A stretch of 64,000 nucleotides of DNA. Source: a bacterium (lineage in GTDB: Bacteria; Zhuqueibacterota; QNDG01; DSAB01). The DNA lies in assembly GCA_011388275.1 (NCBI GenBank), contig DSAB01000121.1, positions 59,579-123,578 of the forward strand. The letters run 5' to 3'. The notes beneath the pieces were generated by a model. It saw nothing but the letters and a program-made list of their open reading frames with translations, was not told the DNA's origin and did not search any database. Both the position numbers and the translations under genes were made by a program. Position 1 is the first letter of the stretch, and every line of letters starts with the position of its first letter. This document shows positions 1-64,000 of the stretch, one piece after another.

Positions 1-551
1 TCGTCCTTGACTCCCCTGGAGTCCTTGAGCTTCTGCATTTCCAATTCCAGAAGATTCCGGATTCCCTTTCCTTCGCCGGGATTAATGCCCGCGGACTTTT
101 CCATTACCACATCGCTGTACATCATGATGAGCCGGCGGTAGGCATCATATACAAAACGTTCGCTTCCGCTTTTGGCGATCAGGCCGGTCAGGGTTTTTTG
201 AGTCAGGCCGATATTCAGAACCGTTTCCATCATACCGGGCATTGAAATCCGAGCACCCGAGCGAACCGAAAGGAGCAGCGGGTTGTCCGGATCGCCGAAT
301 TTCTGGCCCATTGTTTTTTCTGTTTTGGACAAAGCGGTATGCACCTGATTTTCTAAAGATTCCGGGTAGTCTCCCCTGTTTTTCATGAAATGCGTGCACA
401 CTTCCGTGGTAATGGTGAATCCGGCAGGAACGGGAATTCCCAGTCTGGACATTTCGGCCAGATTGGCCCCTTTGCCGCCAAGCAAATCTTTCATGGACGC
501 ATCTCCCTCGGCTTTGCCGGAACCGAAAGAGTAAACCAGTTTCTTGGACAA
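1..551 (-). CDS. ppdK: Pyruvate, phosphate dikinase, N-terminal part (runs off the window edge)
   Basis: Reverse-strand translation reads SKKLVYSFGSGKAEGDASMKDLLGGKGANLAEMSRLGIPVPAGFTITTEVC..., typical PPDK N-terminus; apparent TTG start at 551 preceded by a GGAGG-like site. Missing from the ORF track because of the TTG start and truncation. Confidence 0.9.
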   Translation of the reverse strand, partial: MSKKLVYSFGSGKAEGDASMKDLLGGKGANLAEMSRLGIPVPAGFTITTEVCTHFMKNRGDYPESLENQVHTALSKTEKTMGQKFGDPDNPLLLSVRSGARISMPGMMETVLNIGLTQKTLTGLIAKSGSERFVYDAYRRLIMMYSDVVMEKSAGINPGEGKGIRNLLELEMQKLKDSRGVKD

Positions 552-601
552 ATGAACCTCCTTGTTTTTTTAATACAGATATACTTACTGCAGCCGTCCG
601 A

Positions 602-2239
602 TTATTTTTTCAGCATAGCATGATATGCCTGTGGATTTTCCAGAACCTCGAGAGCCTTTCGGACAACAGGGTCGTCTTTTAAATCCAATTCGATCCCTTC
701 TTTCACACCAAAATATTTGGTCGCCAATTCCCTTCGAAGAAGCTGTTTGATTTGAGGACTCTGATCGGCAAACATTTTTTCTTTGACCTGAGAGAAGGAT
801 TGGCTCAGGCGATCGATATCCTGAAGGATCGCCTCTCCATATCCGTAAGTTCTGGCTTCGTTTATCATTCCGTCAAGGTCTCTTTCAAACGGGTGATGGT
901 ATTCATAATTTTTGTCTTTTAGATATTTTCTGAAATCTTCAAGGATGAACCGGGATATTTCGAAATCCGGTTTCTCAGGCCGGGGATGGTTTGCCGTGTA
1001 TTGAACGGAGAAGTTGAAAAACATGGATTTTCTTCTCAAGTCCACTACCAGGCCGTTGATACGAGGCTGCTCGATAGCGATATCGGGTACGATCCCGCCT
1101 CCGCCGATTACGGTTCTCCCGCTTAATGTGTGGAAAACCGAGCCCCCTTGCTCCGTTGTATCCTGCCACATGGAATAGTGACTGCGCTGTATGGAGCGCC
1201 CGCTGGGAGTGTAATATTTTGCGGTGGTCAGCTTGAGCAGAGAAGAAGACAGGGGTATGACGGTTTGCACCAGGCCTTTTCCGAAAGTCGTATCACCCAA
1301 AACAATGCCGATATCATTGTCCTGAATGGCACCTGCTACGATTTCGGATGCTGATGCGCTGATGCGATTAACCAGAACAGCAAGAGGAAGATCGATAATC
1401 GGCTCCTGAGCGGCTTTAAAGGTTCGATCGGTTCCTGAAGCGCGACCCCTGGTCGAGACGATGACACTGTTTTTCGGCAAAAACAGATCCGACACCTGAA
1501 CGGCCGCCTCAAGCAGCCCTCCGGGATTGGAACGCAAATCGAGAATAATGCCTTTGGCCCCCCGTGCCTGTATGTCCAGCAATGTCTCTCTGAGTTCGGA
1601 ATAGGCTTTGTCGGAAAATGCGGACAGCAATATATATCCAATCTGGTCGCCGATCAGATCCGCATAACGAACATCTTCGATCTTGATCACCTCACGGATC
1701 AACTTGAAAATCAGATGCTTTTCCTCGCCTTCGCGTTGAATGGTGAGGGTAACTTCCGTTCCTGAGGGCCCGCGAATTCTTCTGGCTGTTTCGTCAAAAC
1801 TGAGATCTCGGGTAAACGAATCATCCACCTTGATAATGATGTCTCCTTCTCGAATGCCGGCCCTTGCCGCCGGGGTTCCAAGAAAGGGCGGTTCTTCAAC
1901 GGTTGTTTGATTATTGCGGTTGGTCAGGGTCACACCGATCCCGCCGTATTTTCCATGAGTGATAATATCGATCTGAGTTCGGTCCTGCGGTTCGATGTAG
2001 GTTGTATAAGGATCCAGTGTCGAAAGCATTCCGTTGACGCCGGCTTTTAAAAATTCTTCGGTGTCGATTTTATCTACATAGTTGATGGAGACTTCCTTGT
2101 AAATCTGCCCGAGAAGAGTCAGATTTTTGGAAATGGAAGAATAGATGCTGCTTTGAGAGGCGCCGATGATCAGTGCGCTGAACACGATCAGCAGAAAGAA
2201 CACAATCAAATGAATCGTTTTTCGTTTGGACACCTTCAT
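602..2239 (-). CDS. S41 family C-terminal processing peptidase with PDZ domain
   Basis: ORF 602..2296 trimmed to MKVSKRKTIHL (signal anchor). Motifs GIRSNPGGLLEAAV-like (LDLRSNPGGLLEAAVQVSDLF), SASASEIVAGAIQDN, GKGLVQT. Confidence 0.93.
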   Translation of the reverse strand: MKVSKRKTIHLIVFFLLIVFSALIIGASQSSIYSSISKNLTLLGQIYKEVSINYVDKIDTEEFLKAGVNGMLSTLDPYTTYIEPQDRTQIDIITHGKYGGIGVTLTNRNNQTTVEEPPFLGTPAARAGIREGDIIIKVDDSFTRDLSFDETARRIRGPSGTEVTLTIQREGEEKHLIFKLIREVIKIEDVRYADLIGDQIGYILLSAFSDKAYSELRETLLDIQARGAKGIILDLRSNPGGLLEAAVQVSDLFLPKNSVIVSTRGRASGTDRTFKAAQEPIIDLPLAVLVNRISASASEIVAGAIQDNDIGIVLGDTTFGKGLVQTVIPLSSSLLKLTTAKYYTPSGRSIQRSHYSMWQDTTEQGGSVFHTLSGRTVIGGGGIVPDIAIEQPRINGLVVDLRRKSMFFNFSVQYTANHPRPEKPDFEISRFILEDFRKYLKDKNYEYHHPFERDLDGMINEARTYGYGEAILQDIDRLSQSFSQVKEKMFADQSPQIKQLLRRELATKYFGVKEGIELDLKDDPVVRKALEVLENPQAYHAMLKK

Positions 2240-2931
2240 TGTTCCCGTCCTGTTTTTTTTTGGATAAAATGATTTGGGTGTAACCGATCCATACATCTTA
2301 AAGTATCTTTTAGTATCTCTTGTTCCAGAAACGAAATGCTTTTTGTTCCGTCCAGAACCATGATCCGGTTGGGGTTTTGTTTCCCGAGATTCAGGTAGCC
2401 GTCCCGAACTTTTCGATAAAACCGATCCTCCTGGTTTTCCATTCGATCATCGATGAGACCTGCCGATCTTCTCCGCCTTCGGGATTCATCCGTTGAAATA
2501 TCAAGTATATAGGTTCTATGCGGACGAAGCGACCGGCATGCCATTTCGTTTATCATCAGGATTTTATCCAACGGCAGAGACCGGCCATAGCCCTGATAGG
2601 CGCTGGTTGAATCGAAAAACCGGTCACAGATGACGATCAACCCCGACCGAAGGCGGGGCAGAATGGTTTCGAATACCAATTGGCTTCTGGCCGCCTCGTA
2701 AAGAAACAATTCTGTCAATGGCGTCATGGCGTGAAGCGTGCGGTCCAGCAGCAAAGATCGGATGCTTTCGGAAATGGGCGGGCCTCCGGGATCACGGATC
2801 AATGAAACCTCGAATCCCGATTGGGACAGCCGGTCTGACAGACGTTGGGCCTGGACGGATTTTCCCGAGCCGTCGATACCCTCGAATGTAATGAAGAATC
2901 CGCAGGTCGTCAGATTTGAATGAGTTTCCAT
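2236..2931 (-). CDS. tmk: Thymidylate kinase
   Basis: P-loop FEGIDGSGKSVQAQRL, DRF and SAYQGYGR motifs. Confidence 0.93.
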   Translation of the reverse strand: METHSNLTTCGFFITFEGIDGSGKSVQAQRLSDRLSQSGFEVSLIRDPGGPPISESIRSLLLDRTLHAMTPLTELFLYEAARSQLVFETILPRLRSGLIVICDRFFDSTSAYQGYGRSLPLDKILMINEMACRSLRPHRTYILDISTDESRRRRRSAGLIDDRMENQEDRFYRKVRDGYLNLGKQNPNRIMVLDGTKSISFLEQEILKDTLRCMDRLHPNHFIQKKTGREQ

Positions 2932-4289
2932 TTGCCTCCTCGAAACCGGTAGTAATTGGCGTTGCTTTTAAAGGTTTCGTCAAGCATCTGGACGACCCAG
3001 ATTCCCAACAGTCCGAATCGGAAAATAAAGGCACCTACCCAATTCATCATGATTTCAAAACAAAGAACACCCAAAATGGTGATATACATCATCCATTTCA
3101 TGTCTCCGGCGCCGCGCAGATTTCCCGAGATGACCGTATTCATCGCTTTGGGTACCTGGACGAGGGCGAAAGCAATAAAGATGATTCGATAGGCGTAATC
3201 CACGATCAGCGCATCGTCTTTTCGAATAAAAATATGAAGAAGGGGTCCGGCAAAGACGATCATTAAAATCAGGATAAGGACACCAAAAACAAACACGATC
3301 CGATGTGTGATCCGGCTGTGTTTTTCAGCGCCATGCTGATCATTGGCCCCCAGGTTTTTCCCCATATGGGTCATTGCGGCCATGCCGAAACCCAGATAGA
3401 ACATGGAGAGAACCCCCTGAATTCTCAGCAGCACCTGATGGATAGCCAATTCCGTGATTCCGATCATGGAGACAAAACCGGTTACTACAAGCTGGCCGGC
3501 AGACCATACCAGCTGCTCCACCGTGGTCGGCAGTCCCATCTCAAACAGTCGCTTGACACTGGCCCAATTGGGAGTCGCCATCTCCCGGAACGATAAAAAC
3601 AAGGTGCCCTTTTTTCGACGCAGGTAGGTTATCGTTATGCAGAACCCAAGAGTATGAGCGATTCCCATGGCCAGGGCAGCACCTATCACCTCGAGCCGTG
3701 GAAATCCGAAAAACCCATAGATCAGGATCGGAGTGAAAAGAGCGTTGGTCACGTTAACCGTGACGTTGATCGTCATGGACATGTGGGTGTCTCCCGAACC
3801 CCGAATGAGACCCACGGCGACAAAATTGGTGATCAAAACCGGACAGAACAGCGAAACCGTCTGGAGATACTGAATCCCGGAATCCATACCGGAAATATAG
3901 GAAGCCGAATCCGGCAATGAGGCCAGAAGCTCTCCCTCTCGAATCAGCTGAAAGAGAACGGGTGATCCGAAGTACCAGATGATGCCGATAGGAATAGAGA
4001 GAAGAAAACCGAGCATCATGGTTTGCCCCAGAATATGGTTGGCTTCCCAGCGGTTGTTGGACCCCAGATGTCGGTTCATCACGATGATGGCTCCCATGAC
4101 AAAAGTCAGGAGAAGTGTCACGGTAACCATGATTATCTGCAACGCAAAACCGACGCCTCCCAGTGCGGCGGCGCTGAGCCGACCGATGAAGACCGCTTCC
4201 ACAAGCCACATCACCGGCTGCGAAGCCAGATCAAGGGCGGCCGGAAGGGATGTTTTTAAAAAGGATAATGTGCTTCCTTTTTTCATCAA
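2910..4289 (-). CDS. MATE family efflux transporter
   Basis: 459-aa multi-helix protein with MATE-like repeats (QPVMWLVEAVFIGRLSAAALGGVGFALQI; GLPTTVEQLVWSAGQLVVTGFVSMIG). Confidence 0.88.
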   Translation of the reverse strand: MMKKGSTLSFLKTSLPAALDLASQPVMWLVEAVFIGRLSAAALGGVGFALQIIMVTVTLLLTFVMGAIIVMNRHLGSNNRWEANHILGQTMMLGFLLSIPIGIIWYFGSPVLFQLIREGELLASLPDSASYISGMDSGIQYLQTVSLFCPVLITNFVAVGLIRGSGDTHMSMTINVTVNVTNALFTPILIYGFFGFPRLEVIGAALAMGIAHTLGFCITITYLRRKKGTLFLSFREMATPNWASVKRLFEMGLPTTVEQLVWSAGQLVVTGFVSMIGITELAIHQVLLRIQGVLSMFYLGFGMAAMTHMGKNLGANDQHGAEKHSRITHRIVFVFGVLILILMIVFAGPLLHIFIRKDDALIVDYAYRIIFIAFALVQVPKAMNTVISGNLRGAGDMKWMMYITILGVLCFEIMMNWVGAFIFRFGLLGIWVVQMLDETFKSNANYYRFRGGKWKLIQI

Positions 4290-5602
4290 TCGTAGTACTC
4301 CAGCCCGAGATGGGTGATCGGATCTTCTCCCTGCAAATGACGCAGTGTGTTTTTCAGTTTCATCAGCTGGATAAACAGATCATGTTCAGGGTACAGTTCC
4401 GGAGCGGTCATGGGACTCTTGAAATAGAAAGAGAGCCACTCCTGAATTCCCGCCATGCCGGCGCGGGTCGCCAGATCGAGGAAGAGCACCAGATCCAGGA
4501 CGATCGGTGCCGCCAGGATGGAGTCACGGCATAGAAAATCCACTTTGATCTGCATGGGATATCCCATCCAGCCGAAAATATCCAGATTGTCCCAGCCCTC
4601 TTTATTGTCCCGCCGGGGAGGATAATAATTTATACGGACTTTGTGATAAAAATGATCATACAGTTCGGGGTACAGCTGCGGCTGAAGAATATATTCCAGT
4701 ACCGAGAGCTTGGATTCCTCTTTGGTTTTGAAGGATTCGGGATCATCCAATACTTCTCCGTCCCGGTTGCCCAGAATATTGGTAGAAAACCACCCATGCA
4801 GTCCGAGGAGACGGGCCTTCAGCCCGGGGGCCAGAATGGTTTTCATAAGCGTCTGTCCGGTTTTAAAGTCCTTGCCGGCGATGGGGAGACCCTGTTCTTT
4901 TGACAATTGAACCAATGCCGGAATGTCGACCGTCAGATTGGGAGCGCCATTGGCGAATGGAACGCCGGATTTCAAGGCGGCATAGGCGTAGATCATGGAA
5001 TTTGATATGGACGGATCGTTGTTTTTCAGGCCCTTCTCGAAACGTTCGAGATCCTGATGAACATCCTCCTGTTCGATGAAGATCTCCGTGGATGCGCACC
5101 AGATCATGACCAGGCGATCAACATGATAATCGGACGAAAAAGACTGGATGTCGTCCATCAGCTGATGGGCAAGGTCCATCTTGCTCTTTCCCTTCTTGAT
5201 CCAAACACCATTGAGACGTTTGACATATCGCTGATCAAACACGGCTTTCATGGGCCGGATCGATTCCAGCCGGTCTCGTACCCGGTTGAGATCTTCTTCT
5301 TTTAATACACCGGCATTTTTGGCCGCTTCATATCCGTTATCTTCAAAAACATCCCAGGCTCCGAATTCAAGATTCTCCAGAGAAGCCAGGGGAACAAAGT
5401 CACGAATCTTGGGTATTCGGTTGTCCGTTCTTTTTCCGAGCCGTATAGTCCCCATCTGGGTGAGCGACCCATAGGCGAGGTATTGCTTTTGAATAACGGA
5501 TTCCACCCCGGCAATGAAAGTCGTTCCCACCGCGCCCAGTCCGGGAATCAATACGCCGAGTTTACCGGAAGCCGGTTGAATGGGGGTCTTCTTTTTTTCC
5601 AA
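4286..5602 (-). CDS. ino1: Inositol-3-phosphate synthase (myo-inositol-1-phosphate synthase family)
   Basis: GVLIPGLGAVGTTFIAGV Rossmann motif, NGAPNLTVDIPAL, AGKDFKTGQTLMKT, SFYFKSPMTAP. Confidence 0.9.
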   Translation of the reverse strand: MEKKKTPIQPASGKLGVLIPGLGAVGTTFIAGVESVIQKQYLAYGSLTQMGTIRLGKRTDNRIPKIRDFVPLASLENLEFGAWDVFEDNGYEAAKNAGVLKEEDLNRVRDRLESIRPMKAVFDQRYVKRLNGVWIKKGKSKMDLAHQLMDDIQSFSSDYHVDRLVMIWCASTEIFIEQEDVHQDLERFEKGLKNNDPSISNSMIYAYAALKSGVPFANGAPNLTVDIPALVQLSKEQGLPIAGKDFKTGQTLMKTILAPGLKARLLGLHGWFSTNILGNRDGEVLDDPESFKTKEESKLSVLEYILQPQLYPELYDHFYHKVRINYYPPRRDNKEGWDNLDIFGWMGYPMQIKVDFLCRDSILAAPIVLDLVLFLDLATRAGMAGIQEWLSFYFKSPMTAPELYPEHDLFIQLMKLKNTLRHLQGEDPITHLGLEYYD

Positions 5603-5606
5603 AGGA

Positions 5607-5963
5607 TCACTCCTGATATATCAGTCGGTTGTTTTCATCGACCCGCACGATTTTCGGTTTCAAGGCGGCCGCTTCCTTTTCGTTCATCACGGCATAGGAG
5701 AGAATAATCACCGTATCACCTTCCCGGGCCAGACGGGCGATGGCGCCATTCATGATGATCTCTCCGCGGCCCCTTTCTCCGCGAATGACGTAGGTCTCTG
5801 CTCTGGCGCCGTTTGCCAGATTCAGCACATGAACTTTTTCATTCACCAGTAAATCAGCCGCTTCCATGAGGTTTTCATCGATGGTGATACTGCCTTCGTA
5901 ATGGAGATCTGCTCCCGTGACTCTGGCACCGTGAATTTTTGCCCGGAGCATGGAACGCATCAT
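5607..5963 (-). CDS. panD: Aspartate 1-decarboxylase
   Basis: 118 aa; [34 protein letters not shown] with the Gly-Ser cleavage site and [14 protein letters not shown]-like region. Confidence 0.95.
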
Positions 5964-5965
5964 AA

Positions 5966-6607
5966 TTAATGATCCTTTCCTTTTGGTAAAACCGAGATCG
6001 TTTCCTGACGTTCTGTTTTATAAACGTGCAGCAGCCGCTGAACAGCGGTCATATTGGTCAGGACGGCGATAATCCAGACGATGGGAACGAGTATTTCGTA
6101 CAGGATGCATCCAATTCCCAGGAGGATCAGCCGTTCCGCCCGCTGAACCATGCCGACGTGGCAGTGAAAGCCCAGGCTTTCCGCACGTGCTCGAATATAA
6201 CTGACCATAAACGATCCAATCATACCGAAAGCCAGACCGACCGTATGAATCAGGGGATATCGAGGAATGTAAAAAAAGAACAAACCAAGAAAAAAAACGG
6301 TTTCCTGATATCTGTCCAGAGTGGAATCATACAGAGCGCCGAATTTCGTGACCCGGCCGGTATAACGGGCAAGACGGCCATCGAGATTGTCAAACATGCC
6401 GGAAAGCAGCAGCACACCCCCTGCCCAGCGAATGTGTCCCAAAGAAACGAGAAGGGCTGCTGTCAGTCCCAAAAGGAAGCTCAGGGTCGTGAATGTGTTG
6501 GGATTGAGTTTCCATCGGGTCGAGAGTCTGACGACCGGATCCAGAAGTGAAAGGTAAAAGGCTTTCAGCTTATCGGGTATAATTTGAATTTGTGTGAAAT
6601 TTTTCAT
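5966..6607 (-). CDS. CDP-alcohol phosphatidyltransferase (candidate phosphatidylinositol-phosphate synthase)
   Basis: Complete CDP-OH-PT signature [23 protein letters not shown], fitting DG-x2-AR-x8-G-x3-D-x3-D. Start at MKNFTQ chosen over the upstream alternative at 6640. Confidence 0.88.
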
Positions 6608-7298
6608 TTTTTTTATTGTTTCCCTGAATGACGAGAACAAATTCTCCCTGAATTTTTCGACCAGTAAAATGACGGGTTAATTCGTCAATCGTCCCTCTCT
6701 GTATTTCTTCGAATCGCTTTGTCAGCTCTCTGCAAACAGCCATGGGACGGTTGCCGAGAACCTCCCGGCAGTCCTTCAGCGTTTTCAGAAGACGATGAGG
6801 CGATTCATATAAAATCAGGGTTCGTGTTTCCTTTTCCAGGGCCCGGATTCTTTTTTGCCGGCCCTTTTTAACGGGTAAAAACCCCTCAAAAACAAAGCGG
6901 TCGGTGGGAAGGCCGGAAGCGGTCAAGGCGGCGATGGCGGCAACCGGTCCCGGTACGGGAATGACCGGGATGTTCCGCCGGATGGATTCCCTCACCAGGT
7001 AAAAAGCGGGATCGGAGATGCCCGGTGTGCCCGCATCCGACACAACGGCTACAGATCGGCCCGATTCCAGCCATTCAATCAGGACGGGCGTTTTCTGTCT
7101 TTTATTGTGGTCGTGATAACTTTCAAGATGATTATGAATGCCGAAATGAGTCAAAAGCGTCCGGGTCCTTCGAGTGTCTTCTGCCGCGATGCAGCGTACA
7201 TCTCTGAGAACGCGCAGAGCCCGGTGGCTGACATCTTCCAGGTTGCCGATAGGCGTACTCACCAGATAGAGCGAACCGACGGCTTTCATGTTCATCAC
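6570..7298 (-). CDS. rsmI: 16S rRNA (cytidine-2'-O)-methyltransferase
   Basis: GSLYLVSTPIGNLEDVSHRALRVL, AAEDTRRTRTLL, VSDAGTPGISDPA, YESPHRL. Confidence 0.95.
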   Translation of the reverse strand: MMNMKAVGSLYLVSTPIGNLEDVSHRALRVLRDVRCIAAEDTRRTRTLLTHFGIHNHLESYHDHNKRQKTPVLIEWLESGRSVAVVSDAGTPGISDPAFYLVRESIRRNIPVIPVPGPVAAIAALTASGLPTDRFVFEGFLPVKKGRQKRIRALEKETRTLILYESPHRLLKTLKDCREVLGNRPMAVCRELTKRFEEIQRGTIDELTRHFTGRKIQGEFVLVIQGNNKKNEKFHTNSNYTR

Positions 7299-7310
7299 GG
7301 CGAACAGTCC

Positions 7311-8651
7311 TTACAGTTCATCAAACACTTCTTCTTTAAAGGTGATATTCATTTTTTCCAATTCATTTAAAACCGGACGATAGACAGACGGCAATACGGG
7401 TATTTGGATTCCTTTTTCATGAATCTTCCCTTCCAGAATGAGACGGCCGGCAATGGCCGCTGGAAGGCTGACGGTTCGGGCCATGGAGCTGTCTTCTCCG
7501 GGAATTCCGTAATCGATTAATGTGGATGTGATCTTTTCCCTTCGTCCGGATTCGACCCAGACAGCCTCAAAATGGTGATAGAGAACAATCATGTCCCTTT
7601 CGCCCGGCATGTATTGAAGTTTTTCCTGTAAACGGACAGCCAGGATGTCGAGGGGAGAGCAGACACTGCCGGGCAATTTTTCATCGCTGAAAAGACCGAG
7701 CCAGTCCAGGCGGTTCATGAGTTCGGAATCTTCAGACAGATTCCATCGCCGGGCAAGAGCCTTTTTCAGATTCACGTGATTGGGAATGTTTGAGAGAACG
7801 GAGACGAGTTTCCGGTAAGTTCCCTCCCGCAGGTCGCCGCGTTCGTCCAGACTCAACAGTCCCAGTTCCGCCATTTTCTTCCAGGTGTCGCACCACCCCG
7901 GATATCGGAGTGTGCCTCGGAAAAGAGTATCGATTCCCTGCAGTCCGTACAGATCGATGTAAGGAATGGAATTTCGATTGGCATAGGCTTCCAGAGATCC
8001 AATTCCTGCAATATGGAGAAGCCAGTAATGGGCGAACAAGTCCTCGCTTGAGATGTTCACCACAGAGCCGTTTTTCAAATAGCGGGCGGCGTTTCGTCCG
8101 GCCAGCACGACCCCCCTCGGGCTCCAGGAAAACTTGTAACCGAATGGATTGTTATTGGCTTCCGGAGCGGGCAATCCACCGGCATAGGAATAAAATTGTT
8201 GTATATGTCCGCCCCGATCCCGAATGCCGTGTATGATGCGCATCGCGGACATATGATCAATTCCCGGATCGAGACCGATTTCATTCAGTATCAATATACC
8301 GGCATCTTTCGCCTTTTTCGTCAGTGATTTCATGGTGTCGCTGACATAGGAGGCGGTTACCATGTTGACCCGATTTTCAATACACAGTTCGGCAACCCGG
8401 GGGTGATAAGAATAGGGCACAAGGCTGATAACAAGATCCGCCTCTGCTACGGCCCGGTTCAACTCCGGGATGTCCATCATGTCTATTTTAAGGGACCGTC
8501 CTCTGTTGTGGCCGGCCACGAGCCGTTCGGCCTTTTCTTCAATCATGTCGCCGACCCGGACAATCAAATCGCTGTCTTTGAGCAGATAATCGACCAAAGG
8601 GCGGGTGACCATTCCGGCACCCAAAACAAGAACCGTTTTCATATAACGCAT
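7311..8651 (-). CDS. Saccharopine dehydrogenase family protein
   Basis: VLVLGAGMVTRPLVDYL, NEIGLDPGIDHMSAM, SYAGGLPAPEANNNPFGYKFSWSPRGV: saccharopine dehydrogenase hallmarks. Confidence 0.9.
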   Translation of the reverse strand: MRYMKTVLVLGAGMVTRPLVDYLLKDSDLIVRVGDMIEEKAERLVAGHNRGRSLKIDMMDIPELNRAVAEADLVISLVPYSYHPRVAELCIENRVNMVTASYVSDTMKSLTKKAKDAGILILNEIGLDPGIDHMSAMRIIHGIRDRGGHIQQFYSYAGGLPAPEANNNPFGYKFSWSPRGVVLAGRNAARYLKNGSVVNISSEDLFAHYWLLHIAGIGSLEAYANRNSIPYIDLYGLQGIDTLFRGTLRYPGWCDTWKKMAELGLLSLDERGDLREGTYRKLVSVLSNIPNHVNLKKALARRWNLSEDSELMNRLDWLGLFSDEKLPGSVCSPLDILAVRLQEKLQYMPGERDMIVLYHHFEAVWVESGRREKITSTLIDYGIPGEDSSMARTVSLPAAIAGRLILEGKIHEKGIQIPVLPSVYRPVLNELEKMNITFKEEVFDEL

Positions 8652-8655
8652 CGCC

Positions 8656-9966
8656 TCATTGAATAAAAGACTCCATGTACCTGTAGGGCGGAGTGAAACG
8701 CCCCTTGTATAATATGATAGCGCCCTTTATTTCCGGTGACAGGCGGCAATTTTCAAAATCGGCATCCAGGCGTACACCGGCGATTTCGGGAAGATAGGGC
8801 ATCAGGGCGTTGCCGAAATATCTGGATGAAGCGCGAGGCAGTTCACACGGAAGATTGTCGACGGCGAGAACAACCGGACCGTTTCCCTCCACGCCGGATT
8901 GTACGGTGTGGCTGAAAGGATCGTAAACAAAGACCGGATCATCGGGCTGTGTGGATCGCAATGTACATTCAATGGAACCTTCAATGTCACAAGTGATGTC
9001 TCCGATCACTCGAAGCCTTGGAGGATGATGAAGATCATACAATTTCTTAAGAGCCGTTCTGGTGACCAGGCGCGGGTAACGGGGGCTCCAGTATATGGCA
9101 TTGACCAATGCGGTGAGATAGGGAAGAAAGAACTCAAACCGGGATTCGTATTGATCCGGATGGTCATAGTATTCTTGCAGGTCAAAAGGCCTGCGGTCAT
9201 CCCGGCGCCGCATCAGATCTTCTTCGTGAAACACGACCTTGATCAGTTCATTGGGCGGCCCCTTTTCAATGGACTCCCATTCAGTCAGCTGGCTGGGCGG
9301 AAGCTCCCTGTGCGGAAGCAGGTTGAAAATTTCCTGGGCTCCCGAAGAAACATGGCCGTATCCTGAAAAACCGATGACCAAAGGATGCAGCGAACTCAAC
9401 CCGTATTGTCGGATTAGCTGACCGATTTCCAGAACCGCGGACTTGGCTTCAGCCAGAGATCTGTATTGATGGGTCGGTTTCATTCTCTGCAGCGGTGTTC
9501 GGATTCCCTCCCATTCCAGGCGACGGCCCAGAGCCCACAGCGTGTCAATCATGCCCGCCAGGCCTGCGTATCGACCGAAAAAGAGAATCCGCCGTCCGGT
9601 TCGATCAACCGCCTTTTCGTAGTCCAGCAGTGTGCAGCCCAGCTCCGCAAGGCGTCCGAGCATGGGCATGTTCTGTGATTGACCCTTTGTGGTATGTGAA
9701 AAAAACAGGTAAAATTTGGATGGAAGGAAAAACGAGTGCGGCATCTCCTTCACTCCGAGAACAACGGAACACGAAGAAAGATCTTCCTGAACAACCGCTC
9801 CGGCTTTTACGTATTCCTCATCTTTGAATATGCGAATCGATGAGGGCTGAATAACCGTTTGGATTCGATGCATGGTTTTCAGATTGAAAACATGCTTCGG
9901 AGTCAGAGGCACGCGTCTCTCCCACGGGTTTTTGTCTTCTCTGCGTATTCCAATTCGCTTTTCGAT
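8656..9966 (-). CDS. Lysine-ketoglutarate reductase / saccharopine-forming dehydrogenase-like protein (AlaDH/PNT-type N-terminus)
   Basis: Track ORF begins at GTG 9912 (VPLTPKHVF...). In-frame upstream codons encode IEKRIGIRREDKNPWERR, the conserved family N-terminus. A TAA stop lies at about 9993 and there is no ATG/GTG/TTG between it and 9912; ATC at 9966 follows AGGGGAG by 8 nt. Confidence 0.75.
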   Translation of the reverse strand: MEKRIGIRREDKNPWERRVPLTPKHVFNLKTMHRIQTVIQPSSIRIFKDEEYVKAGAVVQEDLSSCSVVLGVKEMPHSFFLPSKFYLFFSHTTKGQSQNMPMLGRLAELGCTLLDYEKAVDRTGRRILFFGRYAGLAGMIDTLWALGRRLEWEGIRTPLQRMKPTHQYRSLAEAKSAVLEIGQLIRQYGLSSLHPLVIGFSGYGHVSSGAQEIFNLLPHRELPPSQLTEWESIEKGPPNELIKVVFHEEDLMRRRDDRRPFDLQEYYDHPDQYESRFEFFLPYLTALVNAIYWSPRYPRLVTRTALKKLYDLHHPPRLRVIGDITCDIEGSIECTLRSTQPDDPVFVYDPFSHTVQSGVEGNGPVVLAVDNLPCELPRASSRYFGNALMPYLPEIAGVRLDADFENCRLSPEIKGAIILYKGRFTPPYRYMESFIQ

Positions 9967-10007
9967 GGTCGCTGCTCCCCTGGATGTGTTTTATGAACAA
10001 GATTAGA

Positions 10008-10036
10008 ATTATACGCATATTCAAAGAAAAAGTCAA
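10008..10036 (-). promoter_or_regulatory. Sigma70-type promoter for the 9966..7311 gene pair
   Basis: Minus strand TTGACT (10036..10031) - 17 nt - TATAAT (10013..10008). Confidence 0.75.
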
Positions 10037-10102
10037 GAACATGTATCTTTTTCAGAAGTTCGGGTTCTGTCGCGACAGTGCCGGGTGGAGCCGGTAACGG
10101 GG

Positions 10103-13100
10103 TCATCGTCCTGACAGAGAAATGGCGGCGTGAAGGTTAAACGCCTTGATCTGGGTTTTTCCCATACGCTGATCATTTCTTTCTCCCAGCTCAAAACTCA
10201 GTCCTCCCCGCACGGTTTGTGAAAAAGTATAATCAATGCGCGGCTGAAGCGACCAGCTGTCCGTGGAAGACATGGTGGTGTAACCTTTTTTATCTTCAGT
10301 CTTCCTTTCTGTTTTATTGTTTTTCATGGAAAACGAGAGATTGAAGTCAATATTGTTTTCCAGTTTGTTTTTTAAAAAAGGAAGCCGGATTCCCTGTTTC
10401 ATGGAATATCTGGCGGTCAATGAAATGTCTTCGGATGTCTGAAGGCGCTGATCCAGACCGGATGTTTTTTGAACCGTCAGATTTTCGGACAAGCTGTAGT
10501 TGAAGTTGGCCGATATTCCATTCAGAAATGTCATGTTGACACCCAGGAAGGGCCTGAAATCACTGGAAAATGTCTCCTGGGTTATCTGTTGCGACGAACC
10601 GCTCCATGTTTGAGTGTGTTTTCCTGAATATCGATGGTTGATCGAAATGCTGCGGAACACTTTGTTAAACAGCGGAATTTTTTCCAGGCCCTGCCATTGT
10701 ACAGTCCAGTTTGGAAAAGGAATGGAGCCTTCATCCCCGATATTCAAGGTGGATGAAGAGCGGTTTCCTGTTTTCTGAGTGGACAGGGTTTGCGCGTTGC
10801 TCAAAGAGTAGTCGATGCTGGCAGATAACCCTGAAAAAATTCGAAAACCCGTACCCAATGTCACGCTGCGTTCGGTTTTTTCAGAGCTTTGATCGGTAGA
10901 TACATCATCGGCTGTTTTCACGCCCGGATCAAGGTCCCACCCGATCATATAGGCGAAAGAGGGTGCTTCATTATCCAGAATGCCGTATTGGGCATCGGTT
11001 TTGGATTCGCGTATATTGATGCTGATGGGGTCCAGTTTTTCCATCATCGATCCGATGGAGGAAAGAATCGATGTCAGAACGGATCGTCCTTCTTCCTGTT
11101 TGGGGTCCTCGGTATCGGCTTTCTCGTCAGCGGGTCGCTGCCGCGTGACGGGCTGTCGCGGCCCCTGTTCCCGGGCGCCGGGTTTGCTTTTCAGGGACTG
11201 GACCAGGGTTTTAAAATTAAGTGTTCCGCTGAGTGTCAAATTGCTGTTGACACGGGCACTGTTGCCCGATTCCTGAATCTGCGGATTGTTTTCCCACTGA
11301 TAGTTGGCGGTATATTTGAAATTATTTGTCAGCCATGAGGCGATTTTTGGATTAAAAGAGGTGCCGAACTGCTGGGCTTGAGAACGAGCACGCCCGGGAG
11401 AAAGAGACGCGAAGAGCTGATCCCACTGTGACAGCCCCTCTTCCTGCATGTCTGAACGGTAGATGCGTGAAAAATCGAAATTCAGAGCCGAAAAGGGACT
11501 GAAACCGGTTGAAATGTTTCGGGTGAACAGAGCCGTTTTTACGGTGTCCGCTCGTCCGTCCCGATACTCGGTGTTTTTACCGATATCTTTGGCTTCGGCT
11601 TGAAAATCAAATTTGCCGGGCAGATAATAGAAACGTGCCGATGCCAGGCTTTTCAGCAGGCCGCTTTTGCCCAACCAGGAAAAGGGTTCCAGGTAATGGT
11701 CTTTCCCGATGGAGAGACTGTAATTGATATTTCCCTGCCAGCGGGTCTCACCGGCTGCTTCAATCTGGGAATTGCTTTGATCGATGCGCGTGTAGTTGAA
11801 TTTCCCGGCCCATGGGTCCACCAGCAAACGAAACAGGCCGCCCTGTGAGCGTGTTCGCTTTGAAATCGATACATTCAGCGCCTTGCTGGTATTCCGGGTT
11901 CGGATCTGTTCAAGGAAATCCTCGTCAGCCGTCTTCGGGGAAACCAGGATGTCGCTGTTGGGAAAATATTTGGGTGTTTGCATGGTGTTGCTGAATGTCG
12001 CTGTCACGGGAATGGACAATCCCCACGAGGCCGGAAGGATTTTTTCCAGCTTCATGTTGGCGTTGATGTTGGTGCTTTGTGAATGGGATCCCGAACCGAC
12101 CCGTTCCGTAACAGTATGAAAGTCGGCGTCGGTGCGCTGATACTCCGCGCTTAGAGAGATGAAATCGGAAAGAGCCACATCGGCCCGAAGGCGCATGGCC
12201 ATGCCCTTGTCTTTTTGAACGCCGGAAACCCGAAGTTCGTTGATCCAGAGTTCGCCGGAAAAAGGAGCAAGGCCCTTGTTTTTAACGCCGATGATGAGCC
12301 ATCGTATATTCCGCAGAGAGGGCTTGCCTCGAATTCGAAGGCGCTGTCTGTGTGTCAGTGTCGAGTCCAGAGTGTTCAGGCTGTCACGGAGCATTTTGAT
12401 TTTCATTCGGCTCAAGTCATCAAACGAGACTTCTATATCGTTTTCTTTCCAGCCGTCTTGGACCTGTGAAATACGCGTCTCATAATACACTTCTCCTTCC
12501 GTATCGGACCCCCATTGAAGGAAGAATTCGATGGAATCCGATCCGATAATATGATCGGAGCCTCCACCGTGAAGAAACATTTTCAAGCTGCGGTATTGAA
12601 TCAGATCCTGAGGCTGAAAGAACTGCTTTTGGGCGATGGCCTCATATCCGGGAGCCAGATTGTTCAGGTGGATAACGAGCGACTGTTCCTTGGAACGAAT
12701 TTTTTGTACCGGATCCAGTTCTCCCCGGACACCTTCAGGGGGAGTGTAATCCGGATTGTCATGGGTGTTGATGACCGCAAGGGTCATGGTCGAGTCATCA
12801 CCTGAAAAAAAAGTCGAATCCAGTTCCGAACGGACTCCTCTGGGTTTCCATTCATTGCTGGTCAGGTTGATTTCCGCAATGGAGACAGAGGTTTTCCGAT
12901 CCAGACTGTCGATCCATATACGGGCATATTCAATGCGGGACATATCGGGGTTCTTGATGGTGCGGCCTGACTCCAGAGGGATCCGGTACAGCCTCCAGCC
13001 GTCTTCAGGATAATCGCCGTTTTCATCCTTGATGCCGCCGACGATTAAAGAAGTATCCGGGTGCTGCAGTTCCAGGGAGAGTGAATATTCAAAATAGTTG

Positions 13101-16100
13101 TTGCTCAGATCCACATCCCCGTTGCCGTTCAGGTCTTCGGTATCGGGTGTCTGGGTGCCATCGTTGATGTTCCCTTCAGTTCCGTTTATCTGATCATAAA
13201 CATTGCTGCGGTTTTGGTATTTAAAATCATCATAGCTCCAGGGCTCATTGGGCTGTTTGATTCCGTCTCCATTCAGATCCCAGAAGTCGTAGGGGATGCC
13301 TCTGGCCACCCGGCGGCCATCCATTTGCTCATAGACCACATAGGCGTCTTCATGAGGATGAAAAAGAGACGGGGGGTCGTCGCCCATCATGCCGTCCAGG
13401 CCGGTATCTTCACCGATGTCGAGCAGATTGTTTTGGATCTCGGTGTCGGTGGCCTTGTCTTCCGTGTCCAGGCGGCCGTTGGGAATTACATCTTCGGAGA
13501 TCTGTCCCAGATCCACGTGAAGTCTTCCGCGGGTTCCTCTGACCCAGATTTCCAGAAAGCGGCTGTCTGTTTGATCCGCATATCCCGTTGGAAGGAAACG
13601 CATAATGCCGCCCCAGGATTCCCGGGTTTTTGTGATCGTGGGATTGGGTGTAAATTCGAGAGTCAGCACCTGTACCTGGTTGCTGCCGCCGTAATTGGTG
13701 GTGGTTTCCCGGTTTGGCCATATATCCCTGATGGGTACCATCTCTATCGGGTTGTACCAGATCAGGTGTCCACGGGCAAGAAGAGAATGCGGAGTGTTCT
13801 CATCCTTTAAGGGCTGGGAAGCCATTGACCAGTTTTTTCTCATGACGCCCAGAGAAGTTTGCCTTCTGGCGCTCTCGAAATCATCCAGATAGGCGACACC
13901 GTCCCGGTCGCCGGTGGAACGGCTGTTGAGTGTGTTGGGATTCGGAATGATTTGAGCGATTTCACCTTCAATGGAAATCGTCGACGGAGCGGAAGCCTGA
14001 ATAATCGGCAAAGCATCCAGTGCCCGTGTTAAAAAAGCGGGTTCGAAATACAAAGCGGTATTGACGTCCCAGACCATATTCTCCATGGGTGCTTCCTTGC
14101 CGACGCGGATTCGGCGCTCCAGAATTCTTTGATTCATATACAGGAAGGTGCCTCCGATGAAGGACCGCCTGTTTCCCGTTTCCCACAAGGTGTATTCGGC
14201 CCGGGCGCCCAACAAGGATTTTTTATCGATCGTGAAAAGCTGCTGCGATTCATAATTAATCTCGATCTCCGCATTGGGATTGGAAGCATTCGGGTTGAGC
14301 ATGGTCAGGGAGCCGAACATGTAATCGATCGTGTAATCCACGTCTTTGGTCATTCGAACCCCGTCGAGATAGACCTCTTCCGTTCCTTCAATGATATTCA
14401 TGTCCAGATTAAAACTGGTGGAGCGTCGAGACGATTTGACTTCAAGATAGAACTTGCTTTGCTGGTGAATATAATTGGTGTTTGTCGTATCGTAGAGTGC
14501 CGGCGTCCGCTGTGCTTCGGGAAGGGGTGATTGAGGATCCGTCGGGTCAAAGGGTTTCAAATCGGGGAAGATCAATTCACCCCGCCGCTTGTTGATGATG
14601 TTGGGATTGTTGTCGATGGCCCCGTCGGGATTGGGCCTGCCGTTTTTATCGAAGCGATCCAAACCGAACAGCTCCAGATAGCTCACGGTTTTTCCGTTTA
14701 CCTGGGTGGACAGTTTTGGGTCACCATCGGTGCTTTTAAAATAGATGTTGACTTCAAGGCCCTCATCGAACTCTTCCTGGGTGATGTCCCGAATACCCAG
14801 ACTGTATACGTTTTTCCATTCCAGATTCCAGGTATAATCAGCCGGCCTGGGAGTCCGGGGTTTGATCATCTTGAAAACCGGTGCCTGGGATGTGTCCGCT
14901 AAACCGGAAATAAAAGATCCCGCCTGGTTCCCCGAGGTATCACGAAATGCAACGGCCAGAATTTCTCCCTCCTGAAGCGGAGTGTTCATGTATATATATC
15001 CCAATTCGGGCTGAATAAAATAGTCATCCAGCGGGTTGAGACGAAGAAAATAGCCTTTATAAGTCTCTTCGTCATCGAGATTCAATGTGTCGGGCTCGCC
15101 GGTTCGTGTGGCCCAGGCCCTGATGGATCCATCCTGGAGCTTGTAGTTTGCGCCCGATTTGTAGACTTCGATGTCTGTGACAATGCGTGACGGGTCGATA
15201 ATATGTTTGCCGCTTTCGTCGTAGTTGGGGAATTGATCCCGGTAAAAATAATCGACAAAGAAATAAGTATGCCGCCGGTATTCATAATCCTGAATCTGGA
15301 TCAACTGATCTTCTTTTCCGCCCTTGAATGATTTTTTCTTTTTTTCGCCTTTCTGCATACTGGCGATAGCTGTCAGGTCAAGATTGCCGATTTTAAACTG
15401 AGATTTGATGCCGAAAAGGCCCGAGTTTTGGGTACTGAACGTAACGAAACGAGTTGAAGGGAGAGAGAGAGAGACATTGCCGGCTTCGATAGACTGTATG
15501 ATCGCATCTTCATCTCCCCTGTATTCCAGCTTGACCGCATTTTCAAATTCAAATGGACGTTCGCTGTCCTGGTCGACAAATATCGAAACCCTCTCACCGA
15601 TTTTCCCCTGCACATGAAAACGCTGGGTCTGCTTCATCTGAAAGCTGGTATTGGGCCTTCGGTTATCCGCGGTTTGTTTCTGCGATCGGGTTTCGTTGCG
15701 CATTCCGCCGTCGATCGTGATGTTTCCATCCACGCGAAGACTCAGCCGGTCTCCTCCGAAGGCGCGGCGGAAAGCCTCACTGCGAATCCGAGGGGATTCG
15801 AGAGTCAGTCCGCTGGCAGCGGGTCCCCGCGATTCGGGAAGGACATGACTTCGTGCATGCTCCTGCCAGAGAAGAGACGAACGGCGCTCGATTTGGTACT
15901 GGGAAAAATCATCCAGAGAAAGGCCGATGGGCCGTTCGAGAAAGACGGGTCCCGATTTCAGGGACAAAAGAACAGAGAGAGAATCGAACTCCACGGAGCG
16001 ATTCAGGGAACGAGGAATAAGAACGTGCGTATACTCGTGAGGAGGCCACAGTGAAAGCAGGGAGGGTCTTTGAAAAAGATCCAGGGAGGAAACCGGCTTC

Positions 16101-16213
16101 CAGAGACCGGGAAGGCGAAACCCCATTTCCGCGCACGGTGAAGCGGCTATGAAAATGATCGAAAAGACGGCAATCAGAACCTTTTTCGATCTTGTGAACT
16201 GATGCGAAATCAT
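10103..16213 (-). CDS. sprA: SprA-family outer-membrane protein (type IX secretion / gliding-associated)
   Basis: 2036 aa; SprA-like LRVDGNITIDGGMRNE, QKQTQRFHVQGKIGERVSIFVDQDSERPFEFENAVKLEYRGDEDAIIQSIEAGNVSLSLP, AYLDDFESARR, and a long C-terminal barrel-like region. Confidence 0.85.
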   Translation of the reverse strand: MISHQFTRSKKVLIAVFSIIFIAASPCAEMGFRLPGLWKPVSSLDLFQRPSLLSLWPPHEYTHVLIPRSLNRSVEFDSLSVLLSLKSGPVFLERPIGLSLDDFSQYQIERRSSLLWQEHARSHVLPESRGPAASGLTLESPRIRSEAFRRAFGGDRLSLRVDGNITIDGGMRNETRSQKQTADNRRPNTSFQMKQTQRFHVQGKIGERVSIFVDQDSERPFEFENAVKLEYRGDEDAIIQSIEAGNVSLSLPSTRFVTFSTQNSGLFGIKSQFKIGNLDLTAIASMQKGEKKKKSFKGGKEDQLIQIQDYEYRRHTYFFVDYFYRDQFPNYDESGKHIIDPSRIVTDIEVYKSGANYKLQDGSIRAWATRTGEPDTLNLDDEETYKGYFLRLNPLDDYFIQPELGYIYMNTPLQEGEILAVAFRDTSGNQAGSFISGLADTSQAPVFKMIKPRTPRPADYTWNLEWKNVYSLGIRDITQEEFDEGLEVNIYFKSTDGDPKLSTQVNGKTVSYLELFGLDRFDKNGRPNPDGAIDNNPNIINKRRGELIFPDLKPFDPTDPQSPLPEAQRTPALYDTTNTNYIHQQSKFYLEVKSSRRSTSFNLDMNIIEGTEEVYLDGVRMTKDVDYTIDYMFGSLTMLNPNASNPNAEIEINYESQQLFTIDKKSLLGARAEYTLWETGNRRSFIGGTFLYMNQRILERRIRVGKEAPMENMVWDVNTALYFEPAFLTRALDALPIIQASAPSTISIEGEIAQIIPNPNTLNSRSTGDRDGVAYLDDFESARRQTSLGVMRKNWSMASQPLKDENTPHSLLARGHLIWYNPIEMVPIRDIWPNRETTTNYGGSNQVQVLTLEFTPNPTITKTRESWGGIMRFLPTGYADQTDSRFLEIWVRGTRGRLHVDLGQISEDVIPNGRLDTEDKATDTEIQNNLLDIGEDTGLDGMMGDDPPSLFHPHEDAYVVYEQMDGRRVARGIPYDFWDLNGDGIKQPNEPWSYDDFKYQNRSNVYDQINGTEGNINDGTQTPDTEDLNGNGDVDLSNNYFEYSLSLELQHPDTSLIVGGIKDENGDYPEDGWRLYRIPLESGRTIKNPDMSRIEYARIWIDSLDRKTSVSIAEINLTSNEWKPRGVRSELDSTFFSGDDSTMTLAVINTHDNPDYTPPEGVRGELDPVQKIRSKEQSLVIHLNNLAPGYEAIAQKQFFQPQDLIQYRSLKMFLHGGGSDHIIGSDSIEFFLQWGSDTEGEVYYETRISQVQDGWKENDIEVSFDDLSRMKIKMLRDSLNTLDSTLTHRQRLRIRGKPSLRNIRWLIIGVKNKGLAPFSGELWINELRVSGVQKDKGMAMRLRADVALSDFISLSAEYQRTDADFHTVTERVGSGSHSQSTNINANMKLEKILPASWGLSIPVTATFSNTMQTPKYFPNSDILVSPKTADEDFLEQIRTRNTSKALNVSISKRTRSQGGLFRLLVDPWAGKFNYTRIDQSNSQIEAAGETRWQGNINYSLSIGKDHYLEPFSWLGKSGLLKSLASARFYYLPGKFDFQAEAKDIGKNTEYRDGRADTVKTALFTRNISTGFSPFSALNFDFSRIYRSDMQEEGLSQWDQLFASLSPGRARSQAQQFGTSFNPKIASWLTNNFKYTANYQWENNPQIQESGNSARVNSNLTLSGTLNFKTLVQSLKSKPGAREQGPRQPVTRQRPADEKADTEDPKQEEGRSVLTSILSSIGSMMEKLDPISINIRESKTDAQYGILDNEAPSFAYMIGWDLDPGVKTADDVSTDQSSEKTERSVTLGTGFRIFSGLSASIDYSLSNAQTLSTQKTGNRSSSTLNIGDEGSIPFPNWTVQWQGLEKIPLFNKVFRSISINHRYSGKHTQTWSGSSQQITQETFSSDFRPFLGVNMTFLNGISANFNYSLSENLTVQKTSGLDQRLQTSEDISLTARYSMKQGIRLPFLKNKLENNIDFNLSFSMKNNKTERKTEDKKGYTTMSSTDSWSLQPRIDYTFSQTVRGGLSFELGERNDQRMGKTQIKAFNLHAAISLSGR

Positions 16214-16337
16214 CGTCTCCTTGTCACGAGCAGTCTGTTTGATTCGGGCATTCCCGAGATATTACGAATTGGATGCTGTATCAAACGCAAACGATAACAA
16301 GGAAACGATAGGCATCTCCCGATAGGGGTTAATTAAT

Positions 16338-16373
16338 TTGCAATAAATTACATTAATTGTAATAAAATTGCAA
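16338..16373. promoter_or_regulatory. Nested AT-rich palindrome in the divergent sprA / lptF intergenic region
   Basis: TTGCAA-taaa-TTACA-TTAAT-TGTAA-taaaa-TTGCAA read directly. Confidence 0.4.
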
Positions 16374-16401
16374 GAAGAAAATCGTTCTGCCAAGAATGTG
16401 C

Positions 16402-16430
16402 TTGCAAAAATCGAGCCATTAATATATATT
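16402..16430 (+). promoter_or_regulatory. Putative sigma70 promoter for the LptF/LptG-like operon
   Basis: TTGCAA (16402-16407) - 17 nt - TATATT (16425-16430), about 27 nt before the start codon. Confidence 0.55.
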
Positions 16431-16456
16431 ATAACTCCTTACATAGGGAGCATTTT

Positions 16457-17833
16457 TTGTCGATTATCGCCCGTTACATACTCAAAGAACATGTCGGCCC
16501 ATTTATTTTCGCCCTGCTGACCATTGTTTTTGTATTTATTTTAAACATCGTATTTCGCGATCTGGGACGGCTTTTGGGCAAGGGACTCACCGTTGGGGTG
16601 ATACTGGAGTTCTTTCTGTACAACCTGGCATGGATCATCGCATTGGCGGTTCCCATGGCTGTCCTGATTTCCACTCTCATGGCGTTCGGCCGTCTTTCGG
16701 CCGATTCAGAGATGACCGCCATCAAGGCGAGCGGCATACATCTGTATCGGGTTCTCTTGCCGGTTGTTCTTGCATCCGTGATTTTGGCGGCAGGGCTGGA
16801 GCGATTCAACAACAGCGTGCTGCCCGAATTCAATCTGCGAGTCAAGCTTCTGTACAGGGATATTTCCCGAAAGAAGCCGACACTGACCCTGGAGCCGCAT
16901 GTTTTTTTTGACGAGATTGAAAATTTAAGCATTCTGGTGCATCAGGTTGACAATAGAGAAAATCTTCTGAAGGGCATTATTATTACGGACAGAAGGGATA
17001 CGGACAAGCCCAAAACCATTATCGCGGAACAGGGCACGCTTCAGTTTGAAAAAGAGATGGAATTGATGGTGCTGACTCTCATAAATGGTGAAGTGCATGA
17101 ATTGACCGGAGATCTTCAGGAATATCGGCGGATGCTGTTCAACCGGCATATTATCAATATTGCGGTTGACAACATGGTGTTGAAACGGAGCGAATCGGAA
17201 TACAGGGGCGACCGGGAAAAGAGCGCCAAAATGATGAGGGAAGATATTCAAAAGCACGATAAAGCCATTGCGGAACGGCACGAACAGATCGATTTTTTCA
17301 TCATGCGGGAGATGAGCCGTATTTTTCCGGAGGAATATATTCGGGGTGATACCCATAGAGAGGAACACAGCATTGTGTTCAACAGGCTGATGAGACAGAG
17401 ACAGGGGCTCAGGCGGCACGTTCAGCTGAATTTGCAGCAGATTCAAAATGAAATCCGTGTCATCGAAGGATACCGAAGATCCATCAGCGCTCTGCGCGTG
17501 GAAATACACAAGAAGTATTCGATTCCGATCGCATGTATTGTGTTTATTTTAGTCGGCGCTCCCCTGGGTATTATGGCCAGGCAGGGCGGCCTGGCCGTGG
17601 GCGGCGGAATGAGCATGCTGTTTTTCCTCGTTTACTGGGCCTTTCTCATCGGCGGAGAGCAGCTGGCCGACCGGCGGATCATCGATCCGGTTGTGGCCAT
17701 GTGGGCTCCCAATCTCATCATCGGAGCAGTCGGTATTTATCTGGTCATCCATGCGGTTCACGAAACAACGTTTATCCATTGGGAATATTTCCAGGAAAAA
17801 ATGAAACGGATACGGAAAAGGAGTCCGTTGTGA
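16457..17833 (+). CDS. LptF/LptG (YjgP/YjgQ) family LPS export permease
   Basis: MSIIARYILKEHVGPFIFALLTIVFVFIL...; conserved C-terminus KKYSIPIACIVFILVGAPLGIMARQGG. Confidence 0.9.
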   Translation: MSIIARYILKEHVGPFIFALLTIVFVFILNIVFRDLGRLLGKGLTVGVILEFFLYNLAWIIALAVPMAVLISTLMAFGRLSADSEMTAIKASGIHLYRVLLPVVLASVILAAGLERFNNSVLPEFNLRVKLLYRDISRKKPTLTLEPHVFFDEIENLSILVHQVDNRENLLKGIIITDRRDTDKPKTIIAEQGTLQFEKEMELMVLTLINGEVHELTGDLQEYRRMLFNRHIINIAVDNMVLKRSESEYRGDREKSAKMMREDIQKHDKAIAERHEQIDFFIMREMSRIFPEEYIRGDTHREEHSIVFNRLMRQRQGLRRHVQLNLQQIQNEIRVIEGYRRSISALRVEIHKKYSIPIACIVFILVGAPLGIMARQGGLAVGGGMSMLFFLVYWAFLIGGEQLADRRIIDPVVAMWAPNLIIGAVGIYLVIHAVHETTFIHWEYFQEKMKRIRKRSPL

Positions 17834-18909
17834 ACCGCATTCTTCCCAGATACATTCGCAAGCGTTTTATCGGCATTTTTCTTTTTTGCCTTGTCGCGGT
17901 GATCATGATTTTTGTTGTTGTTGATCTGGTTGAAAACCTGGATCGTTTCATCGACAAAAAAGTGCCGGGTCAAATCATTTTTTTATATTATCTCTATTCC
18001 ATTCCCTATACAGTCGTTCTCGTCCTGCCGGTAGCCACGCTGCTGGCGGCTGTTTTTTCTATTGGAGGCATGGCCCGCTATAATGAAGTCGTGGCCATGA
18101 AGGCACTCGGCTACAGTTTATATCGGGTGATCGCAACCCTCATGGCCATGGGACTGGCGGTCAGTCTCATTTCATTTTTTCTGGCCGAGGTGGTTGTGGT
18201 GGAAGCCAATCGAAGAAAGGAAGCAATCGATGTTGAGTATTTACAAAAATCACAATTGATAAAAAGAATCAGGGCTCGAAACGTTGAAATACAAGAGCCG
18301 CCAAACAGCATCGTGAGCATAGCCCTGTTCGATGGAACCCAAAATCTGGCCAGGGATGTCGAGATCAAAGAGTTCAGGGATCATCGCATGGTATCACGAA
18401 TCGACGCGCCCCAAATGCGATATGAAAGCGGACGATGGGTGGTTGAAAAGGGCGTTGAGAGGGTTTTTGAAAGAGAAGAGGAGCGGCTGATCGAGTTTTC
18501 TTCTACGCGCTATTTTGATTTTCATTTTACACCGAAAGAAATTTTGACTGCGGGAATCGAACCGGATGCCATGAACATGGGAGAACTGCTGCGTTTTATC
18601 GACCGAATACGAAGGTCCGGAGGAACCGTATATCAATGGATGACGAGTTTATACTTGCGCTTTTCCTACCCGCTGAGCAATGTAATCATCGTCCTGTTCA
18701 GCGTTCCCCTGGCTTACAACCGCCGAAAAAAGAATCTGGCCATGGGATTCGGCATCAGCCTCTTGATCTGTTTCCTCTATTTCGGAATCGTGAAAACCGG
18801 CGAGACCATGGGACAAACCGGCAGCTTGTCTCCGCTTCTGGCCGCCTGGCTCGGGAATATTATTCTGACGGTTGCCGGTGTGTTGAATCTTGTCAAGACC
18901 AGAAAATGA
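17830..18909 (+). CDS. LptF/LptG (YjgP/YjgQ) family LPS export permease, second copy
   Basis: GTG start at 17830 overlaps the upstream TGA; NRILPRYIRKRFIGIFLFCLVAVIMIFVVVDLVENLDRFI..., YLRFSYPLSNVIIVLFSVPLAYNRRK. The track start at 17533 reads the upstream gene out of frame. Confidence 0.9.
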   Translation: MNRILPRYIRKRFIGIFLFCLVAVIMIFVVVDLVENLDRFIDKKVPGQIIFLYYLYSIPYTVVLVLPVATLLAAVFSIGGMARYNEVVAMKALGYSLYRVIATLMAMGLAVSLISFFLAEVVVVEANRRKEAIDVEYLQKSQLIKRIRARNVEIQEPPNSIVSIALFDGTQNLARDVEIKEFRDHRMVSRIDAPQMRYESGRWVVEKGVERVFEREEERLIEFSSTRYFDFHFTPKEILTAGIEPDAMNMGELLRFIDRIRRSGGTVYQWMTSLYLRFSYPLSNVIIVLFSVPLAYNRRKKNLAMGFGISLLICFLYFGIVKTGETMGQTGSLSPLLAAWLGNIILTVAGVLNLVKTRK

Positions 18910-18910
18910 C

Positions 18911-18938
18911 TTGACTTTTGATTCAAAAATATTATTTT
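18911..18938 (+). promoter_or_regulatory. Possible promoter upstream of rpmH
   Basis: TTGACT - 16 nt - TATTTT. Confidence 0.4.
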
Positions 18939-18984
18939 AATATAGTTTATCCCCTAAAGGATTATGATAAAGAGGTGATGGCAT

Positions 18985-19128
18985 ATGAAACGTACCTACC
19001 AGCCCAGTAACCGGAAACGAAAGAACAAACATGGCTTCCGATCCCGAATGGCTTCCAAGGCAGGCCGATTGGTGATCAAGCGGCGCCGGGCCAAGGGGCG
19101 AGTCCGTTTGACAGTCAGTGATGAATAA
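18985..19128 (+). CDS. rpmH: 50S ribosomal protein L34
   Basis: 47 aa [47 protein letters not shown]; too short for the ORF track. Confidence 0.98.
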
Positions 19129-19474
19129 GGCTTTCGGACACGATGAGCGCCTCCCCAAAAAAGAGATACTGCGCAAGCGGGAAGATCTTTATCGGGTCTT
19201 CGAAAAAGGAAAGCGGTGGCAGGGTCGATACATTCAATTTTATTTTCTAGAATCCAGGGGCCGACAGGCGGCATTTTGTGTCTCAAGAAAGACCGGAAAA
19301 GCAGTGGACCGAAACCGAATAAGGCGCTGGATGCGTGAAGCCTACCGCAGGAACAAACATCAAATCGGATCTTATCATCTTGTTTTTCTGGCCCGGGAAG
19401 GATCGGGAAGCGCCGGGATGGCGGGAGTGGAAGAAGACCTTATTCGTTTCATCCAAAAAGGCGGGATTTGCTGA
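19121..19474 (+). CDS. rnpA: Ribonuclease P protein component
   Basis: [29 protein letters not shown]; overlaps the rpmH 3' end by 8 nt. Confidence 0.93.
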
Positions 19475-19693
19475 TTGACGATAATAAAAAAATTGATTCT
19501 CTCGTTCTTGCGAATTTACAGACGGTGGATTTCTCCCGGTTTACCCCGAAGCTGCCGTTTCTATCCCACGTGTTCTCAATATGCCATTCAAGCAATTGAA
19601 AAATATGGACTTATGAGAGGGCTGGGTGTCTCTTTCAAGCGGGTTGCGCGCTGCCATCCGCTGCACCCCGGCGGTTTCGATCCGTTGCCCTGA
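19475..19693 (+). CDS. yidD: Membrane protein insertion efficiency factor
   Basis: 72 aa; IYRRWISPGLPRSCRFYPTCSQYAIQAIEKYGLMRG..RCHPLHPGGFDPLP; TTG start. Confidence 0.95.
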   Translation: MTIIKKLILSFLRIYRRWISPGLPRSCRFYPTCSQYAIQAIEKYGLMRGLGVSFKRVARCHPLHPGGFDPLP

Positions 19694-19712
19694 ATATGCA
19701 TGAGGAAAAATC

Positions 19713-21386
19713 ATGGATAAAAATACGCTCATTGCCTTGCTTCTCATCGGTGCTGTTCTGCTGTTATGGCCCATGTACATGAAGACGGTTGTAGGTCCCC
19801 AGGAATCCACTCTTCAAGAAGAACCGATGGACAGGGAAACCGCAGCCGAACCCGAGGCAAAACCGCCTGAAAAAGACAGCCCGGTGCAGAGAACCTCACG
19901 AATGCCATACTCCGCAACGGAACAGCGTTCCACGCGTTCGAATGAGACAATGAAGGCGGACACGCTTTTCATCACGACCAACCGCATACGTGCGGCTCTG
20001 TCCAGCCTGGGCGGGGGCACGCTTGTCGGCTGGGAATTGCTCGATTATTTTCAACAGCCCGAAAATCAGGGAGATCCAAGCGAAAGGGTGCAAATGATTC
20101 CCGATGAAGCACAGGGAAATCTGGGAATCGCGTTCGGCGTGGATTTCGGCGATCTGGTCTTCGACATCGAAACCGATACTCTGGGCAGGGAAAAATCGGT
20201 TCGTTTTACCGCTTTCCTGCCAAATGGCGGCCGGCTCGAAAAGGCCTATACCTTTTATCCGGACGCCTACCATTGTGAGCTGGTCGTCAAGATCATAGGA
20301 ATGAATCGAAACCGTCTGGGAGACCACTATTTGATCACATGGAATTCAGGCCTGGCCTCTTCGGAATCCGTTCGAAGCCGAAAAAACGATCTGACGTACT
20401 ATGAGGCCTTTGCTCTTCAGGGCGGCGAGATTCTGAAAACAAAGGAAAAGGGAACGGGTTTCAGGGAGGGAATCACAGACTGGGCGGCGATTCGCACCAA
20501 GTATTTCATCGGCGCCGTGATTCCACGCGAACCCTCGGCCAATGGCGCCGAACTGGAAGGCACTAAAATTAAGCAGAAAATAGACGACAAGAACGAGGAC
20601 GAAAATCAAAAGGTAGAGTGGAAACAGTTTCATGTAAAACTGGCGATGCCGTACTCCGGCGCGGCCGAAGAGACCCATCGCTTCGACATCTATCTGGGTC
20701 CCCTGGATTATCACGAGGTCCGGGCCATGGAAGCGGGCCTGGAAAAGACCATGAATTTCGGATGGACCATTATCAGACCCTTCAGCATCGCGTTTTTCTA
20801 TACTTTGGAGTTTCTCGAGCGCTATCTGGGAAATTACGGTTGGGCCATTATCGTGTTTTCTATTATCATTAAGGTGCTGCTCTATCCCCTGACCCGAAAG
20901 AGCCTTCAATCCATGCGTCAGATGCAGGAGCTTCAGCCCAAGATCAAGGCGCTTCAGGAAAAACACAAAAAGGATCCCCAGCGCCTGAATCAGGAAACCA
21001 TGAAATTGTACAAACAGCATGGCGTCAACCCCATGGGCGGATGCCTTCCCCTGCTGCTGCAAATGCCGGTGCTCTTTGCCCTGTTCAACCTTTTTCGGAC
21101 CACGATTATGCTCAGGCAGGCGTCGTTTCTGGGGGTAATTCATGATCTTTCCGCTCCGGACGCCATCTTTGGAAACATCAATGTGCTGCCGATTCTGATG
21201 GGCGCGACCATGATCATTCAGCAAAAACTGAGCAGTCAGGATCCCAAGCAGAAAGTCATGGCCTATATGATGCCCATCTTCATGCTGTTCATTTTCTATA
21301 ACCTGTCTGCGGGGCTGAATCTGTATTATCTGATGTTCAACGTCCTGACCATCTCCCAGGAACTGATCATGAAGCGGAAAAAATAA
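19713..21386 (+). CDS. yidC: Membrane protein insertase YidC
   Basis: Periplasmic domain plus NYGWAIIVFSIIIKVLLYPLTRKSLQSMRQMQELQPKIKALQEKHK and NPMGGCLPLLLQMPVLFALF. Confidence 0.97.
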   Translation: MDKNTLIALLLIGAVLLLWPMYMKTVVGPQESTLQEEPMDRETAAEPEAKPPEKDSPVQRTSRMPYSATEQRSTRSNETMKADTLFITTNRIRAALSSLGGGTLVGWELLDYFQQPENQGDPSERVQMIPDEAQGNLGIAFGVDFGDLVFDIETDTLGREKSVRFTAFLPNGGRLEKAYTFYPDAYHCELVVKIIGMNRNRLGDHYLITWNSGLASSESVRSRKNDLTYYEAFALQGGEILKTKEKGTGFREGITDWAAIRTKYFIGAVIPREPSANGAELEGTKIKQKIDDKNEDENQKVEWKQFHVKLAMPYSGAAEETHRFDIYLGPLDYHEVRAMEAGLEKTMNFGWTIIRPFSIAFFYTLEFLERYLGNYGWAIIVFSIIIKVLLYPLTRKSLQSMRQMQELQPKIKALQEKHKKDPQRLNQETMKLYKQHGVNPMGGCLPLLLQMPVLFALFNLFRTTIMLRQASFLGVIHDLSAPDAIFGNINVLPILMGATMIIQQKLSSQDPKQKVMAYMMPIFMLFIFYNLSAGLNLYYLMFNVLTISQELIMKRKK

Positions 21387-21425
21387 ACCGTAATTTGTCA
21401 AGAGATTGTCAGCAAGACCTGTCAG

Positions 21426-21457
21426 CAGCCCCCTCTCACGATTTGGAGATGGGGCTG
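21426..21457 (+). terminator. Stem-loop between yidC and mnmE (possible terminator or attenuator)
   Basis: CAGCCCCCTCTC-acgatttg-GAGATGGGGCTG (one mismatch) followed by agctttt. Confidence 0.4.
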
Positions 21458-21479
21458 AGCTTTTGGAGGGTGAGGGTTC

Positions 21480-22844
21480 ATGGATACCATTGCCGCTGTT
21501 TCGACTCCGACCGGTGAGGGAGGAATCGCCGTTGTGCGTGTGAGCGGCTCGGAATCTTTTACCGTGGTCCGCTCTGTTCTGAACCGGCCCATCGGCGAGG
21601 TTGAGAGCCATCGGGCATATCATACATGGATAATGGACGGTGAGGATCCTGTTGATGAGGTTGTTGTTTTGTTTTTCCGAAAGCCACAATCTTACACAGG
21701 AGAAGATACGGTCGAAATCAGCTGCCATGGGAGTCCCTATATCGCCGGACGGATACTCGGACTTCTGGTTCGAAAAGGGGCCCGCCTGGCCGGGCCGGGA
21801 GAGTTTTCCCGAAGAGCGTTCATCAATGGACGCATGGATTTGACTCAGGCGGAAGCGGTCGCTGACCTGATACGAGCGAAAACCGAAGCGTCGATGCGGG
21901 TGGCCGTCTCTCAGCTGCGAGGCGTCCTGACCCGCCGCATTGAAGCCTTGCGCGAAGCCTTGATACGGATGTGCGCCCTGCTGGAGCTGGAGCTGGATTT
22001 TGGTGAAGAAGACCTGGAACTGGTTTCCGGGCGAGAGCTTCTGTCTCTTCTTAAAGAATCGCGAAAAAACCTGTCTGAACTTTTGAAAACGTTCCTGCGC
22101 GGCCGTGTTTGCAGAGAAGGCCTTCGATTGGCGATTGTGGGACGGCCCAATGTGGGTAAATCCAGCCTGTTGAACGCGCTTTTGGCCCGGGAGCGAGCTA
22201 TTGTCACCGATGTGCCCGGCACGACACGGGATACCGTTGAAGAGGCCCTGGATCTCGAAGGCCTCATGCTGGTTATCACGGACACGGCGGGAATTCGGCA
22301 TACCGATGATCCGATTGAAAAACAGGGTGTAGAAAGGGCCCGGCTTGCCATGGAAGAGGCTGATATTGTGTGTGTGGTTTTGGACGGCAGCCGGGAATCG
22401 ACCGAAGAGGACGGAGCTTTGATTGAAGAGGCGATCAGGCGGAAAATTCATACCCTTCTGGTAGTCAATAAATCGGACCTGCCGGGCCGTTTGGACCTTG
22501 GATCGTGGTCCCGGAATCCGAGTGTTCTTCGTGTGCGGTATGTGTCGGCGCTTTACGGTTCGGGAATTCCGGAACTGATCGACACCCTAAGGGATATTGG
22601 CCTGCAGGGGGAGATGCCTTCGTCCGAGGAAGTTGTTCTGACCCGGGAGCGGCATCGCGATCAGCTCAGTCGTGCCGAAACCTGTTTGGCTCATGCGCAG
22701 AAATCGCTTGAAGAAAAGGCCTCTCAGGAATTTGTGGCCATGGACATACGGGCGGCATTAGACCATCTGGGTGCGGTTTCCGGGAAGACAACGTCGGATG
22801 ACATATTAAACACGATATTTTCCGGTTTTTGTGTCGGGAAATAA
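21480..22844 (+). CDS. mnmE: tRNA uridine-5-carboxymethylaminomethyl modification GTPase
   Basis: MDTIAAVSTPTGEGGIAVVRVSG, GRPNVGKSSLLNALL, C-terminal FCVGK. Confidence 0.97.
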   Translation: MDTIAAVSTPTGEGGIAVVRVSGSESFTVVRSVLNRPIGEVESHRAYHTWIMDGEDPVDEVVVLFFRKPQSYTGEDTVEISCHGSPYIAGRILGLLVRKGARLAGPGEFSRRAFINGRMDLTQAEAVADLIRAKTEASMRVAVSQLRGVLTRRIEALREALIRMCALLELELDFGEEDLELVSGRELLSLLKESRKNLSELLKTFLRGRVCREGLRLAIVGRPNVGKSSLLNALLARERAIVTDVPGTTRDTVEEALDLEGLMLVITDTAGIRHTDDPIEKQGVERARLAMEEADIVCVVLDGSRESTEEDGALIEEAIRRKIHTLLVVNKSDLPGRLDLGSWSRNPSVLRVRYVSALYGSGIPELIDTLRDIGLQGEMPSSEEVVLTRERHRDQLSRAETCLAHAQKSLEEKASQEFVAMDIRAALDHLGAVSGKTTSDDILNTIFSGFCVGK

Positions 22845-22860
22845 TGTTCCACGTGGAACA
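22845..22860. promoter_or_regulatory. parS: parS centromere site 1
   Basis: Perfect palindrome TGTTCCACGTGGAACA. Confidence 0.93.
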
Positions 22861-22891
22861 CGGGACTGGAAACAGGCGTTATTTTTCATTG

Positions 22892-22907
22892 TGTTCCACG
22901 TGGAACA
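22892..22907. promoter_or_regulatory. parS: parS centromere site 2
   Basis: Perfect palindrome TGTTCCACGTGGAACA, 47 bp from site 1. Confidence 0.93.
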
Positions 22908-22934
22908 TTCGGGTCTCGTCAGGCAGGAAATCGA

Positions 22935-24848
22935 ATGGATGATGCAATCTTTGATGTGATCGTCGTCGGAGCCGGCCATGCCGGCTGTGAGGCCGCCCTG
23001 GCTTCCGCCCGGCTCGGCGCGCAGACGCTTCTGCTTACGATGAACATATCGACCATCGCCCAAATGTCGTGCAATCCAGCTGTTGGAGGGCCCGCCAAAG
23101 GACATCTGGTCAGGGAGATCGATGCCCTGGGCGGAGAAATGGGTCGGGCCATCGATGCGGCCGGAATTCAGTTTCGCATGCTCAACCGATCCAAGGGCCC
23201 GGCTGTCTGGGCCCCGAGGGCCCAGGCCGACCGCGTGGCTTACGGTGTTTATATGCGCGAGGTGCTTGAAAATCAACCCGGCCTTTCGATATTTCAGGGG
23301 ACGGGAAAGGCGGTTGAAGCGTCGGGCAAAAGGGTGACCCATGTGGTCACGGAAACCGGAAGACGGATACTCGGGCGCCGGGTCATTTTGACTTGTGGAA
23401 CGTTTCTCAATGGATTGATCCATATCGGGCTTAAGCAATTCCCGGCCGGCCGTGCCGGTGAATTCCCGGCCGAAGGATTGACGGAGTGCCTTCAGGGTCT
23501 GGGATTTGAGTCGGGACGGTTGAAAACCGGTACGCCGCCGCGTGTGGACGGGCGAAGCCTGGATTTTTCCGTCATGGAGATCCAGGAAGGTGATGACCCG
23601 CCCCACGCGTTTTCGCATCATACTCGGCGGATAGAACGAAAACAGCTTCCGGTTTTTTTGGCCTATACAAATATGGATACCCACAGGATTTTGGCTTCCG
23701 GTCTCGATCGGTCGCCTCTTTACACGGGACGGATCACCGGGACGGGACCCCGATACTGCCCGTCTATTGAGGATAAAATCGTTCGTTTCAGGGAGAAGGA
23801 CAGGCATCAGCTGTTTTTGGAACCCGAGGGCCTGCACACCACAGAGTATTATGTCAATGGTTTTGCCACCAGCCTGCCTGAAGATGTTCAGATTAAAGCG
23901 GTCCACAGCGTAAGGGGCATGGAAAACGCCGTAATCACACGGCCGGGATACGCCATTGAGTATGACTATTTTCCTCCTGTGCAGCTTCGCTTGACTCTGG
24001 AAACCAAGCGAATCCAGGGGCTTTACTTCGCGGGCCAGATTAACGGAACTTCCGGGTATGAAGAGGCCGCCGCCCAGGGCCTTATGGCCGGCATCAACGC
24101 GGTTCAATCTCTGAAAGACAAGGAGCCCGTCATTATCGATCGGTCTCAGGGTTATATCGGAGTGCTGATTGATGATCTGGTAACCAAGGGCACGAAGGAG
24201 CCCTATCGGCTCTTTACGTCCCGCGCCGAATACCGGCTTTTGCTGCGTCAGGACAACGCGGATATCCGGCTGGCCCCACTGGGCTTCAGGATCGGTCTGG
24301 TATCCGATTCATGGCATGATCGGGTCATGGAAAAAGCGCGTCTTGTCAGTCAAGCTGTCGAAGCATGCCGGATCATAAAACCGGATCCGGAACGCGTCAA
24401 CCCGATACTGATCGCCCTGGGGACTGCTCCCGTTCAGGAGCGGCAGAGCGTGGCCAGGCTGGTAAAACGGCCGCAGGTACGGCTTGCCTCTCTGGCTGTT
24501 TTGCCGGAGGTCGAAGAACTCATGGAACCGGGTGACCTTCGGGATGAGGTCTTGCAGCAGGTCGAGATCGAGCTGAAATACGAAGGTTATTTTCAACGGC
24601 AGCGGGAGCAGATTGATCGTTTTAAAAACCTGGAAATCCGGCATCTTCCGGAAACATTAAATTACGATGAAATGACGTCATTATCCAGAGAAGCACGCGA
24701 AAAGCTGAGCGAGGTCAGGCCGCGGTCACTTGGTCAGGCGGCTCGCATATCCGGTGTTTCGCCGGCGGACATTTCGATCCTTTCCCTGTGGATTGCCAGG
24801 GGCTCGAAAAAAGAGAGATCAGCACGTGGAAACACTGGCTCTTCTTGA
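22935..24848 (+). CDS. mnmG: tRNA uridine-5-carboxymethylaminomethyl modification enzyme (GidA)
   Basis: DVIVVGAGHAGCEAALASARLG, NPAVGGPAKGHLVREIDALGGEMGRA, RAEYRLLLRQDNAD. Confidence 0.97.
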   Translation: MDDAIFDVIVVGAGHAGCEAALASARLGAQTLLLTMNISTIAQMSCNPAVGGPAKGHLVREIDALGGEMGRAIDAAGIQFRMLNRSKGPAVWAPRAQADRVAYGVYMREVLENQPGLSIFQGTGKAVEASGKRVTHVVTETGRRILGRRVILTCGTFLNGLIHIGLKQFPAGRAGEFPAEGLTECLQGLGFESGRLKTGTPPRVDGRSLDFSVMEIQEGDDPPHAFSHHTRRIERKQLPVFLAYTNMDTHRILASGLDRSPLYTGRITGTGPRYCPSIEDKIVRFREKDRHQLFLEPEGLHTTEYYVNGFATSLPEDVQIKAVHSVRGMENAVITRPGYAIEYDYFPPVQLRLTLETKRIQGLYFAGQINGTSGYEEAAAQGLMAGINAVQSLKDKEPVIIDRSQGYIGVLIDDLVTKGTKEPYRLFTSRAEYRLLLRQDNADIRLAPLGFRIGLVSDSWHDRVMEKARLVSQAVEACRIIKPDPERVNPILIALGTAPVQERQSVARLVKRPQVRLASLAVLPEVEELMEPGDLRDEVLQQVEIELKYEGYFQRQREQIDRFKNLEIRHLPETLNYDEMTSLSREAREKLSEVRPRSLGQAARISGVSPADISILSLWIARGSKKERSARGNTGSS

Positions 24849-25488
24849 AGAAGCACTCAGGCCCTCAATCGGAGCCCGGGCAGAGGGTGTTGTCCGGCAG
24901 TTTCAGGTTTATCGGGATCTGATTATTGACTGGAACCGAAGAATGAATCTGATATCGAAGCGAGATGAACCGCGTCTTGTTTCGCGTCATTTTCTCCAGT
25001 CGACAGGCCTTCTGACGGTACTTGACATTCCCCGGCATGCCCGCATCATGGATTTGGGTTCAGGGGCCGGGTTTCCGGGAATTCCCATCAAACTGGTCCG
25101 TCCCGACCTGAGCTTTGCACTGGTGGAGTCGATTCAAAAAAAAGCCGCGTTTCTGCGCACGGCGATGGACATACTCGGCTTGAAGAAGATTCATGTCTGT
25201 GCAGGAAGGGCGGAAAACCTGGATGCCGAAGGAATAGCGGTGTCCTGGATCCTCAGCCGGGGAGTATCGGATCTGCTGACTCTGGTCCGGTGGTGCCGCC
25301 GGTTCGTCCCTCCTGAGGGCGGAAATCTGGCCGTTATCAAAGGTTCGGGGATATTCAGAGAAATGAGCATATTGAAGACAAAGGCTGAATGTATGGGGAT
25401 CACCGACACACGGATAATTCCTTATGATCCTTACCCCGGGCTTTTCCGCCTGGATGCCAGTTATGTCGCCCTGATATATATTAACTAA
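24826..25488 (+). CDS. rsmG: 16S rRNA (guanine-N7)-methyltransferase (GidB)
   Basis: WNRRMNLIS, IMDLGSGAGFPGIPIKLVRPD, ESIQKKAAFL; GTG start at 24826 overlapping mnmG. Confidence 0.92.
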   Translation: METLALLEEALRPSIGARAEGVVRQFQVYRDLIIDWNRRMNLISKRDEPRLVSRHFLQSTGLLTVLDIPRHARIMDLGSGAGFPGIPIKLVRPDLSFALVESIQKKAAFLRTAMDILGLKKIHVCAGRAENLDAEGIAVSWILSRGVSDLLTLVRWCRRFVPPEGGNLAVIKGSGIFREMSILKTKAECMGITDTRIIPYDPYPGLFRLDASYVALIYIN

Positions 25489-25498
25489 AAATAATATT

Positions 25499-28400
25499 AT
25501 GTCAAGCGAATTTACCGAGTTTTCCAAAAAAATCGATTCTTTGATCAAACCCGGCCGGTTGTTCAAAAGGCTATTCGAAAACAATGAATTGCCATTGAAA
25601 GGATTGACGGGTTCTCTGAAGGCGTTGACCCTGAAAGGACTGGTGGAATCCGGCTCCAAAACCTGGGTGGCGGTCTTGCCTGATGAAGAGGAGGCCGAGA
25701 TTTTATCTGAGGAGTTGACGGGATTGATGGGGGAATCCGCTGCCTTGTTTCCCGGCGGCGATGAAGAAGCCGACAGTCCGGTCGTCATTAATCCCCGCCG
25801 TTCGGGTTTGCAGATGCGTGCCATCCGCGGCCTTCTCGAAGGCCGGTGCAGGGTTGTTGTTACCGGTTCCAGAGGATTTTTTCATCGGTTTCCCGACCCG
25901 CGTGTTCTTAAAAGTCAGTGCATCGATTTGCGGCCCGGAATCGAAACTCCGTTTACCCGATTGGTTGAACGGTTGGTAACGGCCGGTTACAGCCGGGAAT
26001 CGATGGTGGAACGGCCCGGAGAGATCAGCGTTCGGGGCGGCATTCTGGATATTTTCCCCTATACAGGAGAAAATCCTCATCGTATCGAATTCATGGGGGA
26101 TCGCGTGGAATCCATGCGCCTTTTCGATGTGCAGACTCAGCGTTCTATTGGGAGCGGAAAGGAACTGATGCTGATTCCGGCCCCCATGACCTGGCAACAA
26201 AGGGAACACACGATCCTGGACTATTCGGACCGCGGCTGCGTTTTTATTGAAGATCCTGAACGGATTCTGGAATACGGCCGAAAGCGATATCCGGCAAAAG
26301 ACGCTTTAAGTCCCGAAATCATGGAATCAAAGCTGAACAGAATCCCGAAGGCGATTCATCATACGCTGGGTTCCGGTGACTGGATCGATATTGGCGGACG
26401 CAGCTGTTCGCCATTGGGCAGAACAGCCGGGGAAATACGGGAGAAAATATGCTCCATGACGGATACCGGTCAGTCCGTGACCGTGGTATGTGCTTCGCAC
26501 GAGAATGTCCGGCGTGTGCGCCGATTTCTGGAAGTGGAAGAGGAGCCCATATCAGGGCTGTCGATTCTTCGGGGTCCGATTCGAAAAGGTTTTCGCATTG
26601 AGAGCGGATCCTTGACGGTTTATTCGGATTCAGAGATTTTCGGCCGCAAGACCCGTTCGCACCGCGACACGCAATTCAAAGAGGGAATCATACTCCGGGA
26701 ATTGTCGGCTCTCAGACAGGGTGATTATGTGGTTCATATCGATCATGGTGTCGGACGCTATCAGGGGCTGCAAAAAATTCGCGTTCAGGGCCTGGATCGA
26801 GAGTGCCTGGCCGTCGAGTATCAGGAGGGCGATAAACTGTATGTCCCCGTCGAAAAGATGGAACGCGTGCAGAAATACAACTCGCGTGAGGGCCATGTCC
26901 CGGCATTGAACAGGCTTGGCGGAACGGCCTGGGAGCAGCAAAAGAAAAAAACCAAAACCGCCATTCAAACAGTCGCCCGGGAACTGGTCGACCTGTATTC
27001 CACACGCCAGATAATCAAGGGATATGCCTTTTCTCCCGACTCCGCCTGGCATCGGGATCTCGAATCGGTTTTTCCGCATGAAGAAACCGTTGATCAGACA
27101 CGGGCCATGATAGAAGTGAAAAGAGATATGGAACGAACCCGACCCATGGACCGGCTGATCTGTGGAGATGTCGGTTTCGGAAAGACCGAAGTGGCTGTTC
27201 GCGCGGCGTTCAAGGCGGTGGCCGACAGCAAGCAGGTCGCTGTATTGGTTCCTACAACGATTCTGGCCCAGCAGCATGGTTATACATTCCGGGAAAGACT
27301 TTCACGGTTTCCTGTTCACATCGAGATGCTGTCACGGTTCCGCTCTCGTTCGGAGCAGAAGGAAGTGATCGAAGGCCTGGCCTCCGGAGCCATCGATGTG
27401 GTGATCGGAACACATCGATTGCTGTCCAAAGATGTGCAATTTAAAGATCTTGGATTGCTGATTATCGATGAGGAACAACGATTCGGTGTTCGGCATAAGG
27501 AGCGGTTGAAAAGTTTGAGAGAAAATGTGGATGTCCTTACTCTGTCGGCCACACCCATTCCCCGAACACTCCATCTTTCTCTCATGGGGATTCGGGACAT
27601 GTCGGTAATCAACACACCGCCGAAAGAGCGGCTTCCTATCCACACCGAAGTCATGCCATTCAATGAAGAGGTGATCGCAGAGGCCCTGGAAAGGGAGATA
27701 GAGCGGGGAGGGCAGGTATTTTTTGTGCACAACAGGATTCGTTCCATATACGGGGTCTCCCGAATGATTCGGAGGCTCGTACCGGGAGCAAGGCTGGCGG
27801 TGGCGCATGGGAGAATGGATGAGAAAGAGCTGGAGCATGTCATGCTGGAATTCGGCGACAAAAAATATGATTGCCTGGTATCCACACTGATCATCGGGTC
27901 GGGTCTGGACATGCCCAACGTCAACACACTCATTGTTCACCGGGCGGATCAGCTCGGCCTTTCCCAGCTTTATCAATTACGGGGCCGTGTCGGCCGATCC
28001 GACAGGCGTGCCTATGCTTATCTGTTGACGCCGCCGTTTCATCTGCTCACCAGGGAAGCATTGAAACGGCTCCGTACCATCGAGGAATTAACGGAGCTGG
28101 GTTCGGGTTTTCAGATTGCGATGCGCGATCTGGAAATTCGAGGCACCGGAAACTTGCTGGGTTACAGACAAAGCGGTCATATCGACGCTCTGGGATTCGA
28201 TTTGTATACCAGAATGGTAGAAGAAGCGGTCCGTGAAATCCGCTTGGAAAATGAAGAGGTTGAGACTGCGCCGGTTCCTGTCGATTGTTCGGTTCAGGTG
28301 AACTTTACCGCGCTGCTTCCTGAATCCTATATACTCGACGAGAGCCAGAGGGTCAATCTCTACCGGCGTTTTGCCGCTGCGAACGAGACGGAGAAAATCG

Positions 28401-28753
28401 ACGGACTGCTTCGGGAGCTGAGAGACCGGTTTGGACCGGTTCCCCCGGAAGCCCGCATGCTGGCGGAGATCGCACGCCTGAAAATACAGGGAAGCCGGAC
28501 CGGTATCAAACGGATTGTGGTTGACAGCCGCCGGATCAAATTGTTTTTTCATGAGACCTGGGTCGACTCATTCGCTTCTTCGGAACTTTTTTCCAGGCAT
28601 ATTCGTACCCTATTGGATTCTTCGCCGGTTCCCCTGCGTTTTCTAAGAGGCGATGTGTTCGGGATTCAACTCGATGTTCCCGAGGACTCGGGAGAGGTTG
28701 TTGACTTTACTAAAAACCTGTTGCATCGGTGGAGCCAGTTGTTTACCTTTTGA
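25499..28753 (+). CDS. mfd: Transcription-repair coupling factor
   Basis: 1084 aa with CarD-like RNAP-interaction domain (GDYVVHIDHGVGRYQGL), helicase motifs CGDVGFGKTEVAVRAAFKA, IDEEQRFGV, LSATPIPRTLH, QLRGRVGRS. Confidence 0.97.
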   Translation: MSSEFTEFSKKIDSLIKPGRLFKRLFENNELPLKGLTGSLKALTLKGLVESGSKTWVAVLPDEEEAEILSEELTGLMGESAALFPGGDEEADSPVVINPRRSGLQMRAIRGLLEGRCRVVVTGSRGFFHRFPDPRVLKSQCIDLRPGIETPFTRLVERLVTAGYSRESMVERPGEISVRGGILDIFPYTGENPHRIEFMGDRVESMRLFDVQTQRSIGSGKELMLIPAPMTWQQREHTILDYSDRGCVFIEDPERILEYGRKRYPAKDALSPEIMESKLNRIPKAIHHTLGSGDWIDIGGRSCSPLGRTAGEIREKICSMTDTGQSVTVVCASHENVRRVRRFLEVEEEPISGLSILRGPIRKGFRIESGSLTVYSDSEIFGRKTRSHRDTQFKEGIILRELSALRQGDYVVHIDHGVGRYQGLQKIRVQGLDRECLAVEYQEGDKLYVPVEKMERVQKYNSREGHVPALNRLGGTAWEQQKKKTKTAIQTVARELVDLYSTRQIIKGYAFSPDSAWHRDLESVFPHEETVDQTRAMIEVKRDMERTRPMDRLICGDVGFGKTEVAVRAAFKAVADSKQVAVLVPTTILAQQHGYTFRERLSRFPVHIEMLSRFRSRSEQKEVIEGLASGAIDVVIGTHRLLSKDVQFKDLGLLIIDEEQRFGVRHKERLKSLRENVDVLTLSATPIPRTLHLSLMGIRDMSVINTPPKERLPIHTEVMPFNEEVIAEALEREIERGGQVFFVHNRIRSIYGVSRMIRRLVPGARLAVAHGRMDEKELEHVMLEFGDKKYDCLVSTLIIGSGLDMPNVNTLIVHRADQLGLSQLYQLRGRVGRSDRRAYAYLLTPPFHLLTREALKRLRTIEELTELGSGFQIAMRDLEIRGTGNLLGYRQSGHIDALGFDLYTRMVEEAVREIRLENEEVETAPVPVDCSVQVNFTALLPESYILDESQRVNLYRRFAAANETEKIDGLLRELRDRFGPVPPEARMLAEIARLKIQGSRTGIKRIVVDSRRIKLFFHETWVDSFASSELFSRHIRTLLDSSPVPLRFLRGDVFGIQLDVPEDSGEVVDFTKNLLHRWSQLFTF

Positions 28754-28790
28754 TAACTATTCGATGAATCCTTTCCTGTCTGGAGGCGGA

Positions 28791-30491
28791 ATGAAACGAG
28801 TTTATTGTATATGGATTTTGATCCTTCTGGCCATCGGCGGCTGTTCGAAACAAAAGACCGTCGTGGCACGCATTGAAAACGTGGAGATTACGCTTGAGGA
28901 TTTTCAGAAGGATTTCATTCAAAATCGAACCATGGAGGAAATTTTACAGGCCGATTTTTCCGATAAAGTCGAACACCTTGATGCCATGATGACCGATGAG
29001 ATATTGCTTCAAGCCGCCCGGGAGCTTTCCATGGAAGAAGATCCCTATGTTCAGTTCCGAATCGGTCCTTTAAAAAGATATTATTTGATTCGGCGCCTCT
29101 ATGAAAAGGAAATTGTGAATCGCTATATTACATCGAGAGATATCAGGGATTTTTATCGAAAAATGCAGTTCGATGTGGTTGTCGACCGTCTTTCCTTTGA
29201 AATTCATGGAAGAAAGAGTCCGGACAGAAAGGAATCTTTTCTGGATTATGTCTCGAATGTCAGACAGCGGATTAAGCAGGGAGAGCCGTTCGAGGCTTTC
29301 GGGACCGATATGCCCCATGAGTCTATATCCGTGACTTATGTTCAGGATACACTGAGTTATTCGGCATCTCAGAACGTGATCATGGAAACCGCTTATGAAT
29401 TGAAAAAAAATTCTGTTTCCGAACCCATTGAAACCAGCCGGGGTTTTCATATTATCCGTGTTGTCGATCGGATTTCCCGTCCCGTGAAACCTCTGAAGGA
29501 AACGCGAGGGTTTATTCGCGATCAGCTTGAAAATAAATACAATGCGTTTCTGTCATCCAAATACGATGAAATGACCATGTCTTTTCTGGATCGTGTCGAA
29601 CTGAAGTGGCAGGATGATGTGATCCTCGAAATGTGCCGTCGTTTCGAACCCTATCCGAATCTGTTGGCCGTTCTGTTGCCGAGACTGATGAAAACATGGC
29701 CTGAAGAATTCTTGCAGCAGGCTCTGGTTCGATATGAGGGCACACAATTTACCGTAGACGACTTTTCTTTGCGGGTGCAGACACTGGATGGACCGAAACG
29801 GTTTATGATTCATCGGCCCGATCAGTTGAAGCGCTTGCTCAAAAGCTGGATTGCCGACGATCTTGCCGCACAGGCGGCCCTGAAGCGGGGCCTGGACAGG
29901 GATTCATGGGTGGTCAGCCAGCTGAAAGATTCTCTCGAACTGGCCATGAAGCATACACTGCTGGAACGGGATATCATCGGTGTTATCGACACCTCCGAGG
30001 TGAGGCTCCGTGAATTTTATGAGCTGAAAAAAGACGAATGGTATACATTTCATGAAGAAGCTACAATTCAGGAAGTTCTTCTGGAGGATTCGGCTTCGGC
30101 CGTGAAGGTTTTACGTTTGGCTGAGAAGGGGAAGGATTTCACCGAACTCGTTATGCAGTATTCCCAACGGGAAGCTTTTAAGAAAATCAAAGGGGTTATT
30201 CAGAACATGCGGGAGTCGGACTGGGGGCCTATCGGAAAGGCTGCTTTTGCCTTGCAGGAAGGACAAATAGGCGGACCCGTAGCCCATGATGAGGGATATT
30301 CGGTAATCAGGCTTCTGGAAAAGAAACCTCCCCGGACCGCGCTCTATGAATGGGTTGATTCTGTCGTGAAGAAAGACTATATTGACAGTGTGAGAAAAAA
30401 GCGGTTTGAGGCGTGGCTTCATGACTGGGAAAAAACACACAGAGTGGAGCGTTATGAGAAACATCTGCTGGCTGATGAAGAATCCGGTTAA
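28791..30491 (+). CDS. Peptidyl-prolyl isomerase-type (parvulin-like) lipoprotein
   Basis: MKRVYCIWILILLAIGGCSKQ lipobox; SurA-like N domain and two divergent parvulin-like segments. Confidence 0.75.
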   Translation: MKRVYCIWILILLAIGGCSKQKTVVARIENVEITLEDFQKDFIQNRTMEEILQADFSDKVEHLDAMMTDEILLQAARELSMEEDPYVQFRIGPLKRYYLIRRLYEKEIVNRYITSRDIRDFYRKMQFDVVVDRLSFEIHGRKSPDRKESFLDYVSNVRQRIKQGEPFEAFGTDMPHESISVTYVQDTLSYSASQNVIMETAYELKKNSVSEPIETSRGFHIIRVVDRISRPVKPLKETRGFIRDQLENKYNAFLSSKYDEMTMSFLDRVELKWQDDVILEMCRRFEPYPNLLAVLLPRLMKTWPEEFLQQALVRYEGTQFTVDDFSLRVQTLDGPKRFMIHRPDQLKRLLKSWIADDLAAQAALKRGLDRDSWVVSQLKDSLELAMKHTLLERDIIGVIDTSEVRLREFYELKKDEWYTFHEEATIQEVLLEDSASAVKVLRLAEKGKDFTELVMQYSQREAFKKIKGVIQNMRESDWGPIGKAAFALQEGQIGGPVAHDEGYSVIRLLEKKPPRTALYEWVDSVVKKDYIDSVRKKRFEAWLHDWEKTHRVERYEKHLLADEESG

Positions 30492-31335
30492 GACGGTTTC
30501 CATTGTGCTGATTTGCTGTCTGACCGGATGCCGATCCGGCCCGGGGGATGGCGAGATCGTCGCACGGGTCGGTGATGCGGTTTTAACGAGAGAGGCGCTG
30601 GCCCGTTTTATGACATGGGAAGGACTGAAGCCGTATCAGGAAAACGTTTATGTGGAAAGATGGATCAATCGGGAACTGCTCTATCAGGAGGCCAGAAAAA
30701 AGAAACTGGATCAAAATGATGAACTTCGCTGGGAGCTGGAATTGATTGAGAAAGAATGGATGATCCACCGTCTTCTGGAACACACATACCGGGAAAAAAT
30801 ACAAATCACCGAGAATGAAGTCAGGACGTATTACGATGAAAATCAGGAACAGTTTCGAATCGAGGAGGACGAAGTCAGGGCCTTTCACATTCTCACCCGT
30901 GATCGGTCCGAAGCCAATCTGGCCCGGCAGGAAATAACGGCAGGCCGCCAGTTCGAGGAAGTGGCCAGGGAGCGATCCATAGGGATGTTCAGAAACAAAG
31001 GCGGGGACATGGGATATGTCCGGCGCGGTGATATCATTCCCGAACTTTCAAGAGTGCTTTTTGCACTGTCCGAGGGTGCATTGTCGAATGTTATTCGAAG
31101 CGATTACGGTTTTCATCTCATTAAAGCCGTAAAAAAGAGACGTCAGGGAGACATCAAAGATCTCGGTGATGTCCGGGATGACATCATCCAGAGATTGCGT
31201 GTGTCCAGGGAGCGGGCGGTTTACTACGATCTCTTGTTTCAGCTGCAGAACCAGACCAAGGTCGAGGTGGAGATCCCCGGGGCCGGAACAGCCCTCGATG
31301 ATACGGCAGAATACAGCCCGCGGCAACCGTTTTGA
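30454..31335 (+). CDS. PpiC-type parvulin lipoprotein
   Basis: VLICCLTGCRSG lipobox; VRAFHILTRDRSEANLARQEI...GGDMGYVRRGDIIPELSRVLFALSEGALSNVIRSDYGFHLIK. Confidence 0.85.
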   Translation: MRNICWLMKNPVKTVSIVLICCLTGCRSGPGDGEIVARVGDAVLTREALARFMTWEGLKPYQENVYVERWINRELLYQEARKKKLDQNDELRWELELIEKEWMIHRLLEHTYREKIQITENEVRTYYDENQEQFRIEEDEVRAFHILTRDRSEANLARQEITAGRQFEEVARERSIGMFRNKGGDMGYVRRGDIIPELSRVLFALSEGALSNVIRSDYGFHLIKAVKKRRQGDIKDLGDVRDDIIQRLRVSRERAVYYDLLFQLQNQTKVEVEIPGAGTALDDTAEYSPRQPF

Positions 31336-31354
31336 CAGAATGATTGAGGAGTGT

Positions 31355-32653
31355 ATGAAATCAACGATATTATGCCTGTTTTTTATGCTGGCCGGATTCG
31401 TCCGGGCCCAGGAAGTGCTGGATGGAGTCGTCGCGATTGTCGGCGATGAAATCATTCTGCGGACCGATGTGATTCAGAACGCCCAGCAAATCGCCATGCG
31501 AATGAATTTCAGCCCCGTTTCGAATCCCGAGCGTTTTCAGAATCTGATGAAAGATGTGCTTCGAAACATGATCGACGAAAAAGTGCTTCTTGCCAAAGCC
31601 AAAGACGATACGATCACGGTTTCCGATCAGCGTGTGGAGCAGGAACTGGAGAACAGAATCCAGTCATTTATTCAGCAACTCGGTTCTGCGGAAAGGGTGG
31701 AGCAGTATTTCGGCAAACCCGTCAGTCGAATCAAGCGGGAATATCGCGACGACATTAAAAAACAGCTCATTGTCCAAACCTATCAGGCCAAGAAAATGCA
31801 GCCCATTCAGGTGTCCCGAAGGGAAATACAGAATTTTTTCACGACCATGAAGGACAGTATTCCGGAAAATCCTGTCAGAGCGAAAATGCGCCACATACTG
31901 CTGGAAGTAAAGCCGGGAGGGGAAGAGAGAGATATGGCCATGAATCGAATTACAGCGATTCGTGAAAGACTGGTTCAGGGGGAGGAGTTTGCCGATCTGG
32001 CAAGGGAGTATTCTGAAGATCCAGGAACCGCGCCTCAGGGGGGCGATCTGGGATATATTGAGAGAGGAACCCTTTTTCAGGATTTTGAGCAGGTTGCGTT
32101 TTTGCTGGAACCGGGTGAAGTTTCCGAAGTCGTGGAAAGTCCCGTGGGCCTTCATCTCATTCAAATACAGGACAAGCGGGGAGATCAGGTCCGCGTCAGC
32201 CACATATTGATCCGTCTGGATGTCAGTGATACGGATGAAAGTTATACGGTCAAACAAATCCATGAGATCAGAGACCGTATTATGGCAGGAGAGGACTTCT
32301 CCGAACTGGCCCGTCAGTATTCGGATGATGAAACGACCCGTGAGTCGGGTGGGGATTTGGGACTGGTTGTGATCGATCAGCTGCAAATACCCGAATTCAA
32401 GAATGCGGTTGATACTCTGGAAGCCGGAGAGATTTCACAGCCTTTTGCCACACAGTTTGGTCATCACATTGTCAAGGTTGAGAATCGGCTGGAACCGAGG
32501 CCCCTGACCCTTGAAGAAGATTGGGAACAGATCTCGGCCTATGCGCTGCAGGCCAAACAGATGAAATATTTTCAGGAATTGATTGAAGATTTACGGAAAA
32601 GTGTCTACATCGAAGTCAAGGAGGACCTCCTGGTTTTCGGTGAGGATTCATGA
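31355..32653 (+). CDS. SurA-like periplasmic chaperone with two parvulin domains
   Basis: Signal peptide; VAIVGDEIILRTDV; two parvulin repeats (MRHILLEVKPGG...GGDLGYIERG and VSHILIRLDV...GGDLGLV). Confidence 0.9.
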   Translation: MKSTILCLFFMLAGFVRAQEVLDGVVAIVGDEIILRTDVIQNAQQIAMRMNFSPVSNPERFQNLMKDVLRNMIDEKVLLAKAKDDTITVSDQRVEQELENRIQSFIQQLGSAERVEQYFGKPVSRIKREYRDDIKKQLIVQTYQAKKMQPIQVSRREIQNFFTTMKDSIPENPVRAKMRHILLEVKPGGEERDMAMNRITAIRERLVQGEEFADLAREYSEDPGTAPQGGDLGYIERGTLFQDFEQVAFLLEPGEVSEVVESPVGLHLIQIQDKRGDQVRVSHILIRLDVSDTDESYTVKQIHEIRDRIMAGEDFSELARQYSDDETTRESGGDLGLVVIDQLQIPEFKNAVDTLEAGEISQPFATQFGHHIVKVENRLEPRPLTLEEDWEQISAYALQAKQMKYFQELIEDLRKSVYIEVKEDLLVFGEDS

Positions 32654-32857
32654 GGCCGGAGAAGGATTTTGCTTAAGAGAGTTATTCCCCTGTGTTATTG
32701 ATTAAGAACCGGCCGAGCGGAGGACAATCGTCAGCCTGATTAATGCGGTATTTTCCTCTCTATTCGGTTCATCGGGTTTCATTTTCCACACACAGTACGA
32801 TGCGTCTTTCCGGCCGGCCCGGAGGTGAACAGGGTTAGGCGTCATGTAGAGAATCGA

Positions 32858-33238
32858 ATGCCGCAGATCATCCTGGAGTATACTTCAAATCTGCCGGATC
32901 CCGAGGAGAAACCGCTTTTGCTGTCCATTCACCGTGTCTTGCAGAATACGGCGAGTATTTCCATTGAAAACTGCAAAAGCCGTATTCTAAAACAGGATCG
33001 TTTTCTGATTGGTGAGGGTGAATCGGATCGGGCTTTTGTTCATTTACAGGTTCGGTTTCTTGAAGGGAGAAAAGAAGAAGTCAAGGAAGCGGTCGGCAAA
33101 CGGCTTCTTGAACTGCTTGATTTGCATTTTCAAACCGATTCTGAATGTCGGCTACAGATTACCGTCGAGTTAAGCGATATCAAACGGGCCGCTTATTTCA
33201 AGCGTTCGCAGCCCCCTGATCAGACAAGCGGGCGGTGA
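32858..33238 (+). CDS. 5-carboxymethyl-2-hydroxymuconate isomerase-like tautomerase
   Basis: Starts MPQIILEYTSNL (Pro after Met, as in this superfamily), DRAFVHLQVRFLEGRKEEVKEAVGKRLLELL. Confidence 0.7.
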   Translation: MPQIILEYTSNLPDPEEKPLLLSIHRVLQNTASISIENCKSRILKQDRFLIGEGESDRAFVHLQVRFLEGRKEEVKEAVGKRLLELLDLHFQTDSECRLQITVELSDIKRAAYFKRSQPPDQTSGR

Positions 33239-35058
33239 AACGGTCTCTGCTGAATGTCAGGAAGGCTTCATTGGCCGGGGAATACAGCCGGAACATCCAT
33301 AAGAATACGTTAACGGTCGGAATGCAAGCGCTGGAAAAGCAAATTCAATCCATATTAAGCAGCCTCTATCCGCCTGAAGAGGCCGGGAAAGCGGCGGGTC
33401 TTTTGGTTCGATGGATCGATGAAGCCCGGTCTCTTTCTCCGAATCGGATTCCTGATCCGGGCTGGTCTTCCAGGGATATTGTTCTTGTAACCTATGCCGA
33501 TACGTTGAGTCGGAAGGGTCAATATCCGCTCCAGACCCTTTCAGAGTTTCTCATGTCCCGCTGCGAAGACATCGTTTCCACGATTCATGTTCTCCCCTTT
33601 TTCCCCTATTCATCCGATGACGGTTTCGCAGTCGAAGACTTCTCGTCCGTGAATCCACCTCTGGGCTCCTGGCGGCATATCGAGAGACTCAGCCAAAATT
33701 TTCGAATCATGGCCGACCTGGTACTGAATCATGTCTCTTCCCGGTCCGGCTGGTTCGCCTCCTATTTAAAAGGCGAAGAAGGATTTCAAAATCTGGCTAT
33801 TGAAGTGAGCCCTCAAGCCGATCTGTCACGGATCGTTCGGCCCAGGGAGACATCGCTTCTGACGCCCTTTGTCAAGGCGGATGGAACCCGGGTTCACCTG
33901 TGGACGACCTTTGGACCCGATCAGGTGGATTTGAATTATCAAAGCCCTGATGTGCTGCTGAAGATGATGGACGTTCTCTTTCTCTATCTTCGGCATGGAA
34001 TTTCCATGTTCAGACTGGATGCGGTTGCCTATCTGTGGAAATGTTCCGGATCGGCCGGCATTCATTTGAAGGAGACGCATGCCCTCATTAAGCTGATACG
34101 CCTGATAGTCACCGCCGTCAGGAAAGACGCGATTCTGGTCACGGAAACCAACGTGCCTCATGAGGAGAACATTCAATATTTCGGCGATGGAGAGGATGAG
34201 GCCCACCTCGTGTATAATTTTACTTTGCCGCCGCTTTTGCTCCATGCGTTCATTTACGGCGATACTCGAACACTGAGCCGGTGGGCATCGACTCTTAGGA
34301 CTCTGTCCGGTCATACGACTTTCCTGAATTTCACGGCTTCTCATGACGGTATCGGTGTCAGACCCCTGGAAGGGATCGTGGAACCCGATGAGCTGCGGCG
34401 GATCATCCGAAGAATCCGGGAGAACGGCGGAAAGATTTCGTATCGCCGGGATTTTAACGGAAACCGCGTTCCCTATGAATTGAATATCACCTATATCGAT
34501 GCTCTCAACGGACCGGAAACCCGAAATGAAGCCGATCTGGCCCGGCGCTTCCTGGCTTCACAGTCCGTGCCTTTGATATTACCGGGAATTCCCGCGGTCT
34601 ATATTCACAGCCTTTTGGGTTCCCGAAACTGGCTGGAGGGAGTCCGGCAACGGGGGATTGCCCGGGCGATCAACCGTGAAAAATTGGATATGGATGAAGT
34701 GAATCAGGCGACACAATGTTCGGATTCTTTTCGATTTCGCGTTTTTCAGGGGCTTTCGAAAATGCTCAGGACGAGAAGAGAACAGCCTGCCCTGGATCCC
34801 CAGGCATCGTGTGAGGTGCTGAAGATCGATCCCCGTCTGTTTGCCGTACGGCGTTCGTGTCCGCAGCAGACTCTTTTGGCAGTGGTGAATGTCACGTATC
34901 AAAACTGGATTACAAGTCTTCCTGCGGACGGAATTTCACAAAAAGGATTCTGTGTGCTGAACAAGAAGACAATCGACATGAATCGTGTTGAAATCGGCCC
35001 CCATGAAATTTTCTGGATTCAACCGGGCTGTCTGGAGGAGAATTCAAATGAAAAGTAA
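33235..35058 (+). CDS. GH13_18 family sugar phosphorylase (sucrose / glucosylglycerate phosphorylase-like)
   Basis: HVLPFFPYSSDDGFAVEDF, MFRLDAVAYLWK (nucleophile), LVTETNVPHEENI (acid/base), FTASHDGIGVRPLEG. Confidence 0.85.
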   Translation: MKRSLLNVRKASLAGEYSRNIHKNTLTVGMQALEKQIQSILSSLYPPEEAGKAAGLLVRWIDEARSLSPNRIPDPGWSSRDIVLVTYADTLSRKGQYPLQTLSEFLMSRCEDIVSTIHVLPFFPYSSDDGFAVEDFSSVNPPLGSWRHIERLSQNFRIMADLVLNHVSSRSGWFASYLKGEEGFQNLAIEVSPQADLSRIVRPRETSLLTPFVKADGTRVHLWTTFGPDQVDLNYQSPDVLLKMMDVLFLYLRHGISMFRLDAVAYLWKCSGSAGIHLKETHALIKLIRLIVTAVRKDAILVTETNVPHEENIQYFGDGEDEAHLVYNFTLPPLLLHAFIYGDTRTLSRWASTLRTLSGHTTFLNFTASHDGIGVRPLEGIVEPDELRRIIRRIRENGGKISYRRDFNGNRVPYELNITYIDALNGPETRNEADLARRFLASQSVPLILPGIPAVYIHSLLGSRNWLEGVRQRGIARAINREKLDMDEVNQATQCSDSFRFRVFQGLSKMLRTRREQPALDPQASCEVLKIDPRLFAVRRSCPQQTLLAVVNVTYQNWITSLPADGISQKGFCVLNKKTIDMNRVEIGPHEIFWIQPGCLEENSNEK

Positions 35059-36217
35059 TTTCTCCGAGCTAAAGCAGACTGTGGATAAGATTATGTCGAT
35101 CAGAGAAATCATCCTTACCAATGTTGTGCTGATCGGACAGACACCCAGCCAGGCACATTCGGATGAAAGCAAAAGCAATTCGATTCGATCTCAAATGTTT
35201 TTGGATCGTCTGGCCGAGACGCAGCCTGATGAACTGACGACGGATTTTCATGGAAATCCCCTGGCTTTGTTCAAGGGTGCGTCGGCACGGTCACATCCCA
35301 TCATGCTGGTGGCCCATATGGATACGGCTCTGGGGATGGAATCGGAGTGTCATTATCAGGTGAGCGAAGACTATCTGATTGGTCCCGGACTCATCGACAA
35401 TTCACTGGGTGTGGGGGTTCTGATTTCCATTCCCGATATTCTCAAAACACTGGAGATCAAACTGAAATCGGATCTGGTTCTCATCGGATTGCCGGAATCA
35501 TTGAGAGACAGCAATTTGAAGAGCATACGCAATTTTCTTTCCGCCTGGAAGAGCCCGGTCAAGGCGGCTGTGTGTATCGAAGGAGGAGAGATCGGACGGT
35601 TGAACTACTTTTCAAAAGGCATGATACGCGCGGAGATCCTGTGCGATATCCCCCAGGAAATCGGTTATACGGACAAGTACGGTTTAAATGCCATTATTGT
35701 CATGAACGAAGTCATCAACCGGGTTCTGGCCATCCGCCTTCCCCTCAGGCCGCAGACCAATATCGTGCTGGGGGAGATTCACAGCGGATACAAACACGGA
35801 GAGCTTCCGTTGTACGCGCGTCTGGGATTTGAGATTCACAGTGACTCCGATGATATGGTGGAGGATACTTTCGGCAGAATCCTGGAGATCAGCGATGATC
35901 TGTCGCATAAATTCAGCGCTCAAATACGGCTCAGGAAGATCAGTTCCGTAAAGGCGGCGCATTTGCATTTCCATCATCCCATGATCAAGGCGGCGATTCG
36001 GGTCATGGAGGCGCTGGAAATCAAGCCGATTATTGAATCCAGCGAGTCGGAACTTTCGGTTTTTCTTTCACATCGAATACCGGCCATCACCCTGGCCATT
36101 GCCCACGGTTTGAATCCCCAGAAAGAGAATGAACAGATATTCATACCGTCTATTTACAAGGGCATCGCCCAGCTTGTCGGGGTGATCAAGGCCATCGATG
36201 AGGAGGGGGTCAAATGA
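35048..36217 (+). CDS. M20/M42 (clan MH) peptidase-like protein, apparently lacking some catalytic residues
   Basis: VAHMDTALG, GPGLIDNSLGVGVL, CIEGGEIG; expected Glu-Glu appears as Pro-Glu (GLPESLRD) and the C-terminal His position appears as Gln (LNPQKENEQI). Confidence 0.7.
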   Translation: MKSNFSELKQTVDKIMSIREIILTNVVLIGQTPSQAHSDESKSNSIRSQMFLDRLAETQPDELTTDFHGNPLALFKGASARSHPIMLVAHMDTALGMESECHYQVSEDYLIGPGLIDNSLGVGVLISIPDILKTLEIKLKSDLVLIGLPESLRDSNLKSIRNFLSAWKSPVKAAVCIEGGEIGRLNYFSKGMIRAEILCDIPQEIGYTDKYGLNAIIVMNEVINRVLAIRLPLRPQTNIVLGEIHSGYKHGELPLYARLGFEIHSDSDDMVEDTFGRILEISDDLSHKFSAQIRLRKISSVKAAHLHFHHPMIKAAIRVMEALEIKPIIESSESELSVFLSHRIPAITLAIAHGLNPQKENEQIFIPSIYKGIAQLVGVIKAIDEEGVK

Positions 36218-37224
36218 CGAGCGATCATTGGCTGAATACCCATACATTTCATTATTCCGACTTTTCTGATCTGAACAAGCTGGTGGAGATCAAGGAGAAA
36301 AAGAAGTTGACCGTTTCTTTGTGCTTCCCCACGTTGAACGAGGAAAAAACCATAGCCAAAGAGATCATTATCATGAGATCGGAATTGGTGTTGAAATCAC
36401 CCCTTATCGATGAAATTCTTGTCATCGATTCCGGTTCAACAGATAATACGGTGCCTGTAGCCAGAGAATACGGGGCGGATGTTTATATTGCCGATGACAT
36501 TCTTCCCGAGCTGCCGGAAAAGTATAAAGGGAAAGGAGAGAATCTCTGGAAAGCGCTTTATGTGGCAAAGGGCGACATCATCGTTTATCTGGATGCGGAT
36601 ATCAAGAATATTCATCATCGGTTTGCCTATGGGCTGATCGGTCCGCTCCTGTTAAAGAAGGATATCAAATTCACCAAGGCTTTTTATGATCGGCCCATTT
36701 CCGAAGAGACGGGGGTTATTCGTCCTTCAGGAGGGGGCAGAGTCACCGAGCTGGTTACCAGACCCCTTTTTTCACTGTTGTATCCGGGACTGGCACAGAT
36801 CATTCAGCCTCTTTCCGGTGAATACGCCGCATACCGGGAAATTCTGGATCGGCTGAATTTTCCCATCGGATATGGCGTGGAGACCGGCATGCTTCTCGAG
36901 ATTTATGACCGGTGGGGCCTGGACGTGATGGCTCAGGTCGATTTGGACAAGCGTATCCACCGCAATCAGGATACCCTGGCCCTGGGACGCATGTCTTTCA
37001 GCATTCTTCATACCTTTTTCAAGTTTGCGCAAAATCGAAAACTGATTGCTCTGAATCAGCCCCTTCATGACCGGTTGATACAGTACCAGGCGGCCGATGA
37101 TATTTATATGCCGAAAACACATCAGTTGAAGCATCAGGTGCGACCACCCATGATTGAACTGGAAACGTACAGAAAACGGTTTCCAAAAAGGAAAAAGGCC
37201 TTTAAGGCGGCGTCCGGGCCATGA
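36214..37224 (+). CDS. gpgS: Glucosyl-3-phosphoglycerate synthase family glycosyltransferase (GT81)
   Basis: SLCFPTLNEEKTIAKEI, IDSGSTDNTVPVAREYGADVY, YLDADIKN, RPSGGGRVTELVTRPLFSLLYPGL, PLSGEYAAYREIL. Confidence 0.85.
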   Translation: MTSDHWLNTHTFHYSDFSDLNKLVEIKEKKKLTVSLCFPTLNEEKTIAKEIIIMRSELVLKSPLIDEILVIDSGSTDNTVPVAREYGADVYIADDILPELPEKYKGKGENLWKALYVAKGDIIVYLDADIKNIHHRFAYGLIGPLLLKKDIKFTKAFYDRPISEETGVIRPSGGGRVTELVTRPLFSLLYPGLAQIIQPLSGEYAAYREILDRLNFPIGYGVETGMLLEIYDRWGLDVMAQVDLDKRIHRNQDTLALGRMSFSILHTFFKFAQNRKLIALNQPLHDRLIQYQAADDIYMPKTHQLKHQVRPPMIELETYRKRFPKRKKAFKAASGP

Positions 37225-38615
37225 AAGTCGCGTATTTACATTATCATTTGAAACCTGGCGGAGTCACCACGGTGATTCAACATCAGATACGGGCCGTGCA
37301 GAATGTCGCTGATGTGATGGTTTTTTCATCCACTCCATTTATCGAATCTCCTGAAATTCCCGTGAAACAGATCCCCTGGCTTGCCTACGACTCGGACATC
37401 ATAGAGCCCGTTCGGTCTGAAAAGCTGGCGGACATCATGGAGCTGGAGATGAAACGCCGTTGGGGTTCTCTGTGTGATGTTCTGCATGTACATAATCCCA
37501 CCCTGGGAAAGAACCGGGGACTCAGGGATGCGCTCATTCGCCTGCGGGACCGGGGCTGCCCACTGCTTCTTCAGATCCATGATTTCGCCGAAGACGGAAG
37601 ACCCCGGCTTTACGATCCGGATTCCTATCTCGAAGATGTGCATTACGGGGTGATCAATGCCAGGGATCAGTCCGTTCTTCTTGATGCGGGACTCAAGCCG
37701 GAAGGGCTTCATCGGCTGGATAATCGAGTCCGTGAATTTCCGTTCCATGAATCCGAAGAGGGCGACACGCTGATCTATCCGGTGCGGGCTATTCGGCGAA
37801 AAAATGTGGGTGAAGCCATATTTGTCCATCAATGGCTTGGTTTTCACGGATCCCTGGGAATCACTCTGCCGGCCAACAGTGTTTCGGACAGGGTTATACA
37901 GAAAGACTGGGAGCGTTTTGTCCGCGAAAAGGCGTTTTCTGTTCATTTTGACATCGGAATCCATAATGATTTCAATGGGTTGATGCAGGATGCCTTTTTG
38001 GTCATTACCACGAGTGTCAACGAAGGTTTCGGTTTTTCGTTTTTGGAACCCTGGACAGCCGGAAAGGCCGTGATCGGACGCCGGCTTTCGGTATGTGATG
38101 ATTTCAAGGAACACGGTGTTGATTTGGACCATCTTTATACTCGGCTGCTCATTCCCGCTGAATTTTTCGATATCGGATCATTTCAAAAACGCTATGCGGC
38201 GGCTCTGAAACGGGCGATGGCGGCCTTTGGACGCGCTTTGCTTCCTGAAGCGGTCGATTCTTCGCTGAACACGTTAACTGCCGCCGGATCCATCGATTTT
38301 GGCCGGCTGGATGAGACGGCGCAGAGAGAGGCGATCACATATCTGGTAAAAGAGAGATCGGCGAAAAGGATAATCAGCGGATTGAACCCGCATCGCCGTC
38401 TCTTCCAACCGGACCGGGACCTTCGAAAAAAAATCAGCAAGAACGCGCAAACCGTCAGGGAGCATTGGGGAGAAAACGCTTTCAGAAAGCGGCTTCTGGC
38501 AGCATACGATGCGGTTATAAAGGGCCGCGTCAAACAGCGGATCGACACCGAAGCCGTTCTGAAGGCCTTTCTCCGACCACGGGATTTCACAATGATACGA
38601 TGGAACAATGAATAG
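37221..38615 (+). CDS. GT-B fold glycosyltransferase (GT4-like)
   Basis: YLHYHLKPGGVTTVIQHQI, C-terminal TTSVNEGFGFSFLEPWTAGKAVIGR donor-site motif. Confidence 0.7.
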   Translation: MKVAYLHYHLKPGGVTTVIQHQIRAVQNVADVMVFSSTPFIESPEIPVKQIPWLAYDSDIIEPVRSEKLADIMELEMKRRWGSLCDVLHVHNPTLGKNRGLRDALIRLRDRGCPLLLQIHDFAEDGRPRLYDPDSYLEDVHYGVINARDQSVLLDAGLKPEGLHRLDNRVREFPFHESEEGDTLIYPVRAIRRKNVGEAIFVHQWLGFHGSLGITLPANSVSDRVIQKDWERFVREKAFSVHFDIGIHNDFNGLMQDAFLVITTSVNEGFGFSFLEPWTAGKAVIGRRLSVCDDFKEHGVDLDHLYTRLLIPAEFFDIGSFQKRYAAALKRAMAAFGRALLPEAVDSSLNTLTAAGSIDFGRLDETAQREAITYLVKERSAKRIISGLNPHRRLFQPDRDLRKKISKNAQTVREHWGENAFRKRLLAAYDAVIKGRVKQRIDTEAVLKAFLRPRDFTMIRWNNE

Positions 38616-39471
38616 ATTCGAAAAAAGACTTGCCGCTCTGATACGGGAGAATTCATTCCCCATGCAGCCAGTGCAAACGGACGTTGATCCGGTTTTGAAA
38701 CCCCTGAACCCTATTCGGGCGGTACTCTATGATGTGTATGGGACTCTTTTTATCAGCGCTTCCGGGGATCTGGGAAAGAATGTATTGCAAAATGAAACAG
38801 CGGACCGCTTATTTAAACAATATCGTTTGGATTCGACCCTCTCTGCCGGGGAACTGGCCCGCCGATTTGAAGCCGAGATTCGAAAAGCGCATCACTCCGA
38901 AAAAGCGAGAGGTGCCGACTTCCCCGAGGTTCGCTATGATGTTCTGTGGCAGAACATACTGGGGACTCAGAATACGGAGACAGCGCGAATCTGGGCCCTT
39001 GTCTATGAGTTGGCCGTCAATCCGGTATTTCCTATGCCCTTTGCCAAAGAGGTGATCGAGGGTTTGAAACGATCGGGGATGCGTCAGGGCTTGATATCAA
39101 ACGCCCAGTTTTTTACACCTCTGCTGTTTCCAGCCTTGATGCAGGCGGACATGGAAACGCTGGGAATCGACCCCGAACTGGTGTTTTTTTCCTGTCAATG
39201 GGGAAGAGCCAAGCCTTCTCCCCTCCTTTTCAAAGAGGCTTTGGAACGGTTATTGCATTTTCACGTTCAGCCGGAAACGGTTCTTTTCATCGGGAATGAT
39301 ATGCTGAACGATATTCTGCCGGCCCGGTCAGCCGGTTTTTGCACGGCGTTATTTGCCGGTGACCGGCGGTCTTTACGGCTGCGAAGAGACATGGAAAAAT
39401 GCCGGAATCTGTCGCCGGATCTGGTCATTACGGAATGGAATCAACTGCTTGACTGCCTGAAGGAGCCTTAA
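38608..39471 (+). CDS. HAD superfamily hydrolase
   Basis: AVLYDVYGTLF, GLISNAQFF, CQWGRAKPSPLLFKEAL, LFIGNDMLNDILPARSAGF. Confidence 0.8.
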   Translation: MNRFEKRLAALIRENSFPMQPVQTDVDPVLKPLNPIRAVLYDVYGTLFISASGDLGKNVLQNETADRLFKQYRLDSTLSAGELARRFEAEIRKAHHSEKARGADFPEVRYDVLWQNILGTQNTETARIWALVYELAVNPVFPMPFAKEVIEGLKRSGMRQGLISNAQFFTPLLFPALMQADMETLGIDPELVFFSCQWGRAKPSPLLFKEALERLLHFHVQPETVLFIGNDMLNDILPARSAGFCTALFAGDRRSLRLRRDMEKCRNLSPDLVITEWNQLLDCLKEP

Positions 39472-40742
39472 TGTATCAAAATACGCGAATGAAACATGTA
39501 GGATTTATTTCAACCCGGTTTCATGGGACGGACGGAGTGTCCATGGAAGCGGCCAAATGGGTGGAAGTTTTTGAAAACATGCGGTTTGATTGTTATTTCT
39601 TTTCCGGTCTCTCCGATTGGAATCCGAAAAAGAGCATGATCGTTCCTGAAGCTTTTTTCGGGCATCCACGCATCAAATCCCTTCACGAACATTTTTTCGG
39701 CATCAAGGCGCGGCGTGTCGAGTACACGGAGGAAATACACGCTATCCGGAAAGAGTTGAAAGAGGCTCTGTATCGATTTATCCGCAAGTTTGATATTGAT
39801 TTGCTGATTATCGAAAATGCGATCTCCATTCCCCTGCATATTCCCCTTGGGCTGGCTGTTACGGAATTGATTACGGAGACCAATATTCCCGCGGTGGGAC
39901 ATCATCACGATTTTTACTGGGAGCGTGAACGATTTATGGTCAACTGTGTCAATGATTACATCACGATGGCCTTTCCGCCGAGTCTGAATTCGCTGATACA
40001 TGTGGTGATTAATTCGGAAGCGAGAAAGATGCTGAGCTACCGGCGCGGTCTGTCTTCCTACATTGTTCCCAATGTGTTCAATTATGATCAAAAAGCCCCG
40101 GGCATCGATGATTACAACAAAGGCCTGAAACAGGACATCGGTCTTGAAGAAGACGATCTCCTGTTCCTTCAGCCCACGCGCATTATCCAGCGGAAGGGAA
40201 TTGAGAGTGCGATCGAAATGGTTCACCGTCTGAACAATCCGAAGATCAAACTGGTAATCACGCATTCCGGAAAAGACGAGGGCACCGCCTATTATAACCG
40301 AATAATAAGCTATGCCGATCTGCTCAAGGTTCCACTCGTCATCCGGCCCGAAAAATTCGGCAGCCATCGATCAATGGGGCCTGACGGAGAAAAAATATAC
40401 AGCATATGGGATATATACCCTCACGCCGATCTGGTGACCTATCCTTCCTCTTATGAAGGCTTTGGAAACGCGTTTCTGGAGGCCGTTTTTTTCCGGAAAC
40501 CCGTTCTCGTCAACCGCTACTCCATCTATCAGTCCGATATCGAACCCCTCGGGTTCGATGTGATCGCCATGAATCATTATATCAGTGATGAAGTCCTGGC
40601 ATCGGTACAGGATATTCTGCGGGATGAAAAACGCAGGCTGGCTATGGTGGATAAAAATTATGAATTGGCGTCCCGGCATTTTTCCTATGAGATTCTTGTA
40701 CAGAAGATCAAGACATTGCTGCTTCATTTCGGACATATTTAA
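39471..40742 (+). CDS. GT4 family glycosyltransferase (candidate mannosylglucosylglycerate-type synthase)
   Basis: HVGFISTRFHGTDGVSMEAAKWVEVFE, LQPTRIIQRKGIESAIEMVHRL, YPSSYEGFGNAFLEAVFFRKPVLVNRY. Confidence 0.75.
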   Translation: MYQNTRMKHVGFISTRFHGTDGVSMEAAKWVEVFENMRFDCYFFSGLSDWNPKKSMIVPEAFFGHPRIKSLHEHFFGIKARRVEYTEEIHAIRKELKEALYRFIRKFDIDLLIIENAISIPLHIPLGLAVTELITETNIPAVGHHHDFYWERERFMVNCVNDYITMAFPPSLNSLIHVVINSEARKMLSYRRGLSSYIVPNVFNYDQKAPGIDDYNKGLKQDIGLEEDDLLFLQPTRIIQRKGIESAIEMVHRLNNPKIKLVITHSGKDEGTAYYNRIISYADLLKVPLVIRPEKFGSHRSMGPDGEKIYSIWDIYPHADLVTYPSSYEGFGNAFLEAVFFRKPVLVNRYSIYQSDIEPLGFDVIAMNHYISDEVLASVQDILRDEKRRLAMVDKNYELASRHFSYEILVQKIKTLLLHFGHI

Positions 40743-40852
40743 ATCTGTCCGGATCGATTATTTCCTTCCAGTGGCTTGATGACACACGGATCATCGGTCT
40801 CTCCTGAAATGCATTCATCGCTTTGAAACGGAAATTTTTTTTTTTACATTCA

Positions 40853-40861
40853 TGGTATAAT
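40853..40861 (+). promoter_or_regulatory. Extended -10 type promoter element
   Basis: TGG-TATAAT preceded by an 11-T tract; no clear -35. Confidence 0.35.
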
Positions 40862-40893
40862 GCATGGTCGATCAATTGACGGGGTCCTTCTTT

Positions 40894-41529
40894 ATGGAAT
40901 TATCGATTATTGATTCATCGCTTTTTACCTGGGTTCTCGTGCCCCTTTTCATCTTTCTGGCAAGGATCTGTGACGTCACGATCGGTACGATCCGAATTCT
41001 TTTTCTTTCCCGGGGCGACAAGCTTCTTGCTCCCATTCTTGGATTTTTCGAGGTTCTCATCTGGTTACTGGCCATCGGGCAGATTATGCAGAATCTTTCC
41101 AATATTCTGTGTTATCTGGCCTACGCGTCGGGATTCGCGTTCGGTAATTTTGTGGGGATCATCATTGAAGAGAAACTGGCCCTGGGAAAGATCATTGTTC
41201 GTATCATTACCCAGAAGGATGCCACCGAGCTTATCGATTCATTGAGGAGTTCCGGATTCGGGGTTACCTCAATAAAGGCCCGAGGAGCCCAGGGACGGGT
41301 TCATGTGCTTTACTCGATCATCGAGCGATGTGATATCGACCGGATAATAAAAAACATTCATCGGTTCAATCCCAGAGCCTTTTATACGCTTGAAGATGTT
41401 CGGTATGTCAAGGAGGGAATTTTCCCGGAACGGTCTAAATACTGGAGGAATCGGTGGATCAAACCGCCGCGTTTCTATCGCCGGCTTCGCATTTTCAGGA
41501 GGCAGGTGTTTCAGAGAAAAGCAAAATAA
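40894..41529 (+). CDS. DUF2179 / UPF0316 family membrane protein
   Basis: Three N-terminal TM segments (LARICDVTIGTIRILFLSRGDK...) and a DUF2179-like C domain (SSGFGVTSIKARGAQGRVHVLYSIIERCDI). Confidence 0.75.
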   Translation: MELSIIDSSLFTWVLVPLFIFLARICDVTIGTIRILFLSRGDKLLAPILGFFEVLIWLLAIGQIMQNLSNILCYLAYASGFAFGNFVGIIIEEKLALGKIIVRIITQKDATELIDSLRSSGFGVTSIKARGAQGRVHVLYSIIERCDIDRIIKNIHRFNPRAFYTLEDVRYVKEGIFPERSKYWRNRWIKPPRFYRRLRIFRRQVFQRKAK

Positions 41530-41558
41530 GACAGGGCATTTATAAATCAGGTGTTCGC

Positions 41559-42299
41559 GTGATCCATCCTTCCTTTTGGCTGGTGCTTTGCAGTGTTCCT
41601 CTGCTTTTGATCGAATGCCGTCGGGAAGGCATCGGGACCCGAACCTTCCGGTATCTGGCATTGGGTGATTCCTACACCATCGGGGAAGGGGTCGAGGCCT
41701 CGAAGAGGTGGCCGGTTCTGTTGGCTGAAAAAATACGTCAAGCCGGGGGCGATGTTCAAGAGGTCCGAATCATAGCCAGAACCGGCTGGACAACCGATGA
41801 ACTCATGGCAGGTGTGGATCGGGCGGCACTTGAGGGACCTTACGATCTGGTGACCCTACTTATCGGAGTCAACAATCAATACCGGGGACGAGATGTTGAA
41901 GAATTCCGGATTCAGTTGATCGACCTGCTGCATCGGGCCCGGAATCTTGCGGGTGGAAGGGCGGAACGCGTCGTGGCGGTTTCCATTCCCGATTGGGGCG
42001 TGACGCCTTTCGCCCGGACTCGAAACCGGGACCGGATATCCCGCGAAATCGACTCATTCAACGCGGTAAAACGGGCTGAGGCAGAAAGGGCGGGATCGCA
42101 TTTCGTGGATATTACATCCCTGTCCCGTAAAGCCGTGAACGATTCCGCCTTGCTGGCTTCGGACGGACTTCATCCTTCAGCCGAAATGTACGGGCTCTGG
42201 GCGAATAAAATAGCACCCGTGGTTATGAAAACGCTGTGCATAAAGCACACATCGAACCCGCGGGCAAGACACGGGGAACAAGGGCATGCGGGTGAATAA
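41559..42299 (+). CDS. SGNH/GDSL hydrolase, predicted exported
   Basis: LALGDSYTIGEG, LLIGVNNQYRG, ASDGLHPSAEMYGLWA; N-terminal hydrophobic segment with LLIEC. Confidence 0.88.
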   Translation: MIHPSFWLVLCSVPLLLIECRREGIGTRTFRYLALGDSYTIGEGVEASKRWPVLLAEKIRQAGGDVQEVRIIARTGWTTDELMAGVDRAALEGPYDLVTLLIGVNNQYRGRDVEEFRIQLIDLLHRARNLAGGRAERVVAVSIPDWGVTPFARTRNRDRISREIDSFNAVKRAEAERAGSHFVDITSLSRKAVNDSALLASDGLHPSAEMYGLWANKIAPVVMKTLCIKHTSNPRARHGEQGHAGE

Positions 42300-42308
42300 G
42301 GAGACGTT

Positions 42309-43379
42309 ATGAAAAAGAAGTCGCTCTTTGAGGACGCGCCGGATATTCGTCCCCGTGGTATACGGCGCGGCATGGACATTTCGGAAATCCTGGAGCTTAT
42401 GGGTGGCACCGCCTTCGAGGCCCGGAATGTGTATCGGGGTGCCCGTCTGTTTGAATCCATGATCAATGACAAGGATGTCATCTGGCTGGGCATTGCCGGT
42501 GCCGGAATCGCGGGCGGCATGGGGGGAATGGTTATCTCACTGCTGAAAGCGGGATTTATCGATGTTATCTGCTCCACCGGAGCCCAAATCTACCACGATC
42601 TCCATTTTGCCTTTGATTTGCCGGTAAAAGCCATTCATCCGCACTGGGACGACGATCTTTTGAGGCGGCATGGTGATACACGCATCTATGATATCGGGAT
42701 TCGAGAGAGGGAAACCCTTGAGGCTCAGGACGTTCTGATCCGTCGATTCGTACGGGACAATCATCAAAGGCTGTCGGGTGAAGATCTCGGCAGCTGGGAA
42801 TTCAACCATTATCTGGGACAATGGACCGACGCCAATGCGCCCGATCCGGAACGGAGCTTTATGGTCTGGGCGTCCCGTTTGGGCGTTCCGGTTTTCTGGG
42901 ATTCTCTGGCCAATCATTCTATCGCCATGAATCTGCTCAAGTGTGATCTTGAAGGTTTTCCAATTCGGATTTCGGCACAGAAAGATATTCTCGATTCCGC
43001 GGCCATAGCATTCGCGGCCGGCGGTTCAGGCTTTGTCGAGCTGGGAGGGGGAGGGCCGAAAAACTTCATTCAGCAGACCGGGCCGACAATCAGCCAGATA
43101 CTGGGTGTCGACTTCGAAGGAGCGGACCGGGGCCTTCAGATCGGAACGGCACTGGCACGGGAAGGTAGTTTGTCAGGATGCACATTCGGCGAGGCCGTCA
43201 CCTGGGGAAAATATAAAAAGACCGATGAAGCCGGGCTGGTGCAGATCTGGGGTGAATACAGTGTGATTTTTCCTCTGCTGGCGGCTCATGTGCTGAACCG
43301 ATGCCATGCAAGAAGCACACAGTCGTTGGTCAAGAGAATTCATGAATCGAGAAAAAAACTGGTTGAAGCAGCCAGTTAA
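42309..43379 (+). CDS. Deoxyhypusine synthase family protein
   Basis: IWLGIAGAGIAGGMGGMVISLL, CSTGAQIYHDLHFAF, SFMVWASRLGVPVFWDS, ELGGGGPKNFIQQTGP with Lys retained. Confidence 0.88.
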   Translation: MKKKSLFEDAPDIRPRGIRRGMDISEILELMGGTAFEARNVYRGARLFESMINDKDVIWLGIAGAGIAGGMGGMVISLLKAGFIDVICSTGAQIYHDLHFAFDLPVKAIHPHWDDDLLRRHGDTRIYDIGIRERETLEAQDVLIRRFVRDNHQRLSGEDLGSWEFNHYLGQWTDANAPDPERSFMVWASRLGVPVFWDSLANHSIAMNLLKCDLEGFPIRISAQKDILDSAAIAFAAGGSGFVELGGGGPKNFIQQTGPTISQILGVDFEGADRGLQIGTALAREGSLSGCTFGEAVTWGKYKKTDEAGLVQIWGEYSVIFPLLAAHVLNRCHARSTQSLVKRIHESRKKLVEAAS

Positions 43380-43499
43380 GGCGGCAAAAATCACGGCTGA
43401 TCAAATCCTGATTTCATGTTTTTATACACGAATCGATAATGAGGCAACCCGTCGCGGAACGGTTCAGTGCGCAGCACGCGGGAAACGGGAGGAAACAAC

Positions 43500-43871
43500 A
43501 TGGATCAGACATTTAAGAACAGAATCGAGAAATTCAAGGACCGGGTCAGGATGATGCAGGATGTCGAGGATACGGAAAAAATCAAACAGACAGCGGAAAT
43601 TTTGCAGGGCATGCATTTCAATCCCACGCTTCTTTTCAGGACCGAAAACTTTCTTTTTTTCACCAGGGAAGACCTTTTGAAAGAAATCGATCGGGCGGCT
43701 TCCTTGAAAACCGGTGATCTGCGGAAACGGGGTATCGAGGCGGAAGATACGGAGACATTCAAGCTGAATCATATCAGCCTCCTTGTCTATCATTACCGTC
43801 TGCTTTTGCGTCTTCGGAAGGATGAACCCGAAGCCTGGGATGAAATCAACGAGCTGTATGAAGACGACTGA
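43500..43871 (+). CDS. Hypothetical protein
   Basis: 124-aa ORF MDQTFKNRIEKFKDRV... preceded by GGGAGGAAAC. Confidence 0.55.
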   Translation: MDQTFKNRIEKFKDRVRMMQDVEDTEKIKQTAEILQGMHFNPTLLFRTENFLFFTREDLLKEIDRAASLKTGDLRKRGIEAEDTETFKLNHISLLVYHYRLLLRLRKDEPEAWDEINELYEDD

Positions 43872-43918
43872 GAAGCATAAAAGGAAAAAACCTGAACCCG
43901 GAAGCCGAATACGGGGAC

Positions 43919-44968
43919 ATGATGGAATGGAAGCCCGGCATTTACCGCCCGGCACGTTATCATGGCAAATCCAAACGTCCTCCATTTTTCGAGCGGTGGT
44001 ATTACAAGATAGTAGACAGGCACCAAAAGGAACGGGTTGCGGTGATACCCGGCATTTTAAAGCATTCGCGGGAATCTTTCGCTTTTATCCGTATTATGGA
44101 CGCAGTTCAGGGAAAAACGAAGACGAAATCATACCCGCTTCATGATTGCCGGGCAAAGAGCGAGCGTTTCGAGATGGTTGTCGGCGCCAGTCTTTTTACG
44201 GACCGGTTGTTTTCACTGAATGTGTCCGGCATACATGATATAAAAGGCGAATTGATGCTCAGGGGCATTCAGCCCTGGCCGGTGCGCTGGTATTCACCGG
44301 GCGCCATGGGCCCTTTCGCCTTTTTGCCGTTCATGCCGCGTTATCACGCGGTACTGAGCATGGATCATGAGCTGGAGGGGAACCTCATACTGGGCGGCCG
44401 GGAAATAGACTTTACAGGCGGCAGGGGATATGTGGATAAAGAATGGGGACGCGCTTTTCCCGAAGCCTGGATTCGAATGCAGTCCAATCATTTCGAAACC
44501 GCCGGCACCTCTTTTTGCGCATTGCTGACCAAAACCCTTTGGATGCGCAGACCTTTCAGGAGTCTGATTGCCGCTCTGCTGCATGAAGGGAAATGGGTTC
44601 CTTTCACGACATACCAGGGGGGCAGCGTCACGGATCTGCGTATATATAACGATTATGTGATCATGGTTCTCCGTCAAGATTCATGGGATCTGGAAATACT
44701 GGCGGAGCGGTCTGAAGACGGCGGCCTGATGGTCCCGCTGCAAGAGGCTTTTACCAGGCTGGATCAAAAATGTCTGAACGGTGAGATACGGCTCAGGCTG
44801 TCCCGAAAACACGGCAGGAGAAGAGGGACTGTTTTCGAAGGCACCGGAACCTGTGCTGTTGTTGAAACCGGCGGGTACGAAAATGAAAACTCTCTTTCTC
44901 CGGGTTTCGTGGAAGAACCGGCGACCGATAAGCGGCATGGAAAAAACCAGGCAAAGGAAATACAATGA
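43919..44968 (+). CDS. Tocopherol cyclase-like family protein
   Basis: RPPFFERWYYKIVD, GIQPWPVRWYSPGAMGPFAFLPFMPRYHAVLSMDHELEGNL, GGRGYVDKEWGRAFPEAWIRMQSNHF. Confidence 0.75.
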   Translation: MMEWKPGIYRPARYHGKSKRPPFFERWYYKIVDRHQKERVAVIPGILKHSRESFAFIRIMDAVQGKTKTKSYPLHDCRAKSERFEMVVGASLFTDRLFSLNVSGIHDIKGELMLRGIQPWPVRWYSPGAMGPFAFLPFMPRYHAVLSMDHELEGNLILGGREIDFTGGRGYVDKEWGRAFPEAWIRMQSNHFETAGTSFCALLTKTLWMRRPFRSLIAALLHEGKWVPFTTYQGGSVTDLRIYNDYVIMVLRQDSWDLEILAERSEDGGLMVPLQEAFTRLDQKCLNGEIRLRLSRKHGRRRGTVFEGTGTCAVVETGGYENENSLSPGFVEEPATDKRHGKNQAKEIQ

Positions 44969-46629
44969 AGCAGGGCATGAAGAAAAATGCGATTTCAATC
45001 CCGGCTTTTATCTTTCTGCTGACAAGCATAGTACTGGCGGGTGATGATCTGCCTGTCCGTTTTGATCTGCGGTTGAGTGTTGACAGCCGGGTGACTTCGG
45101 TGAAGGCTCAGACCGGAGGCACCTGCTGGGCCCATGCGGTGATGGCTGCCGCAGAGAGCAATCTGCTCACAACAGGAGCCTGGAATATCATGGAGGCAGG
45201 GCATGAGCCCAATCTGGCAGAGTATCATCTGGACTGGTGGAATGGGTTCAACATGTACCACAATGCCGACGCCGGAAGCGGTACGGGTCTTCAGGTTCAT
45301 TACGGCGGAGACTATCTTGTGGCAGCGGCCTATATGGCCAGAGGCGACGGAATGGTTTATTGCGAGGCGGCCAATGACATGACCGAATACGATGCCAATT
45401 GGTATCATGCGCCGCCGCTTCAGAAAGATGCTGCTTATGTCATTTATTACAACCGCAGCGTGGCGTGGCTTCAAACCGGCCCGAATCTGGAACATATCGG
45501 CAGCCTGAAAAGGGTTCTGATGGAACACGGTGTGATCGGCACCTGTATCGCGTATTATTCGAATTATTATCAGGCCGCTTCGAATACTTTTTATTGCAGC
45601 AGCGACTGGCTCGATCCCAATCATGCCGTGTCCATTGTGGGCTGGGATGACGAGAAGGTCACTCAGGCCTCCCATCCCGGTGCCTGGCTGATTAAAAACA
45701 GCTGGGGCAGCCGCTGGGGCCAGGAAGGCTATTTCTGGGTGTCCTACTACGATGCGCATTGCGGAAAGCATCCTGAAATGGGGGCCGTCTCCTACCGGTA
45801 CGGTGAGGTGCTTTCCTTTGACCGGATCTATTCATGGGATTATCATGGATGGCGTGACACGTACACCGGCTGTCAGGAAGCATTCAATGCTTTTACCGCT
45901 AACGAAACCAGTTATCTGACGGCCGTCAGTTTTTATACCGCGGCGGACACGGTCGATTACATCTGCCGTATTTATGACACATTCGATGAGGTGCTTGAGG
46001 GGCTTATGGCAGAAAAGACCGGAACTCTGGCCCATACCGGTTTTCACACCGTGGATCTGGATGAAGCCGTGTCTTTGAAGGAAGGAGACGATTTCTATGT
46101 GTATTTGTCTCTCTCTGCGGGGGGACACCCTTTTGACCGCACCTCGCGGGTCGAGGTTTTACTGGGGGGCGAATCCGGCGGTGTTGAAGTGCCTTCATCG
46201 GCAGGTCCGGGGCAGAGTTTTTATCGTGAAGCCGGTGTATGGAAAGACATGCAGAACAGCGATGTGGAATATGCCGAAACAGCCAATTTTTGCATCAAAG
46301 CCCTGGCCGTGATGTCTTCGCCTTCGAATGTGCCCGACAACCACCATCCGGCCGGTCATCGCCTTCAGGGGAATTATCCCAATCCTTTCAATCCGTTTAC
46401 TCATATCCGTTTTGAGTTGACCGCTGCCACGGTTGCAGAGCTTACTGTCATGAATGTTACGGGTCAGACGGTGAGACAGCTGCTTTCCGAACGATGTGAA
46501 GCCGGCATTCACGAAGTGATCTGGGATGGCACGGATGACCGGGGGCGGGCGGTAAGCAGCGGCACGTATCTGGTCCGCTTCAGGGCCGGGGCCCGCCTGC
46601 AGATTCACAAGATGATTCTGCTGCGCTGA
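44965..46629 (+). CDS. Secreted C1A (papain-like) cysteine protease with C-terminal sorting / FlgD-like domain
   Basis: QTGGTCWAHAVMAAAES (Cys), NHAVSIVGWDDE (His), WLIKNSWGSRWGQEGYFWVSY (Asn); tail NYPNPFNPFTHIRFEL...SSGTYLVRFRAGARLQIHKMILLR. Confidence 0.9.
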   Translation: MKQGMKKNAISIPAFIFLLTSIVLAGDDLPVRFDLRLSVDSRVTSVKAQTGGTCWAHAVMAAAESNLLTTGAWNIMEAGHEPNLAEYHLDWWNGFNMYHNADAGSGTGLQVHYGGDYLVAAAYMARGDGMVYCEAANDMTEYDANWYHAPPLQKDAAYVIYYNRSVAWLQTGPNLEHIGSLKRVLMEHGVIGTCIAYYSNYYQAASNTFYCSSDWLDPNHAVSIVGWDDEKVTQASHPGAWLIKNSWGSRWGQEGYFWVSYYDAHCGKHPEMGAVSYRYGEVLSFDRIYSWDYHGWRDTYTGCQEAFNAFTANETSYLTAVSFYTAADTVDYICRIYDTFDEVLEGLMAEKTGTLAHTGFHTVDLDEAVSLKEGDDFYVYLSLSAGGHPFDRTSRVEVLLGGESGGVEVPSSAGPGQSFYREAGVWKDMQNSDVEYAETANFCIKALAVMSSPSNVPDNHHPAGHRLQGNYPNPFNPFTHIRFELTAATVAELTVMNVTGQTVRQLLSERCEAGIHEVIWDGTDDRGRAVSSGTYLVRFRAGARLQIHKMILLR

Positions 46630-46657
46630 GTTTTCATCCGTCAAACGAGGAGAACAG

Positions 46658-47164
46658 ATGGCACTGGAGATCATTGGAATCGTTCTGTTCGGAATTGCTC
46701 TTTTAACAGGGGTTTTTATTATTCCCTTTGGTGTGGCCGGGACGTTCATCATTGTGGGCGCTTCTTTCATTTACGGTCTGCTGACCGGATTTGAGGTGAT
46801 CACGCTGCCTTTTGTGGGACTGCTGCTGGGACTGGCGGTTCTGATGGAAATTTTGGAGGGGATTCTGGGTGCTTTCATGGCGAGGCGTTTCGGCGGTTCT
46901 CGCTGGGGAATGGCCGGAGCCATAATCGGGGGATTTCTGGGCGCCATCGCGGGGACCCCCGTTGTGCCGGTGCTTGGAACCCTGCTGGGAGGATTTTTAG
47001 GAGCGTTTGCAGGGGCGATGATTTTGGAGTACTTGCATGTCCGGGATGCACAAATTGCCTTTCGGGTCGGTCTGGGAGCCTTTTTCGGGGCGGTAGGCGG
47101 CAAGACAACGAAAATCTTGCTGGCCATTGTCATGGTGATCATGATTGTTGTCCGCCTTCTATGA
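46658..47164 (+). CDS. DUF456-like membrane protein
   Basis: 168 aa, glycine-rich TM protein (GGFLGAIAGTPVVPVLGTLLGGFLGAFAGAMILEYL). Confidence 0.7.
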   Translation: MALEIIGIVLFGIALLTGVFIIPFGVAGTFIIVGASFIYGLLTGFEVITLPFVGLLLGLAVLMEILEGILGAFMARRFGGSRWGMAGAIIGGFLGAIAGTPVVPVLGTLLGGFLGAFAGAMILEYLHVRDAQIAFRVGLGAFFGAVGGKTTKILLAIVMVIMIVVRLL

Positions 47165-47298
47165 ATAAAGGATTGCATTTGTCTTTCGAGGGGGAGAGGG
47201 GGGGGGTAACATTTGGACTGCAAATACCGTAAACGAAAAAGGTAAGATGGTGGCGGCCGGTCGATTCAAAGTCGTCGAAGAAAAACAGGGAGGTCATC

Positions 47299-48027
47299 AT
47301 GCGGACACGGTCCAATTCTTTTCTTGCGGGTCTATTTCTGATCGTTTTGGGGGCGCTGTTTTTAATCGGGACACTGGGTGTTGTCGATGTGCAGGAGGAA
47401 GTAGCGGCAGCGGTTGTCTTTTTTTCGGCAGGCCTGGTCTTGCTGCTCGCTCACGTTCTTTTTCAAAAGCCCATTTGGACTCTTATCGTGGGCGTTGCGA
47501 GTGTATTTATCGGTCTGGCCATTTTCATCAGTGAAACGCGTGTCATTTCCGACAATTTCATCGGGGCCTTGTTTTTTATTCTGGCCGGCTCGATCTTTTT
47601 AAGCGGTCTGAGGAAAGGCAAAAAGAACTGGTGGGTCATCATACCGGGCGGTTACTGTTTTGTCTTTGCCGGTCATGTGATCCTGGATATGCTCATCAGG
47701 CGTGCCGATATCTATCATGGCGTTTGGTTCTTTGCCGGATCCGGGCTTATTTTCGGCACCCTCTATTTTCTTAAAGACCGGGAGAACCCTCTGGATTGGG
47801 CCAAATTCCCCAGCCTTATCTCTCTGATCATTGCCGGAATGGTGATGATGACCGGGAATTTTACGGATTTTTTCAGCCGGGTTCTCTTTCCGGTGATGCT
47901 GATTCTTGTCGGCGCTTATGTGATTTACCGTTCGATTCAGAAGGCAGAAGCCGAAAGCGATGAATCCGCTGTAAAGCCGACTGAGAAAAAAGAACCGGCA
48001 GGAAAGAAAAAGGCTCAATCGAAATAA
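47299..48027 (+). CDS. Multi-TM membrane protein (LiaI/LiaF-like TM region)
   Basis: Repeated hydrophobic segments (SFLAGLFLIVLGALFLIGTLGVV...), Lys-rich C-terminus. Confidence 0.6.
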   Translation: MRTRSNSFLAGLFLIVLGALFLIGTLGVVDVQEEVAAAVVFFSAGLVLLLAHVLFQKPIWTLIVGVASVFIGLAIFISETRVISDNFIGALFFILAGSIFLSGLRKGKKNWWVIIPGGYCFVFAGHVILDMLIRRADIYHGVWFFAGSGLIFGTLYFLKDRENPLDWAKFPSLISLIIAGMVMMTGNFTDFFSRVLFPVMLILVGAYVIYRSIQKAEAESDESAVKPTEKKEPAGKKKAQSK

Positions 48028-48155
48028 TCAAACGAGAATGAACGGACGGTTCCGATCGTCCTTATCTGATCGTCTATGACGTTGTGGCGGGCGCCTCCCT
48101 CGATGGTCCCGATGATTCGTATGGCCATCGCACGACGACCTCTTTGCGAAAGCGG

Positions 48156-48184
48156 TTGACATTTTCTCCTGATTGCGCTAACTT
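48156..48184 (+). promoter_or_regulatory. Sigma70-type promoter upstream of the M28 peptidase
   Basis: TTGACA - 17 nt - TAACTT. Confidence 0.55.
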
Positions 48185-48223
48185 ATTTACCCTCTTTTGA
48201 TAATTAAATTGAAAGGATGTGCC

Positions 48224-49813
48224 ATGAACCGGCTCAAACCCTTTGTTCTGTTCATCATAACGGGATGGCTGCTGATGTGTTCCCGTCCTTTTGGGACCAT
48301 AGAACAAATGGCCGATGCGCTATCTCTTCAGGAGATGCAGAGCGTCATGCAGTTTCTGGGCGATGATCTGCTCGAAGGAAGGGCGCCCGGAACTCGCGGA
48401 GGCATGCTGGCTGAAATCTACATGCAAAGTGTTTTCAAGCTTCTGGATCTTGAACCGTATGAGGGCAGTTATTTTCAGCCTTTCGGCCTGAAAGGTTATG
48501 CTCTGGAGAAATTATCGGGACAATTCGGGAGCCGGGAGCTGCATTATCAGCACGATGTGGTCGGCAGTTACACCCGGGATGCAGCCACTTTTTCCCTGGA
48601 AGGCGGAGTGGTGTTCGCCGGCTATGGAATCGTATCCGAAGATTGGGACTGGAACGACTATAAGGGCGTTTCCGTTCAGGACAAGATACTCCTGGTTCGT
48701 GTCAATGAACCCGGTAAGGATGATCCTGAACTTTTTGAAGGAGAGGCTTTGACCTATTACGGACGGTGGACGTATAAAATCGAAGAGGCCGCACGTCAGG
48801 GTGCCCGGGGAATCTTGCTGATCCATACAGACGAAACCGCCGGATATGGCTGGCATGTGGTGCAAAATTCCTGGAGCGGCGAGGAGGTGTATCTGCCCTC
48901 TACGCTGGAAAATCCGCTCCGCTTCAGGGGGTGGATCCGGGAAGAGCTGCTCAGGGATGTTTTACAGGAACAGAATATTTCCCTGGACGCGCTCTACGCC
49001 GTGTCCGAAACACGGGAGTTCAAGCCGACCGGACTGGGTATCAACATCGAGCTGACCGGCAGGAACCGTTTTCGTAAATTTGAAACACGCAATGTGGTGG
49101 CGGTTATTCGGGGATCCGATCCGCGCTACAGGGACCGGTCGGTTGTTCTCAGCGCTCATATCGATCATCTGGGCATGAATCCGCAACTGTCAGGCGATTC
49201 CATATTCAACGGCGCCATTGACAACGGTTCAGCAGTCACTTCCATGGTCGCGGCCGCCAAAATTTTAAAGGCTTTTGAAAAAGACCTGAAGTATTCAGTC
49301 ATTCTTCTGGCATGTCAGGCGGAGGAATCGGGCCTGCTGGGGTCCCGATATTTTGCCGAATCGATCGATCCCGAAAAAATCGTGGCCAATATCAATTTTG
49401 AATCGACACCGGTTTGGGAAGCGGCAACGGATTTCATGGCGGTCGGCGCGCGGTATTCCACGCTGGATGATATCATCGAACGGATTGTTCACGATCAGGG
49501 TCTGGAGTATTCCTCATTTTCAATGTCCAACCAGGGCTTTTTCTACCGTTCGGATCAATTCAGTTTCGCCCGCCGTGGAATACCCGCGGTCTGGCTTTCG
49601 GCCGGCGAGAAATATGTGTCCGGAGAAAATCGGATCCGTGATTTTTTCCTGGGTGACTACCACACCGTCAATGACGAGTTTGATGAAAGCTGGACCCTGG
49701 AGAGCACCCGTCAGACAATCAAAATGGCCGTGCTTCTGGTTGACTACCTCAACCGGCATCGTCCGAATCTCGAATGGAAGGGGAAGATGACCTTCCCCGT
49801 AGACGAGCCCTGA
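48224..49813 (+). CDS. M28 family metallopeptidase lipoprotein with PA domain
   Basis: FIITGWLLMCSRPFG; VVLSAHIDHLGM, FNGAIDNGSAVTSMV, ACQAEESGLLGSRYF. Confidence 0.88.
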   Translation: MNRLKPFVLFIITGWLLMCSRPFGTIEQMADALSLQEMQSVMQFLGDDLLEGRAPGTRGGMLAEIYMQSVFKLLDLEPYEGSYFQPFGLKGYALEKLSGQFGSRELHYQHDVVGSYTRDAATFSLEGGVVFAGYGIVSEDWDWNDYKGVSVQDKILLVRVNEPGKDDPELFEGEALTYYGRWTYKIEEAARQGARGILLIHTDETAGYGWHVVQNSWSGEEVYLPSTLENPLRFRGWIREELLRDVLQEQNISLDALYAVSETREFKPTGLGINIELTGRNRFRKFETRNVVAVIRGSDPRYRDRSVVLSAHIDHLGMNPQLSGDSIFNGAIDNGSAVTSMVAAAKILKAFEKDLKYSVILLACQAEESGLLGSRYFAESIDPEKIVANINFESTPVWEAATDFMAVGARYSTLDDIIERIVHDQGLEYSSFSMSNQGFFYRSDQFSFARRGIPAVWLSAGEKYVSGENRIRDFFLGDYHTVNDEFDESWTLESTRQTIKMAVLLVDYLNRHRPNLEWKGKMTFPVDEP

Positions 49814-49827
49814 GCGCGGAGCGAAGC

Positions 49828-50478
49828 ATGAAGAATCCCCTGCAAGAACGGATTGTCCCCTACAGGGGAAAGGATATCGTCGTCTATTTTCATGTGGATC
49901 GATGCACGCATGTCGCCGAATGCTTAAGCGGTCTTCCGGAGGTATTCAATACCTTTCAGCAGCCCTGGGTTCAGCCTGACAGAGCGGAGGCGGATCGGGT
50001 CGCACGGGTCATTCTCAAGTGCCCGACCGGTGCTCTGCATTTCAAACGGCTCGACGGCGGGTGGGAAGAGGAGCCGCCCGATACCAATCGAATCATCGTG
50101 ATTCCGGACGGGCCTTTTTACGTGTCGGCTGACGCAAGCCTGGTCTCCGATTCCGGGCAGTTGCTGCTGACCGATACCCGCCTGGCCCTCTGCCGCTGCG
50201 GGGCCTCACGACATTCACCTTTTTGCGACGGAATGCACGTTCTCGACGATTTCAAGGATGGACCGGATTGTCACTCTGAGCCGGCGGGTTCATCGAAACC
50301 GGGTCGGGGGAAATTAACCATTACGGTCAAGACCGGATTCCCCTATCGGGTTTCGGGACCCGTGACGGTCGAAGACGCCCGGAATCGACTTCTTTTCAGC
50401 GGAACACAGGTTGCTCTTTGCAGCTGCGGCAAATCCCGGAAGAAACCCTTTTGCGACGGGAGTCACCGGAAAGCCTGA
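49828..50478 (+). CDS. Divergent 4Fe-4S domain plus CDGSH iron-sulfur protein
   Basis: DRCTHVAECLSGLPEVF...KCPTGALHF followed by two CDGSH-type motifs: CRCGASRHSPFCDGMH and CSCGKSRKKPFCDGSH. Confidence 0.9.
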   Translation: MKNPLQERIVPYRGKDIVVYFHVDRCTHVAECLSGLPEVFNTFQQPWVQPDRAEADRVARVILKCPTGALHFKRLDGGWEEEPPDTNRIIVIPDGPFYVSADASLVSDSGQLLLTDTRLALCRCGASRHSPFCDGMHVLDDFKDGPDCHSEPAGSSKPGRGKLTITVKTGFPYRVSGPVTVEDARNRLLFSGTQVALCSCGKSRKKPFCDGSHRKA

Positions 50479-50718
50479 AGCGGCTTCTTCAAATGAAATC
50501 ACTCTTTTGTGACGGTTCGCACGCGAAAAAAAGACGATTTTTCAATGATGGTTTCAGAGAGCTGTTTCCAAACGGTAACAGACGGCAGTCTATTGCATTC
50601 GGTCTATATTGTTGTTATTCGCTATGGGTTTGCGGGGACCGGGGAAAGGAGGAGGCGTTAGCTGTATGTCGAAAGACACGGGTGTGCGCCTGCCAGCCGA
50701 TGAACCAAAGAGGACGGA

Positions 50719-51549
50719 TTGAACGAAAAAGAAAAATACGGCAGCCGGAATTCTTCCGGACGCATCGGCCTGGTGGGCCTTCCGCTGGATATCCATTCAT
50801 CGTACGCCTTCGGTCCGGCCAAGGCCCCGGCCATCATCCGCAAAGCCTTGAACTGTTCGTCCACCAATACCTGGTGTGAATCAAATGTGGATTCGGCCGA
50901 TATACTGGAAGACCGAGGAGACCTGCATCTGGAGGCGGAAGATCCCCTGGAGGCCATACGGCTGGCTATTGATAAAATGATCCGTGCCGGCTTCCGGCCA
51001 TTGTCTCTTGGAGGAGATCATTCCGTCACACTGCCGATTCTGCGGGCTCTGCAGACACGCTGGACCCGGCCGGCGATTCTGCATCTGGATGCGCATTCCG
51101 ATTTGTATGACACACTGAATGGCAACCGGTATTCACATGCATGCCCTTTTGCGCGTATCATGGAAGAAAAGCTGGCGTCAAGACTGGTGCAGGCAGGCAT
51201 TCGGACCCTGAACCGGCATCAGCGTGAACAAGCCCTTCGGTTTGAAGCGGAAATCCATGAGATGAAGGACTGGAATGGCGTTCCGGCTCTTCGGTTTGAC
51301 GGGCCGCTGTATATTTCTCTGGATATGGATGTTCTGGATCCGGCCTTCGCTCCGGGAGTTTCTCATCCTGAACCCGGGGGCTTGAGCACTCGAGAGGTCA
51401 TCCGCATCATTCAAAGCGTGGAAGCTCCCGTCATTGTTGGTGCGGATCTGGTTGAATACAACCCCGAGTTTGATTTTCAGGAAATCACAGCCAGAGCGGC
51501 CGCCAAGCTGGTCAAGGAACTGGCCGCCCGAATGGCCGCCCGGTATTGA
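50719..51549 (+). CDS. Agmatinase / arginase (ureohydrolase family)
   Basis: LGGDHSVTLP, LHLDAHSDLYD, LYISLDMDVLDPAFAPGVSHPEPGGLS. Confidence 0.92.
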   Translation: MNEKEKYGSRNSSGRIGLVGLPLDIHSSYAFGPAKAPAIIRKALNCSSTNTWCESNVDSADILEDRGDLHLEAEDPLEAIRLAIDKMIRAGFRPLSLGGDHSVTLPILRALQTRWTRPAILHLDAHSDLYDTLNGNRYSHACPFARIMEEKLASRLVQAGIRTLNRHQREQALRFEAEIHEMKDWNGVPALRFDGPLYISLDMDVLDPAFAPGVSHPEPGGLSTREVIRIIQSVEAPVIVGADLVEYNPEFDFQEITARAAAKLVKELAARMAARY

Positions 51550-51678
51550 CATTTTGGATATTCGCGTCGAGGGGCTTGTTGATGTCATCCGTAAGAATAA
51601 GTGACCGGCTGGAATGTTATTCCGACGGTGCTTAAAGAGGACAATGCGGGTTCAAATCCTTTCGAAAGAAGGCTGATT

Positions 51679-52689
51679 ATGAAAAGAGCAAGACGGTTTG
51701 TTTTGATTGGATACATTTTGTTTTGGGGAGCGTGCATTAAGGGGCCGACGAATAATCTGAATACGGAGAACGGTACTGAATGGCTATTTCAGGCAAACTT
51801 TTCATCGGATTTTTTAAAATCGATATTCTTCGTGACTCCCCAAACCGGATACATGGTCGGGTACAGTGAGATACAATGGAAAGCGACGATCTTTAAATCC
51901 ACAGACGGCGGGCAAACCTGGCAGAATCAGCGGATTGCCCAGGACAGCGAGATGCTCAACAGCGTGTATTTTATTGATGATCAGCGCGGCTGGGCGGTCG
52001 GGTCCGACGGCTTGATACTTCTGACAACCGATGGCGGTGAACAGTGGGCTCTCCAGGACAGCGGATGGGCCGCAAACTGGAATTCGGTCTTTTTTATCAA
52101 TGAATCCAGCGGATGGATTGTCGGAGACAGTATTCTGGTTACCGATGACGGCGGTCAGACCTGGAAAAGCCAGGATAAAGGGGTGAACGCCTTTATTTCG
52201 GATATCATGTTCATCGATGAACAGCGGGGATGGTGTGTGGGCGGTCAGGGCACCGTTCTCCTGACCCAAGACAGAGGCGCAACCTGGGTCCCCGCAGAGA
52301 GCGGAATTACGGAACTGCTGACAGCCGTTTACTTTGTCGATGCTTTCAATGGGTGGGCCGTAGGCTCCCGATCCACGGTGCTGACCACGGATGACGGCGG
52401 CCTGAACTGGACGCCGCAGTCCACCGCTTACGACGGTCATTCGACGGTTTTTGAGGATGTTTTTTTCCCGGATGATCAGTTCGGCTGGATTGTTGGAGAA
52501 GGTGCGGCCATGCTGAGGACCACGGACGGCGGGAGGACATGGAAGTATCAGAATGTCGGTCTTGTCGTTTCCTTTAACGGGGTTTATTTCGCGGATAAGG
52601 ATCATGGCTGGATTGTGGGCGGAGGATGGGCGAATGAATTATACGGCGTGGTGATGCGAACAAACAGCGGCAGCCGGATCGATGAATAG
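51679..52689 (+). CDS. YCF48 / BNR-repeat lipoprotein
   Basis: LIGYILFWGACIKG lipobox; repeats of the form GWAVGSDGLILLTTDGGEQW. Confidence 0.85.
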   Translation: MKRARRFVLIGYILFWGACIKGPTNNLNTENGTEWLFQANFSSDFLKSIFFVTPQTGYMVGYSEIQWKATIFKSTDGGQTWQNQRIAQDSEMLNSVYFIDDQRGWAVGSDGLILLTTDGGEQWALQDSGWAANWNSVFFINESSGWIVGDSILVTDDGGQTWKSQDKGVNAFISDIMFIDEQRGWCVGGQGTVLLTQDRGATWVPAESGITELLTAVYFVDAFNGWAVGSRSTVLTTDDGGLNWTPQSTAYDGHSTVFEDVFFPDDQFGWIVGEGAAMLRTTDGGRTWKYQNVGLVVSFNGVYFADKDHGWIVGGGWANELYGVVMRTNSGSRIDE

Positions 52690-52777
52690 AAAACAGCCTG
52701 GATTTGCGGAAAGAATGGCGGTATAAAACATCATTCGGTCATACCTTTCCGGCCGCATGAGCTCGATGAAAAACAAA

Positions 52778-52806
52778 AACGCCCTGAAGAACAACTTCAG
52801 GGCGTT
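52778..52806. terminator. Bidirectional intrinsic terminator between convergent genes
   Basis: Perfect 12-bp stem AACGCCCTGAAG-aacaa-CTTCAGGGCGTT flanked by A-rich and T-rich tracts. Confidence 0.93.
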
Positions 52807-52838
52807 CGTTTTTCATTCAATGGAAGTATTTCAACACG

Positions 52839-53483
52839 CTATCCTTCGATATCCAGAGACTTGTTCACCAGGATCAGCCTTTCCACACCGGTGACGGCTC
52901 TCAGCTCGTTGAGAAAGGATTCCCTGCTTTCAGGCGTGTTTTTCTTGAAAAGGACCATGTAGGTCACTTCCATATCCGGGGTTCCAGACGGCCGAACCAT
53001 GTTGATCAGCGTGGTTTCCGCGATATACTTTTTTAAGATGGACTCTATGGGGCCGTCCTGGGCCTCCTGTTTTTTAATCATTTTTAACAGATAATCAACC
53101 TTTTGGGTGGATCCGAAATTGATCTTGTAAATAAAAAAGAACATGATATTGATAAATATCGCCGCCACAATCGCGATTTCGAAGTTTCTTGTTCCAACAG
53201 CCATGCCGATTGCCAGGGCGTAGAAGACGAAACCGATATCCAGCGGGTCTTTGAGCGGTGTCCGGAAACGGATGATGGATAACGCTCCCACGAGCGTGAA
53301 AGCTCGGGCAACGTTGTCACGAATGACCAGCATGACAACACAGGTAACAACTGTGAGCATGACCAGATTTTTGATATACGCCTGAGAATGCGAAAACCCG
53401 CGTTTGGTGAAGTGGTAGGTCGTAGCAATGAACATTCCGAGCAGGAAGGCCACAAACATGGTGACGACATACGAAACAATCAT
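52839..53483 (-). CDS. DUF4956 domain-containing membrane protein
   Basis: TM protein with FTLVGALSIIRFRTPLKDPLDIGFVFYALAIGMAVGT. Confidence 0.88.
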   Translation of the reverse strand: MIVSYVVTMFVAFLLGMFIATTYHFTKRGFSHSQAYIKNLVMLTVVTCVVMLVIRDNVARAFTLVGALSIIRFRTPLKDPLDIGFVFYALAIGMAVGTRNFEIAIVAAIFINIMFFFIYKINFGSTQKVDYLLKMIKKQEAQDGPIESILKKYIAETTLINMVRPSGTPDMEVTYMVLFKKNTPESRESFLNELRAVTGVERLILVNKSLDIEG

Positions 53484-53543
53484 TTGATTTCTCCTTTATC
53501 GAAACCGTAAGCGAACGTGTTTACAGTGCTGGCTTTGAATCGC

Positions 53544-54275
53544 CTATTGACAAAACGCGGCGGCCCGATCCACGCCGCTGCAGTATTTGGAAATCGCCTC
53601 GAAATCCAGTCCCAGTTCCTTGACCATCTCATGAAGCCAGAAAGGCAGAAACGTGCGCACTTTTATTTCCAGTACGGTTTTCCCCGGAAAGATCAAAGTC
53701 CAGCCGGTCAGGTCTCTGGAAAGACCCGAATAAAACGACTGGCTCATAATCGACCGGTCAAACGTGACCCGGATCGTGTCATCGTTTTCCGCTATATAGG
53801 CTTCCCGTTCATACAGGATGAATGTTCTCGGTTCCAGAATATGCCGGTTGGTGTAGTAGATCAGCTCACGGGCAATAGCATGATCCGGATGAGAATCATC
53901 CATGAAGGCCGGTGACAGATTGAGAAACTGACGCTCCAGGTAGTTCTGAAAATCGCCATTTTTAAGTTTCATGCGGAGTTTGTCGATATGAAACATATCT
54001 CTTTTCTTGATCTCCGCGAAATAATAATCGGCGTTGAAAAAATCGGCGGAATAACATCGCATTCGGATTTTTCGGCGGTATTGGATGCCGGCCATTTTTT
54101 CATCATAATACAGCCGTGACGGACTGTCCAGATAGAGGGAGTTGACCATGTAACGGTATCCGGGGCAGTCCCGGGCGTAGGGATCGGGAATCAGGTGCCG
54201 CGAGATACATCCCATGATTTCCCGATATTGTTCAGTTGTGATGAAGTATTTAAATTCGTATCGGATGATCCGCAT
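53544..54275 (-). CDS. VTC-domain (polyphosphate polymerase-type) protein
   Basis: RIIRYEFKYFITTEQY, YMVNSLYLDSPSRLYYDEKMAGIQYRRKIRMR, FAEIKKRD, KTVLEIKVRTFLPFWL. Confidence 0.85.
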   Translation of the reverse strand: MRIIRYEFKYFITTEQYREIMGCISRHLIPDPYARDCPGYRYMVNSLYLDSPSRLYYDEKMAGIQYRRKIRMRCYSADFFNADYYFAEIKKRDMFHIDKLRMKLKNGDFQNYLERQFLNLSPAFMDDSHPDHAIARELIYYTNRHILEPRTFILYEREAYIAENDDTIRVTFDRSIMSQSFYSGLSRDLTGWTLIFPGKTVLEIKVRTFLPFWLHEMVKELGLDFEAISKYCSGVDRAAAFCQ

Positions 54276-57158
54276 TTACCAGATCCCCCTGTACGCGCCA
54301 TATCCCTTGATGGCGTATTCGGATCCGGATTTTAACAGGTATTTCAATCCGCTTTTATGGCTGGCTTCATCGAACTCAGGGGGTTCTGTTAATATTCTGT
54401 CTCCTTCAGCCCCGCCCCGGACTACAGACCGGGAAAGGATAAATGATGCCTCACAAAGATTTTCGATTTCCACTTCGTTTCCCCAAAGAATGCATCGGCT
54501 TACCCTGGCCGTGGGGCAGCCAAAATCATTTGACTTTTCGATTCCAAAAGAAAGACCCCTTTGATTATCGCAGATCGTGTTGTATCGTATCAGGGGGTTG
54601 GAGTCGTCTCTCACGGCGATTCCGTATTGGCCGCCGTAGATAAAGTTTTGCTCAACAACCGGGGATGATCGTTCGCTAATGTAAATACCTTTATTCCGGG
54701 GATGATCGATAAGGTTGCCGGAGATTTTCGGGTTGGAATTTACACAGGCAATGGCGGTATGACCGCTTTGTTGAATCTGGCAATGGGTGATTTCACCTTC
54801 GGAGGAATCATAGACAATCGCATCACTTTCAGGCGCAAGGATCCGGCACCGGATAAGACGAGTATTCGACCGTATCGTTTTGATGGCCGCGTCGGCCCGG
54901 ACACGTTCGAAATGAGTATTCATAGCGAAGATAGATCCATCATATACGGAAACGGCTCCCGTAAAATCCTGCTTGTCGATTCGGGCCATGCCCGCGTTTC
55001 GAACGATTACATGGGTAAGACGTGAAAAGGCTTTTGTCTGATGATAGATCAAAGATCCCCACGGTTTTTGTGGGTGGGAGCTTTCGAGAACAACGGGTTT
55101 TTCACGGGTTCCGGACATGTGGAGGATTCCCCGGACATAAATGGAAGCATCAGGAGCAATACGAAGCCGTGTGCCTGCTGAAAGGGTAACGACTGAATTG
55201 GAAGGAATACGCCAGGTTTCCGTCAGATGGTAATCTCCAGCGGGCAGGATATATATGTCACCGGAACCGATTTGCTCGAGAGCGCGACGGGGATCTGTTT
55301 TTTGTTTGGGCGTTTGGGCTGGAGTCCCGCTCTTGGTGGAATGGGTTGATTGTGCAGATTTGACAATCCAAAAGGATTGATATTGGGAATCCCGGATGAA
55401 ATATTCCGGTCGTATGGGTTTTCCGGTCACGGAGTTGCAGGCTTCCACTTCGATTCCTTCCTGGAGAATTTCGGAACCGGTTTCATGGTCCACTAAAAGG
55501 AACTGATAATAACGATGATGAGGCTGGACTTGATGGTAATATCCTTTATCCCAGTAATCGAAAAACTCATCGCGAATCACCTGTCGTCCGGGAAGCAGCG
55601 TGTAATCGACCGACAGTTCCAGAGTCGGTCCTTTTTGGTTGATAATGCGGCGCTCAACGGGGACTTCTTCATCCGCAGCGTCCCACACGCCGTTTCCGTT
55701 GGTATCAAGATACAGTCGAAATCGGTTCAGGTTTTTCGGGCTTTCCGAAAGGGAAATCCGGATCTTTTCCAGGTGCGCACCGGACTGGAGGCCGGTTCCC
55801 ATGGAGAGCATCAGGGTCTTGTGTGAAGACGCACGGAATGTGGCGGGATCGGCCGGTCCGGTTGAGACCCTTAGATCCGCTTTTTCCAGCTCCTTGAGTA
55901 TATACTCTGTCCGTTTTTGAATCCACTCATGCATCACCTTCTGCATGTTCTCAAAATCTTCGTTGGAAAAAACCCGGGTCGAGGCCTGCTTCAGATCATC
56001 GGTGTAAAGATAATATCGAATACGGTGAGCCATCTCCCGGGCCAGTTCCAGCTGAGTTTCCAGGGGCAGGACTTCCTGCAGGGTTTTCCAGAGAATTTGA
56101 TTCCGGGTTTCCACAAATTCCGGGATCTTGTTCAGCTGGAACAGGAGGCGGTTGTTGCACCAGTCCAGTTCCATTTCGATGGTTTTTCGGGGCTTGTGAT
56201 CCCAGTGGTCAAATCCGGCTAAATCCCAGGGGATCATCTGCATGCGCTGAATGGCGCTGTTATAAAAGATTTGAATGTTGTGAAGATTTTGATGGCCGCT
56301 GCCGCATATCAGGGCATTTGCCTGCCATGCCGCGACCTGATCAAGGTCCAGCAGGCGGCGAAGATGGTTCTCCATTTCATTGAAATCTGAATATGACAGA
56401 GCCTTGTTTAACCAGATGACTTCTTCCAAAGAATCATCTTTCTTGTTATGAATATTAATTTCCGGATAATTGTCGTCCTCATCTCCTTTATAGTAAAAGG
56501 GAAAAAGATGTCGGGCTCTTTCGGTAAATATATATCCGGTCAGACCGCTGCGGCTGAGAAAATGAGCGTCGAGGTCTTCATACAGAATGCGGACGCCTTC
56601 GTTGCGGCCGTTGATTTCCAGGCGGATGAAATCCCATTCGGGAACAATGAGTCCCATGCGGTCTGCGAACTCCCAGGAAAGAGGATCGATGATGACCCGA
56701 TGGGTTTCCGGCAGGTTCAGATTCAGTTCCCGGATTCCATTGAACAGTTTGTCATCAGGAAAACGAAGCCGAACGGATTTTCTGCGCCCTTTCCAATGTC
56801 TCGCGCCTCCCCGGCTGATGCGGATAGTGCATTCATAGGTCTGGTCATCAACGGTCAGTGTGGACGGAATTTGTTCGCGGTCACGGGTTTCTGTCAGAGT
56901 TTCGTTTATACGTCGCCATTCTGAAGGGGCAACGGTGACGCTGTATTTTTTAAGAGGGACCCGTTCAATGGTTTCCAGGGCAGGAAGTTCGGATTTCTTG
57001 AATGTTCGGGTGATTTCTGTCCAGGCGCTCTTGAATGTGTCTTTGGATACGGCCTGACGCACATATCCTTTCAAAGTCTGCCGATATCCATACACGATGG
57101 CAAAGGTTTGGAGAATCAGCAGAATGATCAATAAGGTAATAAGCTTGCGTTGAAACAT
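54276..57158 (-). CDS. CotH kinase family protein fused to a C-terminal parallel beta-helix domain
   Basis: N-terminal TM anchor; YECTIRISRGGARHWKGRRKSVRLRFPDDKLFNGIRELNLN, MIPWDLAGFDHW; C-terminal HxQ/N-type helix repeats (NSNPKISGNLIDHPRNKGIYISERSSPVVEQNFIYGGQYGIAV). Confidence 0.85.
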   Translation of the reverse strand: MFQRKLITLLIILLILQTFAIVYGYRQTLKGYVRQAVSKDTFKSAWTEITRTFKKSELPALETIERVPLKKYSVTVAPSEWRRINETLTETRDREQIPSTLTVDDQTYECTIRISRGGARHWKGRRKSVRLRFPDDKLFNGIRELNLNLPETHRVIIDPLSWEFADRMGLIVPEWDFIRLEINGRNEGVRILYEDLDAHFLSRSGLTGYIFTERARHLFPFYYKGDEDDNYPEINIHNKKDDSLEEVIWLNKALSYSDFNEMENHLRRLLDLDQVAAWQANALICGSGHQNLHNIQIFYNSAIQRMQMIPWDLAGFDHWDHKPRKTIEMELDWCNNRLLFQLNKIPEFVETRNQILWKTLQEVLPLETQLELAREMAHRIRYYLYTDDLKQASTRVFSNEDFENMQKVMHEWIQKRTEYILKELEKADLRVSTGPADPATFRASSHKTLMLSMGTGLQSGAHLEKIRISLSESPKNLNRFRLYLDTNGNGVWDAADEEVPVERRIINQKGPTLELSVDYTLLPGRQVIRDEFFDYWDKGYYHQVQPHHRYYQFLLVDHETGSEILQEGIEVEACNSVTGKPIRPEYFIRDSQYQSFWIVKSAQSTHSTKSGTPAQTPKQKTDPRRALEQIGSGDIYILPAGDYHLTETWRIPSNSVVTLSAGTRLRIAPDASIYVRGILHMSGTREKPVVLESSHPQKPWGSLIYHQTKAFSRLTHVIVRNAGMARIDKQDFTGAVSVYDGSIFAMNTHFERVRADAAIKTIRSNTRLIRCRILAPESDAIVYDSSEGEITHCQIQQSGHTAIACVNSNPKISGNLIDHPRNKGIYISERSSPVVEQNFIYGGQYGIAVRDDSNPLIRYNTICDNQRGLSFGIEKSNDFGCPTARVSRCILWGNEVEIENLCEASFILSRSVVRGGAEGDRILTEPPEFDEASHKSGLKYLLKSGSEYAIKGYGAYRGIW

Positions 57159-57195
57159 AATGTAACTCCCCGTCATGCAGGTGCAATGAATTTCT

Positions 57196-57224
57196 AATAT
57201 AAATATTCGCCGCTGTGTTGTCAA
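57196..57224 (-). promoter_or_regulatory. Sigma70-type promoter for the CotH-VTC-DUF4956 operon
   Basis: Minus strand TTGACA (57224..57219) - 17 nt - TATATT (57201..57196), about 40 nt upstream of the ATG. Confidence 0.75.
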
Positions 57225-57264
57225 TATGAAAAACACAGAGTAGAGAAATATAGCAAATTTCAGG

Positions 57265-57305
57265 CCTGATTCGAGGCGAAGCCGATCATGCCGAATCGAA
57301 TCAGG
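57265..57305 (-). terminator. Inverted repeat downstream of the S9 peptidase gene (possible terminator or 3' structure)
   Basis: CCTGATTCGA ... TCGAATCAGG, perfect 10-bp arms, 21-nt spacer; no good U-tract. Confidence 0.4.
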
Positions 57306-57318
57306 AGAACTTCGGCGG

Positions 57319-59529
57319 TCACATTTCCGTTTCCGATTCCGGATCAAAGGTCCGTTCGAAAAAATGGCGGAACCAGAATTGAACCTGTCCGCGCCGCGCG
57401 TGACGGCCCTGGGGGGGGCGATATCCATGCCGGCAATTGGGATAAAGCATCATCTCAAAGTCTTTGTTCAGGGTCTGCAGTTTTTCCACCAGCTGAAGGG
57501 TGTTCTGCATGTGAACATTGTCATCCATGGTGCCGTGTGTAATCAGTAAAATCCCCCGATATTGGTCCGCATGGGTCATAACCGATCCGAACGCATATCC
57601 TTCCGGATTGTCAATGGGCCGGTCCATATACCGTTCTGTATAGATCGAATCGTAAAGAAGCCAGTCTGTTACGGAAAAATCGGCGATTCCGTGAGTAAAA
57701 TATTCGGCTCCGCAGGTCAGCGCCATGCAGGCGACATAGCCGCCGTAACTTCCGCCGTGAATGCCGATGCGGAGGCTGTCAATAAAGGGCTTTTCGCGAA
57801 GCCATTGCACGGCCCGTATATAGTCCTGCATCTCCCAGTATCCCAGGCGGCGATGCATGTAGTCCATGCCGGTTTTTCCGAAATGACCGGATCCTCGATG
57901 GTCCACGGAAAAAACAATGATGCCCTCCTGGGCCAGATAGAAATGGCTGAGACGCGGATAACTGCGGGTGATGTTTTTCGATCCCGGACCGCCGTATACC
58001 GCGAATATGACCGGATAGGATTTCCCGGGATCGAAATCCGGAGGGAGTACCCATCGGGCCGGCAGATCGAAGCCGTCGGATCCCGGAATAGTGAAAAGCT
58101 CCGTTTTCCCAAGCGCGTACTCTTTCAGAAGAGGACTCATTCGGGTTCCCAGTGAGCGGATCGTATTTCCGGTTGCGCCTTTCAGCAGCATCTCGCCGGG
58201 ATGGTCGATGTCGCTGAAAACATCGATGAAAAAGGATCCCTCGAGCGATACACGGCAGCGATGCGTGCCCGGTGTTTGAGTCAGGGATGTCAACTCCTTT
58301 CCGTCGAGCGTGACGCAAAACAGATGGGTTTCCCTGCTGTCAAGTCCGGTACCATGGAAAAAAACCCGGTCGTGGCCGTTGTCGATCAAAAGGATGTCCT
58401 GCACCTGCCAGGGATCCGGCGTGAGCAGCCGGGCACGGTTTTCGTCCCAGATAAATCGATAAAGCTGCATCCATCCGCTTCGGTCGCTGCGGAAAAGGAA
58501 ATCCCGGTTGTTTTGAAGAAAGGAAATGTCTTCAAAAAACTCCACCCAGGTTTTTTGTTTTTCTTCATAGAGAAGCCGTTTACTCCCTTCCCGAGGGTCT
58601 GCCGAGTAGAGCCGCAGCGTGTTTTGTTCCCGGTTCATCCACTGGAAAAGCAGACAGCGGCTGTCCGGCGTCCAGAAAGGCCAGGCCACATAGTGATCGG
58701 CTTTGGGATCGGTATCCACCCAGACGATTTCTGCATCCTCCAGATGGACGATACCGAGCCGGACGGCGGGATTGGGATCACCGGGTTTGGGGTAATGCGC
58801 GGTTTCGAGATCGCCGTGCACTCCATCGGCGCGAAACAGCGGGAACACAGGGACATTCGAGTCGTCAAACCGCAGGAATGCGATCATTCGGCTGTCCGGA
58901 GACCACCAGAAAGCCGCATAGCGGGATCGGCGGCCCAGCACCTCCTCATAATAGACCCATGAGGCCCAGCCGTTATAGATGCTCTTCGATCCATCATGAG
59001 TCAGCCGGGTTTCCTCGCCGGACGCGATCTCCACGACATAGAGATCATGATCCCGGGTAAAAGCCACTCGGCTGAAATCCGGAGAAAAACGGGGATTTTT
59101 TTCTTCCGAAACGCTGGATGTCAGTGGTTTCCACAGCTGTTTGCGGGTATTGAAATAGGCGACGTCTCCTCGAGAAAGGAAGAGAAGATGCTCGAAATCA
59201 TTCGAGGCGGCGATATGGTCATTGAATTCGACATCATCGGGCAAACCCCTGCCGAGAACTGCAAAATCCCATGCGAGCTTCTTTTTTCCGGATTCGGCGT
59301 GTATCTTCCACAGGGCTGCGGATTCCGAGGAACCCTCTTCAGGGCTGAGTCGAAGCAAATAGGTATCGTCATCTATCCAGCGGACGATGTCGGGCAGAGG
59401 CTGAAACAGCCGGGGTTCACTGTTTTCATAGGCCTGTTCATAGGCAAGGCGGCGGTTTCCGGCTCCTCCTGCCGAACTCAGGGCCAGCACAAGAGTGAGT
59501 ACACAGTACAAACGTCGTTTCATTCGCAT
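57319..59529 (-). CDS. S9 family prolyl oligopeptidase / dipeptidyl peptidase IV
   Basis: Beta-propeller N-terminus and GIHGGSYGGYVACMAL (Ser), TMDDNVHMQNTLQL (Asp), NCRHGY (His). Confidence 0.92.
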   Translation of the reverse strand: MRMKRRLYCVLTLVLALSSAGGAGNRRLAYEQAYENSEPRLFQPLPDIVRWIDDDTYLLRLSPEEGSSESAALWKIHAESGKKKLAWDFAVLGRGLPDDVEFNDHIAASNDFEHLLFLSRGDVAYFNTRKQLWKPLTSSVSEEKNPRFSPDFSRVAFTRDHDLYVVEIASGEETRLTHDGSKSIYNGWASWVYYEEVLGRRSRYAAFWWSPDSRMIAFLRFDDSNVPVFPLFRADGVHGDLETAHYPKPGDPNPAVRLGIVHLEDAEIVWVDTDPKADHYVAWPFWTPDSRCLLFQWMNREQNTLRLYSADPREGSKRLLYEEKQKTWVEFFEDISFLQNNRDFLFRSDRSGWMQLYRFIWDENRARLLTPDPWQVQDILLIDNGHDRVFFHGTGLDSRETHLFCVTLDGKELTSLTQTPGTHRCRVSLEGSFFIDVFSDIDHPGEMLLKGATGNTIRSLGTRMSPLLKEYALGKTELFTIPGSDGFDLPARWVLPPDFDPGKSYPVIFAVYGGPGSKNITRSYPRLSHFYLAQEGIIVFSVDHRGSGHFGKTGMDYMHRRLGYWEMQDYIRAVQWLREKPFIDSLRIGIHGGSYGGYVACMALTCGAEYFTHGIADFSVTDWLLYDSIYTERYMDRPIDNPEGYAFGSVMTHADQYRGILLITHGTMDDNVHMQNTLQLVEKLQTLNKDFEMMLYPNCRHGYRPPQGRHARRGQVQFWFRHFFERTFDPESETEM

Positions 59530-59600
59530 TATGGTCTTCTCCTTGCTTGAACGATGGATTGTATTAAACAGATCTCTGTTCTGCTGCGGCAGACAGCCCC

Positions 59601-60041
59601 TCATTGTTTCCTGACAGCCACCATCATGATCTCAACAAGACCGTCTCTGGGAAGACGGCTGACTTCGACAACGGCCCTGGCCGGAAACGTTTCAGTAAAA
59701 AAGGTTTGATAGATTTCATTGAATCGGGGGTAATGGTTCATGTCGGTGATAAAGACCTGGCACTGAACCACATCGGCCAATCTGAAGCCGGCGGCTTTCA
59801 GCACGGCTCTTTGGTTGATCAGGGCCTGTCTGGCCTGGGCCTCGATTCCGCCTTCGGCAAACGCACCGGTTTGCGGATCAATGCCCAGCTGGCCGGAAAG
59901 ATACAGGGACGAGCCGATTCGAACAGCCTGTGAATAGGGACCGATGGCTTTTGGCGCGTTCTCCGTGTGGATCACCTCTTTGGTGACCGGTTGCGTGCAT
60001 GCCAGAACGATGAGGAATGAGAAAAAAAACATGTTTTTCAT
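59601..60041 (-). CDS. RidA family protein with predicted lipoprotein signal
   Basis: MKNMFFFSFLIVLACTQP lipobox-like, then RidA motifs APKAIGPYSQAVRIGSSLYLSGQLG. Confidence 0.88.
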   Translation of the reverse strand: MKNMFFFSFLIVLACTQPVTKEVIHTENAPKAIGPYSQAVRIGSSLYLSGQLGIDPQTGAFAEGGIEAQARQALINQRAVLKAAGFRLADVVQCQVFITDMNHYPRFNEIYQTFFTETFPARAVVEVSRLPRDGLVEIMMVAVRKQ

Positions 60042-61048
60042 GGCAGCCTCCTTAGATTCCATGATTCAAAAACCTGGAAAACATTTTCCGGCTTGGCACC
60101 CGGACCGAATTCGCATTGGGCGATCACCCCTCCATGCTCATAGAACGCCTCAAAGACTTCAAGGACCGCCTCGTCGACCGAGTCGGGCGTGCCCCGGGGT
60201 AAAATATGCTGTCTGTCGATCTCTCCCCAAAAAGTCAGCCGTCCCCGAAAGCGGTTTCCCAGATTTTGTATGCCCATGCAAAAAATCTGGCTGTTCAGGG
60301 CGTTGATACCGGCTTCGATCAGGTCCTCGATGATATCGACAATATGCCCGTCGGAATGCATGAAAACAAACTTATCGTATCTGCGGGCGATTTCCGCGTA
60401 ATCGGCATACATGGGCTTGAAATGCCGGCGAAACAGTACGGGCGAAACCATCAGACTGTTTTGAATGCCCCAGTCATCCATGATGACGATCGCATCCACG
60501 TCCGTCTGAGCCCAGACTTCAACCTCTTTCAGATAATGATCATGAATGATCCGCAACAGTTCAAACAGTTCCGGCGGCTGTTCAGCCAGATCGATCATGG
60601 CCTGTTCCATGGTTCGTATAAACTGAAGCCGTTCAAACGGCCTGATCAGGGTTCCCGCGAGAACGAAACAGTCTGTTTGCCGGCAGAATGCGTTCACCTC
60701 CTTCTGATCCACATGAAGGGTGGTTTCGGGGGCCTGAAAATTGGCCAGGTCTTCCCAGGAACTCAGCGCCGGTTCGCAGGCGATTCCAATGATACCGTCC
60801 TGTGTATTATGGAAAACACAGCCCCATTCATCCACATACACTCCCGCCTGATATCGTCGGCCCCGCGTCCTCAGCGGTTCGGTATAGTGGGCCGGTGCGG
60901 TCACCAGATCGTCGGGGTATCGGGTTTTCAGGTCTCGGACCTGAGACGGATAATGATTCTCTGCCCAGGGCAGAACCCATAACTGCCTGGGAATTCTGGG
61001 AGGATCCTGAAAACGCAGCGTTTTTTCGACCAGGGTTCGGGATGTCAT
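60038..61048 (-). CDS. Uroporphyrinogen decarboxylase-like (URO-D / MtaA superfamily) protein
   Basis: VDAIVIMDDWGIQNSLMVSPVLFRRHFKPMYADYAEIARRYDKFVFMHSDGHIVDIIEDLIEAGINALN. Confidence 0.82.
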   Translation of the reverse strand: MTSRTLVEKTLRFQDPPRIPRQLWVLPWAENHYPSQVRDLKTRYPDDLVTAPAHYTEPLRTRGRRYQAGVYVDEWGCVFHNTQDGIIGIACEPALSSWEDLANFQAPETTLHVDQKEVNAFCRQTDCFVLAGTLIRPFERLQFIRTMEQAMIDLAEQPPELFELLRIIHDHYLKEVEVWAQTDVDAIVIMDDWGIQNSLMVSPVLFRRHFKPMYADYAEIARRYDKFVFMHSDGHIVDIIEDLIEAGINALNSQIFCMGIQNLGNRFRGRLTFWGEIDRQHILPRGTPDSVDEAVLEVFEAFYEHGGVIAQCEFGPGAKPENVFQVFESWNLRRLP

Positions 61049-62286
61049 GACGAAGGCCCCCGGTCCGGAGGTATTCCCCCCGGGAAAAAACGGTAGTCAA
61101 GAAGGTTGACCCGGCGCCCGGAAGAGGCCCAGGGCAGCCCGATTTCAGAGGGCAGGGCAAACCGCTCGTAACAGTTTAACAGGGCTTCGGAAAGACCCGA
61201 TACCCAAAGACGGTTTTCGAATTCGTCGAAACGGATCTGTTCTCCGGGAAACGGCTTGATTTTCGTCATCGATTCCTGCATGCCGTTGATGCAAAGCGTC
61301 TGATTCCGGGCGGATTCAAGGCCGCACTCGATCTTCCGTAAATGATGGATCTGTTCGATGGCCCGGAAGAGCTTGAGAAATTGGGGGTCGACATCGGGAA
61401 ACCCGTACTGGATCTCTTCGGCAGATTCGGTCAAGGCGCGGAAACCGGATTGTGCGTCATAACGGATTCTGGCTTTTTCAAATTCGAAATCAAGCAAAGG
61501 TCCTGTTTCCTCACGGGTCACATGGGAAGCGATAAACAGAAATTCGATTTCCTGCCCGCTTCGGATCCGGACAGCACAGGTGTCGAAGTTTTCTATATTA
61601 TAGGCACGGTACAGTTCGGCTTTGATATCGAAAAGGCGGTCGTTTTGGGACGGTCTTGTTTCGAAAACACAGAGCATGCAGTGAAGAAAGTGAGCCATCG
61701 CGTTGTTGGCCGGACTGTCCAGAATCCACTGTCCATCGGCGGTCATTTGTTTGCCGGCCCATTCATTTCTTTGAAAATAGCCGTAATCTCGGGGCCAGAA
61801 GCAGAGAGATTTCAGACGCAGCGGCCGGCCGAAGACGCCATTTGAAATGTCCTTTTTCAGTTTTTGAACGGCAGCCGAAAAGGCCCACTGGTAACCGATC
61901 ATGATCCAGCGGCTGGATTGATCTCTTGTTCGAATCAAGGTGTCGACCTCCTGAATGGTGGCCGCGACGGGTTTTTCGCACAGGACGCAGCTTCCATTCT
62001 GCAGGGCGGTCGAGCTTTGTGCGGCATGCATATGAATGGGAGAGGCAATCACCGCCAGGTCCGCCTGGTAATTATCATAAAACCGGGCCAGAGAGTCATA
62101 GACGGGGACCTGTCTCTCGGTCAGTTCTTTCAGACGGGGACATCGTTCCGGATACGGGTCGACGCCTCCGACCAGTTCAACGGTTCCCTGGGGGATCCCA
62201 TCCAAAAGGGTGTTCAGGTAGTATTGCCCGTAACCGCCCAGTGCGGCCAGAACGATTTTCACGGGGTCGAAGGATTTCCGTTTCAT
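61045..62286 (-). CDS. Gfo/Idh/MocA family oxidoreductase
   Basis: VKIVLAALGGYGQYYLNTLL, VIASPIHMHAAQSSTALQNGSCVLCEKPVAATIQEV. Confidence 0.88.
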   Translation of the reverse strand: MKRKSFDPVKIVLAALGGYGQYYLNTLLDGIPQGTVELVGGVDPYPERCPRLKELTERQVPVYDSLARFYDNYQADLAVIASPIHMHAAQSSTALQNGSCVLCEKPVAATIQEVDTLIRTRDQSSRWIMIGYQWAFSAAVQKLKKDISNGVFGRPLRLKSLCFWPRDYGYFQRNEWAGKQMTADGQWILDSPANNAMAHFLHCMLCVFETRPSQNDRLFDIKAELYRAYNIENFDTCAVRIRSGQEIEFLFIASHVTREETGPLLDFEFEKARIRYDAQSGFRALTESAEEIQYGFPDVDPQFLKLFRAIEQIHHLRKIECGLESARNQTLCINGMQESMTKIKPFPGEQIRFDEFENRLWVSGLSEALLNCYERFALPSEIGLPWASSGRRVNLLDYRFFPGGIPPDRGPSS

Positions 62287-64000
62287 GTCGGTTTCCTGCA
62301 GGATGCAGTCATGCAATTTTCCATCAAATCTGTTTCGAACCATGTTTCGGTCAGCGGATCGTAAGCCAGGGTTTTGATTTCCATGCTGTCGATTTCGACG
62401 GTCGTGCCTGTTTGCAGGACCGGCAGATGCAGGCGCGTATTGATTCGTCCGAGAGTCGGATTAAAGAGGCGGCACACGACCCAATTCGAATCCTCGCCTT
62501 TTTTCATGGCCGTGATCTGAATGCCGGGATCTTCAATGGAAAACAGGGCGGGCAAAGGGTCTTTTCCGCCGGCGGGATTGCAGGAAACGATGATCGGCGG
62601 CTGGTTCTTAACGGCGGCTTCTCCCGCGATTCGATTCAATCTGTCGTGAAAAGGTCCTCCCTGTATCCAGAATCGGAAGACATGGGTTCCCGTGTCCATT
62701 CGGGTTTCGTAACGATCCTGCCGAACAATGCATTCTTTTCCGTCCACCGGATGGCCGGAGTAAGCGGGAGAGCGAAGCAGCGAGAGGCGAAGCTCTCCGT
62801 CGACGCAGTCGAATCCATAGATTCGGTCGTTGATAATGGTCAGCAGCCGATTCTCTTCCGGCGGAGAGACGGCCATCCACCGCTGCGCCGTCCACTCACG
62901 GTTTTCCTGAAAGTGCTGCGTTCCATAGGCGTCTTCGCCCCGACAGATACCGGGCTTGAACGGCGTGGGCCAGCACCACTTCAGCATTCGGTCTTTTTCA
63001 TTCCAGTTCACAATCAATTCGATTTCGATTTCACGGCCGGTGAATGGAAACCGAACGCGTTGACACAATGTGGAGTCACGGTAAAAAAACAGGGATTCAA
63101 TCGTGGTTCGTACCGGACCGTTTTCGATGATGCGGACCGGGGGGAGCCTGCAAGCGGACACGCCGGAGGCCCGGGCGCTCTGTTCGGGTGTCATGAGGGC
63201 GAATTCGCCGGTTTGGCGGGAGAATGACTTTACATGCATTCCCCATGGATCGGCATTGTCCTTCATGATTCTGGCGCGTCCGGCTTCACTCATGACGAAT
63301 TCGAAGCCGTCACATCGATAACTCTGAATACGCCCTGTTTTTCTGTTGATCGAAATCGCACACGTTTTGTTGCCGAAAGTCCATATCATTCCGGCGGGTT
63401 GCTGTAAAGAGGGTTTGTCCTGAATCTTCACCGGTTCAAGAACCCAGCCGAGTCTCGTCATCCGTCCGGGCGGAAGAGTGGTACGGAAACAGATTCGTTT
63501 TCGCTGATCCGCCTGGATATTGCAGCTTTCTTTTTCCACCTGGCTGATGATTGCTTCCTGAAAGTCAGGATGGGGTACGGGCATAAGCCATCGGGATGAA
63601 TCGGTGTTGGGTTCTTCCGGCTGGAATTCGGCGGTGAAGATGTCGTCCACGGGAAAAGGATGCGGATTATAGATCAGCACAGGGAATTCCCCTGGCCGGG
63701 CTTCCGGCTGCCCCTGAAGCAGCCGGAAAAAGGCATGGACTTGTAACCGGTTGATCCGTTCCAGGCCATGATTCAGCCGCTGCAGGATATAGGATTCCAC
63801 TTCGGCAATCGAAGTTCCCGGCAGACAGTCGTGAAACTGGCAGAAGAGCAGATCATGAAGGGCTTCCTGCAAATCACGGCGGGGATAATCCATCAGGCCC
63901 GCAAGCGAGGCATGAAGGGTGATTTTTTCTCCGCGCAGGAAATCGTTTTCCAGGCGCCGGTGAAGCTGTTTGACCCGGGCCATGGAAGTATAGCAGCCAA
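62283..64000 (-). CDS. Glycoside hydrolase family 38-like alpha-mannosidase, C-terminal part (runs off the window edge)
   Basis: Frame stays open to the edge with ...GCYTSMARVKQLHRRLENDFL, LLFCQFHDCLPGTSIAEVESY, FPFTGREIEIELIVNWNEKDRMLKWCWPTPF. Confidence 0.85.
   Translation of the reverse strand, partial: GCYTSMARVKQLHRRLENDFLRGEKITLHASLAGLMDYPRRDLQEALHDLLFCQFHDCLPGTSIAEVESYILQRLNHGLERINRLQVHAFFRLLQGQPEARPGEFPVLIYNPHPFPVDDIFTAEFQPEEPNTDSSRWLMPVPHPDFQEAIISQVEKESCNIQADQRKRICFRTTLPPGRMTRLGWVLEPVKIQDKPSLQQPAGMIWTFGNKTCAISINRKTGRIQSYRCDGFEFVMSEAGRARIMKDNADPWGMHVKSFSRQTGEFALMTPEQSARASGVSACRLPPVRIIENGPVRTTIESLFFYRDSTLCQRVRFPFTGREIEIELIVNWNEKDRMLKWCWPTPFKPGICRGEDAYGTQHFQENREWTAQRWMAVSPPEENRLLTIINDRIYGFDCVDGELRLSLLRSPAYSGHPVDGKECIVRQDRYETRMDTGTHVFRFWIQGGPFHDRLNRIAGEAAVKNQPPIIVSCNPAGGKDPLPALFSIEDPGIQITAMKKGEDSNWVVCRLFNPTLGRINTRLHLPVLQTGTTVEIDSMEIKTLAYDPLTETWFETDLMENCMTASCRKPT

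Follow-up and report, generated by a model that had tools for sequence, protein, structure and literature searches.

An apparent AUC start codon in a bacterial lysine-ketoglutarate reductase gene

Where does translation begin in a gene whose conserved N-terminus precedes the first ATG, GTG or TTG of its frame? This question is raised by a lysine-ketoglutarate reductase (LKR) gene in the 64,000-nucleotide stretch of bacterial DNA analysed here (the window). What is unusual about the gene is that the 18 codons before a GTG encode the conserved N-terminus, and that an ATC occupies the alignment column at which 21 of the 39 relatives compared have their start. The first-pass annotation had proposed the ATC as a non-canonical start codon. 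Our analysis indicates that the LKR gene probably belongs to a two-gene saccharopine operon and is translated from the AUC at 9966-9964, with AGGGGAG as its Shine-Dalgarno (SD) sequence and a leader of about 35 nt.

The two genes of the putative operon are as follows.

7311 to 8651, minus strand: saccharopine dehydrogenase gene, downstream of LKR (PF16653, E=9.9e-83, and PF03435)
8656 to 9966, minus strand: LKR gene, 436 codons plus TGA (PF05222 and PF01262; match to the AASS reductase domain)

The LKR frame runs from the ATC through 435 more sense codons to a TGA at 8658-8656, and is intact and alignable to its end. Its product contains both the N and C domains of the AlaDh/PNT type (PF05222, 72.4 bits; PF01262, 30.8 bits; each above its cut-off), and residues 5-433 align with the reductase domain of human alpha-aminoadipic semialdehyde synthase (AASS; 8e8u) with E=5.6e-85. 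The two proteins are homologous and share a conserved RREDxNxWERR start, but LKR, unlike the AASS domain, is a stand-alone bacterial gene beside a separate saccharopine dehydrogenase gene. Together, the LKR and saccharopine dehydrogenase genes make up the saccharopine route of lysine degradation. Saccharopine-forming activity of the LKR product is predicted, and the neighbouring saccharopine dehydrogenase gene is supportive of this prediction. LKR is present once in the 2.82 Mb draft genome (155 contigs, 96.5% complete) and is missing from many genomes of the order.

Three features define the choice of start site.

9964 to 9966, minus strand: ATC, proposed LKR start codon, column 1 of the family alignment
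9913 to 9966, minus strand: 18 codons, IEKRIGIRREDKNPWERR, the conserved N-terminus that would be lost with a GTG start (from the alignment; includes invariant E10 and R18)
9910 to 9912, minus strand: GTG, first canonical codon in the LKR frame, judged to be an internal Val; its own SD would be GGGAG at 9923-9919, -7.3 kcal/mol

We compared the LKR N-terminus with those of 39 relatives from several phyla (32-56% identity). A canonical start codon (ATG, GTG or TTG) lies exactly at the ATC column in 21 of these and within columns -12 to +5 of it in all 39; the two closest relatives (56% identity) have GTG at the ATC column. The alignment bears out the earlier claim that the frame upstream of the GTG encodes the conserved N-terminus of the family: the stretch IGIRREDK, within residues 1-18, is conserved, and E10, R18 and K73 are invariant in a 14-sequence alignment. 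R18 aligns with an Arg in human AASS and in yeast saccharopine dehydrogenase, and we take it to be the position of alanine dehydrogenase Arg15, the substrate-binding Arg of the superfamily. In alanine dehydrogenase, Arg15 binds the substrate carboxylate. The N-terminal Arg and conserved Lys are thus found as R18 and K73, with R18 present only if translation starts before the GTG. Because the equivalent of Arg15 would be lost, a 418-aa LKR product should be inactive. The claim of a non-canonical start is therefore supported both by relatives that start at the exact codon and by the invariant R18 that a GTG start would delete, and we consider it very likely, as judged from these alignments, that the start position is the ATC. 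Relatives do have canonical codons at that position, the outcome named at first as a sign of sequencing error, but at 32-56% identity they cannot distinguish a wrong base from a change specific to this lineage. The depth of the first canonical start was rejected as evidence: a distance of 26 codons is not unusual in this genome (90th percentile of 28 among 1539 ORFs).

Other start sites in or near the frame have their own merits. Translation from the GTG at 9912 would give a protein 18 residues shorter from a canonical codon, and the GGGAG 6 nt ahead of it has a predicted SD energy about equal to that of the ATC. However, such a start would delete the first conserved strand together with R18, it would lie at a position used by 0 of the 39 relatives, all of which start between columns -12 and +5, and the GGGAG is made of conserved Trp-Glu-Arg codons, a caveat that had been raised from the outset and that we confirmed. 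We regard the GTG start as very improbable. The ATT at codon 5 and the ATA at codon 7, previously listed as alternatives, are indeed in the LKR frame, and the frame of an out-of-frame ATG at 10018 is open into the LKR gene, such that a frameshift could join the two. Yet the SD energies are weak at the ATT (0.1 kcal/mol) and at the ATA (-1.8 kcal/mol), and the conserved N-terminus can be read without any frameshift. Frameshifting from the ATG at 10018-10016 was rejected, as this codon is located between the promoter hexamers, outside the likely transcript and in another frame. A start at any of these three codons seems even more remote than one at the GTG.

The sequence upstream of the ATC contains the elements expected of a start site.

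9975 to 9981, minus strand: Shine-Dalgarno AGGGGAG, with an 8-nt spacer to the ATC; predicted duplex -7.5 kcal/mol
9991 to 9993, minus strand: in-frame TAA that closes the LKR frame upstream, 27 nt above the ATC
10008 to 10036, minus strand: putative sigma-70-like promoter TTGACT-N17-TATAAT, 11/12 consensus matches

All three had been described in the first-pass annotation and were found where it placed them, and the eight codons between the TAA and the ATC (AAC ACA TCC AGG GGA GCA GCG ACC) contain no ATG, GTG or TTG. The conserved N-terminus therefore begins at the ATC without a usable canonical start, and the SD stands at a working distance. Only 5.7% of randomly chosen internal in-frame positions have an SD this strong, against 33% of first-ATG starts; the LKR SD is weaker than those of infC and of the MeaB and 525-aa protein genes described below. 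These energies were computed with an assumed standard 16S tail; the organism's own 16S, which would give the true anti-SD, was sought in the draft genome and is absent. Because 0.5 promoter-like sites are expected per shuffled region, the TTGACT-N17-TATAAT sequence is only modest evidence of a promoter. It places the likely transcript start near 10001, which would leave a leader of about 35 nt before the ATC. Coupling of LKR translation to that of the preceding gene, a 2036-aa ORF, is unlikely because that ORF ends at 10103. We found no regulatory hairpin at the LKR start, where the predicted RNA structure is weaker than that of shuffles (z +1.47).

We propose that the AUC would be decoded by the normal initiator tRNA despite a mismatch at the third position, and that the AGGGGAG on its short leader would assist initiation. 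Of the two CAU tRNAs in the analysed DNA, neither looks like an initiator. Initiation at the AUC would probably be inefficient and opposed by IF3, with low expression and IF3 sensitivity as the expected outcome, and the weak start may be either useful, by limiting lysine degradation, or merely tolerated.

Does this genome use such codons elsewhere? infC is a clean control for AUH initiation. The genome's own infC (L052/L069, G000:C144) has GGAGG-N7-ATT-AAA-AAG at its start, and across the phylum (L233-L261) infC starts with ATT or ATC (G022, G029 and G033 are among those with ATC). Therefore, the clade initiates at AUU/AUC, and the draft shows an AUH codon where one is expected. We also searched 1539 coding-like ORFs, from a covered 2.23 Mb (79%) of the genome, for ATT, ATC, ATA, CTG, AAG, ACG or AGG codons that follow an SD and come before the first canonical start. 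Two strong cases were found, each an SD-preceded ATT.

L111:4636-4638 (G000:C52), plus strand: ATT at the start position of a MeaB GTPase gene; SD GGGAGGGC, -10.8
L057:14307-14309 (G000:C1:157807-157809), minus strand: ATT at the start position of a gene for a conserved 525-aa protein; SD CGGAGGAC, -9.5

The MeaB ATT/SD site overlaps the stop codon of a gene for cobalamin adenosyltransferase, and the next canonical codon is 41 codons on, inside the conserved protein; 8 of 26 MeaB relatives have an ATG at the codon before the ATT column, and in the rest a canonical codon is close by. The 525-aa protein has no Pfam match, and its next canonical codon is 31 codons on. Its relatives have an ATG at the ATT column in 9 of 28 cases; in the remainder a canonical codon falls between columns -3 and +4. 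About twenty other SD-preceded ATH, ANG or CTG candidates, including Lgt, Pth, CdsA, TilS, GrpE, DXS and NUDIX, were rejected as their domains begin after the canonical start, and these serve as negative controls. A screen of paralogues for further AUH starts gave no additional convincing case. Genome-wide, the codons that follow SDs show no excess of ATH over others, which points to a handful of genes rather than a change of code. The codon-based screen gave low scores to LKR and infC; it is thus insensitive, and more cases may exist. Altogether, an apparent AUU/AUC start is seen in at least three genes of this genome besides infC, LKR among them. It is conceivable, though we consider it doubtful, that the AUU/AUC starts of a few metabolic genes (those for lysine degradation, MeaB and the 525-aa protein) are co-tuned by IF3 or the state of translation, and that their true number is higher, as weak cases escape the screen.

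The remaining question is whether the codon is truly ATC. That the AUC is genuine in the organism is supported but not proven, coming from a single draft genome whose compared relatives have at most 56% protein identity. A consensus error or a strain mixture could conceal an ATG at 9966-9964, from which the ATC differs by one base change, and all of the compared relatives (32-56% identity) have a canonical codon. Such changes do occur in the assembly or the organism: the same contig as LKR contains an in-frame TGA in an otherwise continuous frame (L053:8599-8601, plus strand, G000:C1), a suspicious codon that could reflect an error, decay of the gene or recoding of the stop. Taking one or two nonsense events at a simulated detection rate of 26% gives a rate of about 1-2e-4 per base; over 1539 genes, 0.15-0.3 ATG-to-ATH errors would then be expected. 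The probability that one or more start codons changed in this way is 14-27%, a rough estimate that treats errors as random although the candidates were not drawn blindly. By the same estimate, however, three such errors would have P of about 5e-4 to 4e-3, and the three genes observed are independent, lie on two contigs and all have AUH, none ANG or CTG, in a draft that correctly gives ATT for infC. We therefore find an error or mixture unlikely. A search of plasmids and viral contigs gave no near DNA matches. Hardly more probable is a real ATG- or GTG-to-ATC mutation that merely weakens LKR, as early decay with no regulatory use. The ATC is limited to its own lineage as far as seen among the compared relatives, and the absence of LKR from so many genomes of the order marks it as dispensable in the clade. 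On the other hand, the 436-codon frame, the promoter, the SD and the downstream partner gene are all intact, and the MeaB and 525-aa protein genes share the AUH pattern. A weakening mutation is also compatible with AUC initiation, so that it does not exclude the start proposed here.

To our knowledge, non-canonical starts outside infC are known in only a handful of bacterial genes, and we know of no report of an AUH start for a lysine-ketoglutarate reductase. infC resembles LKR in having an AUH codon behind an SD, with ATT or ATC used in the same phylum, but infC is autoregulated and its AUH codon conserved, whereas LKR encodes a metabolic enzyme with an AUC in one genome only. The infC start is ATT in E. 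coli and ATC in Streptomyces (PMC5472188), and IF3 acts in vitro against mismatches at the third base (PMC10158994). S. aureus cvfC1 (AUU), ccpN (AUA) and citZ (AUA) are, like LKR, non-infC genes with AUH starts and an SD, and citZ is a particularly close likeness, being a metabolic enzyme with an AUA confined to one lineage (PMC13009471). At the S. aureus AUU/AUA sites, expression in poor medium is about 10% of that from AUG, and ccpN reaches up to 30% in rich medium (PMC13009471). Those starts were mapped by ribosome profiling and reporters, while that of LKR is predicted from sequence; they have extended, strong SDs and include no AUC, whereas LKR has a moderate SD and an AUC (PMC13009471). 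Streptomyces sigR likewise has a rare non-infC start that was misannotated by gene finders; unlike LKR, it is a regulatory gene with a GTC start, and its repression by IF3 was shown by experiment (PMC5472188).

AUH starts are thus an already known, rare kind, to which LKR adds a case with parallels elsewhere in its genome. Gene finders overlook such starts and would here shorten LKR by 18 residues, the 525-aa protein by 31 and MeaB by about 40. If the starts are real, three metabolic genes in a little-studied phylum would be under weak, probably IF3-gated initiation, and a simple screen for a conserved N-terminus and an SD with an AUH codon, without a canonical start, would uncover further cases.

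Separately, the 2036-aa ORF that precedes LKR (window 10103-16213, minus strand) looks by eye like the gliding/type IX secretion protein SprA. A PorV-family protein (L136) is encoded elsewhere in the genome, and together with the SprA-like ORF it suggests type IX secretion.
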